Of a stretch of DNA of 64,000 nt, positions 1-64,000 are shown piece by piece (the first letter of the stretch is position 1; each line of letters opens with the position of its first letter). Location: NCBI GenBank assembly GCA_001797465.1, contig MGPQ01000009.1:1-64000 (forward strand), in the 5' to 3' direction. Source of the DNA: Deltaproteobacteria bacterium GWB2_55_19. GTDB taxonomy: Bacteria; Desulfobacterota; GWC2-55-46. A model generated the notes under the pieces. The model was not told the DNA's origin. It saw only the letters and a list, made by a program, of their open reading frames with translations, and did not search any database. The translations under genes were made by a program, and so were the position numbers.

Positions 1-115
1 TATCCTCTGCCGTCGGGTGGCCGGTGTTCCCCTCGAGGAACTTAAGTATCGCTATCCTCTGCGGCGTGAGCTTGAACCCCTTGCCCTTGTATCTGTCGAT
101 TATCTTCTGCACCAT
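1..115 (-). CDS. Fur-family transcriptional regulator, 5' part (gene runs off the window)
   Basis: Only the first 38 codons are visible. The translation reads MVQKIIDRYKGKGF and then LTPQRIAIL, followed by HPTAEDI-like residues. This is the start of the winged-helix DNA-binding domain of Fur/PerR/Zur repressors. I chose the ATG at 115 because a GAGG stands six bases upstream; an in-frame ATG at 127 has no such site. Metal-binding residues lie outside the window, so Fur, PerR and Zur cannot be separated directly. A PerR-box-like palindrome just upstream (143-157) favours a peroxide or iron sensor that represses itself. Confidence 0.75.
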   Translation of the reverse strand, partial: MVQKIIDRYKGKGFKLTPQRIAILKFLEGNTGHPTAED

Positions 116-142
116 AACCCGCCTCATAAATGAATTATTATC

Positions 143-157
143 TTAGAACAATTCTAT
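143..157. promoter_or_regulatory. Candidate Fur/PerR-type operator
   Basis: TTAGAAC-A-ATTCTAT has 7-1-7 symmetry with 5 of 7 pairs matching and a perfect inner TAGAA/TTCTA. It resembles the PerR box (TTATAATnATTATAA). It lies 28 bases upstream of the Fur-family start codon in AT-rich DNA, a usual place for autoregulation. Confidence 0.45.
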
Positions 158-385
158 TATAATACTTTTTATAATCTTGTCAAGTGGCAAGGCGCCGAGC
201 AAAATCAGTATCTAACACTTTGATTTTAAAAGTTTTTTTTTGCAAGTGCCTTTGCGCAACGGCCTGATTTACCAAAATAATCATCTTCTAAAATTATTGT
301 GTTTTTGCAGGGACTGCTTGTCTGAGGCTACAATACGACAGGGCCGAGGAGACAGGAGGGCTTACAGGATATATACAGGTTTCAC

Positions 386-413
386 TTGATTTCCGTCATG
401 TTAAAGGTAATAT
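386..413 (+). promoter_or_regulatory. Candidate sigma70 promoter for the 489-977 gene
   Basis: TTGATT at 386-391 and TAATAT at 408-413 are separated by 16 bases, about 75 bases before the ATG at 489. The rest of 128-488 holds the operator at 143-157 and AT-rich DNA in which I see no further gene. Confidence 0.4.
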
Positions 414-488
414 TTTCGTGGGATACTTCCCTAACGCTTGCCAAAGGCGCTTTTGCCGTTGTCGCCGGACAAATCAAGGAGGGTAATA

Positions 489-977
489 ATGCTCTTTTAT
501 CTCATGCACGTCATACACGTCATAACTGTCATCCTCTGGATAGGCGGCCTCGCCTTCGTCACTATGATAGTCCTCCCCATGGCCATAAGCACCCCTGACG
601 CGCTCCAGAAGGTCCTCACATTCCAGAGGGTAGAACACAGGTTCGCCAGAATCGCCCGCGCCTATAACCTCATAACCGGGATCTCCGGCTTCATAATGCT
701 CTTCCTCATGGGCTGGCATAACCTCCTCTTCACCCGCGCCGGAATCCCCTTGACCGTCATGACGCTCGTCTGGGTCTTCTGGTTCGTCATGCTCTTCGGG
801 CTCGAACCCATAATCATTAGAAAAATGCTCGCCAACATGCAGAAGGGCGGCGCGACAATGGACATAGACGGCGTATTCAGGAAATTAAACAAGATGCACT
901 ACTTCATGGTCGCAATCTCCATGGCCGCCGTCGTCGCGGGGGTATTGACCGCCCACGGCCCAGTGTCGCTGTACTAA
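489..977 (+). CDS. CopD/HemJ-like integral membrane protein
   Basis: A 162-residue protein with four predicted membrane segments at about residues 3-30, 60-78, 90-110 and 135-155. The first helix carries the pattern HVIHVITVILWIGG, with a His and Trp placed as in CopD/HemJ-type membrane proteins that may bind haem or copper. The ATG at 489 follows a GGAGGG site; the frame opens 17 codons earlier but without a ribosome site. Family assignment rests on length and helix pattern only, so the ligand is unknown. The gene stands alone between the Fur-type regulator and a repeat. Confidence 0.55.
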   Translation: MLFYLMHVIHVITVILWIGGLAFVTMIVLPMAISTPDALQKVLTFQRVEHRFARIARAYNLITGISGFIMLFLMGWHNLLFTRAGIPLTVMTLVWVFWFVMLFGLEPIIIRKMLANMQKGGATMDIDGVFRKLNKMHYFMVAISMAAVVAGVLTAHGPVSLY

Positions 978-1033
978 AAAACATTGAGAATTACACGCCC
1001 ATGAGTATCTGTAAAATGTCTTTAAAAAATCCG

Positions 1034-1177
1034 GGGCATGGGTGAGCGAAGCCTAAGGAAGACAGAGATGAGCGCGCCGGGGGAGATTAAACGCGAAGCG
1101 CGTCTTCGGGGCGAGCGAGCGGGCTGGGGAGGAAGAAAGCGAGCGAATCCCATGCCCTAAAGCGCCCGGCAGGGCGC
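1034..1177 (-). repeat. Dispersed repeat family A, copy 1
   Basis: The core 1034-1157 is bounded by GGGCATGGG and its inverse. Beside it is a GCGCCC/GGGCGC hairpin at 1162-1177. The element is almost the reverse complement of the copy at 50208-50349 and is related to 2654-2905 and 15724-15970. No coding capacity is apparent. Confidence 0.75.
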
Positions 1178-1228
1178 AAAGTCAAAATCCCAAAAGGCTC
1201 AAGATTCCCTTACAAAAAAACTCACGTA

Positions 1229-1750
1229 TCAACCTATCCCCTCCAGGCCGAGGAGGGTTTCTTTAATGGAGAGGCCGCCGGTATAGCCGCCGAGGTTGCC
1301 GTCTTTTCTGATTATCCTGTGGCAGGGGATTATTATGGGTATGGGGTTTCTGCCGCAGGCACTGCCAGCGGCGCGCGCGGCCTTGGGGTTGCCTGAGGCA
1401 TGCGCGAGCCCGGAGTAGCTTATGGTCTTGCCCCAGGGTACAGAGGCGAGCGCCTTCCAGATCTTTAGCTCAAACTCGGTTCCAAGCGGGGAAAGCGGGA
1501 GGTCAAAGGAAAAGGACTTGCCCGAGAAGTATCTGTCGAGGGCCTTTCCGGCCTTGAATGCGTCAGGGCCGTTTTTCAACAACGCGCCGTACTTTTCTTT
1601 CATCCTTTTAAGGAACGCCTGAACGCCGCCCTTCGGGCTTATGACGAGATCGGTTATCGCCGAACCGGACGACGCTAAAAAGAGCGTCCCCAAGGGGGAC
1701 GCGTACTCGAAGAAGATTCCCGGCAAGGCATGTTTTTTGAATATCTCCAT
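1229..1750 (-). CDS. ogt: Methylated-DNA--protein-cysteine methyltransferase
   Basis: This 173-residue suicide enzyme moves methyl or alkyl groups from O6-alkylguanine in DNA to its own cysteine. The active-site motif IPCHRII places the nucleophile at Cys143. Just before it is the helix-turn-helix region with GNPKAARAAGSACGRNP, which binds the DNA minor groove. Length and domain order match Ogt/AdaB. It is divergent from the rhodanese gene with 52 bases between starts. The AAAGG before the ATG touches it with no spacer, so translation may be weak. Confidence 0.93.
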   Translation of the reverse strand: MEIFKKHALPGIFFEYASPLGTLFLASSGSAITDLVISPKGGVQAFLKRMKEKYGALLKNGPDAFKAGKALDRYFSGKSFSFDLPLSPLGTEFELKIWKALASVPWGKTISYSGLAHASGNPKAARAAGSACGRNPIPIIIPCHRIIRKDGNLGGYTGGLSIKETLLGLEGIG

Positions 1751-1802
1751 CCTTTAAGTATATGATAAAATGGCATAAATTAAAATCGTAAAAGGAGGCA
1801 CC

Positions 1803-2183
1803 ATGTTCAAAAAGGTCTTTATCCTCTTTGCGTTCCTCTTTGTCGCGCTATCGTTCCGGAGCGCGGAGGCCGGGCACAAGGTCATAACAGGGCCTGAGCT
1901 CGAAACGATAATGAAGGACGGGCAACCCGTCGTGATAGTGGACGTCAGAGAGACAGAGCTCTACTCAAAGGGGCACGTCCCCGGCGCAATAAACATCCCT
2001 TACGAGGACAATTCGCAGAAGCGGGTCCTGAAAGAGCTGAACCCAAAGGACAGGATAGTATTTATCTGCCACGGCGGCCCGATGGGCGATGAGCTTGCCG
2101 ACATACTCGTAAACAGCGGTTTCAAGAGCGTCTACAACGTCGCTGGCGGCATGAAAAAGTGGAAGGGAACGCTGGCGAAATAA
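1803..2183 (+). CDS. Exported rhodanese-domain protein
   Basis: This 126-residue protein starts with a signal peptide (basic start, hydrophobic core, likely cleavage after AEA at residue 23). One rhodanese domain follows. The catalytic loop is ICHGGPMGDELA with Cys89, and the CH1-like DVRE motif is at residues 47-50. Single-domain periplasmic rhodaneses transfer sulfane sulfur or act in sulfur and metalloid chemistry; the substrate is not evident. AGGAGG precedes the ATG at good spacing. The next gene starts four bases after the stop, so the two probably share a transcript. Confidence 0.88.
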   Translation: MFKKVFILFAFLFVALSFRSAEAGHKVITGPELETIMKDGQPVVIVDVRETELYSKGHVPGAINIPYEDNSQKRVLKELNPKDRIVFICHGGPMGDELADILVNSGFKSVYNVAGGMKKWKGTLAK

Positions 2184-2187
2184 CAGG

Positions 2188-2589
2188 ATGAACATCAAGC
2201 TCGCTCTCCTCACATGGGTCCTCATGGTATTGTTCGCCATCGGGAACGGCGTATTCGCCGAGTTCGTGCTGGCAAAGGCGCTCGGCGCGTACCCAGTCCA
2301 TCTCTACAAGACCGTTCTCGCGATAGCCGTTATATTCATCGCCTCTCGCCTGTACCTTGAGCGCGCATACCCTGACGGTGCGACAGTAAACGCCGCGATA
2401 TATACCGGCCTCCTCTGGTCTGCCTCGTCCATCGTCTTCGAGTTCGGCTTCGGCCACTTCATAGTCGGCCTACCGATGGAGAAGATCGTCGCGGAGTACA
2501 GGATATCGGAAGGCAGGCTCTGGTCGCTGGTCATCGTATCCGAGCTCATATTCCCCACCCTCAACTTCTTCATCTCATTCAGGGATTAA
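2188..2589 (+). CDS. Conserved small integral membrane protein
   Basis: This 133-residue protein has four hydrophobic stretches at about 3-25, 40-57, 70-92 and 112-130. The most distinctive part is FEFGFGHFIVG followed by a charged loop and GRLWSL. I have seen this pattern in uncharacterised membrane proteins but know no function. It starts four bases after the rhodanese stop, so a role linked to that protein is possible but only inferred. Family A copy 2 lies downstream, and its hairpin plus T-run may terminate this transcript. Confidence 0.6.
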   Translation: MNIKLALLTWVLMVLFAIGNGVFAEFVLAKALGAYPVHLYKTVLAIAVIFIASRLYLERAYPDGATVNAAIYTGLLWSASSIVFEFGFGHFIVGLPMEKIVAEYRISEGRLWSLVIVSELIFPTLNFFISFRD

Positions 2590-2653
2590 TCCAAACTCAG
2601 CCTCATGAATATGCGCTTGATGGCCAATTCCATTTTTTTGCTAAAAGCCTTTT

Positions 2654-2905
2654 GCGCCCTGCCGGGCTTTTTTCGGCATTGGGCTTCGCTCCCGCCGCCC
2701 TCCCCCTCCCGCTAGGCGCGGGGCCAGAGTTTTTCGGAAGCTATTAAGGTTAGTGTAACCTAATCGTCTCGATATGAGCTTTGCCCGTCCGGCGAGGACC
2801 ATTCGCTCGCCTCTTAGGGCGCTTCGCGCCTTTTTACTTCCTCGGACGCTCACGCTTCGCGATATTGCTTCCTCCCTTAAGGTCGCTCACCCCATGCCTG
2901 GGGTT
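2654..2905 (+). repeat. Dispersed repeat family A, copy 2, with a nested family C unit
   Basis: The copy begins with a GCCC/GGGC hairpin and six T (2656-2673), which could end the upstream transcript. It closes at CCCCATGCC (2891-2899). Inside, 2717-2803 is an inverted family C unit ending in TTTGCCCGTCCGGCGAGGACC. The same nested arrangement occurs at 15724-15970. A further GC-rich tail shared with that copy (GGCGCAGGGCGGAG) continues to about 3058. Region 2590-3158 holds no credible gene; open frames in it are repeat artefacts. Confidence 0.75.
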
Positions 2906-3078
2906 TCTGAAAAGCAAAAAAAATTTGTTCCGTTTTACCAACACACAGGCGCAGGGCGGAGAACGCATAAGGGAGGCGGAGGCGAGCGGGTGGGAGAGGA
3001 AGGAAGCGTTAGGGGCCCCTGCGGATAAGCGCGCGGAGCGTGCAAAAAGGCCTTAGCACTTCTCAATAAAAAGTGGAC

Positions 3079-3107
3079 AAAAAAAAACACCCCGCTCACG
3101 CGGGGTG
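3079..3107 (-). terminator. Intrinsic terminator of the M23 peptidase gene
   Basis: On the minus strand CACCCCGC-GTGA-GCGGGGTG forms an eight-pair stem, followed by a run of T (A at 3079-3087 on plus). It lies about 50 bases past the peptidase stop. Confidence 0.85.
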
Positions 3108-3158
3108 CCTCATTCTCAATGGATTTTACAATCTGATAATCAGTCCCCTGCCAAACTC

Positions 3159-4496
3159 CTAAAGCCCCTTTGTGGTTGCGGCCTTCCCAACGGTCCCTTT
3201 GGAAGCCGTTACCGTGACATCGCCCGAGAGCTTCCTTGCGGCCTCGTCCTTTACGGCCGCGAAGCGCTGTTTTTCCTTCTTCGATATCGCGCGGTCAGAA
3301 ACTGCCTTGATGGACAAGGGGTTTATGAGGCTTTTTCCCAGATGTACTTCGTAATGGAGGTGCGGGCCGGTAGAGATGCCCGTCGAGCCTACAAAGCCTA
3401 TGACCGAGCCCTGGTCGACCTTCGCGCCGGTCCTCACGCCCTTGGCTATCCTGGACAAGTGGCCGTAGGCGGTTGAATAATTGTTATTGTGCTTTATCAT
3501 CACGAAGTTCCCGTACCCGCCCTTCCACCCGGCGTATGCGACCCTGCCGCTTCCGGCGGACTCGATAGGCGTGCCTGTCGGCGCGGCGTAGTCTATGCCG
3601 TGATGCGGCCTGTACCTCTTGAGTATCGGGTGGAACCTGCCTTTCGAGAAGTGGCTCGTTATCCTTCTGAAGCGCAAGGGCGACTTAAGGAGCGTCCTCC
3701 TGAGGGACTTTCCGTCGGCGTCGTAATAGCTCCCGCCGTCGGCACCCTCGAAGTAATAGGCCGTATACTTCTTTCCGTCGTTCACCATCTCGGCCCCGAG
3801 TATGCGCCCGGTCTTCCCCGGCGCGCCGTCTATATAGAGGACCTCTGCGAGTATGCTGAAGGAGTCCCCCTTCCTTATGTCTGAGGCGAAGTCCACGTCC
3901 CACGCGAATATATCAGAGAGTGCCATTATCGCCTGCGGGTCCGCCCCTGCCTTTATGCCGTCCTCATACAATGAGTTCTCGATCGTCCCTGAGATGACGG
4001 CCTCCCTCATCTCGTGCGGGAGCTCGGCCTTGGCCGCCTTAAACGAGTCTTCGCCGTCCCTCTCTATCAGGAGGGTGGCGACGTCGCTGTACTTGTACTC
4101 TATCTTCTCCAGCCTGTCGTCTTTTGTGAAGACGCGGAGCACCGTATCTTTCTTAAGGCGCTTGAGGTCGTATATCTGTTTCGCCGCGCCCCTTATCTCC
4201 TCGGCCTCGGCCCCCGGGACGTTCAACACGGACATTATCTGATGGAAGGTGTTCTTGTCCGAGAGCCTGAAGTCGTAGCGCGCGACAAGCGGCGTGTCAT
4301 TAAACGCGGTTTCCGCGCCGACGGAGGGCGTAGCGGCCTTTATTATCGCGCCTGTGTTGTCTTTGTTTGATGAGGCTTCGGGGCTCAGGAAAAAGATTAT
4401 CGTCAGAAAGAGGGCAACGCCGGAGAGCGCCGCGATGATGAAGGGCCTGTGATTTTTGCGCGCCTCTTGCACGTTAAGAGCGCTGTTTTTTTCCAT
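3159..4496 (-). CDS. M23-family murein endopeptidase, membrane anchored
   Basis: This 445-residue protein has an N-terminal membrane anchor at about residues 18-37, a long OapA/LysM-like middle region and a C-terminal LytM/peptidase M23 domain. The zinc and catalytic residues are visible: HHGID (His299, Asp303), a His at 346 and HLH (His379, His381). Such enzymes cut peptide cross-links in peptidoglycan during growth, like MepM. The start at 4496 is chosen over an upstream in-frame ATG because AGGAGGGG precedes it at good spacing. A low-complexity Ser/Thr/Lys tail follows the peptidase domain. The gene is monocistronic with its own terminator. Confidence 0.9.
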   Translation of the reverse strand: MEKNSALNVQEARKNHRPFIIAALSGVALFLTIIFFLSPEASSNKDNTGAIIKAATPSVGAETAFNDTPLVARYDFRLSDKNTFHQIMSVLNVPGAEAEEIRGAAKQIYDLKRLKKDTVLRVFTKDDRLEKIEYKYSDVATLLIERDGEDSFKAAKAELPHEMREAVISGTIENSLYEDGIKAGADPQAIMALSDIFAWDVDFASDIRKGDSFSILAEVLYIDGAPGKTGRILGAEMVNDGKKYTAYYFEGADGGSYYDADGKSLRRTLLKSPLRFRRITSHFSKGRFHPILKRYRPHHGIDYAAPTGTPIESAGSGRVAYAGWKGGYGNFVMIKHNNNYSTAYGHLSRIAKGVRTGAKVDQGSVIGFVGSTGISTGPHLHYEVHLGKSLINPLSIKAVSDRAISKKEKQRFAAVKDEAARKLSGDVTVTASKGTVGKAATTKGL

Positions 4497-4669
4497 CCGT
4501 ACCCCTCCTTTTTCAGGTGGATCTTCACGGTATGATGTCAAAGCCTTTTCCGTCCCTCCGTTTTTGGCGAGTCCGATGATTTTCCAGCAAATCTTATTAG
4601 AAAAAGGCCCGCGCTGTCAAGGACTTGTTTCCGCTTTTCATGAAAATCCCGCGCGTGTAACCTGGGCCC

Positions 4670-4698
4670 TTGACATATTCGCCCCGCCGCAGTAATCT
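4670..4698 (+). promoter_or_regulatory. Candidate sigma70 promoter of the HD-GYP gene
   Basis: TTGACA at 4670-4675 and TAATCT at 4693-4698 are separated by exactly 17 bases, leaving about 8 bases of leader before the AGGA and the ATG at 4713. Confidence 0.55.
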
Positions 4699-4712
4699 TT
4701 TTCCAGGACTAT

Positions 4713-5813
4713 ATGCCGGAAGAAGAAAAAACCCTTACACCCGCATTAAGCAGGGACAAAAAGGCCAGGATACTCGTCGCTGACGACGACAGGTTCTACC
4801 TGGAGGTATTCTCCGACCTCATACGGGAGCTCGGCCACGACTTCGCCACGGCGGAGAACGGGCTCGAGGCGATTGAAAAGGTCCGCTCCTTTCAGCCCGA
4901 CCTCCTTATCATAGACGTCGTCATGCCGGGCATGAACGGGTTCGAGGTGACGGAGAGGCTCCGCGAAGACCCTCTCACCATGCACCTCCCGGTCATGATC
5001 GTCACCTCTCTCTCGGACAGGGAATCCAAGATAACAGGCCTCCTTAACGGCGCCGACGAGCTCCTCTGCAAGCCGGTGGACGAAAACGAGTTCCGATTAA
5101 GGATCAGGAACCTCCTCAAGGTCAAGAAGTACGAGGACTTCCTCGTGGAACACGGGAAGGCGCTCGAGGGCGAGGTCGTAGACAAGAGCGCGCAGTTGGA
5201 GAGCGCCTTTGAGAAGATCAGGAACGGATACATAGAGACCGTCTATCGATTGACGCTCGCCGCCGAGTCCCGCGACAAGGAGACCGGCGGGCACATAAGG
5301 AGGATCAGCCTCTATTCGCAATTGCTCGCGAGATACCTGGGCCTTAAGGAGCCGGAGGTCGAGGCGATATTCTTCGCCTCCCCCATGCACGACATAGGGA
5401 AAATTGGGATACCGGATTCCATTCTCCTTAAAAAGGGCGGGCACACGAAAGAAGAGTCCGAGGTGATGAGGACTCACACGACAATAGGCGCGAATATACT
5501 CAAGGGGTCGGATTCCGAGATACTTAAAGCCGCCGAGGACATAGCCCTTAACCACCACGAGAGCTGGAACGGGGCTGGATATCCGCGCGCCATACGCGGG
5601 GAGGAGATACCGATCTCCGGGAGGATCGTGAACATCGTCGACATCTACGACGCGCTACGCTCGCGCCGCCCGTACAAGGAGCCCTTCCCCCACGAGGCCG
5701 CCTGCAAGATAATCGACGGGACCGAGGAGCGGTTCGACCCACTGATATTCAAGGCCTTCCACGATTGCGCCGAAGAGTTCAGGAGGCTCTTCGACGAGAA
5801 CCAGGAGGATTAG
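4713..5813 (+). CDS. Response regulator with HD-GYP output domain
   Basis: This 366-residue protein has a receiver domain at residues 18-137 with the phosphorylated Asp68, the acidic cluster DDD at 24-26 and Lys120. A short coiled linker follows, then an HD-GYP phosphodiesterase domain. The HD pair is at 226-227 (MHDIGKIGIPD), followed by NHHE and NGAGYP, where the family consensus reads GxGYP. HD-GYP proteins usually hydrolyse cyclic di-GMP or cGAMP. No partner histidine kinase is adjacent. It is close to the RpfG-like response-regulator family and may connect to the exopolysaccharide cluster, but that is inference. Confidence 0.92.
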   Translation: MPEEEKTLTPALSRDKKARILVADDDRFYLEVFSDLIRELGHDFATAENGLEAIEKVRSFQPDLLIIDVVMPGMNGFEVTERLREDPLTMHLPVMIVTSLSDRESKITGLLNGADELLCKPVDENEFRLRIRNLLKVKKYEDFLVEHGKALEGEVVDKSAQLESAFEKIRNGYIETVYRLTLAAESRDKETGGHIRRISLYSQLLARYLGLKEPEVEAIFFASPMHDIGKIGIPDSILLKKGGHTKEESEVMRTHTTIGANILKGSDSEILKAAEDIALNHHESWNGAGYPRAIRGEEIPISGRIVNIVDIYDALRSRRPYKEPFPHEAACKIIDGTEERFDPLIFKAFHDCAEEFRRLFDENQED

Positions 5814-5870
5814 CCCGCTCCGCCCCGCTGTTTTTTCACCGGACGTATCAGGGGAGGGAAAGCAATACCG

Positions 5871-5900
5871 TCATTCCCGCACGCCTTAAGCGGGAATCCA
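5871..5900. repeat. REP-like short palindrome
   Basis: ATTCCCGC and GCGGGAAT face each other across a nine-base loop within the widespread TCATTCCCGC...GCGGGAATCCA motif. It lies downstream of the HD-GYP gene and may act as a transcript end. Confidence 0.6.
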
Positions 5901-5953
5901 GTGTCTCTTAAACGAAGCGGCGTTTTATATGGCGAAGTGGTTATACGAATTAT

Positions 5954-5980
5954 AGGGTTCAGGTTGCAAACCTGAACCCT
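5954..5980. other. Perfect 12-bp hairpin
   Basis: AGGGTTCAGGTT, a GCA loop and the exact inverse form a stem without mismatches. There is no T-run on either side, so it is not a classic terminator. It sits between convergent genes next to a family B repeat. Confidence 0.55.
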
Positions 5981-6028
5981 CCGTAGAAAACCCTTTACAG
6001 CCTGCCACAGTGGATTTTCCGGCTTAGC

Positions 6029-6150
6029 GGGTTGCTCAAAAAGCTCCAGATGCGAGGCGTCGAGAAGTGAGTAACGAGGCGTACTTTTTCGTACGCCGCA
6101 GGGACGAACGCCGAAGACAACAAAGCAGATGGACTTTTTGAGCGGCCCTT
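6029..6150 (-). repeat. Stop-codon palindrome family B, copy 1
   Basis: An imperfect palindrome. The outer arms are GGTTGCTCAAAAAG and CTTTTTGAGCGGCC, and the inner hairpin is GGCGTAC/GTACGCC at about 6086-6106. Its right end touches the stop codon of the ChaN-like gene (6151-6153). The same family occurs at 20655, 29917, 34615 and, in divergent form, 31752. Confidence 0.85.
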
Positions 6151-7023
6151 CTACCTTAGCGACCACTCCTCCACCCACACATAATCCGCGTCCTTCGCGG
6201 TTATCGTCTCGAACGCTATCCTCTTCGATTCCTCCGGGAGTATCACGACTGACGTGAAGCGCGAGCGCCTCTCTATCTGCGAGGGGATGCCGCGCTTCCA
6301 CGAGTGCCCGCCGCCGGCGAGTATGACCATCTTGAGGCCCGGGGACTCGTTAAGGTACTCTACCGCCCTCTTGGCCATGCCGGCGTCCCAGACCATCTGC
6401 GCCTCGCAGAAGTTCTTGAACGAGGAGTCCTCCATCGCGTGCTCCTCCATCGCCCCCCTTATGAACTCCTCGTACTCCTGGTCTATGTCACAGGTGAGAC
6501 CCTGCGGGAGCTCCGAGAGCTCCTCGGGCCCGAGCGCGGCAAACCCGTTCTTAAAGACCTTGTGGATGATCTTCCTCGAGACGTTCAGTCCGACGAGCGG
6601 TATCCGTTTCTCCTTCGCGTACAGGAATATCTCCCTGTACTGAGGCCACGGCACCAGCCAGTTCCTCGCGTAGACCTTCCGGAACTCGTCCTCACCCATG
6701 TCGGCGCCGACCCATCTGTCCAAAGAGGCCTGGTCCTCCGCCCTGAACATCTCAAGCCCTATGGCGAACCCGGCCCCCGCCTCTTTAAGCGCCCTGATGA
6801 CCTTGAGCTGGAGCTCGTGGTGGGCCATCCTGGTGTGCACTTCCCCGACGAACACGAGGTCGCGCCCCTTGATTTCCGCAACCAACTCAAGGACGCCCAC
6901 CTCGGACATCTCCGGGACCTTAAGGAACCTCTGGTGCGTGCACCCAGGGAATATCCCCGCGGCCAAAAGGAGGGCGAGGAACGCGAGCGCCTCCCCTGCC
7001 TTCCTTAAAAGCGGTCTTTTCAT
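6151..7023 (-). CDS. ChaN-family haem-binding lipoprotein
   Basis: A 290-residue lipoprotein. The N-terminal signal ends in a lipobox-like FPGC at about residue 27, so it should be lipid-anchored. The rest matches the ChaN/DUF399 fold: VFVGEVHTRMAHHELQ near the start, IGLEMF, and GGGHSWKRGIP near the end. The best known member, ChaN of Campylobacter, binds haem as a dimer and is tied to iron uptake. I chose the ATG at 7023 because it gives a proper signal peptide and follows an AGGGGG. It lies 73 bases after citrate synthase, possibly co-transcribed. A family B palindrome begins at its stop codon. Confidence 0.85.
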   Translation of the reverse strand: MKRPLLRKAGEALAFLALLLAAGIFPGCTHQRFLKVPEMSEVGVLELVAEIKGRDLVFVGEVHTRMAHHELQLKVIRALKEAGAGFAIGLEMFRAEDQASLDRWVGADMGEDEFRKVYARNWLVPWPQYREIFLYAKEKRIPLVGLNVSRKIIHKVFKNGFAALGPEELSELPQGLTCDIDQEYEEFIRGAMEEHAMEDSSFKNFCEAQMVWDAGMAKRAVEYLNESPGLKMVILAGGGHSWKRGIPSQIERRSRFTSVVILPEESKRIAFETITAKDADYVWVEEWSLR

Positions 7024-7096
7024 TAAGCCCCCTGCGCCTCCAATGCGCCGGAGGGCGGTTGTTGTGGATAAGGCCCTGCGGGAAGGGCCTGAAGGG

Positions 7097-8245
7097 TTAT
7101 CTCTCGCCAACCGGCGCGTAGACCTGCGCGCGAAGCCCCGTGTACTTCTGCGTGGGCCTGTATATGCGGTTGGTCTTCAGCTGTTCCATCCAGTGCGCGA
7201 GCCAGCCCGCGACCCTGCCCATAGCGAATATCGGCGTAAAGAGCTCGGTCGGGATCCCTATGGCCTTGAAGACTATCCCTGAATAGAAGTCGACGTTCGG
7301 GTGGAGGTGCTTCATCTCGAGCTTTTCCTTGACGACGGATTCGATCTCAGCGGATATCTCGATAGTCCGGAGGTCTATCGCCTTGTGGCCGGCGAGCTCC
7401 CGTATGAACCCCTTCAGGACCTCGCCCCTCGGGTCCCTTGTCCGGTAGACCCTGTGCCCCACGCCCATTATCTTCTCTTTCCTCTCGAGCTTGCGCTCGA
7501 TGTACGGCCGGACGTTCTCCTTCGAGCCTATCTCGTCTATCATGTGGACGACCTCCTCGTTCGCTCCGCCGTGGAGGGGGCCGGAGAGCGTGCCTATGGC
7601 GGATGAGACTACCGTATAGGGGTCGGCGAGCGTGGAACCGACGACGCGCGCGCTGAAGGTGGAGGCGTTCATCGTGTGGTCGGCGTGGAGCGTCAACATC
7701 GCGTCCAGTATCTGCTCGACGAGCGCCGAAGGCTCGTGCTCGTTCAGCATGTAGTAGAAGTTCGCGGCAAACGACAGGTCGTTCCGGGGCTGTATTGGCG
7801 CGTCCCCGTGTTTAAGCCTCATGCACGCGGCCACTATCGTCGGCATCTTCGCTATGAGCCGCACCGCCGACCAGTACCGCGTCTCGGCGTCGAGCGTGTC
7901 GCGCGCCGGGTAGTACATCCCCATCGCCGAGGTGACGGCCTGGAGATAGTGCATCGGGTGGCCGTTCTCGGGCAGGTACTCCATCATGCGGAGTATCTTT
8001 AATTTGAGCCTCGTATGATAGGTGATGTCGGTACGCCACTTGTCCAGCTCGTCTTTTTTCGGCAGACGGCCGAAGATGAGGAGCCAGGCGGTCTCAAGGA
8101 AGTCGCTCTTTTCCGCGAGCGCCTCCACGGTGATGCCCCTGTACTCGAGTATCCCAGCCTCTCCGTCTATGAAGCTTATGGCGGATTCCGCGGCCGGTAT
8201 TCCCTCAAGCCCAGGCACTACGTCCATCATGAGTTTCTCATCCAT
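7097..8245 (-). CDS. gltA: Citrate synthase
   Basis: This 382-residue enzyme joins acetyl-CoA and oxaloacetate to citrate. The catalytic triad is visible as His225 in GPLHGGANE, His264 in MGVGHRVY and Asp319 in NVDFYSG. HADHTMNASTF is also typical. Its short, dimeric-type length matches bacterial type I citrate synthases and 2-methylcitrate synthase relatives, but no prp genes are near. With the mdh-to-kor block 10-30 kb away it could serve an oxidative cycle or a reversed oxidative cycle; no ATP-citrate lyase is present here to settle this. Confidence 0.93.
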   Translation of the reverse strand: MDEKLMMDVVPGLEGIPAAESAISFIDGEAGILEYRGITVEALAEKSDFLETAWLLIFGRLPKKDELDKWRTDITYHTRLKLKILRMMEYLPENGHPMHYLQAVTSAMGMYYPARDTLDAETRYWSAVRLIAKMPTIVAACMRLKHGDAPIQPRNDLSFAANFYYMLNEHEPSALVEQILDAMLTLHADHTMNASTFSARVVGSTLADPYTVVSSAIGTLSGPLHGGANEEVVHMIDEIGSKENVRPYIERKLERKEKIMGVGHRVYRTRDPRGEVLKGFIRELAGHKAIDLRTIEISAEIESVVKEKLEMKHLHPNVDFYSGIVFKAIGIPTELFTPIFAMGRVAGWLAHWMEQLKTNRIYRPTQKYTGLRAQVYAPVGER

Positions 8246-8315
8246 ATCGGTTCACGTCCTTTTTGGGGGAGGTTAGAGCTTACCACCATTTCGGCGCTTT
8301 TGCAATTTTGCTTGA

Positions 8316-8407
8316 GGTCCTGGCCGGACTGGCAGATTTCGTGTCATTTGGTTTTGCCTCGGGTAGCCTAAGCGTCCCGATTTGAGATTGGCCGTGCGCC
8401 GAGTACC
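8316..8407 (+). repeat. Dispersed repeat family C, copy 1
   Basis: The unit starts GTCCTGGCCGGACTGGCAGA and ends TTGGCCGTGCGCCGAGTACC. It is a diverged copy of the ~92-bp unit at 10964, 18566, 26702 and 41340 (inverted). It fills the space between the citrate synthase start and the csp terminator. Confidence 0.65.
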
Positions 8408-8446
8408 AAAAAAAAGGCCTTCGCCCCTGTTGGGGTGAAGGCCTTT
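8408..8446 (-). terminator. Intrinsic terminator of the cold-shock gene
   Basis: On the minus strand AAAGGCCTTC plus a CCCC/GGGG inner stem pairs with its inverse across a four-base loop and is followed by eight T. It begins 20 bases past the csp stop. Confidence 0.88.
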
Positions 8447-8465
8447 GCCGCAGATAGTCTGCGGA

Positions 8466-8666
8466 TTACAGCGGTTTTACGTTTTCGGCCTTGAGCCCCT
8501 TAGGCCCCTTGGTGACCTCGAAGTCCACCCTCTGGCCTTCTCTCAGGGTCTTGAACCCGTCACCCTGGATGGAAGTGTGGTGGACGAATACGTCTTCGCC
8601 GGAGTCCTGTTCGATAAAACCGAAACCCTTAGACTCGTTGAACCATTTTACTTTTCCTGAAGGCAT
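8466..8666 (-). CDS. cspA: Cold-shock domain protein
   Basis: A 66-residue single cold-shock domain. RNP1 is KGFGFI and RNP2 is VFVHHTSI, the surfaces that bind single-stranded RNA and DNA. It probably melts mRNA structure at low temperature or acts as a general RNA chaperone. AGGAGG precedes the ATG. A strong promoter at 8772-8800 leaves a leader of about 100 bases, the usual design of csp genes whose leader folds with temperature. It has its own terminator, so it is monocistronic. Confidence 0.95.
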
Positions 8667-8771
8667 CTTGCGCGACCTCCTTTCTGGAAGATTTACAAGT
8701 CCCGGGGGTCGCGCGCTTTAAGGTCATGATGCCTTGCGTACAAACCCGTCTGCCAACTTGCTTATTCAGTT

Positions 8772-8800
8772 AGTTTAATAAACAGACCAAATGTTGTCAA
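8772..8800 (-). promoter_or_regulatory. Promoter of the cold-shock gene
   Basis: On the minus strand TTGACA (8795-8800) and TAAACT (8772-8777) are separated by 17 bases in AT-rich DNA. The predicted leader to the csp ATG is about 100 bases. Confidence 0.65.
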
Positions 8801-8820
8801 GATAGTTTTAAAGATTTTAT

Positions 8821-9414
8821 TCAGCCCAACTGCCTGCCGGCGAGCCATGTTTGAAAACGTTTCAGCGCCTTTGCCCTGTGGCTTATCGCATTCTTCTCAT
8901 CCCCTGAAAGCTCGGCTGAGGTCCTCCAAAGGCCCTCTATCTCAAAGACCGGGTCGTACCCGAAGCCGTTCTCGCCGCGCGCTGACGCCGCTATGCGGCC
9001 GCGGAGCTCCCCGTCGAAGACCTCCTCGCCCCGTTCGTCCTTGTACGCGAGCGCGCAGACAAAACGCGCCGTCCTTTTCTCCGGGGCTACATCCGCGAGC
9101 TCCGCGAGGAGCTTCCGGCAGTTATCCTCGTCGGTCGCGGACTCGCCCGCGTACCGCGCCGAATATATGCCAGGAGCGCCGTCCAGGGCGTCCACGACCA
9201 GGCCTGAATCGTCGGCGAGCGAAGGCAACCCCGTCGCCTCGAATACCGAGCGCGCCTTTTTAAGCGCGTTCTCTCTGAAGGTCGTCGCGTCCTCGGGGGG
9301 GAGCGTTATCGCGGGGAAGTCCGATAGTGAGAGCACCACTATCGCCAGGCCCTTAAGCAGCTCTCCAAGCTCGCGCGCCTTGGACCTGTTTTTAGTGGCG
9401 ATAACGAGCTTCAT
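8821..9414 (-). CDS. rdgB: Non-canonical purine NTP pyrophosphatase (ITPase)
   Basis: This 197-residue HAM1/RdgB enzyme hydrolyses dITP, ITP and XTP to monophosphates and so keeps deaminated purines out of DNA. The start [15 protein letters not shown], the middle [20 protein letters not shown] and [11 protein letters not shown] are family signatures. Its ATG overlaps the stop of rph by four bases (ATGA), a translational coupling often found for rph-rdgB. Confidence 0.96.
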
Positions 9415-10148
9415 AGCCTGGACTTAAGCGCCTTTTCCTGGTGCGCGATCAGCTCCATTACGCCTTTTTCCGCGAGGGTGATCATCCTTCCCATGTCGTC
9501 CTTCGAGAACGCCTTCTGCTCCGCGGTCCCCTGCACCTCGACGAACTTCCCGGACCCGGTCATGATGACGTTCATGTCGACCTCGGCTGTGGAGTCCTCC
9601 TCGTAATTAAGGTCAAGGCAGGCCGAGCCCTTTACGACCCCCACGCTCACCGCCGCCACGCTCTCGATCAACGGGACTTCTCTTATGAGCCCGGCCTCCT
9701 TCAGGGACAGGAACATGTCATAGACGGCCACAAACGCGCCTGTAATCGACGCGGTCCGGGTGCCGCCGTCGGCCTGTATGACGTCGCAGTCGACGTGCAC
9801 GGTCCTCTCCCCGAATTTCGAGAGGTCGAACCCCGCCCTGAGGCTCCGCCCTATGAGCCGCTGTATCTCGTGCGTCCTTCCGCCGACCTTGCCGGTCGAG
9901 GACTCCCTCTGCACCCTCCTCTTAACGGACCTCGGGAGCATTGCATACTCGGCGGTGAGCCAGCCCTTCCCGGTCCCGGCGAGGAACGGCGGGACCTTGT
10001 CTTCCACCGTCGCCGCACATATGACCTTCGTGTCCCCTGCCTCGAAGAGGACCGAGCCCTCGGCGAACTTCAGGTAATTCCTCGTTATGCTCACCGGCCG
10101 GAGCTCGTCCATAGCCCTTCCGTCAGTTCTTTCTCGTCCGTTTGCCAA
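9411..10148 (-). CDS. rph: Ribonuclease PH
   Basis: A phosphorolytic 3'-to-5' exoribonuclease that trims tRNA 3' ends. The N-terminal pattern [13 protein letters not shown] and the catalytic-core residues [10 protein letters not shown] and [19 protein letters not shown] are clear. I start at the TTG at 10148 (245 residues) because it keeps the conserved RxDGR segment, which the ATG at 10112 would cut. An AAGGA stands about ten bases before that TTG. On this choice the gene overlaps the amidase end by 26 bases. It is second in the amidase-rph-rdgB operon. Confidence 0.92.
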
Positions 10149-10917
10149 TGGATGTAACGTCCTTTCCGGGCGTCTTAGCCCCTGCAAAACCCATTATACC
10201 GTCAGCGATAGCCTCTGCTATGCGCGCCTGCTCTTTCCTGGATGAAAGCAGACGCTCCTCCTCGGGGTTCGATATAAACCCCGCCTCAACGAGTACCGCG
10301 GGCATGGTGGCGCCGACGAGCACCGTGAATGGCGCCTGCTTTACGCCCCTGTTCTCCCTCCCCGAGTGCTCCAACACGCTCAAATGGACGTCCTCGGCGA
10401 GCCGCGAACTCTCGTGGTGGGCCTCCGTGCTGGCGAGATCGAGCAATATGACCTGGATATCGTCCCCGTCCACCCGGTCCTCCGCTGTCTTTACTATCCT
10501 GTTCTCAAAGGCCGCGACCCTCCGGGCGTCGTCGTCGGTGGCGTCAAAGCTGAGAAAAAAAGTCTCGACCCCCGAGGCCTCGCGGTTAAGGGCCGCGTTA
10601 ACGTGTATGGAGACGAAGAGGTCGGCCCCGTTCCTGTTAGCGAAGGCGGTGCGCTCCTCAAGCGGTATGAAGACGTCTCCGGTCCTTGTAAGGAGGACAG
10701 TCGATGAGAGCCTCTCGTTCAATATCTCGGCTACCATTAGCGCGAGCGAGAGGACTACGTTTTTTTCCTCGGCGCCGTTAGGGCCGATCGCCCCTGTATC
10801 CTCGCCGCCGTGGCCGGGGTCGATGACTATGACGCCCGGCCCTCCGGCAAACGCAAGGGACGGCGACGCGAGCGCCGCAAAGAGGACCGTCATTACGATT
10901 AAAAGGAACTTGCTCAT
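10123..10917 (-). CDS. N-acetylmuramoyl-L-alanine amidase (Amidase_3)
   Basis: This 264-residue exported enzyme cuts the bond between muramic acid and the stem peptide. A signal peptide (about residues 1-24, ending AFA) precedes an Amidase_3 domain. The zinc ligands are His35 in [10 protein letters not shown], Glu50 in the AEEKNV segment and the His in VSIHVNA (about 104). It ends with [12 protein letters not shown], as in AmiABC/CwlM-type enzymes. No AMIN domain is present, so septal targeting by that route is unlikely. First gene of the operon with rph and rdgB. Confidence 0.92.
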
Positions 10918-10963
10918 CCTTTTATTGTAAATTCATAGGCAGAGGATGTCAACATGGGCTTTT

Positions 10964-11150
10964 GTCCTTGCCGGACGGGCAAAGTTCATATCGGGACGGC
11001 TTGGATTATTTTTGGCTCTTAATTCCCCGGAGGACATTGGCCCAGCGCCGAGCGGTCCTTGCCGGACGGGCAAATCCATATCAGACGGCTCTGCCTAGGG
11101 ATGCCGGAGTAGCCGTATTTGAAACTGGCCGTACGCCGAGTACCCGAGCG
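10964..11150 (+). repeat. Dispersed repeat family C, copies 2a and 2b in tandem
   Basis: Two diverged units, 10964-11053 and 11055-11150, each open with GTCCTTGCCGGACGGGCAAA and close with a GGCC...GCCGAG motif. They fill the intergenic space between the divergent amidase and antiporter genes. Confidence 0.75.
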
Positions 11151-11152
11151 GT

Positions 11153-11181
11153 TTGACACTTACCCGTTACCCTGCCATAGT
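11153..11181 (+). promoter_or_regulatory. Candidate promoter of the antiporter gene
   Basis: TTGACA at 11153-11158 and CATAGT at 11176-11181 are 17 bases apart and directly follow the family C tandem. The leader would be very short, so the site is only a candidate. Confidence 0.4.
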
Positions 11182-11197
11182 TACAAATGAGGTTAAG

Positions 11198-12202
11198 GTG
11201 GAGCACTGGATCGAGTTCATAGCCCTTGCCGCGCTTATCGTCTTCGGCGGCTCAAGACTGTCGAAGTACGGGGACGTCATAGCGGAAAAGACCGGCGCCG
11301 GGAGGGCGTGGACCGGGCTGATACTGCTCGCCTCCATCACGTCGCTACCCGAGCTCGTGACCGGGGTGAGCGCCGTGACCTTCGCGGGCGTACCGGACAT
11401 AGCGGTCGGGGACGTCATGGGCGCATGCGTCTTCAACCTCATAACGCTCGCGCTCCTCGACCCGATTGACAGGTCGAGCCCGATATTTTCGAAGATAGGG
11501 CGGACCCATGTAATGTCGGCGGGTTTCGGGATACTGATGCTCGGCGTGGTCTCGGCCTCCATCCTGCTTGAGAGCTCGGCCCCCTCGGCTTTTGGCATCG
11601 GGATATATACGCCGATCATAGCCGTAGCGTACATCGTTGGCATAAGGACCATCTACTACTACGAAAAGAAGTTCCTCCGAAAACTCGTCGAGGAGGCGAC
11701 GGAAAAGCTCAAATACACGGAGATACCCCTTAAGCGGGCTATAATCCTCTACGCCGTGAACGGACTTCTGGTCATGGGGGCGGCGATATTCCTCCCGTTC
11801 GTGGCAGGAAGGTTGGCTGAGGAGACGGGGCTCGGGGCAGGCTTCTTCGGGACGTTCTTCGTCGCCATGGTCACGACACTCCCTGAGTTCGTCGTATCGA
11901 TATCGGCCGTAAGGATCGGGGCGTACGACCTCGCGATAGGGAACCTCCTCGGCTCCAATATGTTTAATATTGCCCTTCTTGCCGTAGATGATATACTTTA
12001 CGCCGGTGGGCCGCTCTTTTCGGATATTTCGAGCGCCCACGCTACGACCGGACTCATGGCGATGATCATGACCTCTATCGCTATCCTAAGCGTCACGTAC
12101 AGGCCGGAGAAAAAGTCCGTCATGAGGTTCGGCTGGGACTCGCTCACCATGCTCGCCGTCGGCGCGCTCAACATGTACCTCATGTACCTTAAAAGCGGTT
12201 GA
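11198..12202 (+). CDS. Ca2+/cation antiporter family membrane protein
   Basis: A 334-residue protein with about ten membrane helices and the two inverted alpha-repeats that mark the CaCA superfamily (YrbG-like). The first repeat reads SITSLPELVTG and GDVMGACVFN; the second reads VTTLPEFVVS and GNLLGSNMFN. The acidic residues in PE and the GS/GA-N-F motifs form the ion sites. It likely exchanges Na+ or H+ for Ca2+. I start at the GTG at 11198 because GAGG stands five bases before it; the open frame begins 15 codons earlier at a TTG inside the promoter. The phosphatase gene follows after 25 bases. Confidence 0.88.
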   Translation: MEHWIEFIALAALIVFGGSRLSKYGDVIAEKTGAGRAWTGLILLASITSLPELVTGVSAVTFAGVPDIAVGDVMGACVFNLITLALLDPIDRSSPIFSKIGRTHVMSAGFGILMLGVVSASILLESSAPSAFGIGIYTPIIAVAYIVGIRTIYYYEKKFLRKLVEEATEKLKYTEIPLKRAIILYAVNGLLVMGAAIFLPFVAGRLAEETGLGAGFFGTFFVAMVTTLPEFVVSISAVRIGAYDLAIGNLLGSNMFNIALLAVDDILYAGGPLFSDISSAHATTGLMAMIMTSIAILSVTYRPEKKSVMRFGWDSLTMLAVGALNMYLMYLKSG

Positions 12203-12227
12203 TAATCCTTTAGGAGAGATTATTTTA

Positions 12228-13046
12228 ATGAAGCCCGTAATATTTACCGACCTTGACGGAACGCTCCTAAGCAAGACGGATTATTCATTCAAGGCGGCGG
12301 AGACGGCGCTTGAGCGGGTGAAAAAGGCAGGGATACCGCTCATATTCGCGTCGAGCAGGACGAAGGCCGAGGTCATAGAGCTCAGGGCGCAGTTCAACAA
12401 CACACACCCCTTCATAGTGGAGAACGGAGGCGGGATATTGATACCCGAGGGTTATTTCCCTTTCGAGGTCGAGGGGGATAAGATACCCGGGTACACATTC
12501 ATAAAGCTCGGCAAGCCTTATGAAGAGGTGAGAAAAGGGTTCGAAGCGGCGCGCGAAGGCGTTCCGGCCATCATAAAGGGCTTCGGCGATTTAACGCATA
12601 AGGAGCTCGCGATAATAACCGGCCTTTCGACAGACGACTGCCTCCGCGCCAAGGAGAGGGACTTCGACGAGCCGGTCTTCTTTAGGGGGACCGTCGAGAC
12701 CGAAAGGGAGTTTTTCATCCGCGTCGAGGAGAACGGCCTCAAATGGACCCGCGGCAGGTACTTCCACGTACTCGGGGCGCACAACAAGGGAGACGGGGCG
12801 AGGATACTCAAGGACTGCTACAAGAGGCTCTACGGCGGCATCGTCACTATATGCCTCGGCGACGGGTTCAACGACCTCTGGCTCCTGCGCGAAGCCGACT
12901 ACCCGGTCCTCATAATGAAGGACGACGGCAAGTTCGAGCAAATCTACCTCGACGCGCTCATCAAGACGGACGCCCCTGGCCCCGAAGGCTGGAACAAGGC
13001 CCTGACAGCGATACTCGATTCACTCGAGGCGTCCAAAAAGGGATAA
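12228..13046 (+). CDS. Mannosyl-3-phosphoglycerate phosphatase-type HAD hydrolase
   Basis: This 272-residue HAD hydrolase has motif I DLDGTLLSK (Asp8 and Asp10), motif II in ASSRT and motif IV GDGFNDL. The cap region and length match the MpgP/YedP group, which releases mannosylglycerate, a compatible solute, from its 3-phosphate. No mannosyl-3-phosphoglycerate synthase gene is in the window, so the substrate is inferred from family only; a phosphoglycerate-ester phosphatase of other specificity is the main alternative. AGGAGA precedes the ATG. Probably co-transcribed with the antiporter. Confidence 0.8.
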   Translation: MKPVIFTDLDGTLLSKTDYSFKAAETALERVKKAGIPLIFASSRTKAEVIELRAQFNNTHPFIVENGGGILIPEGYFPFEVEGDKIPGYTFIKLGKPYEEVRKGFEAAREGVPAIIKGFGDLTHKELAIITGLSTDDCLRAKERDFDEPVFFRGTVETEREFFIRVEENGLKWTRGRYFHVLGAHNKGDGARILKDCYKRLYGGIVTICLGDGFNDLWLLREADYPVLIMKDDGKFEQIYLDALIKTDAPGPEGWNKALTAILDSLEASKKG

Positions 13047-13149
13047 GAGCGCTAAGAGCCCCGCACGCATCTTCTCCACGCCATTTTCCCGGCGTCCATT
13101 TTAGTCCCACCCCTCGCCGACCGAAAGGCCGGCAACGACGCCCATCCCT

Positions 13150-14934
13150 TCACGTCTCATTCAAGATGTCTTCAAGGACGCAGAGAAGATTGCCGTGTGA
13201 AAGCGGTTCGCTTTTAAGCCCCTCCGCTGACCTTACTATATCCTCAGAGAGCCTGCGGGTTTCTGCGTCCCCGGTTGCGACAGAGTACCTTAAAAAAAGT
13301 TCTGCAACAGCCGAGTTGCCGGAAGGGACGTCGTTGTCAAAGAGGTCGCGCTCCCTTATGATGAGCCTCTCCTGGTCGATACCGGTATCAAAGAAGAGGC
13401 CCGTGTCTTTGTCGTAGAATAGCTCTTTTATGGATGAGACGAGCCCCCCGGCCTTTTGAAGCCATTCCCTCTCACCCGTCGCCTCAAAGATTGATAGCAG
13501 ACCGAGCGCGAAAAGCGCGTAGTCCTCGAGGTTCGCCCTTGCGCGGGCGCCGCCCTTGAGGTAGTACCTGAGCAACCTCCCGTTATCGTCCCTCGACGAA
13601 GCCATGATAAACTCGGCCGACCTCTTCGCCTCCTCAACGTACGACGGCTCGCCGAATATCCTGGAGGCGTCCGCGAGCGCGCTTATCGCGAGCCCGTTCC
13701 ACGCGGTTATTATCTTCCTGTCCGTATCAGGCCTCGTCCTTGATCCGCGCGCCTGCCTGAGCCTTTTTTTTAGGTCCTTTACAGGCCCCGGCAACCCGTC
13801 CGCGGCCTTCGCCGAGCGAATCATCCGGAGGAGCCCCTTGCCGGAGAGATGCGCGTCCTCGACCAGATAAAAAAACTTCATGAACTCCTCGTAGTTCTCG
13901 TTCAGGAGCGACTTTATCTCGTCCGCGGTCCAGAGATAGCAGGCCCCCTCCTCGCCGTTTACGTCCGCGTCCTCGGCTGAATAGAACCCTCCGCCCTCGT
14001 CCCTCATCTCCCTGAGCATGTACTCTATCGTCTCTATCGCCACGTCCCTGAATAATCCAAGGCCGGTCGTCTCATGCGCGGAGGCGTAGAGGCCGGATAA
14101 AAGCGCGTTGTCGTAGAGCATCTTCTCGAAGTGCGGGACGTCCCACCTCTCATCCACCGAATATCTGTGGAAGCCTCCTCCGACGTGGTCGTAGATGCCG
14201 CCCTCGGCCATTGACGCGAGCGATTCCCTCACTATGAGGAGCGCCTCCCCGTCCCCGGTCCTTTTGTGGAACTTAAGGAGGAACCTCAGAAACATCGAGT
14301 GCGGGAACTTCGTACCCATGCCGAACCCGCCGTTCACCCTGTCGAAGAAGAGCCTGCCAGCCTCAAAGGCCCCGTCCGCCACATCCTCGTTGATCTCTAT
14401 TGAAGAGGCCTTGACGCTGTTTTCAAGCGCCCCCTCTATCTCTTTGGTGATCGACTCTATCTTCTTTTTGTCCTTTCTGTACGCCAGCGACACGGCATGC
14501 AACACCTTCTTGAACGACGGGAGCCCGTACATGTCGTCCGGCGGAAAATACGAGCCGCCGAAGAACGGCGAACCCTCCGGCGTTACGAAAACGGTAAGCG
14601 GCCAACCCGCCTGTCCGCCCATCGCCTGGACCGCCTTCATATACAGGCTGTCGAGCTCGGGCCTCTCCTCCCTGTCTATCTTGATGCTGATGAAGTTCTC
14701 GTTCATTATCTTGGCGGTCTCGGCGTCCTCGAACGACTCCCTCTCCATGACATGGCACCAGTGGCAAGTGGAGTACCCGATGCTCAAAATCACCGGCTTC
14801 TCCTCCTTTCGGGCCCTCTCTAAGGCCTCAATCGACCACGGGTGCCAGTCCACCGGGTTGGAGGCGTGTTGCCTGAGGTACGGGCTTTTTTCATGGACGA
14901 GCCTGTTGGTGAAGCCCTCTGTCTCCTTTGCCAC
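13150..14934 (-). CDS. Thioredoxin-fold DUF255 protein (YyaL/SPATA20 family)
   Basis: This 594-residue protein starts with a DUF255 thioredoxin-like domain containing STCHWCHVM, with Cys57 and Cys60 as the redox pair. The remainder is the (alpha/alpha)6-barrel-like region of the YyaL family, with [23 protein letters not shown] and ITAWNGLAI. Biochemical function is not established. The start is a GTG at 14934 with AAGGAG five bases before it. Members are often 600-700 residues, so this one is slightly short. The gene stands alone, convergent with the HAD gene. Confidence 0.9.
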
Positions 14935-15031
14935 GGCAACTCCTTTCCTGCTTGAGCGTCTGCTTCTTCCTTAATCTTACCCCAAAAAGAACCTGGCGCA
15001 AGGAAACTAAGGGGTTTTCTTTTGACAGGTT

Positions 15032-15059
15032 TTGACATGCGGGGAATCGGGTATATAAT
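15032..15059 (+). promoter_or_regulatory. Promoter of the DJ-1/PfpI gene
   Basis: TTGACA at 15032-15037 and TATAAT at 15054-15059 are 16 bases apart. A second TTGACA stands at 15022. The leader to the GTG start is about 25 bases. This is the closest match to the sigma70 consensus in the window. Confidence 0.75.
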
Positions 15060-15090
15060 TATTCTGTTTTTCATTATCGAGGAGGTCTGC

Positions 15091-15645
15091 GTGAAAAAAG
15101 TGCTTGTAATCCTCGCGCCTGGGTTCGAGGAGATCGAGGCGCTCTCGCCCGTAGATATACTCAGGAGGGCCGGGGCCCATGTGGTGACGGCCGGGACTGT
15201 CGACGGCTTGATAGAAGGGCGGAACAGGATAAGAGTCGCGCCGGATGAGGACCTCGATGCCGCCCTCAAGGATGGAGAGTTCTTCGACATGCTGGTCTTG
15301 CCCGGAGGGGCCGTAGGGACGGAGAACTTGAAGAGCGACCCGAGGGTCAAGAGGCTCATAGAGATCGTCAACGCCAAGGGCGCGTTTGTGACCGCCATAT
15401 GCGCGGCGCCCACGGTCTTATCAAACGCCGGTCTCCTCGACAACAAGCGGGCGACTAGCCACCCATCTGTCAGAAAAGAGCTCAAGGGCGCGGTTATAAC
15501 GGATGAGCGCGTAGTCATCGACGGCAACATCATCACGAGCCAGGGGCCGGGGACAGCAATTGAGTTCGCCTTCAAGCTGGTTGAGGCGCTATTCGGTCAA
15601 GAGAAGGCGGACGAGGTAAACAGGACGGTGCTGGCGAGGTTGTAA
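15091..15645 (+). CDS. DJ-1/PfpI family protein
   Basis: A 184-residue single-domain protein. The conserved nucleophile elbow is TAICAAPTVL with Cys104, and the glutamate partner lies in GFEEIEA at residues 11-17. Close to the YajL/ThiJ/PARK7 group, whose members are proposed to handle oxidative stress or repair glyoxal damage. I start at the GTG at 15091, which GAGGAGG precedes; the frame opens 23 codons earlier but that part overlaps the promoter. Monocistronic. Confidence 0.9.
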   Translation: MKKVLVILAPGFEEIEALSPVDILRRAGAHVVTAGTVDGLIEGRNRIRVAPDEDLDAALKDGEFFDMLVLPGGAVGTENLKSDPRVKRLIEIVNAKGAFVTAICAAPTVLSNAGLLDNKRATSHPSVRKELKGAVITDERVVIDGNIITSQGPGTAIEFAFKLVEALFGQEKADEVNRTVLARL

Positions 15646-15723
15646 ACAGCGGTTGCGAACCGACCCATAGCAGGCACCGCACACTGGATTGTTCAATTCC
15701 AAGTCGTGAAAAAGAATTTTTTA

Positions 15724-15970
15724 CGCCCTGCCGGTTTTTTTTCGGCATAGGGCTTCGCTCCCTCCGTCCTCCCCCTCCCCCTCCCGCTATGCGCGGGGCC
15801 AGAATTCTTCGGAAGCTATTGAGGTTAGGGTAAACGAATCGTCTCGATACGAACTTTGCCCGTCCGGCGAGGACCATTCGCTCGCGCTACGGCGCTGTCG
15901 CGCCTTTTTACTTCCCCGGCTCGCTCATTTAGCTTCCTCCCTTAAGGTCGCTTCACCCCATGCCTGGGTT
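15724..15970 (+). repeat. Dispersed repeat family A, copy 3, with a nested family C unit
   Basis: It opens with GCCCTGCCGG and a run of T and ends at CCCCATGCC (about 15957-15964). At 15795-15884 it carries the same inverted family C unit as copy 2. The shared tail GGCGCAGGGCGGAG runs to the stop codon of the CDF gene at 16033. Region 15646-16032 holds no gene. Confidence 0.75.
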
Positions 15971-16032
15971 TTCTGAAAAACAAAAAAAATTTTTCATTCA
16001 GTCTTCACCAATACAGAGGCGCAGGGCGGAGC

Positions 16033-16884
16033 TCATACCGGGTCTATATGGACAAACGCCTTTTCAATCGACGCGATGGACTCTATCCCGCGCTCGACCT
16101 CCTCGCCTATGGCGTGGGACTCAAGCGTCGTCAAGTCCTTGTCGACCTCTACATGTATCTCGACGTGTATGAAGTTCCCGACGTAATGGGCGCGGACCGT
16201 CTTTATGGCCCTGACGCCCTTTTCAGAGAGCGCCGCCCTCTTTATCTCGTCCATGAGCGCGGGCTCCGGCGCCTGCCCCATAAGGTACGCGATATTATCC
16301 ATCCCTATCTTGTAGCCGGTCCTTATTATCCAGAGGCTTATAACAAAGGCCGCTACCGGGTCGAGGAACGGATACCCCAGCTTCGCCCCGGCGATACCGA
16401 CAAGCGCGGCGAACGCCACGTATACGTCCATAAGGGAGTCGGTCGAGGTCGCAAGGAGCGCAGGCGAGTTGAAGAGCCTGCCCACCCTTTTGAAGTGCCA
16501 GGACATAAGCCCCTTGGCGACCATCGTGACAACCGGTATCACAAGGGTAAACAGGCTTATCTCGGCCTTCGAGCCCGCTATTACCCTCTCCACGGCCTCC
16601 CTTATCACCTCGAACCCGAGTATGCCGGCGAGGACCGCTATTATGAGCCCGGCTATCGGCTCTGCCCTGCTGTGGCCGAACGGGTGCCCCTCGTCCGCCT
16701 GCTTATTCGAGATTTTAACGCAGATGAAGGTCGCGACAGACGCCGCGATGTCGTTTAACGAATTGAGCGCGTCGGATATAAGGGCGATGGAGCCGGAGAG
16801 GAGGCCCCCAACGAGTTTGAGCGCGAAGAGAAACGCGTTGCCGAGGATATTTATGAGGGTAGCCCTGAAGGCTATCGGGTTCAT
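16033..16884 (-). CDS. Cation diffusion facilitator, probable Mn2+ exporter
   Basis: This 283-residue CDF protein has about six membrane helices and a C-terminal cytoplasmic domain with HVEIHVEVD and a final HID. The transport site is Asn41-x3-Asp45 in helix 2 and Asp149-x3-Asp153 in helix 5. Zinc transporters of the YiiP type have Asp/Asp and His/Asp there; the N/D plus D/D set is what I know from the Mn2+ clade (MntE-like). HPFGHSRAEP follows helix 2. Metal choice is therefore inferred as Mn2+, possibly Fe2+. The stop codon abuts the tail of a family A repeat. Confidence 0.88.
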   Translation of the reverse strand: MNPIAFRATLINILGNAFLFALKLVGGLLSGSIALISDALNSLNDIAASVATFICVKISNKQADEGHPFGHSRAEPIAGLIIAVLAGILGFEVIREAVERVIAGSKAEISLFTLVIPVVTMVAKGLMSWHFKRVGRLFNSPALLATSTDSLMDVYVAFAALVGIAGAKLGYPFLDPVAAFVISLWIIRTGYKIGMDNIAYLMGQAPEPALMDEIKRAALSEKGVRAIKTVRAHYVGNFIHVEIHVEVDKDLTTLESHAIGEEVERGIESIASIEKAFVHIDPV

Positions 16885-16973
16885 CGCTTTATCGCCCTAT
16901 TTCAAAAGGCCGCGGTCTGGAAGTCTTCGCGGCAAAGGATTAGCAGGGCCTATATTAACCCGAAACCCCTCTG

Positions 16974-17894
16974 CTATTCAACAGGCCTGGGGGCCGCTGG
17001 CGGGTGCGGCGCGAGTACCCTTAAACACCGCCCCATCACCCTTATCTCAACCGCCCCATTCCATAAGAACGGCTCTCCGTCGAGCTCGACCGTCCACTCG
17101 TCCATGCCTGAGAGGCGTATCTCCCTTGCGCGTATGCGCCTTAGGTCGGGGGACCTGTTGATCGTCCCCGAGACGAGCCTTCCCGCAAGCCCAAGCGACC
17201 TCGCGAAATTCACGCGGGGCGCTATACATAAGTCGAGCAACCCGTCGTCGAGCGAGGCCTCCGGCGCTATAAGCGTCCCTCTACCGTACCTGTCGGAGTT
17301 CGCCGCGGTAAGTATCAAGGGCCTCGTCTCGAACGACTCTCCATCCGCAGAGACCCTGACCAACTGAGGCTTGTATCGGAGATATTCGATGAGCGCGAGC
17401 GGCGCGTACGGGAATACCCCCCGCAGTCTCCTGGATATGAACCCCTTGTCATAGGACAAGCTCAGGCGGGCTTCGAGCGCGAAGGCGGCCGTAGAGAAAA
17501 AATACCTCCCGCAGGCTTGCCCCGCGTCTATCTCCCTAACGCGCCCGTCTTTAAGCAGACCAACGGTCTTCCTGACGTTCTCCGGTATGTGTAGCGCACC
17601 GGCGAGCCCGTTGCCGGAGCCGGTCGGTATTATCCCCAACGCAGTCCCGGTGCCGACGAGAGCGGACGCGGCCTCGTTCACGGTCCCGTCCCCGCCGGAG
17701 GCGAAGACAAAGTCGAATTTGAGCCTTACCGCATCCCGCGCAAGTTCAGCGATTGCCCCCTTCTTCGGAGAAACCTTTATGTCGAAGAGCCCATCGTGTC
17801 CGAGGAATACCTCCCTTGCCGCCGCGGTTATCCTTTCGGCAAGGCGTCCCCTCTTTGGCCCGGCTGAGGGATTGATTATGAACCGTACCTTCAT
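16974..17894 (-). CDS. Diacylglycerol/lipid kinase family protein (YegS-like)
   Basis: This 306-residue protein of the DAGK catalytic superfamily phosphorylates a lipid, probably diacylglycerol or a related alcohol, using ATP. It starts MKVRFIINPSAGPKRG, the usual N-terminus. It contains ASGGDGTVNEA (nucleotide loop, residues about 67-77) and IPTGSGNGLA. The C-terminal half carries the LDDGLLDL segment. The start at 17894 follows the family pattern, but the bases before it have no good ribosome site, so the start is uncertain. Divergent from the PEBP gene. Confidence 0.88.
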   Translation of the reverse strand: MKVRFIINPSAGPKRGRLAERITAAAREVFLGHDGLFDIKVSPKKGAIAELARDAVRLKFDFVFASGGDGTVNEAASALVGTGTALGIIPTGSGNGLAGALHIPENVRKTVGLLKDGRVREIDAGQACGRYFFSTAAFALEARLSLSYDKGFISRRLRGVFPYAPLALIEYLRYKPQLVRVSADGESFETRPLILTAANSDRYGRGTLIAPEASLDDGLLDLCIAPRVNFARSLGLAGRLVSGTINRSPDLRRIRAREIRLSGMDEWTVELDGEPFLWNGAVEIRVMGRCLRVLAPHPPAAPRPVE

Positions 17895-18019
17895 GGCAGG
17901 AGGATATCCCGTTTGTACGGTGTTTTTCAAGCCTTCGCGTAGACCCTTGCGCCGGCCCCTCACCCCTTGCGTAAATTTGGATTCAAGATAGAATTGAAAA
18001 AACCATTAAAGAGAACGGC

Positions 18020-18565
18020 TTGAGAACGCAATTGACGCTGATATTCTGTCTTTGCCTGTCCCTGTTCATGCCATACTACGCAACCGGAGGCGGAGACATG
18101 GGCTTCATCGTAATTAGCACGGATTTTAAGGAAGGCGGCAGGATCCCTAAGGCCAACACATGCGAGGGTAGCGACACCTCGCCTGCCATTCAATGGGAAG
18201 GCGCGCCAGCCGGGACAAAGGCCCTCGCGCTCATAGTCGAGGACCCGGACGCGCCGATGGGTACCTTCATACACTGGGTGGTATACGACATCCCCGCGTC
18301 CTCAAAGTCCATCGAACGCGGGGCCGGAAGCGGAGGGACCCTGCCGCCCGGCGCGAAGCACGGCTCGACCGGCTTCGGGGCGAACAGGTACAACGGCCCG
18401 TGCCCGCCTAAGGGGCACGGTGACCACAGGTACTACTTCATCCTGAGAGCGCTCGACAAGGAAACACTCGGGCTTAAGGAAGGCGCGTCCAGGGCAGAGG
18501 TGGAACGCGCCATGCGGGTCCACATACTCGCCGAGGCTAAGACGATGGGGGTATACCAGAGGTAG
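18020..18565 (+). CDS. PEBP family protein (YbhB/YbcL), possibly exported
   Basis: A phosphatidylethanolamine-binding-protein-like fold with STDFKEGGRIP, TSPAIQWEGAP, EDPDAPMGTFIHWVVYDIP and YNGPCPPKGHGDHRYYF, the standard ligand-pocket motifs. Two starts are possible. The TTG at 18020 adds 26 residues that look like a signal peptide, as in periplasmic YbcL, but has a weak ribosome site. The ATG at 18098 has GGAGGCGGAG before it and gives the common 155-residue cytoplasmic form. I report the longer form because the hydrophobic stretch is unlikely to be chance. A family C repeat starts right after the stop. Confidence 0.85.
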   Translation: MRTQLTLIFCLCLSLFMPYYATGGGDMGFIVISTDFKEGGRIPKANTCEGSDTSPAIQWEGAPAGTKALALIVEDPDAPMGTFIHWVVYDIPASSKSIERGAGSGGTLPPGAKHGSTGFGANRYNGPCPPKGHGDHRYYFILRALDKETLGLKEGASRAEVERAMRVHILAEAKTMGVYQR

Positions 18566-18757
18566 GGTCCTCGCCGGACGGGCAAAGTTCGTATCCAACG
18601 GCGGCTGGCCAAAAAGATTACAGCAGTCTCCGGATACTTGGCCCTGCGCCGAACAGTCCTCGCCGGACGGGCAAAGTTCGTATCCAACGGCGGCGGGCCA
18701 AAAAGATTACAGCAGTCTCCGGATACTTTGGCCCTGCGCCGAACAGTCCTCGCCGGA
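18566..18757 (+). repeat. Dispersed repeat family C, tandem pair
   Basis: Two nearly identical units of about 95 bases, plus the start of a third, each opening GTCCTCGCCGGACGGGCAAA and closing TTGGCCCTGCGCCGAACA. The array exactly fills the gap between two convergent stop codons (18563-18565 and 18758-18760). The near identity implies recent duplication. Confidence 0.88.
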
Positions 18758-19627
18758 CTACTTCAGTATCTTTTCAGGGGAGACGAGGTGGCGGGACAGG
18801 CCCATCTCTTCGGCGGTCAGGCCCAGAGAGAGCCCTACGAGCTGTGAGAGGTGGAATACAGGCATGGCAATTTTTTGAGAGGCCCGCTTTTCCGCGAGCC
18901 CCTGGTAGTTGTCGAGATTTATATGGCAGAACGGGCACGGCGTCACGAATGCGTTTGCCCCCTTCTCCTTGCCGTCGAGGAGCCGTGTCGCCGTCATCTT
19001 CTCGGCGGTCTCGGCCACGACAAGGTCCACCTGAAACCCGCAACACTTGGTCTTGCCCTTGTACTGGACCGCCTCGCCTCCGAGCGCCTCTATGACGGCG
19101 TCCAGAGACCACGGCCTTTCAGGGTCGTCGAACCCGAGCGCGTCGGAGGGGCGAAGGCTGTGGCACCCGTAGAACGGCGCGGCCTTTATCCAGTTAAGGG
19201 GCTTTACGACCTTCTTCTTGAGGTTGTCCAGCCCGTAGTCCCCGGCCAGCACCCAGAGGAGCTGTTTTATCTTTATCGTCCCGTTGTAGCGTAGCCCTGC
19301 CGTCGCGAGTATCTCGTTCGTCTTTTCCAGCAGTTTCGGGTCGGCCAACAGGTCCCTGTTCGCCGTGGACATGACCATGAGGCACGTCGAGCAGATGGTC
19401 ATTATGTCCATGCCCATAGCCTCGGCCTCGGCGAAGATGCGCGCGTTCAGCGCGAGATAGAGCTGGTAGTCGTAGTCGGTTAGCAACCCCGCGCCGCAGC
19501 AATTCGCCTTGGGCATGTCGTGGAGTCCGATGCCGAGCTTTTTGCATACGAGCCTTGTCGTCGCGTTAGCCTCTTTCGTCATCTCCTGAGAGGCGCACCC
19601 AGGATAATATGCGTACTTTAGTTCCAA
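18758..19627 (-). CDS. Class-E succinate/fumarate oxidoreductase subunit E (HdrB-like, two CCG domains)
   Basis: This 289-residue protein holds two cysteine-rich CCG domains: Cys11, Cys43-44, Cys79, Cys82 and Cys155, Cys195-196, Cys231, Cys234. Both sets are complete, so two HdrB-type non-cubane clusters are possible. In class-E enzymes (Sulfolobus Sdh, Campylobacter and Wolinella MfrABE) such a subunit replaces the haem b anchor and passes electrons to or from the quinone pool. It follows sdhB after three bases, confirming the sdhA-sdhB-sdhE set. The start is TTG with AGGGG before it; the ribosome site overlaps the sdhB stop. The stop codon abuts the family C array. Confidence 0.88.
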   Translation of the reverse strand: MELKYAYYPGCASQEMTKEANATTRLVCKKLGIGLHDMPKANCCGAGLLTDYDYQLYLALNARIFAEAEAMGMDIMTICSTCLMVMSTANRDLLADPKLLEKTNEILATAGLRYNGTIKIKQLLWVLAGDYGLDNLKKKVVKPLNWIKAAPFYGCHSLRPSDALGFDDPERPWSLDAVIEALGGEAVQYKGKTKCCGFQVDLVVAETAEKMTATRLLDGKEKGANAFVTPCPFCHINLDNYQGLAEKRASQKIAMPVFHLSQLVGLSLGLTAEEMGLSRHLVSPEKILK

Positions 19628-19630
19628 TCT

Positions 19631-20614
19631 CTACCCCTTTTTCCTCGATTCCATTTCCTTCTTCTCCGCTTCCGCGCGCCTTTCGGCCTCCTCGTAGATC
19701 TTCTTAACCTCGTCGAGATCCTCTATCTGGGCGAATATGTGCGGGCGCGGGAGTTTCCCGTGCTTCTCCATGCGCAGGCCAAAGGGTATCATGCCCAGCG
19801 ACCGCAGGAACCCGAGGGTCTTGAACGTCATCGCCGCCTCGTCTAATCTCCCGAACCTCTCCACGGAATCCTTCATAGCCTCGACGTGCTTGGCGCCGGG
19901 GTTGTCGGTTATGCCTTCCTTCATCGCGGCGGAGCGGAGCTCTTCAATCGCCTTCAGGGGAGAGACGTCCTTTGGGCAGTACTGCGTGCAATGGACGCAC
20001 CTGACGCAGTCCCACATCCCGTGCTCTTCCGAGAGCCTCTCAAGCCTCTTTTTCGCGTTGCCTTCACGCACGTCCCCGACTATCCTCCACGCCTTGGCGA
20101 GCGCGGCCGGGGCGATATATTTTTCGTCGATAGCCATGCTGTTGCACTCGGCGTTGCAACACCCGCACATGACGCACCTCTGGGACCTGTCCACCCTCTC
20201 CTCGTCCTTGGGGGTGACGGCCATTGTTGGGGCCCCTTCCTCCGGGGTGAGGTACGGGGCGACCTTCTCCATCTTCCGCCAGAACGGCGCGAAGTCGACG
20301 ATGAGGTCTTTAAGCGGCGTATGGTTGGCGAGGGGCTCGATCAGCATCTCCCCGGCCTTCTTGTATTCCGGTATCACCTGGGTGTTGCAGGCGAGCTTGG
20401 AAAAACCGTTTATGGATACCGCGCACGAGCCGCAGATGGCGGACCTGCAGGACTTTCTGAAGGAGAGCGTGGGGTCCTGGTCGTCCACGATATTAAGCAG
20501 GGCCTCAAGCACCGTCATGCCCTCCGGGACGTCGAGCATGTACGCCTGGATGTAGGGCTCGGCGGTCTCTGCCTCAGCCGGGTTGTACCTTCTTATCTTG
20601 AATTTTATCTTCAT
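19631..20614 (-). CDS. sdhB: Succinate dehydrogenase/fumarate reductase iron-sulfur subunit
   Basis: A 327-residue electron-transfer subunit. A [2Fe-2S] ferredoxin domain has Cys56, Cys61, Cys64 and Cys76. The first cluster loop CVMCGCCNAEC covers 147-157. The second is CVRCVHCTQYCP at 203-214. In ordinary SdhB the second loop lacks one cysteine and binds [3Fe-4S]; here Cys206 fills that place, so a second [4Fe-4S] cluster is likely, as reported for class-E enzymes. The C-terminal tail (about 270-327) is long and highly charged. AAGGAAGG precedes the ATG. A family B palindrome separates it from sdhA. Confidence 0.94.
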   Translation of the reverse strand: MKIKFKIRRYNPAEAETAEPYIQAYMLDVPEGMTVLEALLNIVDDQDPTLSFRKSCRSAICGSCAVSINGFSKLACNTQVIPEYKKAGEMLIEPLANHTPLKDLIVDFAPFWRKMEKVAPYLTPEEGAPTMAVTPKDEERVDRSQRCVMCGCCNAECNSMAIDEKYIAPAALAKAWRIVGDVREGNAKKRLERLSEEHGMWDCVRCVHCTQYCPKDVSPLKAIEELRSAAMKEGITDNPGAKHVEAMKDSVERFGRLDEAAMTFKTLGFLRSLGMIPFGLRMEKHGKLPRPHIFAQIEDLDEVKKIYEEAERRAEAEKKEMESRKKG

Positions 20615-20654
20615 GCCTTCCTTTAGCAGGTCGCAAACGATCCAGAAACTTATT

Positions 20655-20788
20655 CAGGTTGCTCAAAAAACTCCAGATGCGAGGCCCCAGTTGAAATAGG
20701 GAAGCGAGGAACGAGGCGTACTTTTTTGTGTGCGCCGCAGTGACGCGCGACGAGGACAACAAAGCAGATGGACTTTTTGAGCAACCTG
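20655..20788 (-). repeat. Stop-codon palindrome family B, copy 2 (between sdhA and sdhB)
   Basis: The outer arms CAGGTTGCTCAAAAAA and TTTTTGAGCAACCTG pair almost fully. The right arm ends at 20788 and the sdhA stop codon TAA begins at the next base (20789-20791). The inner part holds the same GGCGTAC core as other copies, with the right side degraded. Confidence 0.88.
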
Positions 20789-22459
20789 TTAATATTTCCT
20801 CTCCTGCGGCTGAAACCTCGTTACTGTAACAGGCTTATACCCGATCCTCATCTCCCCGTCCTTGAGGCTGACGATAGTGTGTTTCATCCAGTCCTTATCG
20901 TTCCTCAACGGGAAGTCGGTCCTGAAGTGAGAGCCCCGGGACTCCTCCCTCTCTATGGCCCCGATGAGGATCGCCTCTGCGATCTTGAGCATCTGCCCGA
21001 GTTCCAGGACATGCAGGAGCTCGTTATTGTAATAGTCGCCGCGGTCGGTGAGCGCGACCGACTTGTACCTCTCCTTTATATCCCTTAGTTTACCGAGGCC
21101 CAGGGTGAGCCTCGTTCTGTCCCTGAATACACTGGAGTGGTCCACCATGACGCCCGCCATCTCCTCGCGAAGCGCGGCAGGGGATTCGCCCCCGTCCCTT
21201 TTTATGATATCGGCAACCTCGTGCGCCGCGTCTTTCAATGCGGCGTCGGGGAAGGGGAGTAGCCCGTTCGAATCGCAAAAAGACACGAGCCCAGTACCCG
21301 CGCGCCTGCCGAAGACTATCGCCTCAAGGAGCGAGTTGCCTCCGAGCCTGTTCGCGCCGTGCGTGGAGACGCACGCGCACTCTCCAGCGGCGTAAAGTCC
21401 GGGGACGGTCGTAGCGCCGTTAAGGTCCGTCCTTATGCCTCCCATGGAGTAATGCGCGCCTGGTTTTACGGGTATGGGCGCCTCGATCGGGTCGACCCCG
21501 GCGAAGTTTATGGCGAGCGACCTTATCTGCGGGAGCCGCTCTTTTATCTTATCCGCCCCAAGGTGGCGCAGGTCCAGAAGGACGCACCCGTCCACGCCCC
21601 TGCCCTCCTCTATCTCGGTCTGCTCGGCGCGGCTTACGACGTCTCTGCTCGCGAGCTCCAGCACATTTGGCGCGTACTTCGACATGAACCTCTCGCCCCT
21701 GGAGTTCACGAGATAGCCGCCCTCGCCCCTGCACCCCTCTGTCATGAGTATGCCTGTGCGCTTCAGGACCGTCGGGTGGAACTGGACGAACTCCATGTCC
21801 ATAAGCTCGGCCCCGGCGTCGAGCGCGAGCCCCATGCCGTCGCCGGTGGACGAGAGGGCGTTCGTCGTGGTCTTGAAGACCCTGCCGTATCCTCCGGTGG
21901 CCACCAGGACCGCCTTGGAATGCAACCGGTGGAGCTTCCCGGTGGAGAGCTCCTGGGCTATGACGCCTCTGGCGCGCCCGTCCTCGACTACAATTTTAAC
22001 GACATGCCACTCGTCATAGAGGACGACGTCGTGCTTAATGAGCTGTTCATACATGACATGGAGGAGCGCGTGGCCGGTCCTGTCCGCGAGGTAGCACGTG
22101 CGGGGATAGCCCGCGCCGCCGAAGGGCCTCTGGGCAATCCTGCCCTCGGGGTCCCTGCTGAATATCGCCCCCATCTTCTCAAGCTCCATGATGTCGAAGG
22201 GCGCTTCCCTGCAGAGCGTCTCTATCGCGTCCTGGTCGCCGAGATAATCCGACCCCTTTACCGTGTCGAAGGCGTGGCTCTCCCAGGAGTCGGTATCCTT
22301 CAGGGCCGCGTTTATGCCGCCCTGTGCCGCGACCGAATGGCTCCTTACGGGATAAATCTTAGAGACTATCGCGGCGTCGAGCCCCGCGCGCGAGGCCTCT
22401 ATCGCGGCCCTCATGCCGGCGAGCCCGGCGCCGATTATGACGATGTCATGGATTACCAA
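20789..22459 (-). CDS. sdhA: Succinate dehydrogenase/fumarate reductase flavoprotein subunit
   Basis: This 556-residue catalytic subunit converts succinate and fumarate. The FAD-binding [13 protein letters not shown] is at 7-19. [10 protein letters not shown] contains His41, the usual covalent FAD attachment. Active-site segments [29 protein letters not shown] and [12 protein letters not shown] are intact. The start is TTG at 22459 with AAGGA eight bases upstream. With sdhB and the CCG-domain subunit it forms a class-E complex with no membrane-anchor gene nearby. Direction cannot be told from sequence. Confidence 0.94.
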
Positions 22460-22587
22460 GGGACCATTCCTTTAGTTGCGCGTTTCAATGATGGAGCATA
22501 CCAGTTACAAAGGCGCTCGTCAAATCTGTCGGCGAAAGGTTGAATCCGGTGCAGGAAAAGAGGGGAAGCGATGTGCGCGGCTTGTAA

Positions 22588-22616
22588 GCCTGCCGGCCCC
22601 AGTAGGGCCGGCAGGC
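22588..22616. terminator. Hairpin downstream of korC (possible weak terminator)
   Basis: GCCTGCCGGCCC and its exact inverse form a perfect 12-bp stem with a five-base loop, 16 bases past the korC stop. There is no T-run, so termination without Rho is doubtful. Confidence 0.45.
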
Positions 22617-22631
22617 GGATATTACAAAGGT

Positions 22632-23177
22632 CTACTTAAGCGTCTTCGCCCTCTCGAAACCTATCTGGAGGGCCTTCTTGTTAAGTTCGAGGAACGCGGC
22701 TGGTACGCGGGAGAGCACCGCCTTTTCGATAGCCTCGTGTGTGACTATCCCCGTAAGCTCGGTTATCATGCCGAGCGAGATGATGTTCGCGACGATGGTC
22801 TTCCCCAGCTCGTCTCTGGCGGCGGAGGTTATAGGGTATTTAAGAAGCCTGAACTTGCCCTCAGGAAGGACCTTTACCTCGTCGCTGTCCACGAGGAGTA
22901 TGCCGCCTTCTTTCACGTCGCCGTGGTACTTGGTGCACGCCTCCTGGGTCATGGCGAGCATGCAGTCAATGGCAGTAGCCTTGGGGTAGTCGATGATCTG
23001 GTCGCTTATTATGACCTCGGCCTTCGACGCCCCGCCCCTGGATTCGGGCCCGTATGACTGGGACTGCGCCGCGTTCTTGGTCCCGTAGATGGAAGCGGCC
23101 TCGGCCATTATGATGCCGGCGAGTATCATGCCCTGGCCGCCGGAACCGCTGAAACGCAACTCGTATCTGTCGCTCAT
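22632..23177 (-). CDS. korC: 2-Oxoglutarate:ferredoxin oxidoreductase gamma subunit
   Basis: This 181-residue protein belongs to the 2-oxoacid:acceptor oxidoreductase gamma family. It starts with RFSGSGGQGMILAG and has the SYGPESRGGASKAEVI segment that contacts CoA/TPP partner subunits. It is the last gene of korDABC. GGAGG precedes the ATG. The enzyme interconverts 2-oxoglutarate plus CoA and succinyl-CoA plus CO2 using ferredoxin; the 2-oxoglutarate specificity is inferred from gene order and from sucCD next door. Confidence 0.92.
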   Translation of the reverse strand: MSDRYELRFSGSGGQGMILAGIIMAEAASIYGTKNAAQSQSYGPESRGGASKAEVIISDQIIDYPKATAIDCMLAMTQEACTKYHGDVKEGGILLVDSDEVKVLPEGKFRLLKYPITSAARDELGKTIVANIISLGMITELTGIVTHEAIEKAVLSRVPAAFLELNKKALQIGFERAKTLK

Positions 23178-23210
23178 ATTTAAAGCCTCCCGGATTATCT
23201 CTTGGATACT

Positions 23211-23246
23211 GGCTACCTCTAAAAATTGTTATTTTTAGAGGTAGCC
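23211..23246. repeat. Family D solo palindrome
   Basis: GGCTACCTCTAAAAAT, a TGTT loop and the exact inverse make a perfect 16-bp hairpin between korB and korC. The arms match the terminal inverted repeats of the element at 41306-41536, so this looks like the two ends of that element joined without an interior. Confidence 0.75.
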
Positions 23247-23311
23247 ATACTGTTTAATGAAATTTTTGACCCCCCTCACCCGCAAGTGGAGAGGGGACTA
23301 AAAGACCCGGG

Positions 23312-24169
23312 TTACTTTGCCTTCGCCTTCTCCATTACGATGGACTCGTACTGCTCGCAGTACTCGGGCTTCTCTATCTTGTGGAGCACTCCGCGCAGGA
23401 ACTTGCCCTCGAGTTTCTCGGGCGGGAGCTTGTCCGCCTGCTTCACGTTCACCGTGTTTTCCTTCTCGATGACTTCCATCATATGGGTCGCGCTCTTGAA
23501 CTTGTTAGCCCTCCCATAGTAGGTCGGGCAGGCGTCTATGATGTCGACGACCGAGGTCCCCTTGTGCATTATCGCCTCGTGTATGGTCTTCTCCAATTCG
23601 AGCGTATGGTAAGCCGTGCCGCGCGCGACGAACGAAGCCCCCGAGGCCTTGGCCATCTCGCAGGCGTCGAACGGGGGCTCAATGGAGCCGTACCTGCTCG
23701 TCGTCGCCTGAGAGCCCATCGGCGTCGTCGGCGAGTACTGGCCGCCGGTCATGCCGTAGGTGGCGTTGGTGAATACCAGGACGGTTAAGTCTATGTTCCT
23801 CCTGCAGGTGTGTATAAAATGATTGCCGCCTATGGCGAGCGCGTCGCCGTCGCCTGTGACGACGATGACCTTCAACTTGGGGTTCGCGAACTTGACGCCT
23901 GTGGCGAAGGACAAGGCCCTGCCGTGTAGCGTGTGGAGCGTGTTGAAATCCACGTATCCGGGGGTCCTCGAAGAGCACCCTATGCCGGAAATCACGCAGA
24001 TATCGTTCTTGTCAAAGCCGGTCTTGTCTATGGCGCGGAGCATGGCCTTCAACACTATGCCGTGGCCGCAGCCCGGGCACCAGATGTGCGGGAGCTTATT
24101 GGGCCTTAAGTACTTGTTATAGTCAAAAGGTACGCTTACCTTTTCCTTTTTCTCGGCTGGAACCGACAT
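23312..24169 (-). CDS. korB: 2-Oxoglutarate:ferredoxin oxidoreductase beta subunit
   Basis: This 285-residue thiamine-diphosphate-binding subunit has WCPGCGHG near residue 31, GIGCSSR, and the TPP/Mg motif GDGDALAIGGNHFIH with later NATYGMTGGQ. Separate alpha, beta, gamma and delta subunits match the oor/kor type of Helicobacter, Campylobacter and many anaerobes. GGAGG precedes the ATG. The Cys residues near the start probably bind a [4Fe-4S] cluster. Confidence 0.94.
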   Translation of the reverse strand: MSVPAEKKEKVSVPFDYNKYLRPNKLPHIWCPGCGHGIVLKAMLRAIDKTGFDKNDICVISGIGCSSRTPGYVDFNTLHTLHGRALSFATGVKFANPKLKVIVVTGDGDALAIGGNHFIHTCRRNIDLTVLVFTNATYGMTGGQYSPTTPMGSQATTSRYGSIEPPFDACEMAKASGASFVARGTAYHTLELEKTIHEAIMHKGTSVVDIIDACPTYYGRANKFKSATHMMEVIEKENTVNVKQADKLPPEKLEGKFLRGVLHKIEKPEYCEQYESIVMEKAKAK

Positions 24170-24199
24170 GTCGAAAACCTCCGTCTGGCAATGTCTGTT

Positions 24200-25333
24200 T
24201 TATTTGTACTTTTTTATGACGTCGAGTATCTGCATCGGGGTTATCGGCTCGCCGTCGACCCTGTTTATGCCGACGACCTCGCAGGCGGCGCCTGAGACCC
24301 TCTCGACCTCGAGTATCATCTGCCCGAGGTTAAGCTCAGGCACTATTATCGCCTTTACCCTCTTCGCGAGCTCGCGCACGGCCTTTTCAGGGAACGGCCA
24401 TATGGTCAGAGGGCGGAGGAGCCCGGCCTTTATCCCGGCCTTTCTCGCCTCGAGCACCGCGAACCTCGCGGAGCGGGCGGTCGAGCCGATGGTGAAGACC
24501 GCGACCTCGGCGTCGTCGAGCAGGAGCTCGTCGTTCTTCCAGATCTCTTCCTTGTGGTTCTCGATCTTCGACATGATGCGGAGGTTATTCGCGCCTATCT
24601 GTTTGGAATCGTTCGTGGGAAAGCCGTCCTGCTTGTGGTTGAGGCCCGTCACATGGAAGCGGTATCCCGCGCCGAAGGGCGCGAGCGGCGCTACCTCATA
24701 TTTTTCATCATAGGGGAGATAATCCTCGGATTTGCACTCCGGCCTCATTCTGTCTATGACCTCAAGGTCTCCGGGGGCGGGTATGGTTATCGGCTCCCTC
24801 ATGTGGCCGAGTATCTCGTCATAGAGCACGACTACCGGGGTCCTGAACCTCTCGGCGAGGTTGAAGGCCCTGACCGTCTCGGAGAGTATCTCCTGGACGT
24901 ACGAAGGGGTGACGGATATGGCCGGGTGGTCTCCGTGGGTCCCCCACTTGGCCTGCATGATGTCGGACTGCGACGGCCCGGTCGGATAACCCGTCGACGG
25001 GCCGCCCCTCATGACGTTCACGATGACGAGCGGTATCTCGGCGAGACATGCGTACCCGAGGCACTCCTGCTTAAGAGAGAACCCTGGGCCAGAGGTCGCG
25101 GTCATGGATTTAAGGCCCGCCAAAGACCCGCCCAGCGCCGCGGCTATGCCGGCTATCTCGTCTTCCATCTGTATGAACTTGCCGCCGATCTTCGGGAGTC
25201 TGACCGAGAGCCCTTCGGCGACTTCGGTCGAGGGGGTTATCGGGTAGCCGGCGAAGAACATGCACCCGGCGTAGAGCGCGCCCTCGACGCACGCCTCGTT
25301 TCCTTGTAGGAACTTCTTTTTCCTGTCTGCCAT
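24200..25333 (-). CDS. korA: 2-Oxoglutarate:ferredoxin oxidoreductase alpha subunit
   Basis: A 377-residue pyrimidine-binding subunit. It begins FLQGNEACVEGALYAG and GYPITPSTEVAEGL, with TATSGPGFSLKQE and RGGPSTGYPT, all family motifs for the TPP-pyrimidine and CoA domains. It sits between korD and korB with short gaps. AGAGGG precedes the ATG. Together the subunits can run oxidatively, giving reduced ferredoxin, or reductively, fixing CO2. Confidence 0.94.
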   Translation of the reverse strand: MADRKKKFLQGNEACVEGALYAGCMFFAGYPITPSTEVAEGLSVRLPKIGGKFIQMEDEIAGIAAALGGSLAGLKSMTATSGPGFSLKQECLGYACLAEIPLVIVNVMRGGPSTGYPTGPSQSDIMQAKWGTHGDHPAISVTPSYVQEILSETVRAFNLAERFRTPVVVLYDEILGHMREPITIPAPGDLEVIDRMRPECKSEDYLPYDEKYEVAPLAPFGAGYRFHVTGLNHKQDGFPTNDSKQIGANNLRIMSKIENHKEEIWKNDELLLDDAEVAVFTIGSTARSARFAVLEARKAGIKAGLLRPLTIWPFPEKAVRELAKRVKAIIVPELNLGQMILEVERVSGAACEVVGINRVDGEPITPMQILDVIKKYK

Positions 25334-25382
25334 TATAGACCCTCTTTATTTGTTTTGGGGGAGTATCGGTTCAAATCCGGGC

Positions 25383-25586
25383 TTAACCAAAGACCTGTAT
25401 GGCGAAGTCCGGGCACCTCAGATCGCAGAGCTGGCACCTTGTGCAGGCCTCGAGGTTCTTTACAGCCACGCACGTGCCCCTCATCTCGAGGACGTCAGTC
25501 GGGCAGAAGTCCACGCAGATACTGCACCCCTTGCAAAACTTCTCGTTGATGACTATATTCGGCAGTTTTTTCGCCGCGTCAGCCAT
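25383..25586 (-). CDS. korD: 2-Oxoglutarate:ferredoxin oxidoreductase delta (ferredoxin) subunit
   Basis: A 67-residue ferredoxin-like protein with two [4Fe-4S] loops, CKGCSICVDFCP and CTRCQLCDLRCP. The ATG at 25586 with GGAGG before it is chosen; the longer frame adds 21 unsupported residues. It is first in the korDABC operon. Region 25587-25748 upstream holds no gene and contains a degenerate stretch like the family D ends. Confidence 0.92.
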   Translation of the reverse strand: MADAAKKLPNIVINEKFCKGCSICVDFCPTDVLEMRGTCVAVKNLEACTRCQLCDLRCPDFAIQVFG

Positions 25587-25748
25587 AAAACCTCCGTTGT
25601 ATGCGAATGAGCTTAGTAAAAATCCCGGAAAACGCGCCGCACCCGGCAAAACCTTAAGCAGGGCGGAAAAACCCTTTTACCACAGAGACCAAAAGCAGTC
25701 AACCACTTAAGGCTATCTCAAAAATTTGGGGTTATTAGAGTTATATTA

Positions 25749-26624
25749 TCACACCTTTTGCAGTACTTCCGCGATTGTCTTGCCAATGTCAGCGGTCGAC
25801 CTTGTGACCCTTATACCGGCCTCCTCCATCGCCTTCATCTTCTCGTCAGCCGTGCCCTTGCCGCCCGATATTATCGCGCCTGCATGCCCCATCCTCTTGC
25901 CCTTGGGCGCGGTGACACCGGCGATGTAGCCGACGACAGGCTTTGTGACGTTCTTTTTTATAAACGCGGCCGCCTCTTCCTCGGCGGACCCGCCTATCTC
26001 GCCTATCATAACGATCGCGCTCGTCTCCGGGTCTTTCTGGAAGAGGTCGAGTACATCAATAAAGTTCGTCCCGTTTACCGGGTCTCCGCCTATGCCGACG
26101 CACGTGGATTGTCCGAGACCGAGCCGGGTCAACTGGTCGACCGCCTCATAGGTCAAGGTCCCGGACCTCGATACCACGCCGATCGAGCCCTGTTTGTGGA
26201 TGTGTCCGGGCATGATCCCTATCTTGCACTCGCCGGGGGTGATGACGCCGGGGCAGTTGGGGCCGACGAGCCTGGAGTTTCTGCCTTCCATAAACCTTCT
26301 CACCTTTACCATATCGATGACAGGTATGCCCTCGGTAATGCAGATGACGAGGCCGATGCCTGTGTCGACCGCCTCCATTATGGCGTCAGCCGCAAAGGCC
26401 GCCGGGACGTATATGACTGATGCGTCGGCGCCGGTCTTTCTAACCGCCTCGTCGACGGTGTCGAATACCGGGATATCGTCGACCTTTGTGCCGCCCTTGC
26501 CGGGCGTCACGCCGCCGACCATCTTCGTGCCGTAGGCGACCATCTGGCGGGTGTGGAATGTCCCCTGCTCGCCGGTTATGCCCTGGCAGATTACTTTAGT
26601 ATTTTTATTTACCAGTATGCTCAT
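25749..26624 (-). CDS. sucD: Succinyl-CoA synthetase alpha subunit
   Basis: A 291-residue subunit that carries the phospho-histidine: His247 in [16 protein letters not shown]. It also has [12 protein letters not shown] (CoA-binding Rossmann start), [10 protein letters not shown] and [13 protein letters not shown]. It converts succinate, CoA and a nucleoside triphosphate to succinyl-CoA or the reverse. It follows sucC after a family C repeat. GGAGG precedes the ATG. Confidence 0.96.
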
Positions 26625-26701
26625 TCCAGAAACCTCCGGAGGTTTATCTTATTCTTTCTGAAACCTGTGCGCCCTTACAGCCTCACGCTCTGGCCCCGCG
26701 C

Positions 26702-26790
26702 CCTGGCCGGGCGGGCAAATCCGTAAAGAACGATAGAGGATTCGATTTACCCCTGCGGCTCCGTTCGACTTTGGCAACGCGCCGAGCGCC
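26702..26790 (+). repeat. Dispersed repeat family C, copy 4 (between sucC and sucD)
   Basis: The unit opens CCTGGCCGGGCGGGCAAATCC and closes TTTGGCAACGCGCCGAGCG. It ends two bases before the sucC stop codon (26793-26795). The rest of 26625-26701 shows nothing else. Confidence 0.7.
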
Positions 26791-26792
26791 CG

Positions 26793-27962
26793 CTACTTCT
26801 GCGCGGCTACGACCTTCTCTGCCGCCTCGTCCATCTTTTCAGCGGTTATAATGTTCAGGCCGGATTCCGCCAAAAGTTTTCTCCCCTGATCGACGTTCGT
26901 GCCCTGCAATCTTACGACGAGCGGGACCTTTATCCCGACTTCCTTTGCCGCCGCGATGATCCCTTCGGCGATGATGTCGCATCTCATGATGCCGCCGAAG
27001 ATGTTCACGAGCACGGCCTTTACCTTCTCGTCCGACATGATGAGCTTGAAGGCGGCGGTGACCTGTTCCTTATTGGCGCCGCCGCCCACATCGAGGAAGT
27101 TCGCCGGGAACCCGCCGGAGAGCTTTATCATGTCCATCGTCGCCATGGCGAGGCCCGCGCCGTTGACCATACAGCCGATCGTGCCGTCGAGCGCGACGTA
27201 GTTGAGATTAAAGCGCGAGGCCGCGACCTCTTTCGGGTCCTCCTCGTCTAAGTCCCTCATCCCCTCTATGTCCTTGTGCCTGAATAGGGCGTTGTCGTCA
27301 AACGACATCTTGGCGTCTAACGCGATGATGTCTCCGCCCTTTGTTACGACGAGCGGGTTTATCTCCGCCATCGAGCAGTCGGACGCGACGAAGGCGTTAT
27401 AGAGCGCGGTCATGAACTTTACGGCCTTGTTGACGAGCGTCTTATCAATACCCAGCCCGAAGGCGAGCTTCCTCGCCTGGAAGGCCTGGAGACCGACCGC
27501 AGGGTCTATGAACTCTTTAAGTATCTTCTCAGGGGACCGCTCGGCGACCTCTTCTATCTCAACGCCGCCCTCGGACGACGCCATAATCGCCACCCTCTGC
27601 GTGGACCTGTCCACGACAAAGCCGAGGTAGAGCTCTCTCTCGATTCCACAACCCTCCTCGACATAGACCTTCTTCACTTCCTTGCCCTGCGGCCCGGTCT
27701 GGTGGGTTACGAGGGTTTTCCCCAGGAGCTCTCTCGCGATGTTCGCCGCCTCGTCCTTTGATTTGGCGAGCTTCACGCCGCCAGCCTTGCCCCTGCCGCC
27801 TGCGTGTATCTGCGCCTTGACGACGCAGACGCCGTTGCCCTCGGCCAGGAACTCCCTTGCCGCCTCTTCGGCCTCCGCGGGCGTGAACGCAATTTTCCCT
27901 TTGGGCACCGCCACCCCGTACTTGGCAAGTATCTGCTTTGCCTGGTACTCATGGATGTTCAT
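26793..27962 (-). CDS. sucC: Succinyl-CoA synthetase beta subunit
   Basis: A 389-residue ATP-grasp subunit starting [17 protein letters not shown], with [35 protein letters not shown] and [10 protein letters not shown]. The start at 27962 has GGAGG nine bases upstream; the 24 codons of open frame before it are not supported. It pairs with sucD. Position between the frd-like pair and kor places it at the succinate-to-succinyl-CoA step of the block. Confidence 0.96.
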
Positions 27963-28102
27963 TAAGAAGACCTCCGAAAAAATATTTTTCAGCCGCTTAT
28001 TAAAAACAGGGCGCCGCGAAGAGGAGCGCTCCAAAAAAGCCCCTCAAGGCCGCGGCCCCCCTGAATTTGCGCATACCCTGAGAGCGCCCTTGGGCGGAAA
28101 AA

Positions 28103-28135
28103 GAAAAAAAAGGCGGAAGCGAACGCTTCCGCCTT
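28103..28135 (-). terminator. Intrinsic terminator after the frdA-like gene
   Basis: On the minus strand AAGGCGGAAGCG and its inverse with a two-base loop form a 12-bp stem followed by eight T. It lies ten bases past the stop at 28145, so the Hdr/Flx/Frd transcript probably ends here and sucCD has its own promoter in 27963-28100. Confidence 0.88.
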
Positions 28136-28144
28136 CAAAAAAGA

Positions 28145-29794
28145 CTAAACTATCTGCCTCGCCTTGACGTGGTCCGGCGCGTAGTCGGGTAGCAGTATCG
28201 GGCTCACGCCCGTGGACCTTATCCCGGCCGCTTCTATTTCCTTATTGAAGTCCTCGACATGCTTAAGGCTCAACGGAGAGCCCGTCTTCGCGGACTTGGC
28301 GTACTCCGCGGCTTTGAGCCCCGCGCGCCTGCCGAAGACGAGGACGTCCAGGAGCGAGTTGCCCATGAGCCTGTTCCTGCCGTGTACGCCTCCGGCGACC
28401 TCTCCGGCGGAAAATAACCCGTCTATGCCTGTCCTCGACCACTCGTCTATCTGAATGCCGCCGTTCTGGTAGTGGAGCGTCGGATATATGAGCATCGGGA
28501 CCCTGCTTATGTCTATGTCGTATCTCTTGAACTGTATGTACTTGGCAGGGAGCTCCTTCCTGACCGTACCCTCTCCGTGGAGGAGGTCTATCATGGGGGA
28601 ATCGAGCCACACGCCGAACCTGCCGGTCGGCGTGACGACGCCCTTGCCTATGTCGAGGCACTCCCTTATGACGCAGGCGGATTCAACATCCCTCGGCTCA
28701 AGCGGGAAGCAGAACTGCTCGCCGTCGACGTTAAGGAGCTGGGCGCCCAAGCCCCTTACCTTTTCAGTTATAAGCAGGCCGACGTTCTGCTCCGGGAATA
28801 TCGCGCCAGTCGGGTGGTACTGGGTGGAGTCGAGGTCCTGCAACTTCGCCCCTGCCCTGTAAGCCATGACTATGCCGTCGGCTGTCGCGCCGTAGTGGTT
28901 CGTCGTGGGGAAGCCCTGTATGTGGAGGCGTCCGAAGCCGCCGGTCGCAACTACCACGGCCTTTGCGCGGACGACATAATATTCCTTTGTCTCCAGGTTA
29001 TAGAGGACCGCGCCAGCGGCCTTGCCTGCGGAGTCGAGTATGAGCTCTACCGCTGGAGAGAACTCAAGCATCTTTATGTCGTTGTCGCGGTTCCGCGCCT
29101 CATCCCTCAAGACCCTCATTATCTCCGCGCCGGTCATGTCCCCGGACGAGTGCATCCTCTTCCTGCAGGTGCCTCCGCCGTGCCTGACCTTCATCCTGCC
29201 CGAGGGGGCCTTGTCGAACATCATGCCTAAGTCTTCGAGCCAGTTTATGATAAGGGGCGCGTCGTTCGTGAGCGCCGCGGCGAGCGCAGGCGCGTTGGAA
29301 AAATGCCCGCCTCCGATGACGTCGAGGTAATGGAAATAAGGGGAATCCCCCTCCTGGGTCGCGCCCTGTATGCCGCCCTCGGCCATGACGGTGTTGGAGT
29401 CCCCGTGCCTGAGCTTCGTCGAGACCAGCACCTTGAGCCCGAGCTCCTGCGCGACGAGCGCCGCGGCCGTGCCCGCGCCTCCGGCGCCTATGACGAGGAG
29501 GTCTGTCTCGTAGTCGGCCTTCTTAAGGTCCACGGCCTTTGTGTTGAGGCGAGACCTGGACTCTATGAGGGAGGCGACCTCCTCCGGGAGCTCCATCCCC
29601 TTATTAGGGCCTATGAGGAGCTTCCTCCTGCCGTCGCTCTTGTAGTCGGGGTGGTATTTTTTCAGCCACTGTTGCCTCTGCTCCATGGTGAGCGCGGGGA
29701 AGTGCTCGCCCTTGCGGGCTTTTTCCATCCTCGCCGGCCTGGTCGCCTCGGCCTTTTTTATCAGTTCAGAGAGAACCGTCGTATATCCGCTCAT
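28145..29794 (-). CDS. Soluble fumarate reductase/succinate dehydrogenase flavoprotein, TfrA-like
   Basis: A 549-residue second flavoprotein of the SdhA/FrdA family. About 90 extra N-terminal residues precede the FAD fold (VIGAGGAGTAAA at 101-112). At the place where SdhA has the FAD-linking histidine the sequence is GDSNTVMAEGG, with Asn134, so FAD should be non-covalent, as in thiol:fumarate reductase and L-aspartate oxidase. Substrate residues remain: QYHPTGA, TEKVRGLGA, EPRDV, HYQNGG and GRNRLMGNSLL. With the iron-sulfur gene upstream and no membrane anchor, it suggests a soluble fumarate reductase fed by the adjacent Hdr-Flx genes. GGAGG precedes the ATG. Confidence 0.85.
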   Translation of the reverse strand: MSGYTTVLSELIKKAEATRPARMEKARKGEHFPALTMEQRQQWLKKYHPDYKSDGRRKLLIGPNKGMELPEEVASLIESRSRLNTKAVDLKKADYETDLLVIGAGGAGTAAALVAQELGLKVLVSTKLRHGDSNTVMAEGGIQGATQEGDSPYFHYLDVIGGGHFSNAPALAAALTNDAPLIINWLEDLGMMFDKAPSGRMKVRHGGGTCRKRMHSSGDMTGAEIMRVLRDEARNRDNDIKMLEFSPAVELILDSAGKAAGAVLYNLETKEYYVVRAKAVVVATGGFGRLHIQGFPTTNHYGATADGIVMAYRAGAKLQDLDSTQYHPTGAIFPEQNVGLLITEKVRGLGAQLLNVDGEQFCFPLEPRDVESACVIRECLDIGKGVVTPTGRFGVWLDSPMIDLLHGEGTVRKELPAKYIQFKRYDIDISRVPMLIYPTLHYQNGGIQIDEWSRTGIDGLFSAGEVAGGVHGRNRLMGNSLLDVLVFGRRAGLKAAEYAKSAKTGSPLSLKHVEDFNKEIEAAGIRSTGVSPILLPDYAPDHVKARQIV

Positions 29795-29916
29795 ATCTCC
29801 TCCACTCTATCTCAGAGCGTCAACGACTCTGTGTTCTGACGCTCTGAATGACAACCAGCTACTGTTGTGTTGTATAAAAACCGCTTCTTTATAATATCTG
29901 TTGCTAAAGAATTTAT

Positions 29917-30038
29917 CAGGTTGCTCAAAAAGCTCCAGATGCGAGGCGTCGAGAAGCGAGGAACGAGGCGTACTTTTCTGTACGCCGCAGGACAGAGCGC
30001 CGAAGACAACGAAGCAGGTGGACTTTTTGAGCGGCCTG
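29917..30038 (-). repeat. Stop-codon palindrome family B, copy 3 (between frdB-like and frdA-like)
   Basis: The outer arms are CAGGTTGCTCAAAAAG and CTTTTTGAGCGGCCTG; the inner hairpin is GGCGTAC/GTACGCC. The right arm ends at 30038 and the stop codon TAG of the iron-sulfur gene is 30039-30041. About 120 bases separate its left end from the next start. Confidence 0.88.
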
Positions 30039-30824
30039 CTAAAGGTTCTTCGTATCCTTCGGCATCCACTTGCCCGCCTCGGCCAGGTCCGGCTCCCTCT
30101 CGCGCTCGACGTAGAGCTTCTTTACGTCCTCCTGCTTCATGGACATGAGCTCGTCGAGCATCTTTTCGTACTTGCCGCTCCTTACCTCGTCGACCCTCTT
30201 TTTCACATGCGCGGCCTTGGGGAGGATGTACTTGCCGTAGACCCTTCTCACAAACATCGCGGCCGTGAACTGGGATATCTGGGCAGGGCACCTGGAGGCG
30301 CAGAGCCCGCACATGACGCAGTCGAAGCTCTTTATCGCCGCGCCTTTAAGGTCGCCCCTCTTCATGAGGGCGATGTAGTCCATTACGTCTATGTCCATTG
30401 GGCAGGTCCTGGTGCAGGTGCCGCACCCGACGCACTTGAATACCTCGGGGTAGAGCCTGCGGAGTTCCTCGTGGGGCGCGGACTGCATCTTCTCAAGGTC
30501 GTAGCCGGGCCTGTTCGCCGGGAAGAACGGCAGTTGCATGATAATCATGTTCGGCTCGGCTACGGTCTGGCAGGCGAGCCCGGAGCGGAGCCTGTAATCT
30601 CCTATAAAGCGGTAGAACGTGCCGCACGCGCCGCAGATGCCGCCCCTGCAACCGCACCCGCGCACGTAGGAATATCCCGCGTACTCGACGGCCTTCATGA
30701 TGGTCAGCGTCTCAGGCACGACGTACTCGCGCCCCATGATGTATATGGGGATCATCTTCGCGCCTTCGGGCGGGATGGTCTTGTCGCCGGTAGCGAGCGT
30801 CTTTAGTTTTTTCTCTTCTGCCAT
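30039..30824 (-). CDS. Iron-sulfur subunit of the soluble fumarate-reductase-like pair (FrdB/TfrB-like)
   Basis: This 261-residue protein has a [2Fe-2S] ferredoxin domain with Cys57, 59, 64, 67 and 85. Two [4Fe-4S] loops follow: CVGCGTCTRTCP (131-142) and CVMCGLCASRCP (169-180). The domain order is that of FrdB. It lacks the C-terminal CCG domains found in TfrB of methanogens; HdrB upstream could supply that function. The last 60 residues are charged and probably helical. GGGAG precedes the ATG. Transcribed after flxA and before the flavoprotein. Confidence 0.85.
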   Translation of the reverse strand: MAEEKKLKTLATGDKTIPPEGAKMIPIYIMGREYVVPETLTIMKAVEYAGYSYVRGCGCRGGICGACGTFYRFIGDYRLRSGLACQTVAEPNMIIMQLPFFPANRPGYDLEKMQSAPHEELRRLYPEVFKCVGCGTCTRTCPMDIDVMDYIALMKRGDLKGAAIKSFDCVMCGLCASRCPAQISQFTAAMFVRRVYGKYILPKAAHVKKRVDEVRSGKYEKMLDELMSMKQEDVKKLYVEREREPDLAEAGKWMPKDTKNL

Positions 30825-30881
30825 GGCTTTCTCCCGGATTATGCTTTAGGGCTTGATAAAAGTAAATACCGTTTCATGTCT

Positions 30882-31718
30882 CTAAAAATCGTTGTACATC
30901 TTTTTTACTTCAGCGGCGGTGTATACAGGGCCTTCCTTGCAGACGTATACGTCACCTACGTTGCACCTGCCGCATTTGCCGACCCCGCACTTCATCTTGT
31001 TCTCGAGCGTCGTGTAGACGTTTTCATCCGAGAAGCCGAGCTTCTCAAGGGCCTTCAACACGAACTTTATCATGATAGGGGGCCCGCATGTGACGGCGAC
31101 GGTGTTCTCGGCTATCGGCGCGGCCTCCTCCAATACCGTCGGCACGAACCCGACCTTGCCCTGCCACTCCGGGGTCTGCCCGCCGGGGTCCACGGCCTGT
31201 ATGAGCCTGACGTCGTTCCTGTCTCCCCAGTGCTGGAGCTCGTTCTTGTACACGAGGTCCGCTACCGTCCTCGCGCCGTAGACGACCGTGATGTCGCCGA
31301 ACTCCTCGCGCCTGTCGAGGCAGTTCCATATTACGGAGCGGACCGGGGGCAACCCTATGCCGCCCGCGATGAAGACGAGGTTCTTGCCCTTCCACTCGTC
31401 GACCGGGAAGAAGTTCCCGTAAGGGCCGCGGAAACCCATGGTGTCTCCGATGGACAATTCCGAGAGCCCGCCTGTTACCCTGCCGGACTTCCTGAAGGTG
31501 CACTGTATGTAGCCCTTCCGGGTCGGGGCAGAGGCGATGCAGAAGGTCGATTCGCCGAGCCCGAAGGCCGAGTAAAGGCCGAACTGTCCGGTCTTGAAGT
31601 CGAACGTCTCGCGCAGCGCCTTGTCCTTGAAGACCAGTCTAAAGGACCTGACGTCAGGGGCCTCTTCGTATATGTCCTCGATTGTTACGAGGTGGGGGAG
31701 GTATATGTTGTTGCTCAT
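30882..31718 (-). CDS. flxA: FAD/NAD(P)H-binding oxidoreductase subunit (FlxA-like)
   Basis: A 278-residue ferredoxin-reductase-type protein. An FAD-binding domain (FKTGQFGLYSAFGLGE, then FRGPYGNFFP) leads to an NAD-binding domain (VFIAGGIGLPPVRS and VTCGPPIMIKF). A PyrK-like [2Fe-2S] loop lies at the end (MKCGVGKCGRCNVG, CKEGPV). It matches FlxA of the Desulfovibrio Flx-Hdr complex and also subunit B of anaerobic sulfite reductase. In this setting it most likely takes electrons from NADH. Upstream, a divergent family B palindrome separates it from flxB. Confidence 0.85.
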   Translation of the reverse strand: MSNNIYLPHLVTIEDIYEEAPDVRSFRLVFKDKALRETFDFKTGQFGLYSAFGLGESTFCIASAPTRKGYIQCTFRKSGRVTGGLSELSIGDTMGFRGPYGNFFPVDEWKGKNLVFIAGGIGLPPVRSVIWNCLDRREEFGDITVVYGARTVADLVYKNELQHWGDRNDVRLIQAVDPGGQTPEWQGKVGFVPTVLEEAAPIAENTVAVTCGPPIMIKFVLKALEKLGFSDENVYTTLENKMKCGVGKCGRCNVGDVYVCKEGPVYTAAEVKKMYNDF

Positions 31719-31751
31719 CTCAATACTTTCCTTAATCTAACTTATTAGCCT

Positions 31752-31876
31752 TAATTCGGCTTATAAATGCTCAGATGATAGGAAGGGCGAGGGTTGAACC
31801 GGAGCATACTTTTTAGTATGTGAGGATTCAAACCCGAAGCCCTGACAACGCAGATGGGCGTTTATAAGCCGAATTA
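31752..31876 (-). repeat. Stop-codon palindrome family B, divergent copy 5 (between flxB and flxA)
   Basis: The outer arms TAATTCGGCTTATAAA and TTTATAAGCCGAATTA are a perfect 16-bp inverted repeat that includes the flxB stop codon (31874-31876). The inner hairpin is AGCATAC...GTATGTG-like. Sequence differs from other family B copies, but CAGATG, ATACTTTTTAGTATG and GACAACGCAGATGG keep the shared layout, so base changes on one arm are matched on the other. Confidence 0.78.
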
Positions 31877-32884
31877 CCGTGAGAACTCTTCCATCACTTC
31901 TGTTATGTCCAACCGGACCGGGCAAACCCTTATGCACCTGCCGCACCCCACACACCCCTTTGAGGCGAACTTCTCGGGGTAGAAGTTGAACTTGCACATG
32001 AAGCGGTTACGCCACCTCTGGTACTGGTAGTGGCGCGGGTTATGGCCGCTCGCGTGGAGGGTGAAGGTGTCGTACTGGCACGCGTCCCAGTTTTTGCGCC
32101 TCTCTCCGGCAAATGCCGTCCCCTCGTCCGTTATGTCGAAGCAATGGCACGTGGGGCATACGAACGTGCAGGCCCCGCACCCGATGCACTTCCTCGTAAG
32201 CCGGGCCCAGACCTGGTCGTCGTAATGGCTCTTGTCTTTTAGCCTCGCGCCTACCTTATTAAGATCGATTGTCCCGATCTTCTCCGGCATAACAAGCGCC
32301 TTCGCCTTGGCGCCCCCTTCCGTGAACGCCGCCTTGTGTCTCTCGACGAACGCCTTCCCCTTTTCCGTCATAGTCTCGACGATATAATCCCCGGACTCGG
32401 TCTCAAGGAGATAAACATCCGAGCCGGTCTTTGTCTCAGGCGAGAGCCCGACCGTAGTGCAGAAACAGGCCTCATCCGCCTTTGTGCAGGCGACTGTTAT
32501 AACAACGAGCGTATCCTCCCGCTTCGTATAGAACTCGTCTATATAGTCCCAGGTGAATATCGCCCGTAAGGATGAGAGGCTCGTTGCCTCGCACGGCCGC
32601 GCGCCTAAGACGACCGTCTCGCGCGCCTCTACCTCCCTGGACTTAAGGTCAACCCCGTGCTTTTCAACCGTGAAGTCGGCTACTACCTCTGTCTGCGGGA
32701 AGACATACTCCTTGTAGGAGTTCCTCGCGAGTATGTAATCCGAGACGATATCCTCGGCCCTGGCGACGTCCTTGAAGACCACCTGCCGGGCGTCGAGCAC
32801 TGGCGCGATGAAGCGTCCGCCCTTGCCGTTGACAGAGGCTACGAGCTTCCCGAGATTCTCTTTTTTCAATATCCTGTCAGCCAT
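31874..32884 (-). CDS. flxB: Iron-sulfur subunit (FlxB-like, 4Fe-4S dicluster)
   Basis: A 336-residue protein. The N-terminal half holds ACTKADEACFCTTVG and resembles HydB/AsrA-type subunits. The C-terminal half has two [4Fe-4S] motifs, CIGCGACTFVCPTC and CVGCGRCIRVCP. Such subunits wire the flavin in FlxA to the rest of the complex. It starts 16 bases after the flxC stop. The name follows gene order relative to Flx-Hdr loci and is less certain than that of flxA. Confidence 0.75.
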   Translation of the reverse strand: MADRILKKENLGKLVASVNGKGGRFIAPVLDARQVVFKDVARAEDIVSDYILARNSYKEYVFPQTEVVADFTVEKHGVDLKSREVEARETVVLGARPCEATSLSSLRAIFTWDYIDEFYTKREDTLVVITVACTKADEACFCTTVGLSPETKTGSDVYLLETESGDYIVETMTEKGKAFVERHKAAFTEGGAKAKALVMPEKIGTIDLNKVGARLKDKSHYDDQVWARLTRKCIGCGACTFVCPTCHCFDITDEGTAFAGERRKNWDACQYDTFTLHASGHNPRHYQYQRWRNRFMCKFNFYPEKFASKGCVGCGRCIRVCPVRLDITEVMEEFSR

Positions 32885-32900
32885 ATTCCCGTTCCGGAAA

Positions 32901-33794
32901 CTATTTTATGAAGTCGTCCTTGTCGTCCGGGGAGAAGACTATCATCGGAGGATGGGTCTTCTCGTCGTATCCGGAGCGGAAGTCGAAGGCGTCCTTTACG
33001 ACCTGTATCATCTTCTGGTTCACAAGGTTCAGCGGTATGTTCACCGGGCACGCCCTCTCGCACTCGCCGCAGAATGTGCACCTTCCGACAAGGTGCATGG
33101 CGCGCGTTAAGTTCCACGAGAGGTTCCCCCTCGGGTGCGCCGAGGTCTCTATCCACTGTGGCATGTTCTTTTCAGTTATGCACCTCTCGCAGTAGCAGAG
33201 CGAGCAGACCTGCCTGCATGCGTAGCACTTGATACAGCGCGAGAACTCGTTTATCCAGAAGGCCCACTTGCCGGCCTGACCCATGGCGTCTATTGCCTTG
33301 ATCTTGTCGAATACCATGCCTGCGGGCGCCTCGGGCGGCGTGAAAGACGACTTTTCGCCAACGACGAAGTCCGCGAGATGGGGGTTTCTCACGTCGCAGT
33401 TGTGGCACTTCGTCGGCATTATCTCCGGCTTAAGCTCGCCCTTCCAGAGCTCCTGCCTGTAAACGGTGCCTTCGCAGGCCATGCCTAAGATATAGACGTC
33501 CTCCCGCTTGAACTGCGCCTCGGTTATAAGGACGACGATGTTCCTGATGTCGCAACCCTTTGCGACTATGGCTGGCCTGCCCAAAGCCTGTATATCCTTG
33601 AATTTACGCGTCAGATATATCGAGAGGTTGTTGACGCACAAGGGGTTCCATACGAGCCTGTCCACCTCTGCCGCGTCCGTTATGAAAACGGGGGAGGTCC
33701 TCGTCTTCTGCCTGTTCCAGCCATAGCCGATAACGACCTTGACCTCGCCGGACTCAAGCAGTTCTTTTGCCTTTTTTCTAAGTCTCTCTTCCAT
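32901..33794 (-). CDS. flxC: Iron-sulfur subunit (FlxC-like)
   Basis: A 297-residue protein. The N-terminal region, with MPTKCHNCDVRNP, resembles the FrhB/coenzyme F420 hydrogenase beta group. The C-terminal region has CIKCYACRQVCSLCYCERC and CTFCGECERACP, enough cysteines for two [4Fe-4S] clusters. An AGGG lies six bases before the ATG. It sits directly before flxB. The FrhB-like part may bind a flavin, which would add another electron entry point; this is inference. Confidence 0.75.
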   Translation of the reverse strand: MEERLRKKAKELLESGEVKVVIGYGWNRQKTRTSPVFITDAAEVDRLVWNPLCVNNLSIYLTRKFKDIQALGRPAIVAKGCDIRNIVVLITEAQFKREDVYILGMACEGTVYRQELWKGELKPEIMPTKCHNCDVRNPHLADFVVGEKSSFTPPEAPAGMVFDKIKAIDAMGQAGKWAFWINEFSRCIKCYACRQVCSLCYCERCITEKNMPQWIETSAHPRGNLSWNLTRAMHLVGRCTFCGECERACPVNIPLNLVNQKMIQVVKDAFDFRSGYDEKTHPPMIVFSPDDKDDFIK

Positions 33795-33877
33795 GACGCC
33801 CTTTTAAGGCCCGTTTGCCGAACCGACTTCAATATGATTTTTTCTAAATCTCATCCGGAGGGCGCTTCACCCTCCCC

Positions 33878-34096
33878 TCAATCCACCGGCACCTTGAACT
33901 TCAGACACTTGACGGACTTAAGCTGTATGTTCGCGCCGGCTTCCCTTATCCTTCTCGTTACCGCGTCTTTCAAGGCCCTTACGGTATCTTCGGAGTCAGT
34001 CCCCTTAACCTCTATCCCCGCCTCCGGACAACTCGCCTTATAAGTGCCGTCCTCTTCCTCAACCAGTACGGCGCTGACCGAGACCTCGTTAGCCAT
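33878..34096 (-). CDS. Small conserved-looking protein in the Hdr-Flx cluster
   Basis: A 72-residue protein without cysteines. Its centre, EEDGTYKASCPE (one Cys) and then GTDSEDTVRALKDAV, resembles a HicB-type partial RNase-H fold. No HicA toxin is nearby. AGGGGG precedes the ATG by eight bases and the gene lies in frame with operon spacing between flxD (15 bases) and flxC. It may be a small assembly or regulatory protein of the complex, or a stray antitoxin-like domain. Function unknown. Confidence 0.6.
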   Translation of the reverse strand: MANEVSVSAVLVEEEDGTYKASCPEAGIEVKGTDSEDTVRALKDAVTRRIREAGANIQLKSVKCLKFKVPVD

Positions 34097-34110
34097 TCCA
34101 GCGCCCCCTG

Positions 34111-34578
34111 TTATTCAGCGGCCTTTTCTTTCAGCCCCTTGTACTCCATGAAAGGCCCGAGCGCCTTTACTTCATCCGTTATCCTGTTTACGAGGTCTAC
34201 CCACTTTATCGCTTCAGAGGCCGAGACCCACGAAAAGTGGAGCCTCCTCATATCTATCCCAGTAAACTCCATGAGGTGCTTGAAACCTATCCAGCGGCGC
34301 CTTGCATGGTAATTTCCTGTCGTATAGTGACAATCGCCGGGGTGGCAACCCGAGACGAGGACCCCGTCGGCCCCGTTCTCGAAGGCCTTGATGATGAAGA
34401 GAGGGTCGATCCTCCCGGTGCACGGGAGCTTGATGATGCGGACGTTCGGCCTGTACTCCATCCTGCTCGTTCCGGCGAGGTCGGCCCCGGCGTAGGTGCA
34501 CCAGTTGCAGACAAAGGCCATTATCTTCGGCTCGAAGCCACCTTTCTGCAGAACCGTATCTTCTGTGTGTACTGACAT
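34111..34578 (-). CDS. flxD: MvhD-type [2Fe-2S] electron-transfer subunit (FlxD-like)
   Basis: A 155-residue protein of the hydrogenase iron-sulfur subunit (MvhD) family. The cysteines lie in FVCNWCTYAGADLAG, LPCTGRIDP and GCHPGDCHY, the expected [2Fe-2S] set. MvhD-like subunits join the hydrogenase, formate dehydrogenase or NADH module to HdrA. Here it lies directly after hdrA and before flxC. AAGGA precedes the ATG. Confidence 0.9.
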   Translation of the reverse strand: MSVHTEDTVLQKGGFEPKIMAFVCNWCTYAGADLAGTSRMEYRPNVRIIKLPCTGRIDPLFIIKAFENGADGVLVSGCHPGDCHYTTGNYHARRRWIGFKHLMEFTGIDMRRLHFSWVSASEAIKWVDLVNRITDEVKALGPFMEYKGLKEKAAE

Positions 34579-34614
34579 CTTAGTATCCTTGATTGATGAA
34601 AAACTCTAATTGTT

Positions 34615-34736
34615 CAGGCTACTCAAAAAGCTCCAGATGCGAGGCGTCGAGAAGCGAGGAACGAGGCGTACTTTTCTGTACGCCGCAGGACAGAGCGCCG
34701 AAGACAACGAAGCAGGTGGACTTTTTCAGCAGCCTG
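34615..34736 (-). repeat. Stop-codon palindrome family B, copy 4 (between hdrA and flxD)
   Basis: The outer arms are CAGGCTACTCAAAAAG and CTTTTTCAGCAGCCTG, with two mismatches. The interior is nearly identical to copy 3. The right arm ends at 34736 and the hdrA stop codon TAA is 34737-34739. Confidence 0.88.
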
Positions 34737-36710
34737 TTAAAACGAATTTATCGCCGCGAAGACCTGCTCGTCGGTATAACCGCGCAGATCAACCGACTTC
34801 GACCTGCAAGCCGCCACGCACACGCCGCAACCCTGGCACACGCCCTCGTTGACCCTCGCGAGCCACTTAACGATATTCCCCTGCCTGTCTTTTACGGACT
34901 CCCTCTCGATAGCCGAGTACGGGCATGCCGTTACGCAGTCCCAGCACGCGTTGCAGGTCGTTTTGTTCACGCCGGCGGTTATCGGCTCCCTCGCCATCTC
35001 GTCGGCAGAAAACAACGCGAGCACCTTTGACGCCGCGGCAGAGCCCTGCGCGACTGATTCCGGTATGTCCATCGGCCCCATGCACGTTCCGGCCAGGAAT
35101 ATCCCGGCTGTAACGGTCTCGACCGGCCTTAACTTCGGGTGGTACTCGTTGTAGAACTTGTACTTGTCGTACCCTATGCCGAGCTTCTGCGCGAGCGTAT
35201 CCGCGCCTTCCCTCGAAACGATTGCGGTGGCGAGCACGACCATGTCGGCCTCTATCTCGACCTGACTTCCTGAGAGCGTATCCGCGCCCTGGACGATGAC
35301 CTTGCCGTCCTTTTCATAGACCCTGGAGACGCGCCCCCGGAGATACATAGCGTCGTCGTGCTCTATCGCCTTCCTTACGAACTCCTCGTACCGCTTGCCG
35401 CCTGAGCGTATGTCCATGTAGAAGACGTACGACTGGCCGTCGTGGACCTTGTGCTTGTACAGCATCGTGTGCTTGGCCGTGTACATGCAACAGACCTTGG
35501 AACAGTAGGAGACGCCCTTCTTCTCGTCCCTCGACCCAACGCACTGTATGAAAACGACATTTTGCGGGACCTTGCCGTCGGACGGCCGCCTTATCTCTCC
35601 ACCCGTGGGGCCGGAGGACGACGCGAGACGCTCGAACTGCATGCCGCTTATGACGTCCTTTATCCTGCCGTAGCCGTATTCGCCGAACCTCTCGTTCGGC
35701 ATGAGCTGATAGCCGGTGGCCACCACTATCGCGCCGACCTCTTCGGTCACTATCTTGTCTTCCATCTTGAAATCTATGCACTTCGGACCGCATACGATGG
35801 CGCACGCGCCGCACTTGTCCTTCTGTATCTTAGGGCAGTTGGGGGCGTCTATGACGGGGACGTTCGGGACCGACTGCGGGAACGGCGTATAGATGACCTT
35901 ACGCTTGGCCAGCCCAAGCTCGAACGCGCTCTCGGTCTTGAACGGGCACTTCTCTATGCACTCGCCGCAACCGGTGCACCGCTCCTCGTCCACAAACTTC
36001 GACTTCCTTTTTATCTGGACCGTGAAGTTGCCGATGTAGCCGTCGACCTTCTCTACCTCGGAGTACGTCAGTAAGGTTATGTTCTCGTTCAGCTCAGCCT
36101 CGACCATTTTGGGCGTCAGGATGCACTGCGAGCAATCCATCGTCGGGAAGGTCTCGGAGAGCCGCGCCATGTTGCCGCCGATAGAGGGCTCCTTCTCGAC
36201 AAGTATGACCTCGCGTCCGCCGTCCGCTATGTCGAGCGCGGCCTGAATGCCCGCGATGCCTCCGCCTATTACGAGCGCGCGCTTCTTAACCGGTATCTTT
36301 ATCTTCTTGAGAGGCCTGTTTTTCTTCAGCCTCTCTATCGTCATCCTTGTAAGGTCAATGGATTTGACCGTCCCCACTGCCTTTGTCGTGTCGTGGTGGA
36401 CCCAGGAGCACTGCTCCCGGATGTTCGTTATCTCGCACTGGTAGGGGTTAAGCCCCGCCGCCTCGGCCGCCTTCCTGAAGGTCTTCTCGTGCATGTGCGG
36501 AGAGCAGGCGGATACTATCAAGCCGTCGAGCTTGTTCTCTTTGATCGCCTGCCGGAGCATGTCCTGGCCCGGAGACGAGCACATGAACTTGTAGTCGCAG
36601 GTATATACCACGCCCGGGAGCTTCTTCATCTCCTCGGCGACCTTTTTGGTGTCGACGGTGGCCGCTATGTTATTTCCGCACTGGCAGACGAATACGCCTA
36701 TTCTCGGCAT
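34737..36710 (-). CDS. hdrA: Heterodisulfide reductase subunit A (bifurcating flavoprotein)
   Basis: A full-length 657-residue HdrA. The N-terminal domain holds VFVCQCGNNIAA and SACSPHMHEKTFR. A thioredoxin-reductase-like FAD domain has VIGGGIAGIQAA and EKEPSIGGNMARL, and then the inserted ferredoxin CTGCGECIEKCP. A C-terminal ferredoxin domain has CNACWDCVTACP and CQGCGVCVAAC. In known complexes the HdrA FAD splits electron pairs between ferredoxin and HdrBC. All expected clusters are present, so bifurcation is plausible. AGAGG precedes the ATG. Confidence 0.95.
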   Translation of the reverse strand: MPRIGVFVCQCGNNIAATVDTKKVAEEMKKLPGVVYTCDYKFMCSSPGQDMLRQAIKENKLDGLIVSACSPHMHEKTFRKAAEAAGLNPYQCEITNIREQCSWVHHDTTKAVGTVKSIDLTRMTIERLKKNRPLKKIKIPVKKRALVIGGGIAGIQAALDIADGGREVILVEKEPSIGGNMARLSETFPTMDCSQCILTPKMVEAELNENITLLTYSEVEKVDGYIGNFTVQIKRKSKFVDEERCTGCGECIEKCPFKTESAFELGLAKRKVIYTPFPQSVPNVPVIDAPNCPKIQKDKCGACAIVCGPKCIDFKMEDKIVTEEVGAIVVATGYQLMPNERFGEYGYGRIKDVISGMQFERLASSSGPTGGEIRRPSDGKVPQNVVFIQCVGSRDEKKGVSYCSKVCCMYTAKHTMLYKHKVHDGQSYVFYMDIRSGGKRYEEFVRKAIEHDDAMYLRGRVSRVYEKDGKVIVQGADTLSGSQVEIEADMVVLATAIVSREGADTLAQKLGIGYDKYKFYNEYHPKLRPVETVTAGIFLAGTCMGPMDIPESVAQGSAAASKVLALFSADEMAREPITAGVNKTTCNACWDCVTACPYSAIERESVKDRQGNIVKWLARVNEGVCQGCGVCVAACRSKSVDLRGYTDEQVFAAINSF

Positions 36711-36721
36711 AAAGACCTCTT

Positions 36722-37591
36722 CTAAACTATCCCCTTCTTCTTAAGAAGGGGCATAACATCAGTGACGTTCTTCTCGAACCCGAGGGACTCTATCGGCTGG
36801 CCGAGCGCGAGCCCGAGCGCCTGCGTAAAATAGATGACCGGGACGCCCGTATACCCCGGCGTACTGGAGACGACCTTGTCCTGGCTCTTTTCCAGATTGT
36901 ACTGGCAGAGCGGACAGCTAGTGACGATAAGCTCAGCGCCTGAGCCGACCGCCGAGGTCATGACGTTGCCGGAGAGCTTTGTGACCACCTCTTCGTTGTT
37001 CATGGCCAGGTGCGCGCCGCAACACTCTATCCTGTTCGGGAACTCGACGGGTTCCGCACCGAGCGCCTTAAGTAAATTTTCGAATACGGTCGGCCTCTCG
37101 GCGTTGTCTATGCCCATGTCCTCGAACGGGCGGAGCAACATGCACCCGTAGTAAGCGCCTGTCTTTATGCCCGCAAGGGGCCTCTTTACGGCCGCCTTTA
37201 CCTTGTCGAACCCGACCTTATCGCGGAGCACCTCAAGGAAGTGGAGGACGTTCACCGACCCGTCATACTCTTCCTCTATGAAGCCGTTTATGGTCGCGCG
37301 CTTTTCCCTATTATCGCGGAGCACCTTGTTCGTCCTCTTAAGGACGTTGTAGCAGACGGAGCAAAGGGTCGTTAAGGTATCGCCCTCTTTTCCGGCATTC
37401 GACAATACCTTTGCCGGGGCCGAGAGGGCTATGAGGTTATCGGGGGTAAGGGGGAATGTCGCGCCGCAGCAGTTCCACTGCTTCAATTCCGCCATCTCGA
37501 AACCGATTGCAGAGGCGGCGTCGCGCGCGGACTCATCAAAGCTCTTTGCGAATGTATTGAGTGTGCATCCTGGATAATAAGGTATCTTCAT
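36722..37591 (-). CDS. hdrB: Heterodisulfide reductase subunit B
   Basis: A 289-residue protein with two complete CCG domains: Cys9, Cys41-42, Cys77, Cys80 and Cys150, Cys190-191, Cys226, Cys229. These bind two non-cubane [4Fe-4S] clusters that cleave disulfides in methanogen HdrB. In bacteria the substrate is thought to be a protein or small disulfide such as DsrC; no dsrC is in this window. It lies 11 bases upstream of hdrA. It is a paralogue of the class-E subunit at 18758. Confidence 0.93.
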   Translation of the reverse strand: MKIPYYPGCTLNTFAKSFDESARDAASAIGFEMAELKQWNCCGATFPLTPDNLIALSAPAKVLSNAGKEGDTLTTLCSVCYNVLKRTNKVLRDNREKRATINGFIEEEYDGSVNVLHFLEVLRDKVGFDKVKAAVKRPLAGIKTGAYYGCMLLRPFEDMGIDNAERPTVFENLLKALGAEPVEFPNRIECCGAHLAMNNEEVVTKLSGNVMTSAVGSGAELIVTSCPLCQYNLEKSQDKVVSSTPGYTGVPVIYFTQALGLALGQPIESLGFEKNVTDVMPLLKKKGIV

Positions 37592-37688
37592 CGTCTCGAC
37601 CGGGACAGCATCTTATTAAATTCGGAGACCAGCCTCAAAATAGGCCGTTAAAATCAGGGTCTGCCGGGGCCCCTGCCCCGCGCCCAAG

Positions 37689-38096
37689 CTAACTTACGAA
37701 CTTCCTGAAACCGCAGACTATCGCCTGCTGTGGCGCGTTCTTGAGGAATTGCATCGGTATTTTGCTTATCTTCTCGAAGTCCTCGCCTTTTCTCAAGACC
37801 GTCTGCCTTAAGCCTTCGAGGACCGCCGCGACCGAACAGCCCTTCGGGCACCGCGAATAACACTGGAGGCACCCGACGCAGACCCACATCGAGTTCGCCT
37901 TCATCACTTCCTCGATCTTCCCGAGCTGGAGAAACCTCATCACCTGGGACGGGGCTATCTCCATCTCGTAGGAGACGGGGCACCCGCCGGAGCAGTTGCC
38001 GCACTGGTAGCACTTCTTCAAGTCCTCGCCGCTTATCCGCTGAAGATGATGGATGGAGGCGCTCTCTATCTCTTCTTTCAGAAGTTTTATCTTCAT
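37689..38096 (-). CDS. hdrC: Heterodisulfide reductase subunit C
   Basis: A 135-residue protein with two [4Fe-4S] loops: Cys29, 32, 35, 39 (CYQCGNCSGGCP) and Cys73, 76, 79, 83 (CVGCLQCYSRCP). This length and spacing is typical of HdrC, which carries electrons from HdrA to HdrB. An AGGA precedes the ATG. It heads the hdrCBA-flx-frd run. The 97 bases between hdrC and hdrB hold no gene. Confidence 0.92.
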   Translation of the reverse strand: MKIKLLKEEIESASIHHLQRISGEDLKKCYQCGNCSGGCPVSYEMEIAPSQVMRFLQLGKIEEVMKANSMWVCVGCLQCYSRCPKGCSVAAVLEGLRQTVLRKGEDFEKISKIPMQFLKNAPQQAIVCGFRKFVS

Positions 38097-38132
38097 GGGT
38101 ATCCTGAGTTCAGCTACAAATATTCAACAGTT

Positions 38133-38161
38133 GTCATTGCGAGCGGAGCGAAGCAATCTCA
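38133..38161 (+). repeat. Inverted repeat flanking the GIY-YIG gene, left copy
   Basis: GTCATTGCGAGCGGAGCGAAGCAATCTCA. It ends inside the stop codon of the GIY-YIG gene. It is the inverse of 38464-38499 except for a seven-base difference in the middle. Confidence 0.8.
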
Positions 38162-38452
38162 GAACGCTTCGTACAAATCAACCCAGCCCGCATTCATGCT
38201 CCTTACTAATTCCTTCTTCTGTGCCCTTGAACCGCCTTTTATCTGTTTTTCTCTTGTTATTGCACTCTCTATGCTGCCTGTTGCCTCGTAATAAACCAGC
38301 TTGTCTATATTGTACTTTTTTGTGAACCCGTCGATCAGTTTTTCCTTATGCTCATAGATACGCCGTTTAAGGTCATTTGTAACGCCGGTATAAAGGACAT
38401 TATTCCATTTGTTTGTTATTATATAGACATAATATTGTCTCTCTTCAGGCAT
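38159..38452 (-). CDS. GIY-YIG domain endonuclease-like protein
   Basis: A 97-residue single-domain protein. YYVYIITN and LYTGVTNDLKRRIYEHK are the GIY-YIG core with its catalytic Arg; a Glu-containing segment follows (SAITREKQIKG). This is the stand-alone COG2827/UPF0213 type. The gene is tightly bracketed by inverted repeats, its stop codon overlapping one of them, and splits fumB from hdrC. Together this looks like a small mobile unit. Cellular role unknown. Confidence 0.88.
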   Translation of the reverse strand: MPEERQYYVYIITNKWNNVLYTGVTNDLKRRIYEHKEKLIDGFTKKYNIDKLVYYEATGSIESAITREKQIKGGSRAQKKELVRSMNAGWVDLYEAF

Positions 38453-38463
38453 CCGCTACCGCT

Positions 38464-38499
38464 TGAGATTGCTTCGTCGCTTGCGCTCCTCGCAATGAC
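38464..38499 (-). repeat. Inverted repeat flanking the GIY-YIG gene, right copy
   Basis: It opens TGAGATTGCTTCG and closes CTCGCAATGAC, the reverse of the left copy at 38133-38161. It begins 12 bases before the GIY-YIG start codon. The motif is of the widespread CATTGCGAG...GAAGCAATC type. Confidence 0.8.
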
Positions 38500-38507
38500 A
38501 AAAAAAC

Positions 38508-39068
38508 CTAACCCACCTTCCTGTACTTCCTCACGCCCTCTTCAAAGAGGTCTCCCCCGAAGGCGTCGTTCGCGACTATCGCCGGGAAGTCCCTGACCTC
38601 AAGCCTCCGTATCGCCTCAGGTCCGAGATCTTCATACGCGATTATCTCGGCCTTCTTGATGGAGCGCGCAATCAACGCCGCGGCCCCGCCCACAGCCGCC
38701 ATGTACACGGCCTTGTGATTCTTTATGGCGTCGAGCACTTCCTTCGACCTCTGCCCCTTGCCTATCATGCCCTTGAGCCCCAGTTCAATAAGCCTCGGCG
38801 TGTAGGCGTCCATCCTGCCGCTCGTCGTCGGCCCGGCTGAACCTATGATTGCGCCGGGTTTGGCCGGGGTAGGCCCGACGTAGTAGATGAACTGGCCTTT
38901 GATGTCAAAGGGCAACGCCTTGCCCTCGTCCAGTAGCGCGATGAGCCTCTTGTGCGCCGCGTCCCTGGCCGTGTAGATGACCCCGGTAATAAGGACCTTG
39001 TCCCCTGCCCGGAGCTTTTCAATCACATCTTCAGTAAGAGGGGCGGCTATTTTAATCGGCTCAGACAT
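38508..39068 (-). CDS. fumB: Class I fumarase, C-terminal (beta) subunit
   Basis: This 186-residue subunit of the two-subunit iron-sulfur fumarate hydratase has GDKVLITGVIYTARDAAHKR, IGSAGPTTSGRMDAY and MIGKGQRS, the substrate-binding signatures. It pairs with fumA 33 bases upstream and interconverts malate and fumarate. Tartrate dehydratase is the main paralogous alternative; neighbours mdh and frd make fumarase far more likely. (fumB here means beta subunit.). Confidence 0.92.
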   Translation of the reverse strand: MSEPIKIAAPLTEDVIEKLRAGDKVLITGVIYTARDAAHKRLIALLDEGKALPFDIKGQFIYYVGPTPAKPGAIIGSAGPTTSGRMDAYTPRLIELGLKGMIGKGQRSKEVLDAIKNHKAVYMAAVGGAAALIARSIKKAEIIAYEDLGPEAIRRLEVRDFPAIVANDAFGGDLFEEGVRKYRKVG

Positions 39069-39101
39069 CGTATCAACACCTTTTTAAATATTAGCGCGCC
39101 A

Positions 39102-39938
39102 TTAAATTACAGCCTCTTTATGCCTGTCCGCGTGGCACTGGATGTTTACCGCCACCGGAAGGCTCGCTATATGACACGGGTAAGTCTCTATATGAACAGC
39201 GAGCGCCGTCGTCGTGCCTCCGAAGCCCATCGGGCCGATGCCGAGCGCGTTAATGGAGGCGAGCAGTTCCTTTTCGAGCGCGTCAAGATCGTTATCCGGG
39301 TTCGGCGTGCCTACGGGCCTTAAAAGAGACTTTTTCGCAAGCAGGGCCGACTTATCGAACGACCCGCCGACCCCGACTCCAACGACTATCGGGGGGCACG
39401 GGTTCCCGCCGCCGACAGATACAGTCTCAATTACAAAACTCTTTATCCCCTCGACGCCTTCGGCAGGCTTCAACATTTTGAGCCTGCTCATGTTCTCGCT
39501 ACCCGCGCCCTTTGGGGCTATCTTTATCTTTATTTTATCGCCTTCGACGAGTGTTGTATGAATGATCGCAGGGGTATTGTCCCCGGTGTTCGTCCTTTTC
39601 AATGGATGGCAGACGGACTTTCTCAAGTACCCGTCCCTGTATCCCTGGCGGACGCCTTCGTTAACGGCGTCTTCGAGGGAAAATTCCAGCTGGACGCCTC
39701 TGCCGACCTCTATAAAGAAGACCGCTATGCCGGTGTCCTGGCACATAGGGAGATGTTCCCTGCCCGCTATCTCGAAGTTGTTGATTATCTGTTCGAGGAC
39801 CTCTTTGCCGAGTGGGGACTCCTCTTTGACCGCCGCTGACTTGACGGCCGAGACGACATCGGGCTCCAGATCGCACGCCGCGCTTATGCAGAGCGCGCGT
39901 ACGGTCTTCGTTATCTCTTCAGCGGACACCTTTCTCAA
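39102..39938 (-). CDS. fumA: Class I fumarase, N-terminal (alpha) subunit
   Basis: A 278-residue catalytic subunit that carries an oxygen-sensitive [4Fe-4S] cluster. The cysteine ligands are likely Cys66 in PMCQDTG, the Cys in GGGNPCPP (about 180) and the one in NIQCHADRH near the end. The start is TTG at 39938 with AGGGG before it, ten bases after mdh. Oxygen sensitivity fits an anaerobic life style. Confidence 0.93.
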   Translation of the reverse strand: MRKVSAEEITKTVRALCISAACDLEPDVVSAVKSAAVKEESPLGKEVLEQIINNFEIAGREHLPMCQDTGIAVFFIEVGRGVQLEFSLEDAVNEGVRQGYRDGYLRKSVCHPLKRTNTGDNTPAIIHTTLVEGDKIKIKIAPKGAGSENMSRLKMLKPAEGVEGIKSFVIETVSVGGGNPCPPIVVGVGVGGSFDKSALLAKKSLLRPVGTPNPDNDLDALEKELLASINALGIGPMGFGGTTTALAVHIETYPCHIASLPVAVNIQCHADRHKEAVI

Positions 39939-39948
39939 AGGAGACCCC

Positions 39949-40878
39949 TTATAGCTTCAGCTCGTCTATGAGGGCCTTGACCGCCGAGACGGACGCGTTG
40001 AACGCGGCCCTCTCTCCCTCATCGAGCCTTATCTCAAGTATCTTCTCAACGCCGTTCGCCCCGATGACCGCCGGAACGCCTATGAACATCCCCTTTACGC
40101 CGTACTGCCCGTCGCAGTAGACGGCAGAGGGGATTACCCTCTTCTTGTCCTTTATGATGGCCTCGCACATCTCGGCTACCGCGGCCGAAGGCGCCGAGTA
40201 TGCGGACCCGGTCTTAAGTAGCGCGACTATCTCGCCGCCGGCCTTTCTGGTGCGGGCCATGATGGCGTCGACCTTGTCTGCCGGGAGGAGCTGAGTAACG
40301 GGTATCCCGGAGACCGTCGCGTAGCTTTTGAGCGGGACCATCTCGTCGGCGTGCCCGCCAATGACCATCGCGTGGACGTCCTGCATCGATACCCCGAGCT
40401 CCATCGCGATGAACGAGCGCATCCGGCTGCCGTCGAGCGCGCCGGAAAGACCCATTATCTTATGGCTCGGCAGGCCGCTGAACTTCCACGCGGCAAATAC
40501 CATCACGTCGAGGGGGTTCGTGACAATGAGGATATGGGCGTTCGGCGAGTGCTTTACTATCCCCTCGACGACCGCCTTCAGAATCCCTACGTTGGTGTTT
40601 ATGAGGTCGCTCCGGGACATCCCAGGCTTCCTCGGTATGCCTGCCGTAATAATGACGACGTCCGAACCCGCGGTGTCGGCGTAGTCGTTCGTGCCTTTTA
40701 CGAAGGAATCGAACCTCTCGATGGGAGCGGCCTCCATGAGGTCAAGGGACTTGCCCTGCGGAACGCCCTCTATGATGTCGAGGAGTACGACGTCCCCGAG
40801 CTCCTTAATGGCCACCCAGAGGGCCGTATGCGCGCCGACATGCCCGGCGCCGACTACCGTTATCTTTTTACGGGCCAA
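39949..40878 (-). CDS. mdh: Malate dehydrogenase (LDH-like, NAD type)
   Basis: A 309-residue enzyme that interconverts oxaloacetate and malate. VVGAGHVGAH is the dinucleotide loop and Asp34 at the end of the second strand favours NAD over NADP. The active-site Arg83, Arg89 and catalytic His176 (IGGHADEM) are in place. The start is TTG with GGAGG five bases before it. First gene of the long minus-strand block, with a palindromic operator and promoter about 150 bases upstream. Confidence 0.95.
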   Translation of the reverse strand: MARKKITVVGAGHVGAHTALWVAIKELGDVVLLDIIEGVPQGKSLDLMEAAPIERFDSFVKGTNDYADTAGSDVVIITAGIPRKPGMSRSDLINTNVGILKAVVEGIVKHSPNAHILIVTNPLDVMVFAAWKFSGLPSHKIMGLSGALDGSRMRSFIAMELGVSMQDVHAMVIGGHADEMVPLKSYATVSGIPVTQLLPADKVDAIMARTRKAGGEIVALLKTGSAYSAPSAAVAEMCEAIIKDKKRVIPSAVYCDGQYGVKGMFIGVPAVIGANGVEKILEIRLDEGERAAFNASVSAVKALIDELKL

Positions 40879-41021
40879 TGAGACCTCCCTGGAACAGGTT
40901 TTGTTGCGAGGGCCGAAAATATCCGGCCCAAAAGAGACAAGACCCCCGTAGCAACTATTCCACGCCGCTATACGCCTGAAAAGGCCCTATGTTTGCGCAC
41001 GAATGGCGTCCCGCCTATCAC

Positions 41022-41036
41022 TGTATACAGTATACA
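41022..41036. promoter_or_regulatory. Perfect 15-bp palindrome, candidate GntR-family operator
   Basis: TGTATACAGTATACA is symmetric over 7-1-7 bases and resembles GntR/FadR-type sites. It overlaps the -10 region of the candidate mdh promoter, so binding there would repress the TCA/Hdr block. No GntR gene is in the window. Confidence 0.55.
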
Positions 41037-41055
41037 AAAAAAGCCTCCCTGTCAA
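41029..41055 (-). promoter_or_regulatory. Candidate promoter of the mdh operon
   Basis: On the minus strand TTGACA (41050-41055) and TATACT (41029-41034) are 15 bases apart, shorter than ideal. The leader to the mdh TTG would be about 145 bases. No gene lies in 40879-41223. Confidence 0.45.
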
Positions 41056-41089
41056 GCGAATTCTAAACCCCTCGCCCTGCCGGGCTTTT

Positions 41090-41113
41090 GCCGTTTTTCA
41101 TGGCAAAAACGGC
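41090..41113. other. Perfect 9-bp hairpin upstream of tRNA-Pro
   Basis: GCCGTTTTT and AAAAACGGC flank a six-base loop. It lies between the divergent mdh and tRNA-Pro promoters; its role is unknown. Confidence 0.45.
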
Positions 41114-41181
41114 GTTTACCGCCATATTTTAGATGAAAAAAGCAGGCTTGGAAAGGCAAGGGAGGCCTGGGCTGAAAAGGC

Positions 41182-41210
41182 TTGCAATAAGGCCGTCTGT
41201 ATGTTATTAA
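41182..41210 (+). promoter_or_regulatory. Promoter of tRNA-Pro
   Basis: TTGCAA (41182-41187) and TATTAA (41205-41210) are 17 bases apart and 13 bases before the tRNA. Confidence 0.6.
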
Positions 41211-41223
41211 AACATATTCTATA

Positions 41224-41300
<77 letters not shown>

Positions 41301-41305
41301 GTTTT

Positions 41306-41536
41306 AGGCTACTTCTATAAATTGCTATTTTTCCTAACTGCTCGGCGCAGGGCCAAAGTCTCGTACGGAGTCTTTGGGACAAATCAATTCTCCAGCCGTT
41401 CGATACGTATCTGCCCGTCCGGCAAGGACTGTGTCAGGGCGTAAATAAAAATGCTCACATATTCACATATATGCTGCGCTTTTTATTTCCACCCTTCCTT
41501 GACCTTAGAAAAAATATCTAATTTTTAGAAGTAGCC
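41306..41536. mobile_element. Family D MITE-like element between two tRNA genes
   Basis: Imperfect terminal inverted repeats of about 32 bases both open AGGCTACTTCTA. They bracket about 230 bases with no coding sequence. A family C unit (41340-41431, inverted) lies inside. The joined ends alone form the hairpin at 23211-23246. No target-site duplication is obvious. Confidence 0.6.
41340..41431 (-). repeat. Dispersed repeat family C, copy 5 (inverted, inside family D)
   Basis: Read on the minus strand it opens GTCCTTGCCGGACGGGCAGA and closes TTTGGCCCTGCGCCGAGC. It is the same unit as those at 10964 and 18566. Confidence 0.75.
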
Positions 41537-41554
41537 TCTAAAAAATTTCACAAT

Positions 41555-41631
<77 letters not shown>

Positions 41632-41730
41632 GTATTTTCAAGGGCTTTTGAGGCCCGCCCTCTCACCTGTTGCCCCCAGCGTGACCGAATCGTGACCAGC
41701 TTTCGAGGGCTGAAATACCCTGAAAACAAA

Positions 41731-41766
41731 ACAACGCCAGGCCTTTCGGCCTGGCGTTGTTTTTTA
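41731..41766. terminator. Bidirectional intrinsic terminator
   Basis: ACAACGCCAGGCC and its exact inverse form a 13-bp stem with a TTTC loop. T-rich tails follow on both strands. It serves the cytochrome c gene on minus and the tRNA-Arg transcript on plus. Confidence 0.88.
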
Positions 41767-41780
41767 GTCTTAATGAGAAA

Positions 41781-42113
41781 CTACTTCGCCGCAAGCGTCT
41801 TTAAATACTCAATCATGGCCTTCACATCGTCCTCTGAGAGCGTCTGCTTGGGCATGCCGCTGGCGAACTGCTTATACTTCTTCGCCGCGCCTTCCCTGCC
41901 GTTGGTTATCGCGTCCGCTATCTCGGCGTCCTTGGCTGTCTTCATATAATCGCTGGCCTTGAAGGCCGGGGCCATCGCGGTCCCCTGCCCGTCCGCGCCG
42001 TGACACATCGCGCACCTGGCCTTGTAAACGGCCGCGCCGTCGGCGGCAAAGGACGCGCCTCCGAATAAAAGCGCCGCACCCAGCGCCATGCCTCCAACAA
42101 ATATCTTTTTCAT
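41781..42113 (-). CDS. Small periplasmic class I cytochrome c
   Basis: A 110-residue protein with a signal peptide (about residues 1-23, ending SFA) and one haem c site, CAMCH at 34-38. The distal ligand is probably the Met in SGMPKQ (about residue 85), as in c551/c553-type carriers. It likely shuttles electrons in the periplasm. The start is the ATG at 42113; a GTG three codons earlier is an alternative. Terminators on both sides make it monocistronic. Confidence 0.92.
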   Translation of the reverse strand: MKKIFVGGMALGAALLFGGASFAADGAAVYKARCAMCHGADGQGTAMAPAFKASDYMKTAKDAEIADAITNGREGAAKKYKQFASGMPKQTLSEDDVKAMIEYLKTLAAK

Positions 42114-42215
42114 GTCCACCACCCCCGCTTGAGTTTTATTAAGAAAGCATATTTTAAATACATTCTATCAGATTCCGGGGTTTTCAGGGGCGCTCAGTCC
42201 ATATTAGCGGAGGAC

Positions 42216-42247
42216 AAAAAAACCGGGCCGCCCGAAGGGCGGCCCGG
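42216..42247 (-). terminator. Intrinsic terminator of the 42272-43870 gene
   Basis: On the minus strand CCGGGCCGCCC and its inverse form an 11-bp stem with a TTC loop, followed by seven T, starting about 25 bases past the stop. Confidence 0.88.
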
Positions 42248-42271
42248 CCTGAGGCTAAAAAAACAGCTCCG

Positions 42272-43870
42272 TCAGGGGTGCGCCGGCCCCGTGTACGAAC
42301 CGGAATACGTCGGAGCAGTCGGAGCGCTTATGCCCCGGTTCGCGATGGTCTCGCACATCGTCGCCGTCCCGTCCCCGTTGACATCCTGCGCGGCATAGAG
42401 GTCGAAGAGCAGCCCAGTCGTCGCCGGGTCGGTGACGACGTTAGTAGCGGCGGTCTCGTTTGTGAGCGTCCTGTCCAGGTCCCTGTCGTACTTGAAAGTG
42501 CCGGTCCCGTCGTATGTGCAAGCGTTAGTCGGCGCGTAGGTGATGTCGCTCGCCGCAGAGTTGGTCGGCTCTACGAGGCCTGTCGTGGTGTTCAGCGTCA
42601 CATTCTGTCTCTGGGCGTAATTCGACATCGTATGCGTGAACCCGGGCCCGGCCCAACTGCAGAAGAACCCGTCTATGCACTCATCCGACACGGTCACGGG
42701 CTCGCCGAAGCCGAACCACGCCTCTCCGGTCAAAGGGGTCGTCGCGTTCACGCCTATGTTGAATACCCTGCTGTTGGAATCGTTCGGCCCGGCCTGCCAC
42801 CTGTACGAGTACTGGCCGGCGAGCGTCGTCGAATCGAAGTTGGCGGTGAATATGCTGAAGTTGTTCCCCCAGCCGCGCGCGTACGTCGGGTACTTGTAGG
42901 ACGGGTCGACAAGGCCGTTGGACCCGACCCCTGCGGAGCCGTGGCCGCAGTAATACCCTAACCTCGACTGGAGGTCCACGTCGGTACCAGTTGTGCCGTA
43001 TACGAGAGAGCCGTTAAGCGTTACATCCGCGCTCGGACAGTTGCCGCCCGTAAAGGAATCGTCGGCGACATAGGTCAGCCTGCCACTGCCTCCGGTGGAG
43101 GCCGCCGCGTGGCTGAGTTGCACGGTTATGTCGTGCGGGGTTGCCGTCGACGGGTCGGTGTAGACGAAGTCGAGGTCGTATACCCAAACGGATCCGGTAG
43201 AGTCGAGCGTGATGGTAGCCGTGTTGAATACGACGTTAGGGGCGGATATCGGAGTGGCGAGCGTCGTCAAGTCTATGCTTGTCCCGGTAGCGGGCGGCCA
43301 TGATCCGTTGACGTTCGCCGTGCATACCATAGAGGCTACACTCGTCATAGCGGCCATCGTCTGGAAGCTCACGCCCTCCATCTGGGAGTTCAATTCAGCC
43401 GCGGCGCAGGCCTCGCCGGTAGATTCGGTCTCCTTCCATATCCCCATGTCCCCTGATGGGAGCTGGCCGGTGTTCGGTATAGTCCCGTCGGGGTGGTCCT
43501 CGTAGTCCATGGTCGGGCCGTAGCACTCGGCCCTCGATGGTTTAGCGAGGAACGACTGCGGGTCGAAGGTGCAGGAAGCGATGGAGGTGCCGCTCAAGAT
43601 AGAGCTTATTTCAGATGTGATGCTCGTATACCCTGATGTGAACGCCTTGGCGGAAGATTTTACACTTGCGCCCGATGATTGTGTCTGCTCGAAAGGGGAA
43701 ACTACCGCAAGTGTCGTGGGGAAAGCGTCCGAGACCTCGACCGTAGGCGCGGGCGTTTCTTCTACGCCTACACTGCCAGTGCTACTGCCGCTGTCCCCGC
43801 TACATCCGTTAATGGCAAGAGCGCAGGTGATAGAAAGCAGAAACAACAAAGCCTTTTCCGTACGCCTCAT
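42272..43870 (-). CDS. Large secreted lipoprotein of unknown function
   Basis: A 532-residue protein with a lipoprotein signal (basic start, hydrophobic core, AINGC lipobox at Cys23). The mature part is rich in Ser, Thr, Gly and Asn, with scattered cysteines and aromatic repeats but no domain that I recognise. DVNGDG at 496-501 near the end looks like a calcium-binding dockerin or EF-hand-type loop. Composition suggests a beta-rich surface or extracellular protein. AGGAGG precedes the ATG. Monocistronic. Confidence 0.7.
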   Translation of the reverse strand: MRRTEKALLFLLSITCALAINGCSGDSGSSTGSVGVEETPAPTVEVSDAFPTTLAVVSPFEQTQSSGASVKSSAKAFTSGYTSITSEISSILSGTSIASCTFDPQSFLAKPSRAECYGPTMDYEDHPDGTIPNTGQLPSGDMGIWKETESTGEACAAAELNSQMEGVSFQTMAAMTSVASMVCTANVNGSWPPATGTSIDLTTLATPISAPNVVFNTATITLDSTGSVWVYDLDFVYTDPSTATPHDITVQLSHAAASTGGSGRLTYVADDSFTGGNCPSADVTLNGSLVYGTTGTDVDLQSRLGYYCGHGSAGVGSNGLVDPSYKYPTYARGWGNNFSIFTANFDSTTLAGQYSYRWQAGPNDSNSRVFNIGVNATTPLTGEAWFGFGEPVTVSDECIDGFFCSWAGPGFTHTMSNYAQRQNVTLNTTTGLVEPTNSAASDITYAPTNACTYDGTGTFKYDRDLDRTLTNETAATNVVTDPATTGLLFDLYAAQDVNGDGTATMCETIANRGISAPTAPTYSGSYTGPAHP

Positions 43871-44146
43871 ACAAAACCTCCTCAGGTTTTAGTCCCGTTG
43901 TCTTGTTGCGGAACCGGGCCGCGCCTTCACGGCCCGAGTCTCAAAGGTGGACGGATATTCACCTCAATCTATCTGAAATTGACAAAAAAGACAATGGGGG
44001 GTTTTGAAAACGGATTGCAAAATCAATAAGCGGCGCGCCTGAAAACGCCCTCCCGCCATTGCCCGCCCCTGATGTTATTCTTCGGCGAAAAGCGGAAAAC
44101 ATTTAGCGTTAAACGCGCGGGATTAAAAAGGCGGGGGCTGACGCAC
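43871..44146. other. Intergenic leader region of the lipoprotein gene
   Basis: No gene is seen. On the minus strand it forms the lipoprotein leader with a CGGGCCG/CGGCCCG hairpin at 43915-43936 and an AGGAGG at the 3' end. I looked for c-di-GMP riboswitch motifs and found none. Confidence 0.4.
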
Positions 44147-47100
44147 TCACCACTCGATAAACGCGCCGATCGCCGGGTAGTAGATCCCCTTTTTGACAAC
44201 GCCTCCGCCGGCCCCGGCGAGGGCCGCGTACCTCTCTAACTGCGGCGCGTACCTCTCCTTTTCGTTTTGAAGGAACTCTTCAAGCTCTCCGCCCTCGTGG
44301 CCCCCGGTCTTATAGTCGATGACCCAGCGGACGCCGTTCTCAACGAACGACCTGTCAATGACCGCGTGGACGACCTCGCCCTTGATAACGCCGGAGACGG
44401 GCCACTCGACTCTGCCCTCCTCGCGCCTGCCGAGGAGCCATCTCCCGCGCTCGTCCGTTATCGCCCTTGAGAGTACGCCGATTGCGCGCGGTACAATTTT
44501 GAGCGCCTCAACCGCCGGGACGCCGAGGGTGCGGAGCATCGCGACCATCCTCGCGGACTCCCCCCTTATCCGTCTATCGTCCCACCCCTCAAGGGAGGCG
44601 AGCGCTATCTCGCAGAGATACCTGTGCACCACGGTGCCGAGGTGTTTTACCGCCTCGCCCGCCCAGTAGAACTCCGGCTCAGGCGATGCCGTGACCTTGA
44701 GCGCTTCAAGGGCTGAGGCGAGCGGGGGGGCAGGCTCTGTCCTCTCCCACGAAAGCGGGAGCCTCTTCAAGGACCGCCTCCGAGGCGCCGCGGGCTCGAA
44801 GGCCTCCGCGCTTACGATCGCGTCGAGCCCGACGGAGTGGTCGATGACGGACAAGAGCGACCTCCTGTCCGGCAAAAGAGTCCCCACTTTGCGGTCCACA
44901 TTCATGTGCCCGGAGATGAAAAGCCTCTTCCTCGCGCGCGTCGTTGCCACATAGAAGACCCTCTTCTCCTCATGCACGGACTTCTCGCGGTTTATTTTCT
45001 TCAGGAAATCATATATGGGGCTCTCGGCCCCGTTCTTCTTCTCGACCGGCGCAAGGAGGAGGTCGTCCCCCCTCTCCATCCAGAGGATGAGTTTCTTATC
45101 CTCCCCTTTGGCGTACCTCCCGAGACCGGGGAGTATCACGTGGTCGAACTCAAGCCCCTTGGCCTTGTGTATGGTCATGAGGTCTACGTTCGCCTCGACG
45201 GGGCCGCCTCCGGCGTAGAGCCTTGAGAGCCTCTCATCGAGTTTTTTGAGCGGATCGAGCGTGCCGGCGACGGTCATCTCCTCGAGAAGCGTCAAAAACG
45301 CCTCGGCATCCTCCATCCCTGTCGCGTCCTCCACACAGGCCGGGCCGCCGAGGTCTATCCATAAGCCTTCCAACACCTCCCTCGGCGCTTGCCTCCCCCA
45401 GAAGGGGAGCGCAGTCGAGAGCTTGTCTTTTATCCTGGATACCCTCTCTCTCCCTTCTTGAGAGAGGGTCTTTAACCTTTCGTCGTCGTTAATGAGCGCG
45501 AATACCGGGGACACGTTGTCGTTCATGCAGAGCTCGTGCATGTCCGGGAGAGACAACCCGCACCACGGCGCGCGCAGTATCGAGAGCCACGCGACCCTGT
45601 CATACGGGTGGTTAAGCGCGCGTAGCAGCATCGAGAGGTCGCGGACGACTACTCGCTCCGAGAGCGGGTCAAAGGCCTCGGCCCTGAACAATATGCCTTC
45701 CGCCTTAAGGAGGGCTATCGTTTCGTCAAGGTGCCGCCTCGACCTGCAGAGGACCGCGACGGATTCCGACCTGTCTATCGATTTTATAACGGAGACGACG
45801 CGCTCGGCCTCTGCCCCGTCGTTCCTGCCTTCATAAAGGGAGACCTCGACCTCGCCGTCGCCGGTCTTGACCGCAACCGACGGCGAATACGATACCGCGC
45901 CAATGAAGACGTCATCAAAGGCCGGGAAGGCCGGGCCGAACGCGCCGTTCACCCACTCCACGACCTTTTCAAACGACCTGAAGTTGGCCTGGAGCCTTAA
46001 GGGGTGTAGCCGTATATCCCCCACACCCCGTTCCTTCGCATCGATAAAGAGCCCTACCTGCGCCTCCCTGAAGAGGTAGATGGACTGCATCGGGTCGCCG
46101 ACGACGAATAGCGTCCTGCCGTCGTTGTCGGTCCAGCCGCGCGTGAGCGCTTTAAGGAGCCCCAATTGGGTCGCCGATGTATCCTGGTACTCGTCGACCA
46201 GTATGTGCTTGAGCCTCATGTCCAGGAGGAGCATCAGATCGGTCGGCACCTCTTCAGCCCCGAGCGCATCGAGGGCCGCCATCGAAATTGCCTGAAAGTC
46301 CACCGCCCCTTCCTCGGCGAAGACCCCGGCAAGGTTGGCCTCTGCGACCGGAAGGAGTAGCATGAGCGCGTCGAGTATCTCCCACTCGTCATTGTCATAC
46401 ACGGGGTCGGGGAGCGGAGTTATCCTCGCGAGCGCATCGATGAAAGGGGCGTCGCCTCTCTGCTCATCAAGAAACACTATGAGGCCGTCTTTTAAACCAA
46501 GCCACTCCTTTTTCTTCTCGGCAGGGAACCCGATATTCTTGTCTACCTTCTTTCTGAGTTCGCCCTTTTGGGTCAATAAGAGCCCGGCGAGGCCGCGCCA
46601 GACCGGGAGCGCTTCAATCGAGGCCTCCGGGAGCGCCTTTATCCCGACGAGCGCCCTTATATTTACATTAATTTTGCCCTCATCCGGCATGTGGATGGAA
46701 GCGTACCTCGCGGCAACGAATATCGCGCTTAAGTCCTTCCCATCGAGCGTTGCCCTTATCTCCGTCAAGATGTGGACTACGAGCCTTTTAAGAGACCCTT
46801 CGAGGACGGCCCTAAGCTCTTCTTCGAGCGCGCCTCTCCTGATGTGGCGGAGCCACTGGTCGCGCCTGCCTAACATTATGACGAGCCTCCTGGTTAGCGC
46901 GGCAACGGAGTTGTCCAGGTGGCGGAGCGCCTTTCTCACCGCCTCCCCGGCAAGACCGTCGTCTTCCGCCATGAGGACCGTCCTCTTCGCCGCCTCCTCG
47001 TATAGCTCTTCAGGGTTCCCTGCGATATTGAGCAACCCGCCGACCCGCGAGAGCATGGGGGTGAGCCTCACAATCGACGAGCAGAGCGAATCAATTGTGA

Positions 47101-47476
47101 GTACCTTTAGCCTCCCGGGGTTATTGACGAGGTCCCAGCCGAGGGCGCGGTCGCGATCGAGCGCCTTTTTCGCGAGCAGGAGTGTCTGCGCCTCGTGCGG
47201 CTCCAGGGGCTCTGCCCCCTCTTCCGCCCTTCTTATCGCCGAAATGACGCGCCTCTGCATCTCTCCTGCGGCCTTTCTGGTGAACGTGAGCGCGAGGACC
47301 TCCTCGGGCTTATCCACAAGGGCGAGGAGCGTTAAAAACCTCTGCATGAGGAGCTCGGTCTTCCCGGACCCGGCCGGCGCTTCCACGATGAATGAGCGGG
47401 AAGGGTCGAGCGCCTCTTCGCGCGCTGGAGCGTCAACGAGCCCTTCAATCGCCATCGCCATCTCCCTCAACGTCAT
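44147..47476 (-). CDS. UvrD/RecB-type helicase-nuclease (AddA-like)
   Basis: A 1109-residue superfamily 1 helicase with a C-terminal nuclease. Walker A is APAGSGKTE at 33-41, motif Ia region ALTFTRKAAGEM follows, motif II is VDEYQDTSA, and MTIHKAKGLEFDHVILPGL is motif V. The C-terminal PD-(D/E)XK domain shows WVIDYKTGG. With the upstream AddB-like protein it should resect double-strand breaks for RecA loading. Its ATG lies 32 bases inside the end of the upstream gene, so the two are coupled; GGAG precedes it. Confidence 0.92.
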   Translation of the reverse strand: MTLREMAMAIEGLVDAPAREEALDPSRSFIVEAPAGSGKTELLMQRFLTLLALVDKPEEVLALTFTRKAAGEMQRRVISAIRRAEEGAEPLEPHEAQTLLLAKKALDRDRALGWDLVNNPGRLKVLTIDSLCSSIVRLTPMLSRVGGLLNIAGNPEELYEEAAKRTVLMAEDDGLAGEAVRKALRHLDNSVAALTRRLVIMLGRRDQWLRHIRRGALEEELRAVLEGSLKRLVVHILTEIRATLDGKDLSAIFVAARYASIHMPDEGKINVNIRALVGIKALPEASIEALPVWRGLAGLLLTQKGELRKKVDKNIGFPAEKKKEWLGLKDGLIVFLDEQRGDAPFIDALARITPLPDPVYDNDEWEILDALMLLLPVAEANLAGVFAEEGAVDFQAISMAALDALGAEEVPTDLMLLLDMRLKHILVDEYQDTSATQLGLLKALTRGWTDNDGRTLFVVGDPMQSIYLFREAQVGLFIDAKERGVGDIRLHPLRLQANFRSFEKVVEWVNGAFGPAFPAFDDVFIGAVSYSPSVAVKTGDGEVEVSLYEGRNDGAEAERVVSVIKSIDRSESVAVLCRSRRHLDETIALLKAEGILFRAEAFDPLSERVVVRDLSMLLRALNHPYDRVAWLSILRAPWCGLSLPDMHELCMNDNVSPVFALINDDERLKTLSQEGRERVSRIKDKLSTALPFWGRQAPREVLEGLWIDLGGPACVEDATGMEDAEAFLTLLEEMTVAGTLDPLKKLDERLSRLYAGGGPVEANVDLMTIHKAKGLEFDHVILPGLGRYAKGEDKKLILWMERGDDLLLAPVEKKNGAESPIYDFLKKINREKSVHEEKRVFYVATTRARKRLFISGHMNVDRKVGTLLPDRRSLLSVIDHSVGLDAIVSAEAFEPAAPRRRSLKRLPLSWERTEPAPPLASALEALKVTASPEPEFYWAGEAVKHLGTVVHRYLCEIALASLEGWDDRRIRGESARMVAMLRTLGVPAVEALKIVPRAIGVLSRAITDERGRWLLGRREEGRVEWPVSGVIKGEVVHAVIDRSFVENGVRWVIDYKTGGHEGGELEEFLQNEKERYAPQLERYAALAGAGGGVVKKGIYYPAIGAFIEW

Positions 47477-50132
47477 TTTCTTCTCCGTTGCCGTGTGGCG
47501 TCCCGTACTCGGCTATCCTGCATAGCGCGGGTAGCTCGCAGAGCTTGCACGGGTCGGCCTTGCCGTCAGCGCCGGGGTTCGGGTCCACTGCCACGACCCC
47601 TTCGACGAACCCCCTGGCAAGCCCTTCGATGACGGTCTTCCAGAACCCAAGAAGCCCTTCCCAGTCTTTATCAGGCCAGGCCTTTGCTCTCAGCGAGTCA
47701 TTCTCAAAACCCTTTATGCCGGGGAGGATATTGTCCTCGTGGGATAAACCCACAAACTTGCACTCGCCGGGCGCAAGCCTCGCGAAGGTAACGGCCCCGC
47801 ACGCGCCAGCCATGCTGTATATGAGGAGCTGCGGGTCCAGAGGTCTCGCGGTCAGCCAGTCGTTCCTTTGCACAGTACCGGTCTTGTAATCGACGACTAC
47901 GTCGTTTCCCCCGGCCTCGTCTATCCTGTCTATGCGCCCCTTGACTTTAAACCCCGAGAGTATGAACTCGGTCTCCTGTTCCACGGCCTTTACCCGGAAA
48001 TCACCCCTCTTGGCTTCGACGGTTGCCCAGTCGAGGAGGAGGGACTCCAACCTCTGCCGCTCCATCTCAAGGAACTTGTCAGATAAGGGCGCGACGTCCA
48101 CGCCCTTTATCGCCTCGCGCGTGATATCCCTTACGATGTCATTAAGCTCCTTTTTTTCCATTGCGGTCTTTAGCCCGTCCGAGCCTTTGAGCTTATCCCA
48201 AAAGGCGCGCATCGCCTCGTGCAGAATCGACCCGCGCTTCATGGGGGCTATGCCGAGCTCGGTATCCGGGACCTCTACCGCCTTCAGCCTGTGGATGGCA
48301 AAGGCCCTGAACGGACAAATAGAGTGGTCTTTTATGATGGCAGTACCGCCTGAGAGGGTCTTTAATTCCGCCTCACCTACGGGTACAAGCGAGGGGTCCG
48401 CGTACACCTCGGACAGTACGTTCAAGCGGGAGGTGTCCTTCAGCCTCGACGACGGCCACTTCGACGCGATAAACGTCTCATCCGCCCTGCCGAGCCCTTT
48501 TAAAAGAGGGCTCGCGTCACACTCTTTCTCTTCCGTCACCTTCGGGAAACTCGCCTGAATGGAAGGCGCGCTCCTTAATACCCTCTCAAGGGTCCTCCGC
48601 GCGAACTCGAGCTCCCGCTCGTGCGAGGAGAGCGGGAGGTTATGCTCCTTTTGAATGAATAGCGGTATGAACGGATTTGGCGCGGGCGCCTTGGGGAGCG
48701 AGAACTCGTCTGCCCCAATGAGCCAGATATAATCGAACTTGAGGCCTGCCGACTCAAGCAAGCCCATCACCTCGACCCTGCAGTCCGGGACCTCGGCCTG
48801 GTGTATAGTCACGGAGGCGAGGCGCTTGAGCCCTGCGACAGCCTCTTTAAAGGTCAAAGCCCCTAGCACCTCGTCGAGCGTAGAGAGCTCTTCGAGGAGC
48901 TTATTCAAGGCATCCAGCGACTGGTGCTCTTTGCTACCGAGCTTCACGCCCTTCAGCCACCCGGTCTCTTTCAATAGAGCGCCGAAGAGGAGCGCCCATC
49001 GGGACGGCGCATCCTTGCCCCTCTGCGATCTTAAGGCGGTTATCCACCTCTCGACCCTCGCGGCGTCGCGCCCGGCCCTTCCGAGCCTGGCCCTCAAGTC
49101 AAAGAGGCTCGCCTTGAGGCAGTTATCTTTTTTGAGGCCTGCGTCTATCGAGGCAAAGGCGAGGCCCTCTTCCATCGACTGGGCGAAGTAGGGTGAAAGG
49201 AGAATGAGCGAGAGCTTATGGAGGTCCTCGTCAATCAAGCCGACAGACAATATGTCGAGCGCGGATTTGACGAGCGGGTCGCTGTACAGGGGAAGGCCGA
49301 GCGAAATGTTGAATACCTCGTGGACCTCAGCGCCCGGAAGGACCGACGGAGGGTTGAGCTCTGCGGCGAACTCCCTTACTATCGCCCCCCTGTACTTTCT
49401 TAAGTCCGGCGCTATGACGCCGACAATCGAGTCCTCGGGTAGCGTCCTTATCCAGCGCGCGGCCTCTATCGCTTCCGCAACCTCATCCTCCATCGGGCGG
49501 ATGGTGACGGAACCAGCGGGAGTCGTATCGTCGCCGGGCCAGAAGACAAGGTCTGAGCCCGCGGCCTTGAGGGCCGAAATGAGGCGGGATTCTGATGGAG
49601 TGATCTCGTCGAAACCTGCTATTACAAGCCTCTCGGGCGCTTTCGCGCGCCCTGCCTTTAAATATTTAATGACCTCGTCAAAAAGGGCGGACGGCTCGAT
49701 AAAGCCGAGCCTTTCGACCTCGTTGTCGTAGACAGCGGACCATCTTTTGAGCGCGCGGGCCTCGTCGGTCAGATAGATGTCGTCGGAGGGGAGTTTTATC
49801 CTGTATTCCCTGATAAGCGAATACGCCTCGAAGGAGGCGCTCGCGACACCTTCCGGGTTAAGGAGGGGAGTACCTTCGCGCCCGTCCTCCTCGACAATCT
49901 TTCCCCATAGCGCGCCTGCCCTCGTCGCTGAAAGGAGGGGCTTATCGGGTCTGGCTTCTTCCCTGAGCCTTGCGGCAAAGGAGCTCAAGGGGAGGATGAG
50001 CGGGGTCTCCCACGCCCTTGTACCCTCGTTTTTCATGAGGGTGTCGTATGCGCGCTGAAACCTCCGGGCGAGCCTCTTGTTGACCGTGACCGCGACCGCG
50101 CCGTTTTTTATGAGGTTGAGGATGGCTTCCAT
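47445..50132 (-). CDS. PD-(D/E)XK nuclease with Fe-S-type cysteines (AddB-like)
   Basis: An 895-residue partner of the helicase. The N-terminal part resembles a degenerate SF1 fold without a Walker A loop. The C-terminal nuclease has VVDYKTGTVQ near residue 750. A cysteine in SICPFRAF (about 607) and three in CKLCELPALC (about 862) match the iron-sulfur staple of AddB and Cas4 nucleases. It resembles the 'probable DNA repair protein' group that accompanies RecB-like helicases in Proteobacteria. The end of the gene overlaps the helicase start. Confidence 0.87.
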   Translation of the reverse strand: MEAILNLIKNGAVAVTVNKRLARRFQRAYDTLMKNEGTRAWETPLILPLSSFAARLREEARPDKPLLSATRAGALWGKIVEEDGREGTPLLNPEGVASASFEAYSLIREYRIKLPSDDIYLTDEARALKRWSAVYDNEVERLGFIEPSALFDEVIKYLKAGRAKAPERLVIAGFDEITPSESRLISALKAAGSDLVFWPGDDTTPAGSVTIRPMEDEVAEAIEAARWIRTLPEDSIVGVIAPDLRKYRGAIVREFAAELNPPSVLPGAEVHEVFNISLGLPLYSDPLVKSALDILSVGLIDEDLHKLSLILLSPYFAQSMEEGLAFASIDAGLKKDNCLKASLFDLRARLGRAGRDAARVERWITALRSQRGKDAPSRWALLFGALLKETGWLKGVKLGSKEHQSLDALNKLLEELSTLDEVLGALTFKEAVAGLKRLASVTIHQAEVPDCRVEVMGLLESAGLKFDYIWLIGADEFSLPKAPAPNPFIPLFIQKEHNLPLSSHERELEFARRTLERVLRSAPSIQASFPKVTEEKECDASPLLKGLGRADETFIASKWPSSRLKDTSRLNVLSEVYADPSLVPVGEAELKTLSGGTAIIKDHSICPFRAFAIHRLKAVEVPDTELGIAPMKRGSILHEAMRAFWDKLKGSDGLKTAMEKKELNDIVRDITREAIKGVDVAPLSDKFLEMERQRLESLLLDWATVEAKRGDFRVKAVEQETEFILSGFKVKGRIDRIDEAGGNDVVVDYKTGTVQRNDWLTARPLDPQLLIYSMAGACGAVTFARLAPGECKFVGLSHEDNILPGIKGFENDSLRAKAWPDKDWEGLLGFWKTVIEGLARGFVEGVVAVDPNPGADGKADPCKLCELPALCRIAEYGTPHGNGEENDVEGDGDGD

Positions 50133-50207
50133 ATACTCACAATATTAACCCGCAAGCGGGGCGGAAAACAAGAGTTGTGGAAGAGAACTCTCGAGGTTCT
50201 TGTTTTT

Positions 50208-50349
50208 GCGCCCTCCGGGCGCTTTTGGGCATGGGATTCGCTCGCTTTCTCCCTCCCCCTCCCGCTCGCGCGCCCCTTAGAGCGCTACGCGTCTAATCCG
50301 CCCCGGCGCGCTCGCCACAGCCTCCCTTAGGCTTCGCTCACCCATGCCC
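50208..50349 (+). repeat. Dispersed repeat family A, copy 4
   Basis: A GCGCCC/GGGCGC hairpin with TTTT (50208-50226) is followed by a core bounded by GGGCATGGG (50227-50235) and CCCATGCCC (50341-50349). It is nearly the reverse complement of copy 1 at 1034-1177. Region 50133-50504 has no gene. Confidence 0.8.
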
Positions 50350-50452
50350 TGGGTTTTTGAAAAACCATTAAATGCGAATATAACCAGGCCTGCCATAACC
50401 GCTTTCGTTGCCCATTCATGTCAATATACATAAAGCTTCATCCCGATTCTTA

Positions 50453-50481
50453 TTGACACAAAAACCGCCCTTGTGTTAAAA
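50453..50481 (+). promoter_or_regulatory. Promoter of tRNA-His
   Basis: TTGACA (50453-50458) and TTAAAA (50476-50481) are separated by 17 bases, with AT-rich DNA up to the tRNA. Confidence 0.6.
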
Positions 50482-50504
50482 AAATAGAGTTAACTTCTCC
50501 GAAT

Positions 50505-50581
50505 GGTGGGCGTAGCTCAACGGTTAGAGCGCTGGACTGTGACTCCGGAGGCTGGGGGTTCGAGACCCCTCGTCCACCCCA
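50505..50581 (+). tRNA. tRNA-His (anticodon GTG)
   Basis: The acceptor GTGGGCG/CGTCCAC has the extra G at -1 (50505) opposite C73, the identity mark of tRNA-His. The anticodon stem surrounds CTGTGAC. CCA is encoded at 50579-50581. Region 50582-50827 after it holds only the gyrB leader. Confidence 0.97.
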
Positions 50582-50758
50582 TTTTTTCCCTTTCGTCCAC
50601 CCCGGCCCATCACTGCCCACTTACGGCCCAGCCTACTACGGCCTGTCCCTGAAAACGGCCTTTTCAGCCGCGTAACCGCGTCAATCGGCGGCATAGCGCC
50701 GCAACGCCATCCCTTCCGGTTTCCGCTGGCAAAACACGCGTAGCTATGGTAGCATTAA

Positions 50759-53287
<2,529 letters not shown>

Positions 53288-53305
53288 AAGATAGTTTGAA
53301 AAGCC

Positions 53306-53333
53306 TTAAGCCCCTCCTGATGGAGGGGCTTAA
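53306..53333. terminator. Hairpin after gyrB
   Basis: TTAAGCCCCTCC and its inverse with a TGAT loop form a perfect 12-bp stem 18 bases past the gyrB stop. A T-run is missing, so efficiency is unsure. Confidence 0.5.
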
Positions 53334-53417
53334 AACCCATACGCAGGCCGGGCGAGGCCTCGCTTATAATTATCCGCCCGGACGGCTGGCACAAAAATAA
53401 TTTATTGAGGGGTGGAC

Positions 53418-54236
53418 ATGCACAAGAAGGCGCAGAGGATAGGATTATATATCGACGTCGCCAACATCACGCGCAACGGCGGCTACGGGATGAGGTTCGA
53501 CGTACTCCGAGACTTCGCGTGCAGGGACAGCGGCGAGCCGATAAGGCTGAACGCCTACGTCGCCTATGACGACGACCGGGCGCGCACAGACCACGAGTAC
53601 CGCGACCGCACATTCAACTTTCACTCAACTCTCCGCGACTACGGCTACAAGGTCATCGAGAAGACGGTCTCCTGGTACGTTGACGAGTCGGGCAACCGCT
53701 TCGGCAAGGCGAACGCCGACCTCGACATGGCCGTCGACGCCCTTTTGCAGTCCGAGAACCTCGACAAGGTAATGATGGCGACCGGCGACGGCGACTTCAT
53801 ACAGGTCGTGCGCGCCCTCCAGAACAAGGGGTGCAGGGTCGAGGACGTGGCCTTCACGAACGTATCGTCGAACCTGAAGCGCGAAGTCGACCTCTTCATG
53901 TCCGGCTACCTCGTGCCGAACCTCCTGCCGATCAAGGGCGACCCGGAAAAGCTCTGGGGAGAGCCCGGCTCAAAGGTCCGGGGGATCTGCTACACCTTCA
54001 ACCGCTCGAAAAACTTCGGGTTCATGCGGTTCCTCCAGCGCATCGGCCCGGGGCTCTGGATAACGGACACGAGGAGGCAGGACTCTCCGTACGGCACGGC
54101 CTTCGCCCACGAGTCGGCCTTCGCGCCGGGCATAGACATCGGGTCCCTCCCGAGCAGGGAGCTCATCTTCGAGTTCGACCTCGTCCAGGGGGACAAGGGA
54201 CTGCAGGCGACGAACATCGTAAAGATCCACCCCTGA
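53418..54236 (+). CDS. NYN-domain (LabA/DUF88) ribonuclease-like protein fused to a cold-shock-like domain
   Basis: A 272-residue protein. The NYN/PIN-like domain (about 1-170) keeps the acidic residues in LYIDVANI, ADLDMAVDAL and ATGDGDFIQVV, expected to bind a metal for RNA cleavage. The C-terminal 80 residues look like a cold-shock/OB fold: FNRSKNFGFMRF, then AFAHESAF, and DLVQGDKGLQATNIVKI, close to the end of CspA. An RNA-binding domain joined to an RNase domain fits a targeted RNase. The ATG at 53418 follows GAGGGG. Confidence 0.8.
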   Translation: MHKKAQRIGLYIDVANITRNGGYGMRFDVLRDFACRDSGEPIRLNAYVAYDDDRARTDHEYRDRTFNFHSTLRDYGYKVIEKTVSWYVDESGNRFGKANADLDMAVDALLQSENLDKVMMATGDGDFIQVVRALQNKGCRVEDVAFTNVSSNLKREVDLFMSGYLVPNLLPIKGDPEKLWGEPGSKVRGICYTFNRSKNFGFMRFLQRIGPGLWITDTRRQDSPYGTAFAHESAFAPGIDIGSLPSRELIFEFDLVQGDKGLQATNIVKIHP

Positions 54237-54240
54237 CTTG

Positions 54241-55650
54241 ATGAGCCGTTTGCCGACATCCGGAGAGATGAACACACCTTCGAGCCTTCCTAAGGAGACC
54301 GCGCTTGGCGGTCTCCTTAAAACCCTTTTCACGGAACTTGAGAGAAGCGGGCAGTCTTACTGCGTCTGCGGCAACTACGAAGGGCTCCCCGAATACACCT
54401 CCCACGACGTCGACATCTGGGCAAGCGACGTAGAGGCGTTCGAAAAGATACTCTACGCCTCCGCCGAAAAGAACGGCCTAACGCTCTATCTCCGCAACCG
54501 GCTGGCCAACGGCTCAAACAACTTCTTCTATAAAACCAGCCCCGGAATAGAGTTCGTCCATATAGACGTCCTCTCGGAATGCGCGTGGGCGTCCTTTGTA
54601 CCGATAGTCCGCTCCGCAAGGATCGGCGAAGGAAGGGTCAAATACAGGGGCTTCTTCGTCGCGGAGCCGATTGTGGAGTCCGCCATGCACCTCCTGTATC
54701 CGCTCCTCCACGCCGGAAAGGTCAAGGATAAGTACAGGGAGAAGATATTTTCCTTCAGGGAGGAACCGCGCTTCGCGCTCATCCTCGAAGAGGCCGTAGG
54801 CAAAGACGGGGCCGGGGAGCTCCTCGCAAAGATATCCCGGCGGGACTGGAAGGGGATAGAGAAAAACGCCGGGCGATACAGGCTTCAGGCCGTTCTCAAC
54901 TCTCTGGCCAGAGACAACGTGAGGGTCGCCAGGGCCTTCATCTCCTTCGCGTGGACGAATGTGGCGCGCCTCTTCTCCCCCTCCGGGCTCTTCATGGCAG
55001 TCATGGGCCCGGACGGGTGCGGGAAAACAACACTATCTAACAGACTGCTGGAGAAGTTCGGCGACTGCTTCACCTCAGGCAAGCTCAAGAAGTTCTACTG
55101 GAGGCCGTTTCTCCTCCCCCGGATAGCGGACCTCTCGCCGTTCAAGAAAAAGGGGAAACCGAGAAACGGCCTTGAGGACGTAGGCCTGCGCACGGTAAGC
55201 ATGTCGCCAAAGGCGCGCCTCGCGTACCTCCTTAAGTTCCTCTACTACTGGGCCGACTTCGTCGCGGGTAGGCTTAAGTACCAGTCGGCGTGGTCGAGGG
55301 GCGGCCTCGTCTTCTTCGACAGGTACTACTACGACCACATGGTCTACCCTGAGAGGTTCGGTTTCTCGGTGCCGAAACCCCTCATGAGGGCACTCGGACG
55401 CCTTATCCCGGAGCCGGACCTGAAGTTCTACCTCCACGCGCCGCCAAAGAGGCTACTTGAAAGGAAACAGGAGCTCCCGGCCAGCGAGATAATAAGGCAA
55501 CAGGAGGAGTACAGGCGCCTCATTGCATCCCTAAAGGGCGGCTACGTCATAGACACGAGCAGGACTATCGAGGAGACCGAGCAGGAGATAATGCGGATAT
55601 GCGCCTCATTCATGGCCAAAAGGCTCAAACGGGGCGGCATTAATGGATAG
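54241..55650 (+). CDS. Nucleotidyltransferase-like/thymidylate-kinase-like fusion in the exopolysaccharide cluster
   Basis: A 469-residue two-part protein. The N-terminal 120 residues contain CVCGNYEGLPEYTSHDVDIW, with an Asp-x-Asp pattern like a minimal nucleotidyltransferase. From about residue 255 there is a P-loop kinase resembling thymidylate kinase: MGPDGCGKTTL, then FFDRYYYDHM with the DRY-type motif. Proteins of this make-up occur in polysaccharide loci; the substrate is unknown. Start codon is uncertain: ATG 54241 lacks a ribosome site and ATG 54268 is an alternative. The next gene overlaps by eight bases. Confidence 0.72.
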   Translation: MSRLPTSGEMNTPSSLPKETALGGLLKTLFTELERSGQSYCVCGNYEGLPEYTSHDVDIWASDVEAFEKILYASAEKNGLTLYLRNRLANGSNNFFYKTSPGIEFVHIDVLSECAWASFVPIVRSARIGEGRVKYRGFFVAEPIVESAMHLLYPLLHAGKVKDKYREKIFSFREEPRFALILEEAVGKDGAGELLAKISRRDWKGIEKNAGRYRLQAVLNSLARDNVRVARAFISFAWTNVARLFSPSGLFMAVMGPDGCGKTTLSNRLLEKFGDCFTSGKLKKFYWRPFLLPRIADLSPFKKKGKPRNGLEDVGLRTVSMSPKARLAYLLKFLYYWADFVAGRLKYQSAWSRGGLVFFDRYYYDHMVYPERFGFSVPKPLMRALGRLIPEPDLKFYLHAPPKRLLERKQELPASEIIRQQEEYRRLIASLKGGYVIDTSRTIEETEQEIMRICASFMAKRLKRGGING

Positions 55651-57055
55651 GAGGCTCAATGGATGCCTTTATCTCGCGCCGGAGGGCGGAGACCTTGCAA
55701 TCGTCACTGACGCCGGGCTCTCCTCTTGCCTGGGCCTCCCTGCGGGCGCAAGGGCCTCAGAGCCAAAGGGAGGCGCGTTGAACGGCCTCGGCTCCATCGA
55801 CGGGGCGGAATCGGTCCTCATCCTCACGTCCACGCGGATCGGCGACGCGGCTATCAGAAAGCGGCTCGCTAAGGCGGGCCTCTCGATGCTCTCGTCCCAC
55901 ATAGTAATGCCGTCTTTTGCGAACCCTCGGTGGCTCCTGCCCAATGACAGGGACCTCATAAGGAATTGTGGTAATATCGTAAAACCCTCGTCACTTAAGG
56001 CCAGGGCCGCGTGGCGCGTAACGCGCGCCCTGAACATCGCCGGGAGGCCGGAGCTCGTCTTCCCGGACAGGGTAGTCGTCGCAATGCGCGCGTCCACCAG
56101 GCGCTCATCCGGCGCCCTCAAGGGGTTCCTCTCGAAAGTCATGAACGACGACGGCATAGACCTCGTCCTGTACACCGGCGCGAACGGCTATTATTACCAG
56201 AAGTTCACGGCCCAGGTGATGGACCGGAAACGCGGGACAATCGCTTACGCCAAGATTGCCAGGACCGAGCAGGCCCGCAAGAGGGTCGAGGACGAGGCAA
56301 GGGCCTTGAAAGAGCTTGAGTCCATGTCGCTCTCTCTGATGAAGGCGCCGAGGCACGTCTTTTACGGGACCATGGAAGGCTCCGGAGACACCGTCCTCGT
56401 GCAGACGCCGCCCCCAGCAGGTGTCTCAGCGGTCAAAAGGGCGCTCGACGAGAGGCACGTAAAGGCGCTCTCGGAACTTTTTGAGAAGACGAGGCGATGC
56501 GTCAAGGGCTCTGATATCATCACTCGGATGGATGCGTCGTTAAGGACGCTCTCGGGCGCGCGCGCAAATCGCAAAAAGCTTTTCGATGCCGTCGAAAGCG
56601 GCCTCTCAAAGCTCCGCCCCGCGCTCGACGGCAAAGAGTTTCACGTAGGCCTCTCTCACGGGGATTTCACCCCGTGGAACATATATCTCAAAAGGCAGGA
56701 GATGTTCGTCTTCGACTGGGAGCTCGCCTCCCAAAGGGCGCCTCTCTGGGACGCGTACAACTTCATCATTCATAGCGAGCATCTCATCTTCGGTAAGGGC
56801 GCCAAAGAGATATTCGCCCTGCTCAAGGGCGAGAGGTACTCGAAGCTCATCGGGCCCTACGTGGAGAGGGCGGGGCTACCGGCGCATGAGGCGCGCGCGC
56901 TCCTCCCCCTGTACCTTACGGAAGTACTGCTCTATTATATCGATTTAGTGTCCAAATACGAATTTGAAGGGACCAGGGAAGGGATCGAGGGCGAGGTGGC
57001 TCTGATGATTTCGGAGCTCTTGAAACTCGCGCTCGCTGACATCGGGAATGGCTGA
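55643..57055 (+). CDS. Aminoglycoside-phosphotransferase-fold kinase
   Basis: A 470-residue protein. The kinase core lies in the second half: LSHGDFTPWNIYL is the catalytic loop and VFDWELA the metal-binding DxD/DWE motif of the APH/choline-kinase superfamily. An ATP-binding lysine is probably that in YYYQKFT (about 190). The N-terminal 150 residues show no known domain. In this cluster it may phosphorylate a sugar or lipid acceptor. It overlaps both neighbours by eight bases, showing tight coupling. Confidence 0.75.
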   Translation: MDRRLNGCLYLAPEGGDLAIVTDAGLSSCLGLPAGARASEPKGGALNGLGSIDGAESVLILTSTRIGDAAIRKRLAKAGLSMLSSHIVMPSFANPRWLLPNDRDLIRNCGNIVKPSSLKARAAWRVTRALNIAGRPELVFPDRVVVAMRASTRRSSGALKGFLSKVMNDDGIDLVLYTGANGYYYQKFTAQVMDRKRGTIAYAKIARTEQARKRVEDEARALKELESMSLSLMKAPRHVFYGTMEGSGDTVLVQTPPPAGVSAVKRALDERHVKALSELFEKTRRCVKGSDIITRMDASLRTLSGARANRKKLFDAVESGLSKLRPALDGKEFHVGLSHGDFTPWNIYLKRQEMFVFDWELASQRAPLWDAYNFIIHSEHLIFGKGAKEIFALLKGERYSKLIGPYVERAGLPAHEARALLPLYLTEVLLYYIDLVSKYEFEGTREGIEGEVALMISELLKLALADIGNG

Positions 57056-58595
57056 AAACACCGGGACCACCACAACTGGGGCGCGCGGGATAAACCCCTA
57101 TGTCGCCGGAGGGGCGATAGCGGCGGTCGTCCTGTCGTTCGCCATCGGGCTACTCATCACAACCAACCCGGTTTACGGCGCGGCGCTCGCCTTCGCAGTC
57201 GCCTTTCCCGTGGTGTACAAATTCCGCAAGGCCTTTATCATGGGCTACGCCGCGTACCTCCCGTTCGAGGAGCTCTTCCTCAAGTTCGCGCCCGACCAGC
57301 TCTATCCGCTCTTCAGGTACGGGGCCGAAGGGACGATATTCCTCCTCTTCGTCGTCGTAGTCGGTGAGAACCTCCTCCGAGGCAGGGGATGGAGGAGGAC
57401 ACAGCTCGACCTCCCCATATTCATGCTCGCCGGCGCGGTGCTGGCCTCTACGGTCGTGAACTCCGTGCCGCCGACGGTCGCGGCCCTCGGCGTAAAGAGC
57501 GTCTTCAGATACATCTTCCTCTTCTTTATAATCACCCAGTCCGATTACACGAGAAAGGACCTCAAGGTCTTTCTCTCCATATTCATAGCGAGCGGCGTCC
57601 TCCAGATATTCGCCGGTCTCGTGCAGATGGTCGGAGGCGAGTACGTATACGACTTCTTCAGGCCGAGAGACGTCGTCGTCGGGGATAAAATCCTGAAAAG
57701 CCAGGACATCACCTTGAGTTCTGAGGGCTTAAGGGTCTGCGGCACGCTCCTTCGCTACGGCGTATACGGAAACTACATAGCATTGCTCCTCTGCCTGCCG
57801 CTCGCGAGGCGCTATGTCGGCAAGGACAAGGGGCTCGCGACGACCGCTATAATCCTGCTCGGCGCGATAGTCCTCGTCGCGAGCTTTTCAAGGAAGGGCT
57901 GGATAGCGATGTATATCGCGTTCATCTACATGAACTGGCTATCCGGCAAGAAGGTGAAGACTGCGGCGCTCCTCGGCCTCCCCATCCTCGGCGTGCCGTT
58001 CCTCCTCATATATTACGGATTTGCGCAGTCGCTTACCCAGGAGACAACGGCTAACCCGATAATGAGGCTTGTCGAGATGTTCTCGCCGGACTACCTCTCA
58101 CACACGCTTGAGAGGACGAGGCTCTACATACTCACATACGTCACATACAGGATAGCGCGTGACTTCTTCTGGTTCGGGGTCGGCCCCGGGCTCATCGGTA
58201 GCGACGTCACAGGCACAGCCGGGGGCACGACCGCCCTCGTCGAAGTGGACAGGATATCGGGGCTGGATTTCGCTGACGAGCGGCTCGCGCTTTTAACCGA
58301 CGTCGGGTTCGTCAACATCTTCGCCCAGATAGGTTTCTTCGGCATTCTCGCCGTAGTCATCCTGCTCGCGAGGTTCATAAAACAGTCCAAAAGGCTTTTT
58401 ATTACAAGGGCCGACAGCGAGACGAGGACCGTCGCGCTCATGTTCCTCGGTTTTACGGTAATAATGATAGTCGAGAGCTTTTTCGGCTCGCCTTTGACCT
58501 ACAGGGCGGTGAGCTTCTACTTCTGGCTATTCGCAGGGTTGCTTTTTTCAAAAGGGATGGCGGAAGACCCCGCCCCCGGAAAGGCCTCAACATGA
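57048..58595 (+). CDS. O-antigen ligase/polymerase (Wzy/WaaL-like) membrane protein
   Basis: A 515-residue protein with about eleven to twelve membrane helices and a large periplasmic loop at about 310-420, containing RTRLYILTY and FFWFGVGPG. The FGVGPG-type motif and loop placement are typical of Wzy_C/O-antigen ligase domains that polymerise or attach glycans in the periplasm. Coupled to its neighbours by 8- and 4-base overlaps. Confidence 0.85.
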   Translation: MAENTGTTTTGARGINPYVAGGAIAAVVLSFAIGLLITTNPVYGAALAFAVAFPVVYKFRKAFIMGYAAYLPFEELFLKFAPDQLYPLFRYGAEGTIFLLFVVVVGENLLRGRGWRRTQLDLPIFMLAGAVLASTVVNSVPPTVAALGVKSVFRYIFLFFIITQSDYTRKDLKVFLSIFIASGVLQIFAGLVQMVGGEYVYDFFRPRDVVVGDKILKSQDITLSSEGLRVCGTLLRYGVYGNYIALLLCLPLARRYVGKDKGLATTAIILLGAIVLVASFSRKGWIAMYIAFIYMNWLSGKKVKTAALLGLPILGVPFLLIYYGFAQSLTQETTANPIMRLVEMFSPDYLSHTLERTRLYILTYVTYRIARDFFWFGVGPGLIGSDVTGTAGGTTALVEVDRISGLDFADERLALLTDVGFVNIFAQIGFFGILAVVILLARFIKQSKRLFITRADSETRTVALMFLGFTVIMIVESFFGSPLTYRAVSFYFWLFAGLLFSKGMAEDPAPGKAST

Positions 58596-59326
58596 GCATC
58601 TCGGACTTCCACAGGAAGGACTATACCAGTATAAACACAACACTCCACGTTGAGGACAGCCCCTGGAAGATAGAAAAGGTAAGAAAGCTCATCGGCAAGA
58701 GGCTCTCTCCAAGGGTCATCTGCGACATCGGGTGCGGGGCAGGGCTCATCGCAAAGGGCATGGCTGAGGCCTATCCGGACGCGTTGGTCATCGGGCTCGA
58801 CATCTCCATCGACATGCTCAAGGCCGCCAGGAGAAACACCCCGGAGGCGGAGTTCGTCAACGCGCGTATTGAGGCCCTGCCCATAGGCGCAGGCATGGCC
58901 GACATAATCATGCTCATGGACGTCCTTGAACACCTCGAAGACCCGGGAAAGGTCCTCGGCGCATTGAGCCAGATCGCCAGACACCTCATCATAAAGGTGC
59001 CGCTGGAAGACTCGCTCTGGTACTGGGCGAACGACAAGACCGGACGCTACACGAGGGAGGAGAACCGGAGGAAGCTCGGTCACATACAGTACTTCAAGAT
59101 GAGCTCGCTCACAAGGCTCCTTAACAACGCCGGGTTCGAGGTCGTAGCATACGAGATAATCTCGCAGAACGTCGACAACCCGGACAACCCGCACATATCG
59201 AAACTCGGGAAAGTAATAAACCCCGTGAGGGTCCTAGCGTACAAGGTCTCGAAAAGGCTCTTCGCCAGGGTCTTTAACGGCTCCGTCATACTCCTTGCGG
59301 GGAACACCCGCCTTAAAAACAAATGA
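58592..59326 (+). CDS. SAM-dependent methyltransferase
   Basis: A 244-residue class I methyltransferase. Motif I is CDIGCGAGLIAKG, with the acidic post-I residue in GLDIS. MLMDVLEHLEDP is the motif common in sugar and small-molecule methyltransferases. It probably methylates a sugar residue or the glycan chain. It overlaps the previous and next genes by four bases each. Confidence 0.86.
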   Translation: MSISDFHRKDYTSINTTLHVEDSPWKIEKVRKLIGKRLSPRVICDIGCGAGLIAKGMAEAYPDALVIGLDISIDMLKAARRNTPEAEFVNARIEALPIGAGMADIIMLMDVLEHLEDPGKVLGALSQIARHLIIKVPLEDSLWYWANDKTGRYTREENRRKLGHIQYFKMSSLTRLLNNAGFEVVAYEIISQNVDNPDNPHISKLGKVINPVRVLAYKVSKRLFARVFNGSVILLAGNTRLKNK

Positions 59327-60675
59327 GGGATTACCTCTCGAGCAGGTTCAAGAGGGCGTTCAGCTCTCCCACGAGGGTGAAGGGGGTCTACGCCATCCTC
59401 GACAAGGGTGTAGTAGGTCTCTTCGGCGTGGTATTCGGCGTCCTCATAATACGCCAGTTGCCCAGGGAAGAATTCGGCGCGTTCTTACTTTCCGAGTCCT
59501 TCAGGGTCATACTCGTCTCATCGGTCGACGTCGCGGTCGGGCAGGCGATAATAAAGTACATCTCCGAGCGCCATGACGCCGACACGCCAGCCATCCTCTT
59601 CAACTCGCTCGTATTCAAGGCCGTGCTCTGGGCGGCCTCGACCGTTGCGCTCGTAATGCTTTCGTTCTTCGCGTCCGACTGGTTCGGGGGCGCGGCCGTC
59701 GGCGAGCTCTTAAGGCTCCTGCCCATACTAATGGTCTCTATGCTCCTTAACAACCAGCCGAAGCAGTACCTCACCGCCCGGATGAATATAGGCCGGGTAT
59801 TCGCGCTGGACCTGTCACTCTTCGCCATATTCCTCATAGGCTTCTACATCTTCAGGGAATGGCTCGTCACCGCGAAGAGCGTGATACTGCTTTTATCCGC
59901 CGTATACCTCGTAAACTCAGTGCAGGGCTGGGTACATATATTCGGCAAGGTATCTCTCTCCTCCCGCGTCGACCCGGAGTGGATGAGGAAGATATATTTT
60001 TTTTCAAAGCACGCGCTCCTCAATAACGTCGGGATGAACGTGTACAACCAGTCGAGCCCCGTGATAATCGGCCTCCTCATGGACGCGACGGCAGTTGCGG
60101 TATTCGGCGCGGCCATGGTCTTCATGCAGTTCTTCTACATGATGGGCGAGGCGTTCAACATGATAGTCTTCCCGCTCACCTCAAAGGAGAGCCGGGGCGG
60201 CAAGGGCTTCGCCAAGGCCGCCGAAATATACGAGAAGTACCTCTCCTACATGCTCGTCATATTCTTCCCGGCCTCCGTCGTGCTCGTCGCCTTTCCGGGG
60301 ACGCTCCTCGACCTCCTGTACGCCGGAAAATACAACGGGACAGAGGCTGTGACCGTTTTGAGGCTCATCGGGCTATGGGGCCTGCTCGCGCCGTTCGTAA
60401 GGCTCCTTGCGAGCGTCGTTAACGGCATGGAGCGGCCCGACCTCCTCGCCATGACCGTCGTTATCTCGGCCCTCGCCAACATCGCGCTCAACTTCGCGCT
60501 CATACCATTATGGGGCGTTACAGGCTCAGGCGTCGCGCTCTTTGCAAGCATCGTAGTCATGTTCATCACTATCCATCTCCTTACGAGCACGCTCATCAAG
60601 GTGAGCTACTTAAGACCTGTCGCCGGGGCCTTAAGGCTCTGCGTATCCTTCTTCGGGCCGAGGAAGGAGATATGA
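59323..60675 (+). CDS. Polysaccharide flippase (Wzx/MATE-like)
   Basis: A 450-residue protein with about twelve membrane helices, starting with a short cytoplasmic region and GVYAILDKGVVGLFGVVFG. This fits the polysaccharide-transport (RfbX/MurJ-like) group that moves lipid-linked repeat units across the inner membrane. With the Wzy-like protein it defines a Wzx/Wzy-dependent pathway. Confidence 0.88.
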   Translation: MRDYLSSRFKRAFSSPTRVKGVYAILDKGVVGLFGVVFGVLIIRQLPREEFGAFLLSESFRVILVSSVDVAVGQAIIKYISERHDADTPAILFNSLVFKAVLWAASTVALVMLSFFASDWFGGAAVGELLRLLPILMVSMLLNNQPKQYLTARMNIGRVFALDLSLFAIFLIGFYIFREWLVTAKSVILLLSAVYLVNSVQGWVHIFGKVSLSSRVDPEWMRKIYFFSKHALLNNVGMNVYNQSSPVIIGLLMDATAVAVFGAAMVFMQFFYMMGEAFNMIVFPLTSKESRGGKGFAKAAEIYEKYLSYMLVIFFPASVVLVAFPGTLLDLLYAGKYNGTEAVTVLRLIGLWGLLAPFVRLLASVVNGMERPDLLAMTVVISALANIALNFALIPLWGVTGSGVALFASIVVMFITIHLLTSTLIKVSYLRPVAGALRLCVSFFGPRKEI

Positions 60676-62015
60676 AAAAAATCTTCGCTTACATCGTCGC
60701 AGTAACGCTCCTGTCCCTGTCAGCCGTGACTTCCCACGCCGTAGACGCGCCGGCGCGTAAGCTCGTCAGTCTCTTCGACGCAGGCAAGAGGGTCGGCCCG
60801 TCTACCGGGATGGACGCGTGCGCGAGGTGCGCTTCCGCCTCTGCGTTCCTTAAATCCGAGATCCTCAAAAAGACAGGTTACGCGTTTAAAGGCAAGGGGA
60901 GCGACATAGTAATCAAGATAGTCCCGGAAAATGAAGTGCGCGGGCCTGAAGGCTACGCTATCTCGCACGAGGACGGGCGGGTGGTTCTGAGAGCCGGGTC
61001 TGAGGCGGGCGCGCTCTACGGGGCGAGGGCCTTGATGAACACGCTCGAGAAAGACCCACAAGGGTTTTACTTCAGGAAGGCGACTATCGAGGACTTTCCC
61101 GGCATACGGATAAGGGCGCTCCACCTGCCCTTGATAAGCGACGCCTCCTACATGAAGGAGGTCATCACGAGGGCCGCGCTCCTCAGATTCAACACCGTCA
61201 TCATTATGGCCGACGACATGGTCGTCTACCACTCCCACCCGGAGCTTGCGAGAAAGGGCGCTCTCCCGATGGAGACGCTTGAGGAGATCGTCGCCCACGC
61301 GCGAGGCCTCGGGCTCAATGTCATCCCTGAGATACAGCTCCTAACGCACCAGACAGACCTCTTCAAGACCGCACACCCGTCTCTCATGCTGAACGCGCAC
61401 ACCTACGACCCCGACAAGGAAGAGGTCTTTCGTATAGTATTCGACCTCATAGACGAGCTTGCAGATGTCTTCAGCCCAGAGTACTTCCACATAGGCCACG
61501 ACGAGGTCTGGGGCGTCCACTGGGCCACAAAACCCGCGGTCAAGGACAAGGACAGGGTCCTGAACTTTGACGCCTACGCCCGCCACATAAACAGGGTCCA
61601 GGAATACCTCAAGAGAAAGAACATCAAGACGATCATCTGGGGGGACATGTTCCTCCACCCCTCCATGTTCACGGAGATGGCCTGGAAACAGCTCCACGGG
61701 ACCGACGGATTCGACAATGCGCTCGGACTTATCTCGAAGGAGGTCGTCATCGCCGACTACCACTACTACGACACGAGCGATTTCTCCACGATGAAGTTCT
61801 TTCAGAAAAAGGGTTTCAAGGTCTTTGGCTCCACCTTTGACAAGAAAAATAACATATTCTCGTTCGCAAGATACGCGCTCAAGCTCGAGGAACCCCCGCT
61901 CGGGATGATATCAACGACCTGGTTCCACATGACCAGGATGGAGAAGCAGATAATAGACGATATTATCGGGTGGTCAGCCGAGGCGTACTGGGACCCGATG
62001 TCTCAATGGAAGTGA
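60672..62015 (+). CDS. Exported glycoside hydrolase family 20-like protein
   Basis: A 447-residue protein with a signal peptide (residues about 1-23). A GH20b-type N-terminal domain (GYAISHEDGRVVLRAGSEAGALYGARAL split over 94-121) precedes a TIM barrel. The catalytic Asp277-Glu278 pair lies in FHIGHDEVWG. GH20 enzymes remove GlcNAc or GalNAc by substrate-assisted catalysis. Its place in the locus suggests trimming or recycling of a hexosamine-containing polymer. The ATG overlaps the flippase stop as ATGA. Confidence 0.87.
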   Translation: MKKIFAYIVAVTLLSLSAVTSHAVDAPARKLVSLFDAGKRVGPSTGMDACARCASASAFLKSEILKKTGYAFKGKGSDIVIKIVPENEVRGPEGYAISHEDGRVVLRAGSEAGALYGARALMNTLEKDPQGFYFRKATIEDFPGIRIRALHLPLISDASYMKEVITRAALLRFNTVIIMADDMVVYHSHPELARKGALPMETLEEIVAHARGLGLNVIPEIQLLTHQTDLFKTAHPSLMLNAHTYDPDKEEVFRIVFDLIDELADVFSPEYFHIGHDEVWGVHWATKPAVKDKDRVLNFDAYARHINRVQEYLKRKNIKTIIWGDMFLHPSMFTEMAWKQLHGTDGFDNALGLISKEVVIADYHYYDTSDFSTMKFFQKKGFKVFGSTFDKKNNIFSFARYALKLEEPPLGMISTTWFHMTRMEKQIIDDIIGWSAEAYWDPMSQWK

Positions 62016-62019
62016 GGCC

Positions 62020-63228
62020 ATGAAGCTCGTATTCGCGAATAATTTCTACTACATGCGCGGCGGCTCCGAGAGGGTCTTCTTCGACGAGATAGCCCTGCTC
62101 GAAAAGGACGGCCACAAGGTCGCTCCCTTTACCATGCACTTCGAAAAAAACTTTCCTTCGCCGTTTTCGCGCTTTTTCGCGCCCGAGCTCAGGTACGAGG
62201 GCGTGGGGCTTGCGAAGAAGGCGTCGGCGAGCGCAAAGCTCGTTTATTCGAATGACGCGCGCAAAAGCTTCTCCGGACTCCTCGATGCCTTCAAGCCCGA
62301 TATCGTCCACGGGCACAACATCTACGGCAGGCTCACGACCGCTATCATAGACGAGGCGAAGGCGCGCCGCGTGCCATTTGTAATGACCCTCCACGACTAC
62401 AAGCTCATCTGCCCCTCTTACCTCATGATACGGAATGATACGGTCTGTGCGAGGTGCGCTGGCGGGGCCTTTTATAACTGCCTCTTGTCCAGGTGCCACA
62501 AGGGGTCGCTCGTCTCTTCGCTCGTCTATACGGTCGAATCGTACTTCGCAGCCGCGTTCAAAAAATACGACTGGGTGAGCCGTTTCATCTCTCCGAGCTT
62601 ATTTCTTTTAAAAAAGCACCTGGAGGCGGGCTTCCCCGAAAAAAAGCTCGTCCACATACCGAACTTCATCAAGGTGAACGAGTTCGAGCCGGTCTTTTCC
62701 AACAAGGGCTACATCCTCTATGTCGGGAGGCTCTCAAAGGAGAAGGGCGTGGTCACGATGCTGAAGGCCGTGAAAGGGCTTGACGTGAAATTGAAGATAG
62801 TAGGCGACGGGCCGATGAGGAAGGAGTACGAGGCGTTCGCAAAGGAGAACGGCATCACGAACGCAACATTCGAGGGGTATAAGACCGGGGACGGGCTCAA
62901 GGAGATGTTCAAAGGCGCGGCCTTCGTCGTATTCCCATCCGAGTGGCACGAGAACGCGCCGATGTCGATACTGGAGTCCTTTGCCTTCGGCAAGCCAGTC
63001 ATCGCCTCAACGGTCGGCGGGGTGCCGGAGATGGTCATCGACGGAACGACCGGACTACTGTATCCGATGGGCGACCACGCGGCACTCAGGGAGCGCATAA
63101 AGTATTTGTCTTTACACCCGTCGAAGGCCGTCGAGTTCGGCAGGGCCGCGCGCTCAAAAGTCGAGAGAGAAAACAACGCCGAGCGTCACATGGGGATGCT
63201 TAAATGCGTACATGAGGGAACGGCTTAA
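62020..63228 (+). CDS. Glycosyltransferase family 4
   Basis: A 402-residue GT-B glycosyltransferase. The N-terminal acceptor domain has MRGGSERVFFDEIALL; the C-terminal donor domain has YVGRLSKEKG and the E-x7-E motif in SEWHENAPMSILESFAFG. A cysteine-rich stretch (CARCAGGAFYNCLLSRC, about 147-163) lies between them, a feature of some GT4 enzymes in polysaccharide loci. It probably adds a nucleotide-activated sugar to a lipid-linked chain. Confidence 0.9.
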   Translation: MKLVFANNFYYMRGGSERVFFDEIALLEKDGHKVAPFTMHFEKNFPSPFSRFFAPELRYEGVGLAKKASASAKLVYSNDARKSFSGLLDAFKPDIVHGHNIYGRLTTAIIDEAKARRVPFVMTLHDYKLICPSYLMIRNDTVCARCAGGAFYNCLLSRCHKGSLVSSLVYTVESYFAAAFKKYDWVSRFISPSLFLLKKHLEAGFPEKKLVHIPNFIKVNEFEPVFSNKGYILYVGRLSKEKGVVTMLKAVKGLDVKLKIVGDGPMRKEYEAFAKENGITNATFEGYKTGDGLKEMFKGAAFVVFPSEWHENAPMSILESFAFGKPVIASTVGGVPEMVIDGTTGLLYPMGDHAALRERIKYLSLHPSKAVEFGRAARSKVERENNAERHMGMLKCVHEGTA

Positions 63229-63254
63229 TTTCAAAGGCTTATCGAGGGAAACTG

Positions 63255-64000
63255 ATGGAACCATCCGCTGAAATAATACGGCCGCCGAAGGTCAGAAACC
63301 TATTCCACCACCTTGCCGGGCTCGGTTTTCTCGCGCTCATAAAGGCGAAGGGCGCTCTTTACGGGTACAGGACCCCGAGGACCTTCGGCGTCGAGGACTT
63401 CAAGCGCGCCGTGGACTACGACGCGAATGTCGTGGAGCGCTGGCTCGATCACCTCCGGAGCTACACCGGCAAAAACGATATCTCCGGAAAGACGGTCCTT
63501 GAGCTCGGCCCGGGTGCGGACCTCGGAGTGGGGTTGATACTCCTCTCAAAGGGCGCTGACAAATACAACTCGCTTGACGTCAATAATCTCGTAGAGTCTG
63601 TCCCTGACGCGCTCTACGAGGAGCTCTTCGCGCGCCTCGAAAAGACCGGGCACAAAAACACGGATGAGCTGAGAAGACAGCTCACTCTTACGCGCTCGGG
63701 GAAGAACGACAGGCTGAATTACATTGTCACCCACGACTTCGACGTGACCGTATTCGGCAAAGGCGCGGTCGATCTCGTCTTTAGCCAGGCGGCTTTCGAG
63801 CACTTCTCTGATATGGAGCGGACTGTTACGCAGTTGAGCGGGGTCGTCAAAAAGGGCGCTCTGCTCGTCGCCGAAATAGATTTAAAGACGCACACACGCT
63901 GGATAAGGGACGCCGACCCTTTGAATATTTACAGGTTCAACGAATTCATCTACAACCGTTTCTCCTGCCCCGGCTCGCCCAACAGGCTCCGGCCCGTTGA
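63255..64000 (+). CDS. SAM-dependent methyltransferase, 3' end beyond the window
   Basis: An open frame of 248 codons starts at ATG 63255 with GAGGG seven bases upstream and stays open to the window edge. VLELGPGADLGVGL is motif I of a class I methyltransferase, and VDLVFSQAAFEHFSDME is the later motif typical of glycan-locus methyltransferases. It continues the exopolysaccharide cluster 26 bases after the glycosyltransferase. Confidence 0.8.
   Translation, partial: MEPSAEIIRPPKVRNLFHHLAGLGFLALIKAKGALYGYRTPRTFGVEDFKRAVDYDANVVERWLDHLRSYTGKNDISGKTVLELGPGADLGVGLILLSKGADKYNSLDVNNLVESVPDALYEELFARLEKTGHKNTDELRRQLTLTRSGKNDRLNYIVTHDFDVTVFGKGAVDLVFSQAAFEHFSDMERTVTQLSGVVKKGALLVAEIDLKTHTRWIRDADPLNIYRFNEFIYNRFSCPGSPNRLRPV

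Follow-up and report, generated by a model that had tools for sequence, protein, structure and literature searches.

Stop-codon-anchored palindromic repeats with compensatory stem changes in the intergenic spacers of uncultured Deltaproteobacteria

Results

The 125-nt hairpin at positions 31752-31876 of the window (the whole stretch of 64,000 nucleotides analysed here) is one copy in a superfamily of ~130-bp palindromic intergenic repeats, which is present across the phylum and was previously uncatalogued. Alignments of the copies show stems maintained by compensatory evolution, pairing being kept while the sequence changes, and one end of the element is anchored at the upstream gene's stop codon, with an orientation bias. 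We read the element as probably an ERIC/RPE-like non-autonomous mobile palindromic repeat that folds in the template strand and has an intercistronic role inside operons, and give this reading a probability of roughly 0.6. The features of the hairpin and its surroundings are as follows.

31752-31767, + strand: 5' arm of the outer stem, TAATTCGGCTTATAAA, exact reverse complement of 31861-31876
31772-31777, + strand: 5' copy of CAGATG, pairs with the 3' CAGATG via a tandem G.A mismatch; conserved in the E-type alignment
31784-31788, + strand: third helix, AGGGC arm opposite 31839-31843; one helix column covaries A-T/G-C
31791-31800, + strand: fourth helix, GGGTTGAACC arm opposite 31824-31835; two pairs significant in the phylogeny-aware test
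31804-31821, + strand: inner hairpin GCATAC-TTTTTA-GTATGT, from the fold; almost invariant among E-type copies
31824-31835, + strand: GGATTCAAACCC arm of the fourth helix, from fold and covariation
31839-31843, + strand: GCCCT arm of the third helix, from fold and covariation
31844-31850, + strand: GACAACG, conserved loop segment common to E-type and family B
31851-31856, + strand: 3' copy of CAGATG, from the fold; conserved in the E-type alignment
31861-31876, + strand: 3' arm of the outer stem, TTTATAAGCCGAATTA; its last three bases (31874-31876) read on the - strand are the TAA stop of the upstream gene
31874-32884, - strand: upstream gene SHYb, a 336-aa 4Fe-4S protein (Fer4_22), with its stop codon inside the outer arm
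30882-31718, - strand: next gene of the same operon, an FAD/NAD-binding reductase, with its ATG about 33 nt past the stem
29917-30038, + strand: family B copy that immediately follows the TAG of gene 30039-30824 (- strand)
34615-34736, + strand: family B copy that immediately follows the TAA of the HdrA-like gene 34737-36710 (- strand); relatives have E-type at the same junction
20654-20792, + strand: family B copy
6024-6147, + strand: family B copy

The 16-bp outer stem is perfect, as the initial annotation had claimed, and chance alone would give about 0.002 such inverted repeats (16 bp without a mismatch, arms at most 150 nt apart) in 64 kb. The + strand of the hairpin folds with -67.9 kcal/mol (z = -8.8, with none of 200 dinucleotide shuffles as good), and the - strand less well, with -49.3 kcal/mol (z = -5.0). 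Compared with family B, which has about 30 loci in the 2.6-Mb genome, the inner stem is altered from GGCGTAC/GTACGCC to GCATAC/GTATGT (halves at 31804-31809 and 31816-31821), and CAGATG (at 31772 and 31851) and GACAACG (at 31844) are kept, both as first described. The kept pieces had been taken to be single-stranded, which agrees with the fold for GACAAC, located in an internal loop, but not for CAGATG, the two copies of which face each other within a helix with a tandem G.A/A.G mismatch.

The hairpin had also been described as a divergent copy of family B. It belongs instead to a separate low-copy subfamily, here called E-type, that is spread through the class. By BLAST it is the single copy in its own genome, whereas a sample of 97 related genomes, taken at the levels of genus, family, order and class, yielded E-type relatives in 38, the best copies being 82-92% identical. 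From 30 E-type copies detected with BLAST we built a covariance model, R1, which gave 1-5 strong E-type copies per genome and matches in 48 of the 63 genomes of the class, a count that takes in weaker, related types; full-length matches also occur elsewhere in the phylum. Most family B copies are matched by R1 full length and on the same strand (E = 8.5e-9 for the copy in L020, about 3e-3 for the weakest), and the possibility raised at the outset that the hairpin is a palindrome unrelated to family B was thus not borne out. Because R1 is an E-type-only model and matches both, we regard families B and E as sister families of one superfamily, their homology being shown. A third family of this genome, C, is probably related to both. 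Its hairpins, of the form CAGAGCGTCAGAAC...GAGCAACGCAGGTATGCG...GCGCTCTG, were seen in L206-L214, L027, L031 and the SHYb spacer of L062/L063, often near stop codons. A hairpin architecture is common to E-type, family B, family C and the phylum-wide relatives, and these imperfect palindromes of 100-200 bp in many dispersed intergenic copies have the make-up of ERIC-like repeats.

An Rfam search of the window and the element returned no relevant family for the element (best 14.7 bits against a gathering cut-off of 45), a plasmid collection queried with families B and E gave no match, and the motif strings of the element were not found in a literature search that reached few subscription journals. 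The relatives named in a search with the upstream protein were all uncultured 'Deltaproteobacteria' MAGs except for two distant matches. Elsewhere in the window, 8413-8750 on the - strand matches the cspA thermoregulator RNA (97.9 bits, cut-off 78) and adjoins repeated GC-rich segments. The window also contains a short repeat family around GTCCTTGCCGGACGGGCAAAG in both orientations (2765-2810, 10964-11090, 15840-15885, 18566-18765 and 41337-41429), and repeats of ~65 to >100 nt, 66-92% identical, in direct and inverted arrangement (1018-1169 with 50215-50365, and 2650-2930 with 15719-15995).

The position of the copies relative to genes was quantified with home-made hexamer-scored ORFs rather than a published gene finder, a few of these calls being certainly wrong. 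The upstream gene runs in the same direction in 107 of 120 copies (E, B, class and phylum sets; p = 1.5e-19), and in 94 of these 107 the element edge lies between -15 and +5 nt from the upstream stop codon. Expected positions were calculated from uniform placement in the spacer, the stretch needed by a ribosome-binding site being kept free, and without an unrelated repeat family as a formal control; on this basis 80 of 88 codirectional copies lie within 5 nt of the stop where 24.6 are expected, and in spacers of at least 100 nt the figures are 36 of 42 copies against 1.4. The inverted copies in L040 and L020 also abut a stop codon, with the opposite end, and in family C the stop codon is at most 18 nt from the matching end in six of nine copies. 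Most family B copies adjoin a TAG or TAA stop with CAGG immediately after, so the element's own end may supply the stop; in L044 and L073 a TGA lies within the stem.

The operon that carries the hairpin encodes an HdrA-like protein, FlpD/MvhD, a 4Fe-4S protein and the FAD/NAD reductase, and since the reductase gene starts 33 nt from the stem, a separate promoter for it would not fit outside the hairpin. A comparison of orthologous junctions shows that hairpin types are swapped between close relatives. The SHYb junction has E-type in the window and in L064, L065 and L073, a reversed family C copy in the nearest relatives L062 and L063 (protein 93% and 90% identical), another sequence in L079, and no copy in L066, L069, L077 and L080. 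The HdrA junction has family B in the window and in L062, E-type in several other genomes and none in others. A further inverted repeat, of the CCCCTCTTTAGAAAAGAGGGG type, was observed in the SHYb and HdrA spacers of L079 and in the HdrA spacers of L066 and L063. Some junctions look vertically inherited, such as the HdrC copies of G026 and G028 (92%) and the HdrA copies of G019 and G024 (91%). One Hdr operon holds 23 of the 50 E-type copies, which together with the vertical-looking junctions points to function over random spread; the remaining E-type copies, where identifiable, mostly follow housekeeping genes (examples are pfk, lpd, prs, glyQ, phoU and holA).

Of the two strands, the + strand, which is the template for the upstream gene, folds better in 105 of 113 copies under RNA parameters and in 102 of 113 under DNA parameters. 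The difference between strands is 8.8 kcal/mol in real copies and 2.5 in shuffled copies, so that base composition explains about 2.5 of the ~9 kcal/mol. In well-paired columns of the E-type copies there are 80 G.T against 26 A.C, with a G.T excess in 36 copies and an A.C excess in 9 (p = 6.6e-5); counted per pair the numbers are 20 v 10, which is not significant (p = 0.1). The phylum copies have 38 G.T and 14 A.C in such columns, and G.A exceeds C.T on the + strand in both sets. The wobble asymmetry is weak in G048 and G058 and absent from the well-paired columns of family B (15 G.T v 14 A.C), and a cruder first mismatch count over whole hairpins gave no difference between G.T and A.C (43 v 56; 60 v 48). 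Together, the strand comparisons are moderate evidence that the relevant form is one folded single strand carrying the template-strand sequence. The initial annotation had left the choice between RNA and a cruciform: folding of one strand fits better than a symmetric cruciform, and as the + strand, which folds better, serves as template for the upstream gene, a simple mRNA hairpin does not fit either, although this narrowing is only tentative.

The strand preference bears on the strongest competing explanation, that the hairpin is a 3'-end RNA element of the sense transcript, a terminator or mRNA stabiliser, maintained by the host for its function and not by mobile spread. The precise position at the stop codon, the many copies behind housekeeping genes, the enrichment in the Hdr operon, the vertical relationship of some junctions, and the AAAAA...TTTTT that flanks the GC part of the stem in many copies would all be accounted for in this way. 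However, in 105 of 113 copies it is the sense strand that folds worse, and the A.C and C.T mismatches are on that strand. Nor can the copies all end transcription, because in 38 of 88 the next codirectional start, by our gene calls, is at most 60 nt away, a spacing that would fit co-transcription. Furthermore, the window copy is without a T tract (TTTATAA), and orthologous sites in close relatives are empty or have other hairpins. Taken together, we find this explanation unlikely.

Pairing was counted in a sequence-only MAFFT alignment of 30 E-type copies, where 94.8% of the cells pair and 22 of 40 pairs have double-sided (compensatory) changes. None of 500 shuffles reached any of the five pairing measures, and slid versions pair at 21-40%. 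Since kinship among copies can inflate covariation counts, we wrote an R-scape-like test (our own implementation, not R-scape), based on a G-test with average-product correction and a null in which parsimony-inferred substitutions are redistributed along each branch; it assumes tree-like descent of the copies. With 49 distinct copies, six pairs were significant at E<0.05; the ten top-ranked pairs are without exception on the hairpin diagonal and come from outer and inner helices alike. The selection on structure suggested in the initial annotation is supported by this covariation.

Paired arms could in principle also be kept without selection by neutral palindrome correction, where template switching between the arms restores the stem. 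The perfect 16-bp outer stem would be expected from such a process, as would the concentration of double-sided changes in the outer stem. Against it, covarying pairs in the E-type alignment have conserved G.A mismatches between them that persist, unlike what indiscriminate correction of one arm by the other would leave, and the GACAAC loop likewise stays mismatched; moreover, the inner helices also covary and one strand has more G.T than A.C. We consider palindrome correction improbable, more so than an RNA element of the sense transcript.

Discussion

The nearest described kind of element is ERIC, RPE and Correia. ERIC (enterobacterial repetitive intergenic consensus, also IRU) is an imperfect palindrome of ~127 bp, dispersed, intergenic and co-transcribed, the orientation of which affects the upstream mRNA (PMC2229807). 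The likeness to the repeats described here lies in the length, the palindromic form and the dispersed intergenic location, with no sequence match claimed; in contrast to ERIC, one end is anchored at a stop codon here, and the outer stem changes freely in sequence with pairing kept. Rickettsia palindromic elements (RPE), Correia/NEMIS and YPAL are mobile palindromes of 100-150 bp whose transcripts form long stem-loops (PMC2229807). RPEs insert inside genes too, and Correia elements have terminal repeats with a TA duplication, features that are not shown here. Geobacter are related bacteria. In Geobacter metallireducens, 24 multicopy 'predicted short RNA elements' with the central palindrome GRCGTAGCGCTGCTACGCC are dispersed in intergenic regions; one of them, which G. 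sulfurreducens has too, lies between dap genes that are co-transcribed (PMC2700814). The GRCGTAGCGCTGCTACGCC palindrome resembles GGCGTAC..GTACGCC, a likeness to the described central palindrome and not an alignment of the elements.

We infer mobility, a single-stranded intermediate and an effect on mRNA for these ERIC/RPE-like repeats. The copies would have spread by a process that needs a folded single strand of template-strand sequence, and such a need would keep the stems paired while the sequence of the outer stem drifts. Inside operons, the putatively co-transcribed intercistronic hairpin may, as described for ERIC, tune decay or processing of the upstream versus the downstream message. 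The argument for mobility comes from the distribution of the copies, since neither a transposase nor a target-site duplication nor a clean pair of empty and filled sites could be demonstrated: orthologous junctions differ and some are without a copy, exact insertion boundaries are not recoverable, and TA on both sides was noted by eye, not by systematic count, in some family B copies only. An autonomous transposon with family B ends was also looked for and rejected; pairable end-like matches (at most 1 mismatch) adjoin a known copy and none was seen to flank a longer element.

Integron attC sites form template-strand hairpins behind stop codons, with structure kept over sequence. Stop-codon position, orientation, template-strand folding and conserved structure over variable sequence are all features in which the present repeats resemble such single-stranded recombination sites, which are used by an integrase. 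However, just 5 of 62 genomes in the class have an integron integrase that exceeds the cut-off (true integrases in G048, G054, G055, G056 and G060), the genome of the window (G000) not being among them, inspection of the alignments, as opposed to a formal attC model, did not reveal the core boxes RYYYAAC/GTTRRRY at the element ends, and the copies are dispersed singly beside core genes, all of which makes attC-like sites very improbable.

REP/REPIN-type elements moved by a RAYT (Y1 transposase) are likewise extragenic palindromes near gene ends, and one RAYT-like gene of the window's genome does adjoin a shortened copy of family B, but the elements here are ~130 bp and not 20-40 bp, are without the GTAG tag and a co-occurring RAYT, the resident RAYT has on its two sides an inverted repeat of its own, of the GTAG type (GGGTAGGGTGCGC...GCGCACCCTACCC), and not family B, and several copy-rich genomes (G003, G008, G011, G015, G018, G019 and G048) gave no Y1_Tnp match, so that we give this origin very little credence. 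The RAYT-like Y1 transposase gene lies in L061 at 1200-2040, in the window's own genome on contig C10 near 256231-257071.

A bolder version of our preferred reading, that these are phylum-wide mobile hairpins which target stop codons and act or move via the folded template strand, with a machinery unrelated to RAYT and integron integrases, is speculative and in our judgment doubtful.

Small palindromic repeats are common in bacteria and poorly understood, and the present family offers many phylum-wide copies with well-supported compensatory evolution. In operons of core energy metabolism (Hdr and its partners), the spacers between genes have repeatedly been refitted with different hairpins. 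The rule of position, according to which the hairpin begins at the stop codon even where the spacer is long, was unexpected, and explaining it would uncover either a new way in which inserting DNA is directed to the ends of genes or a role of the hairpin that is linked to translation termination.
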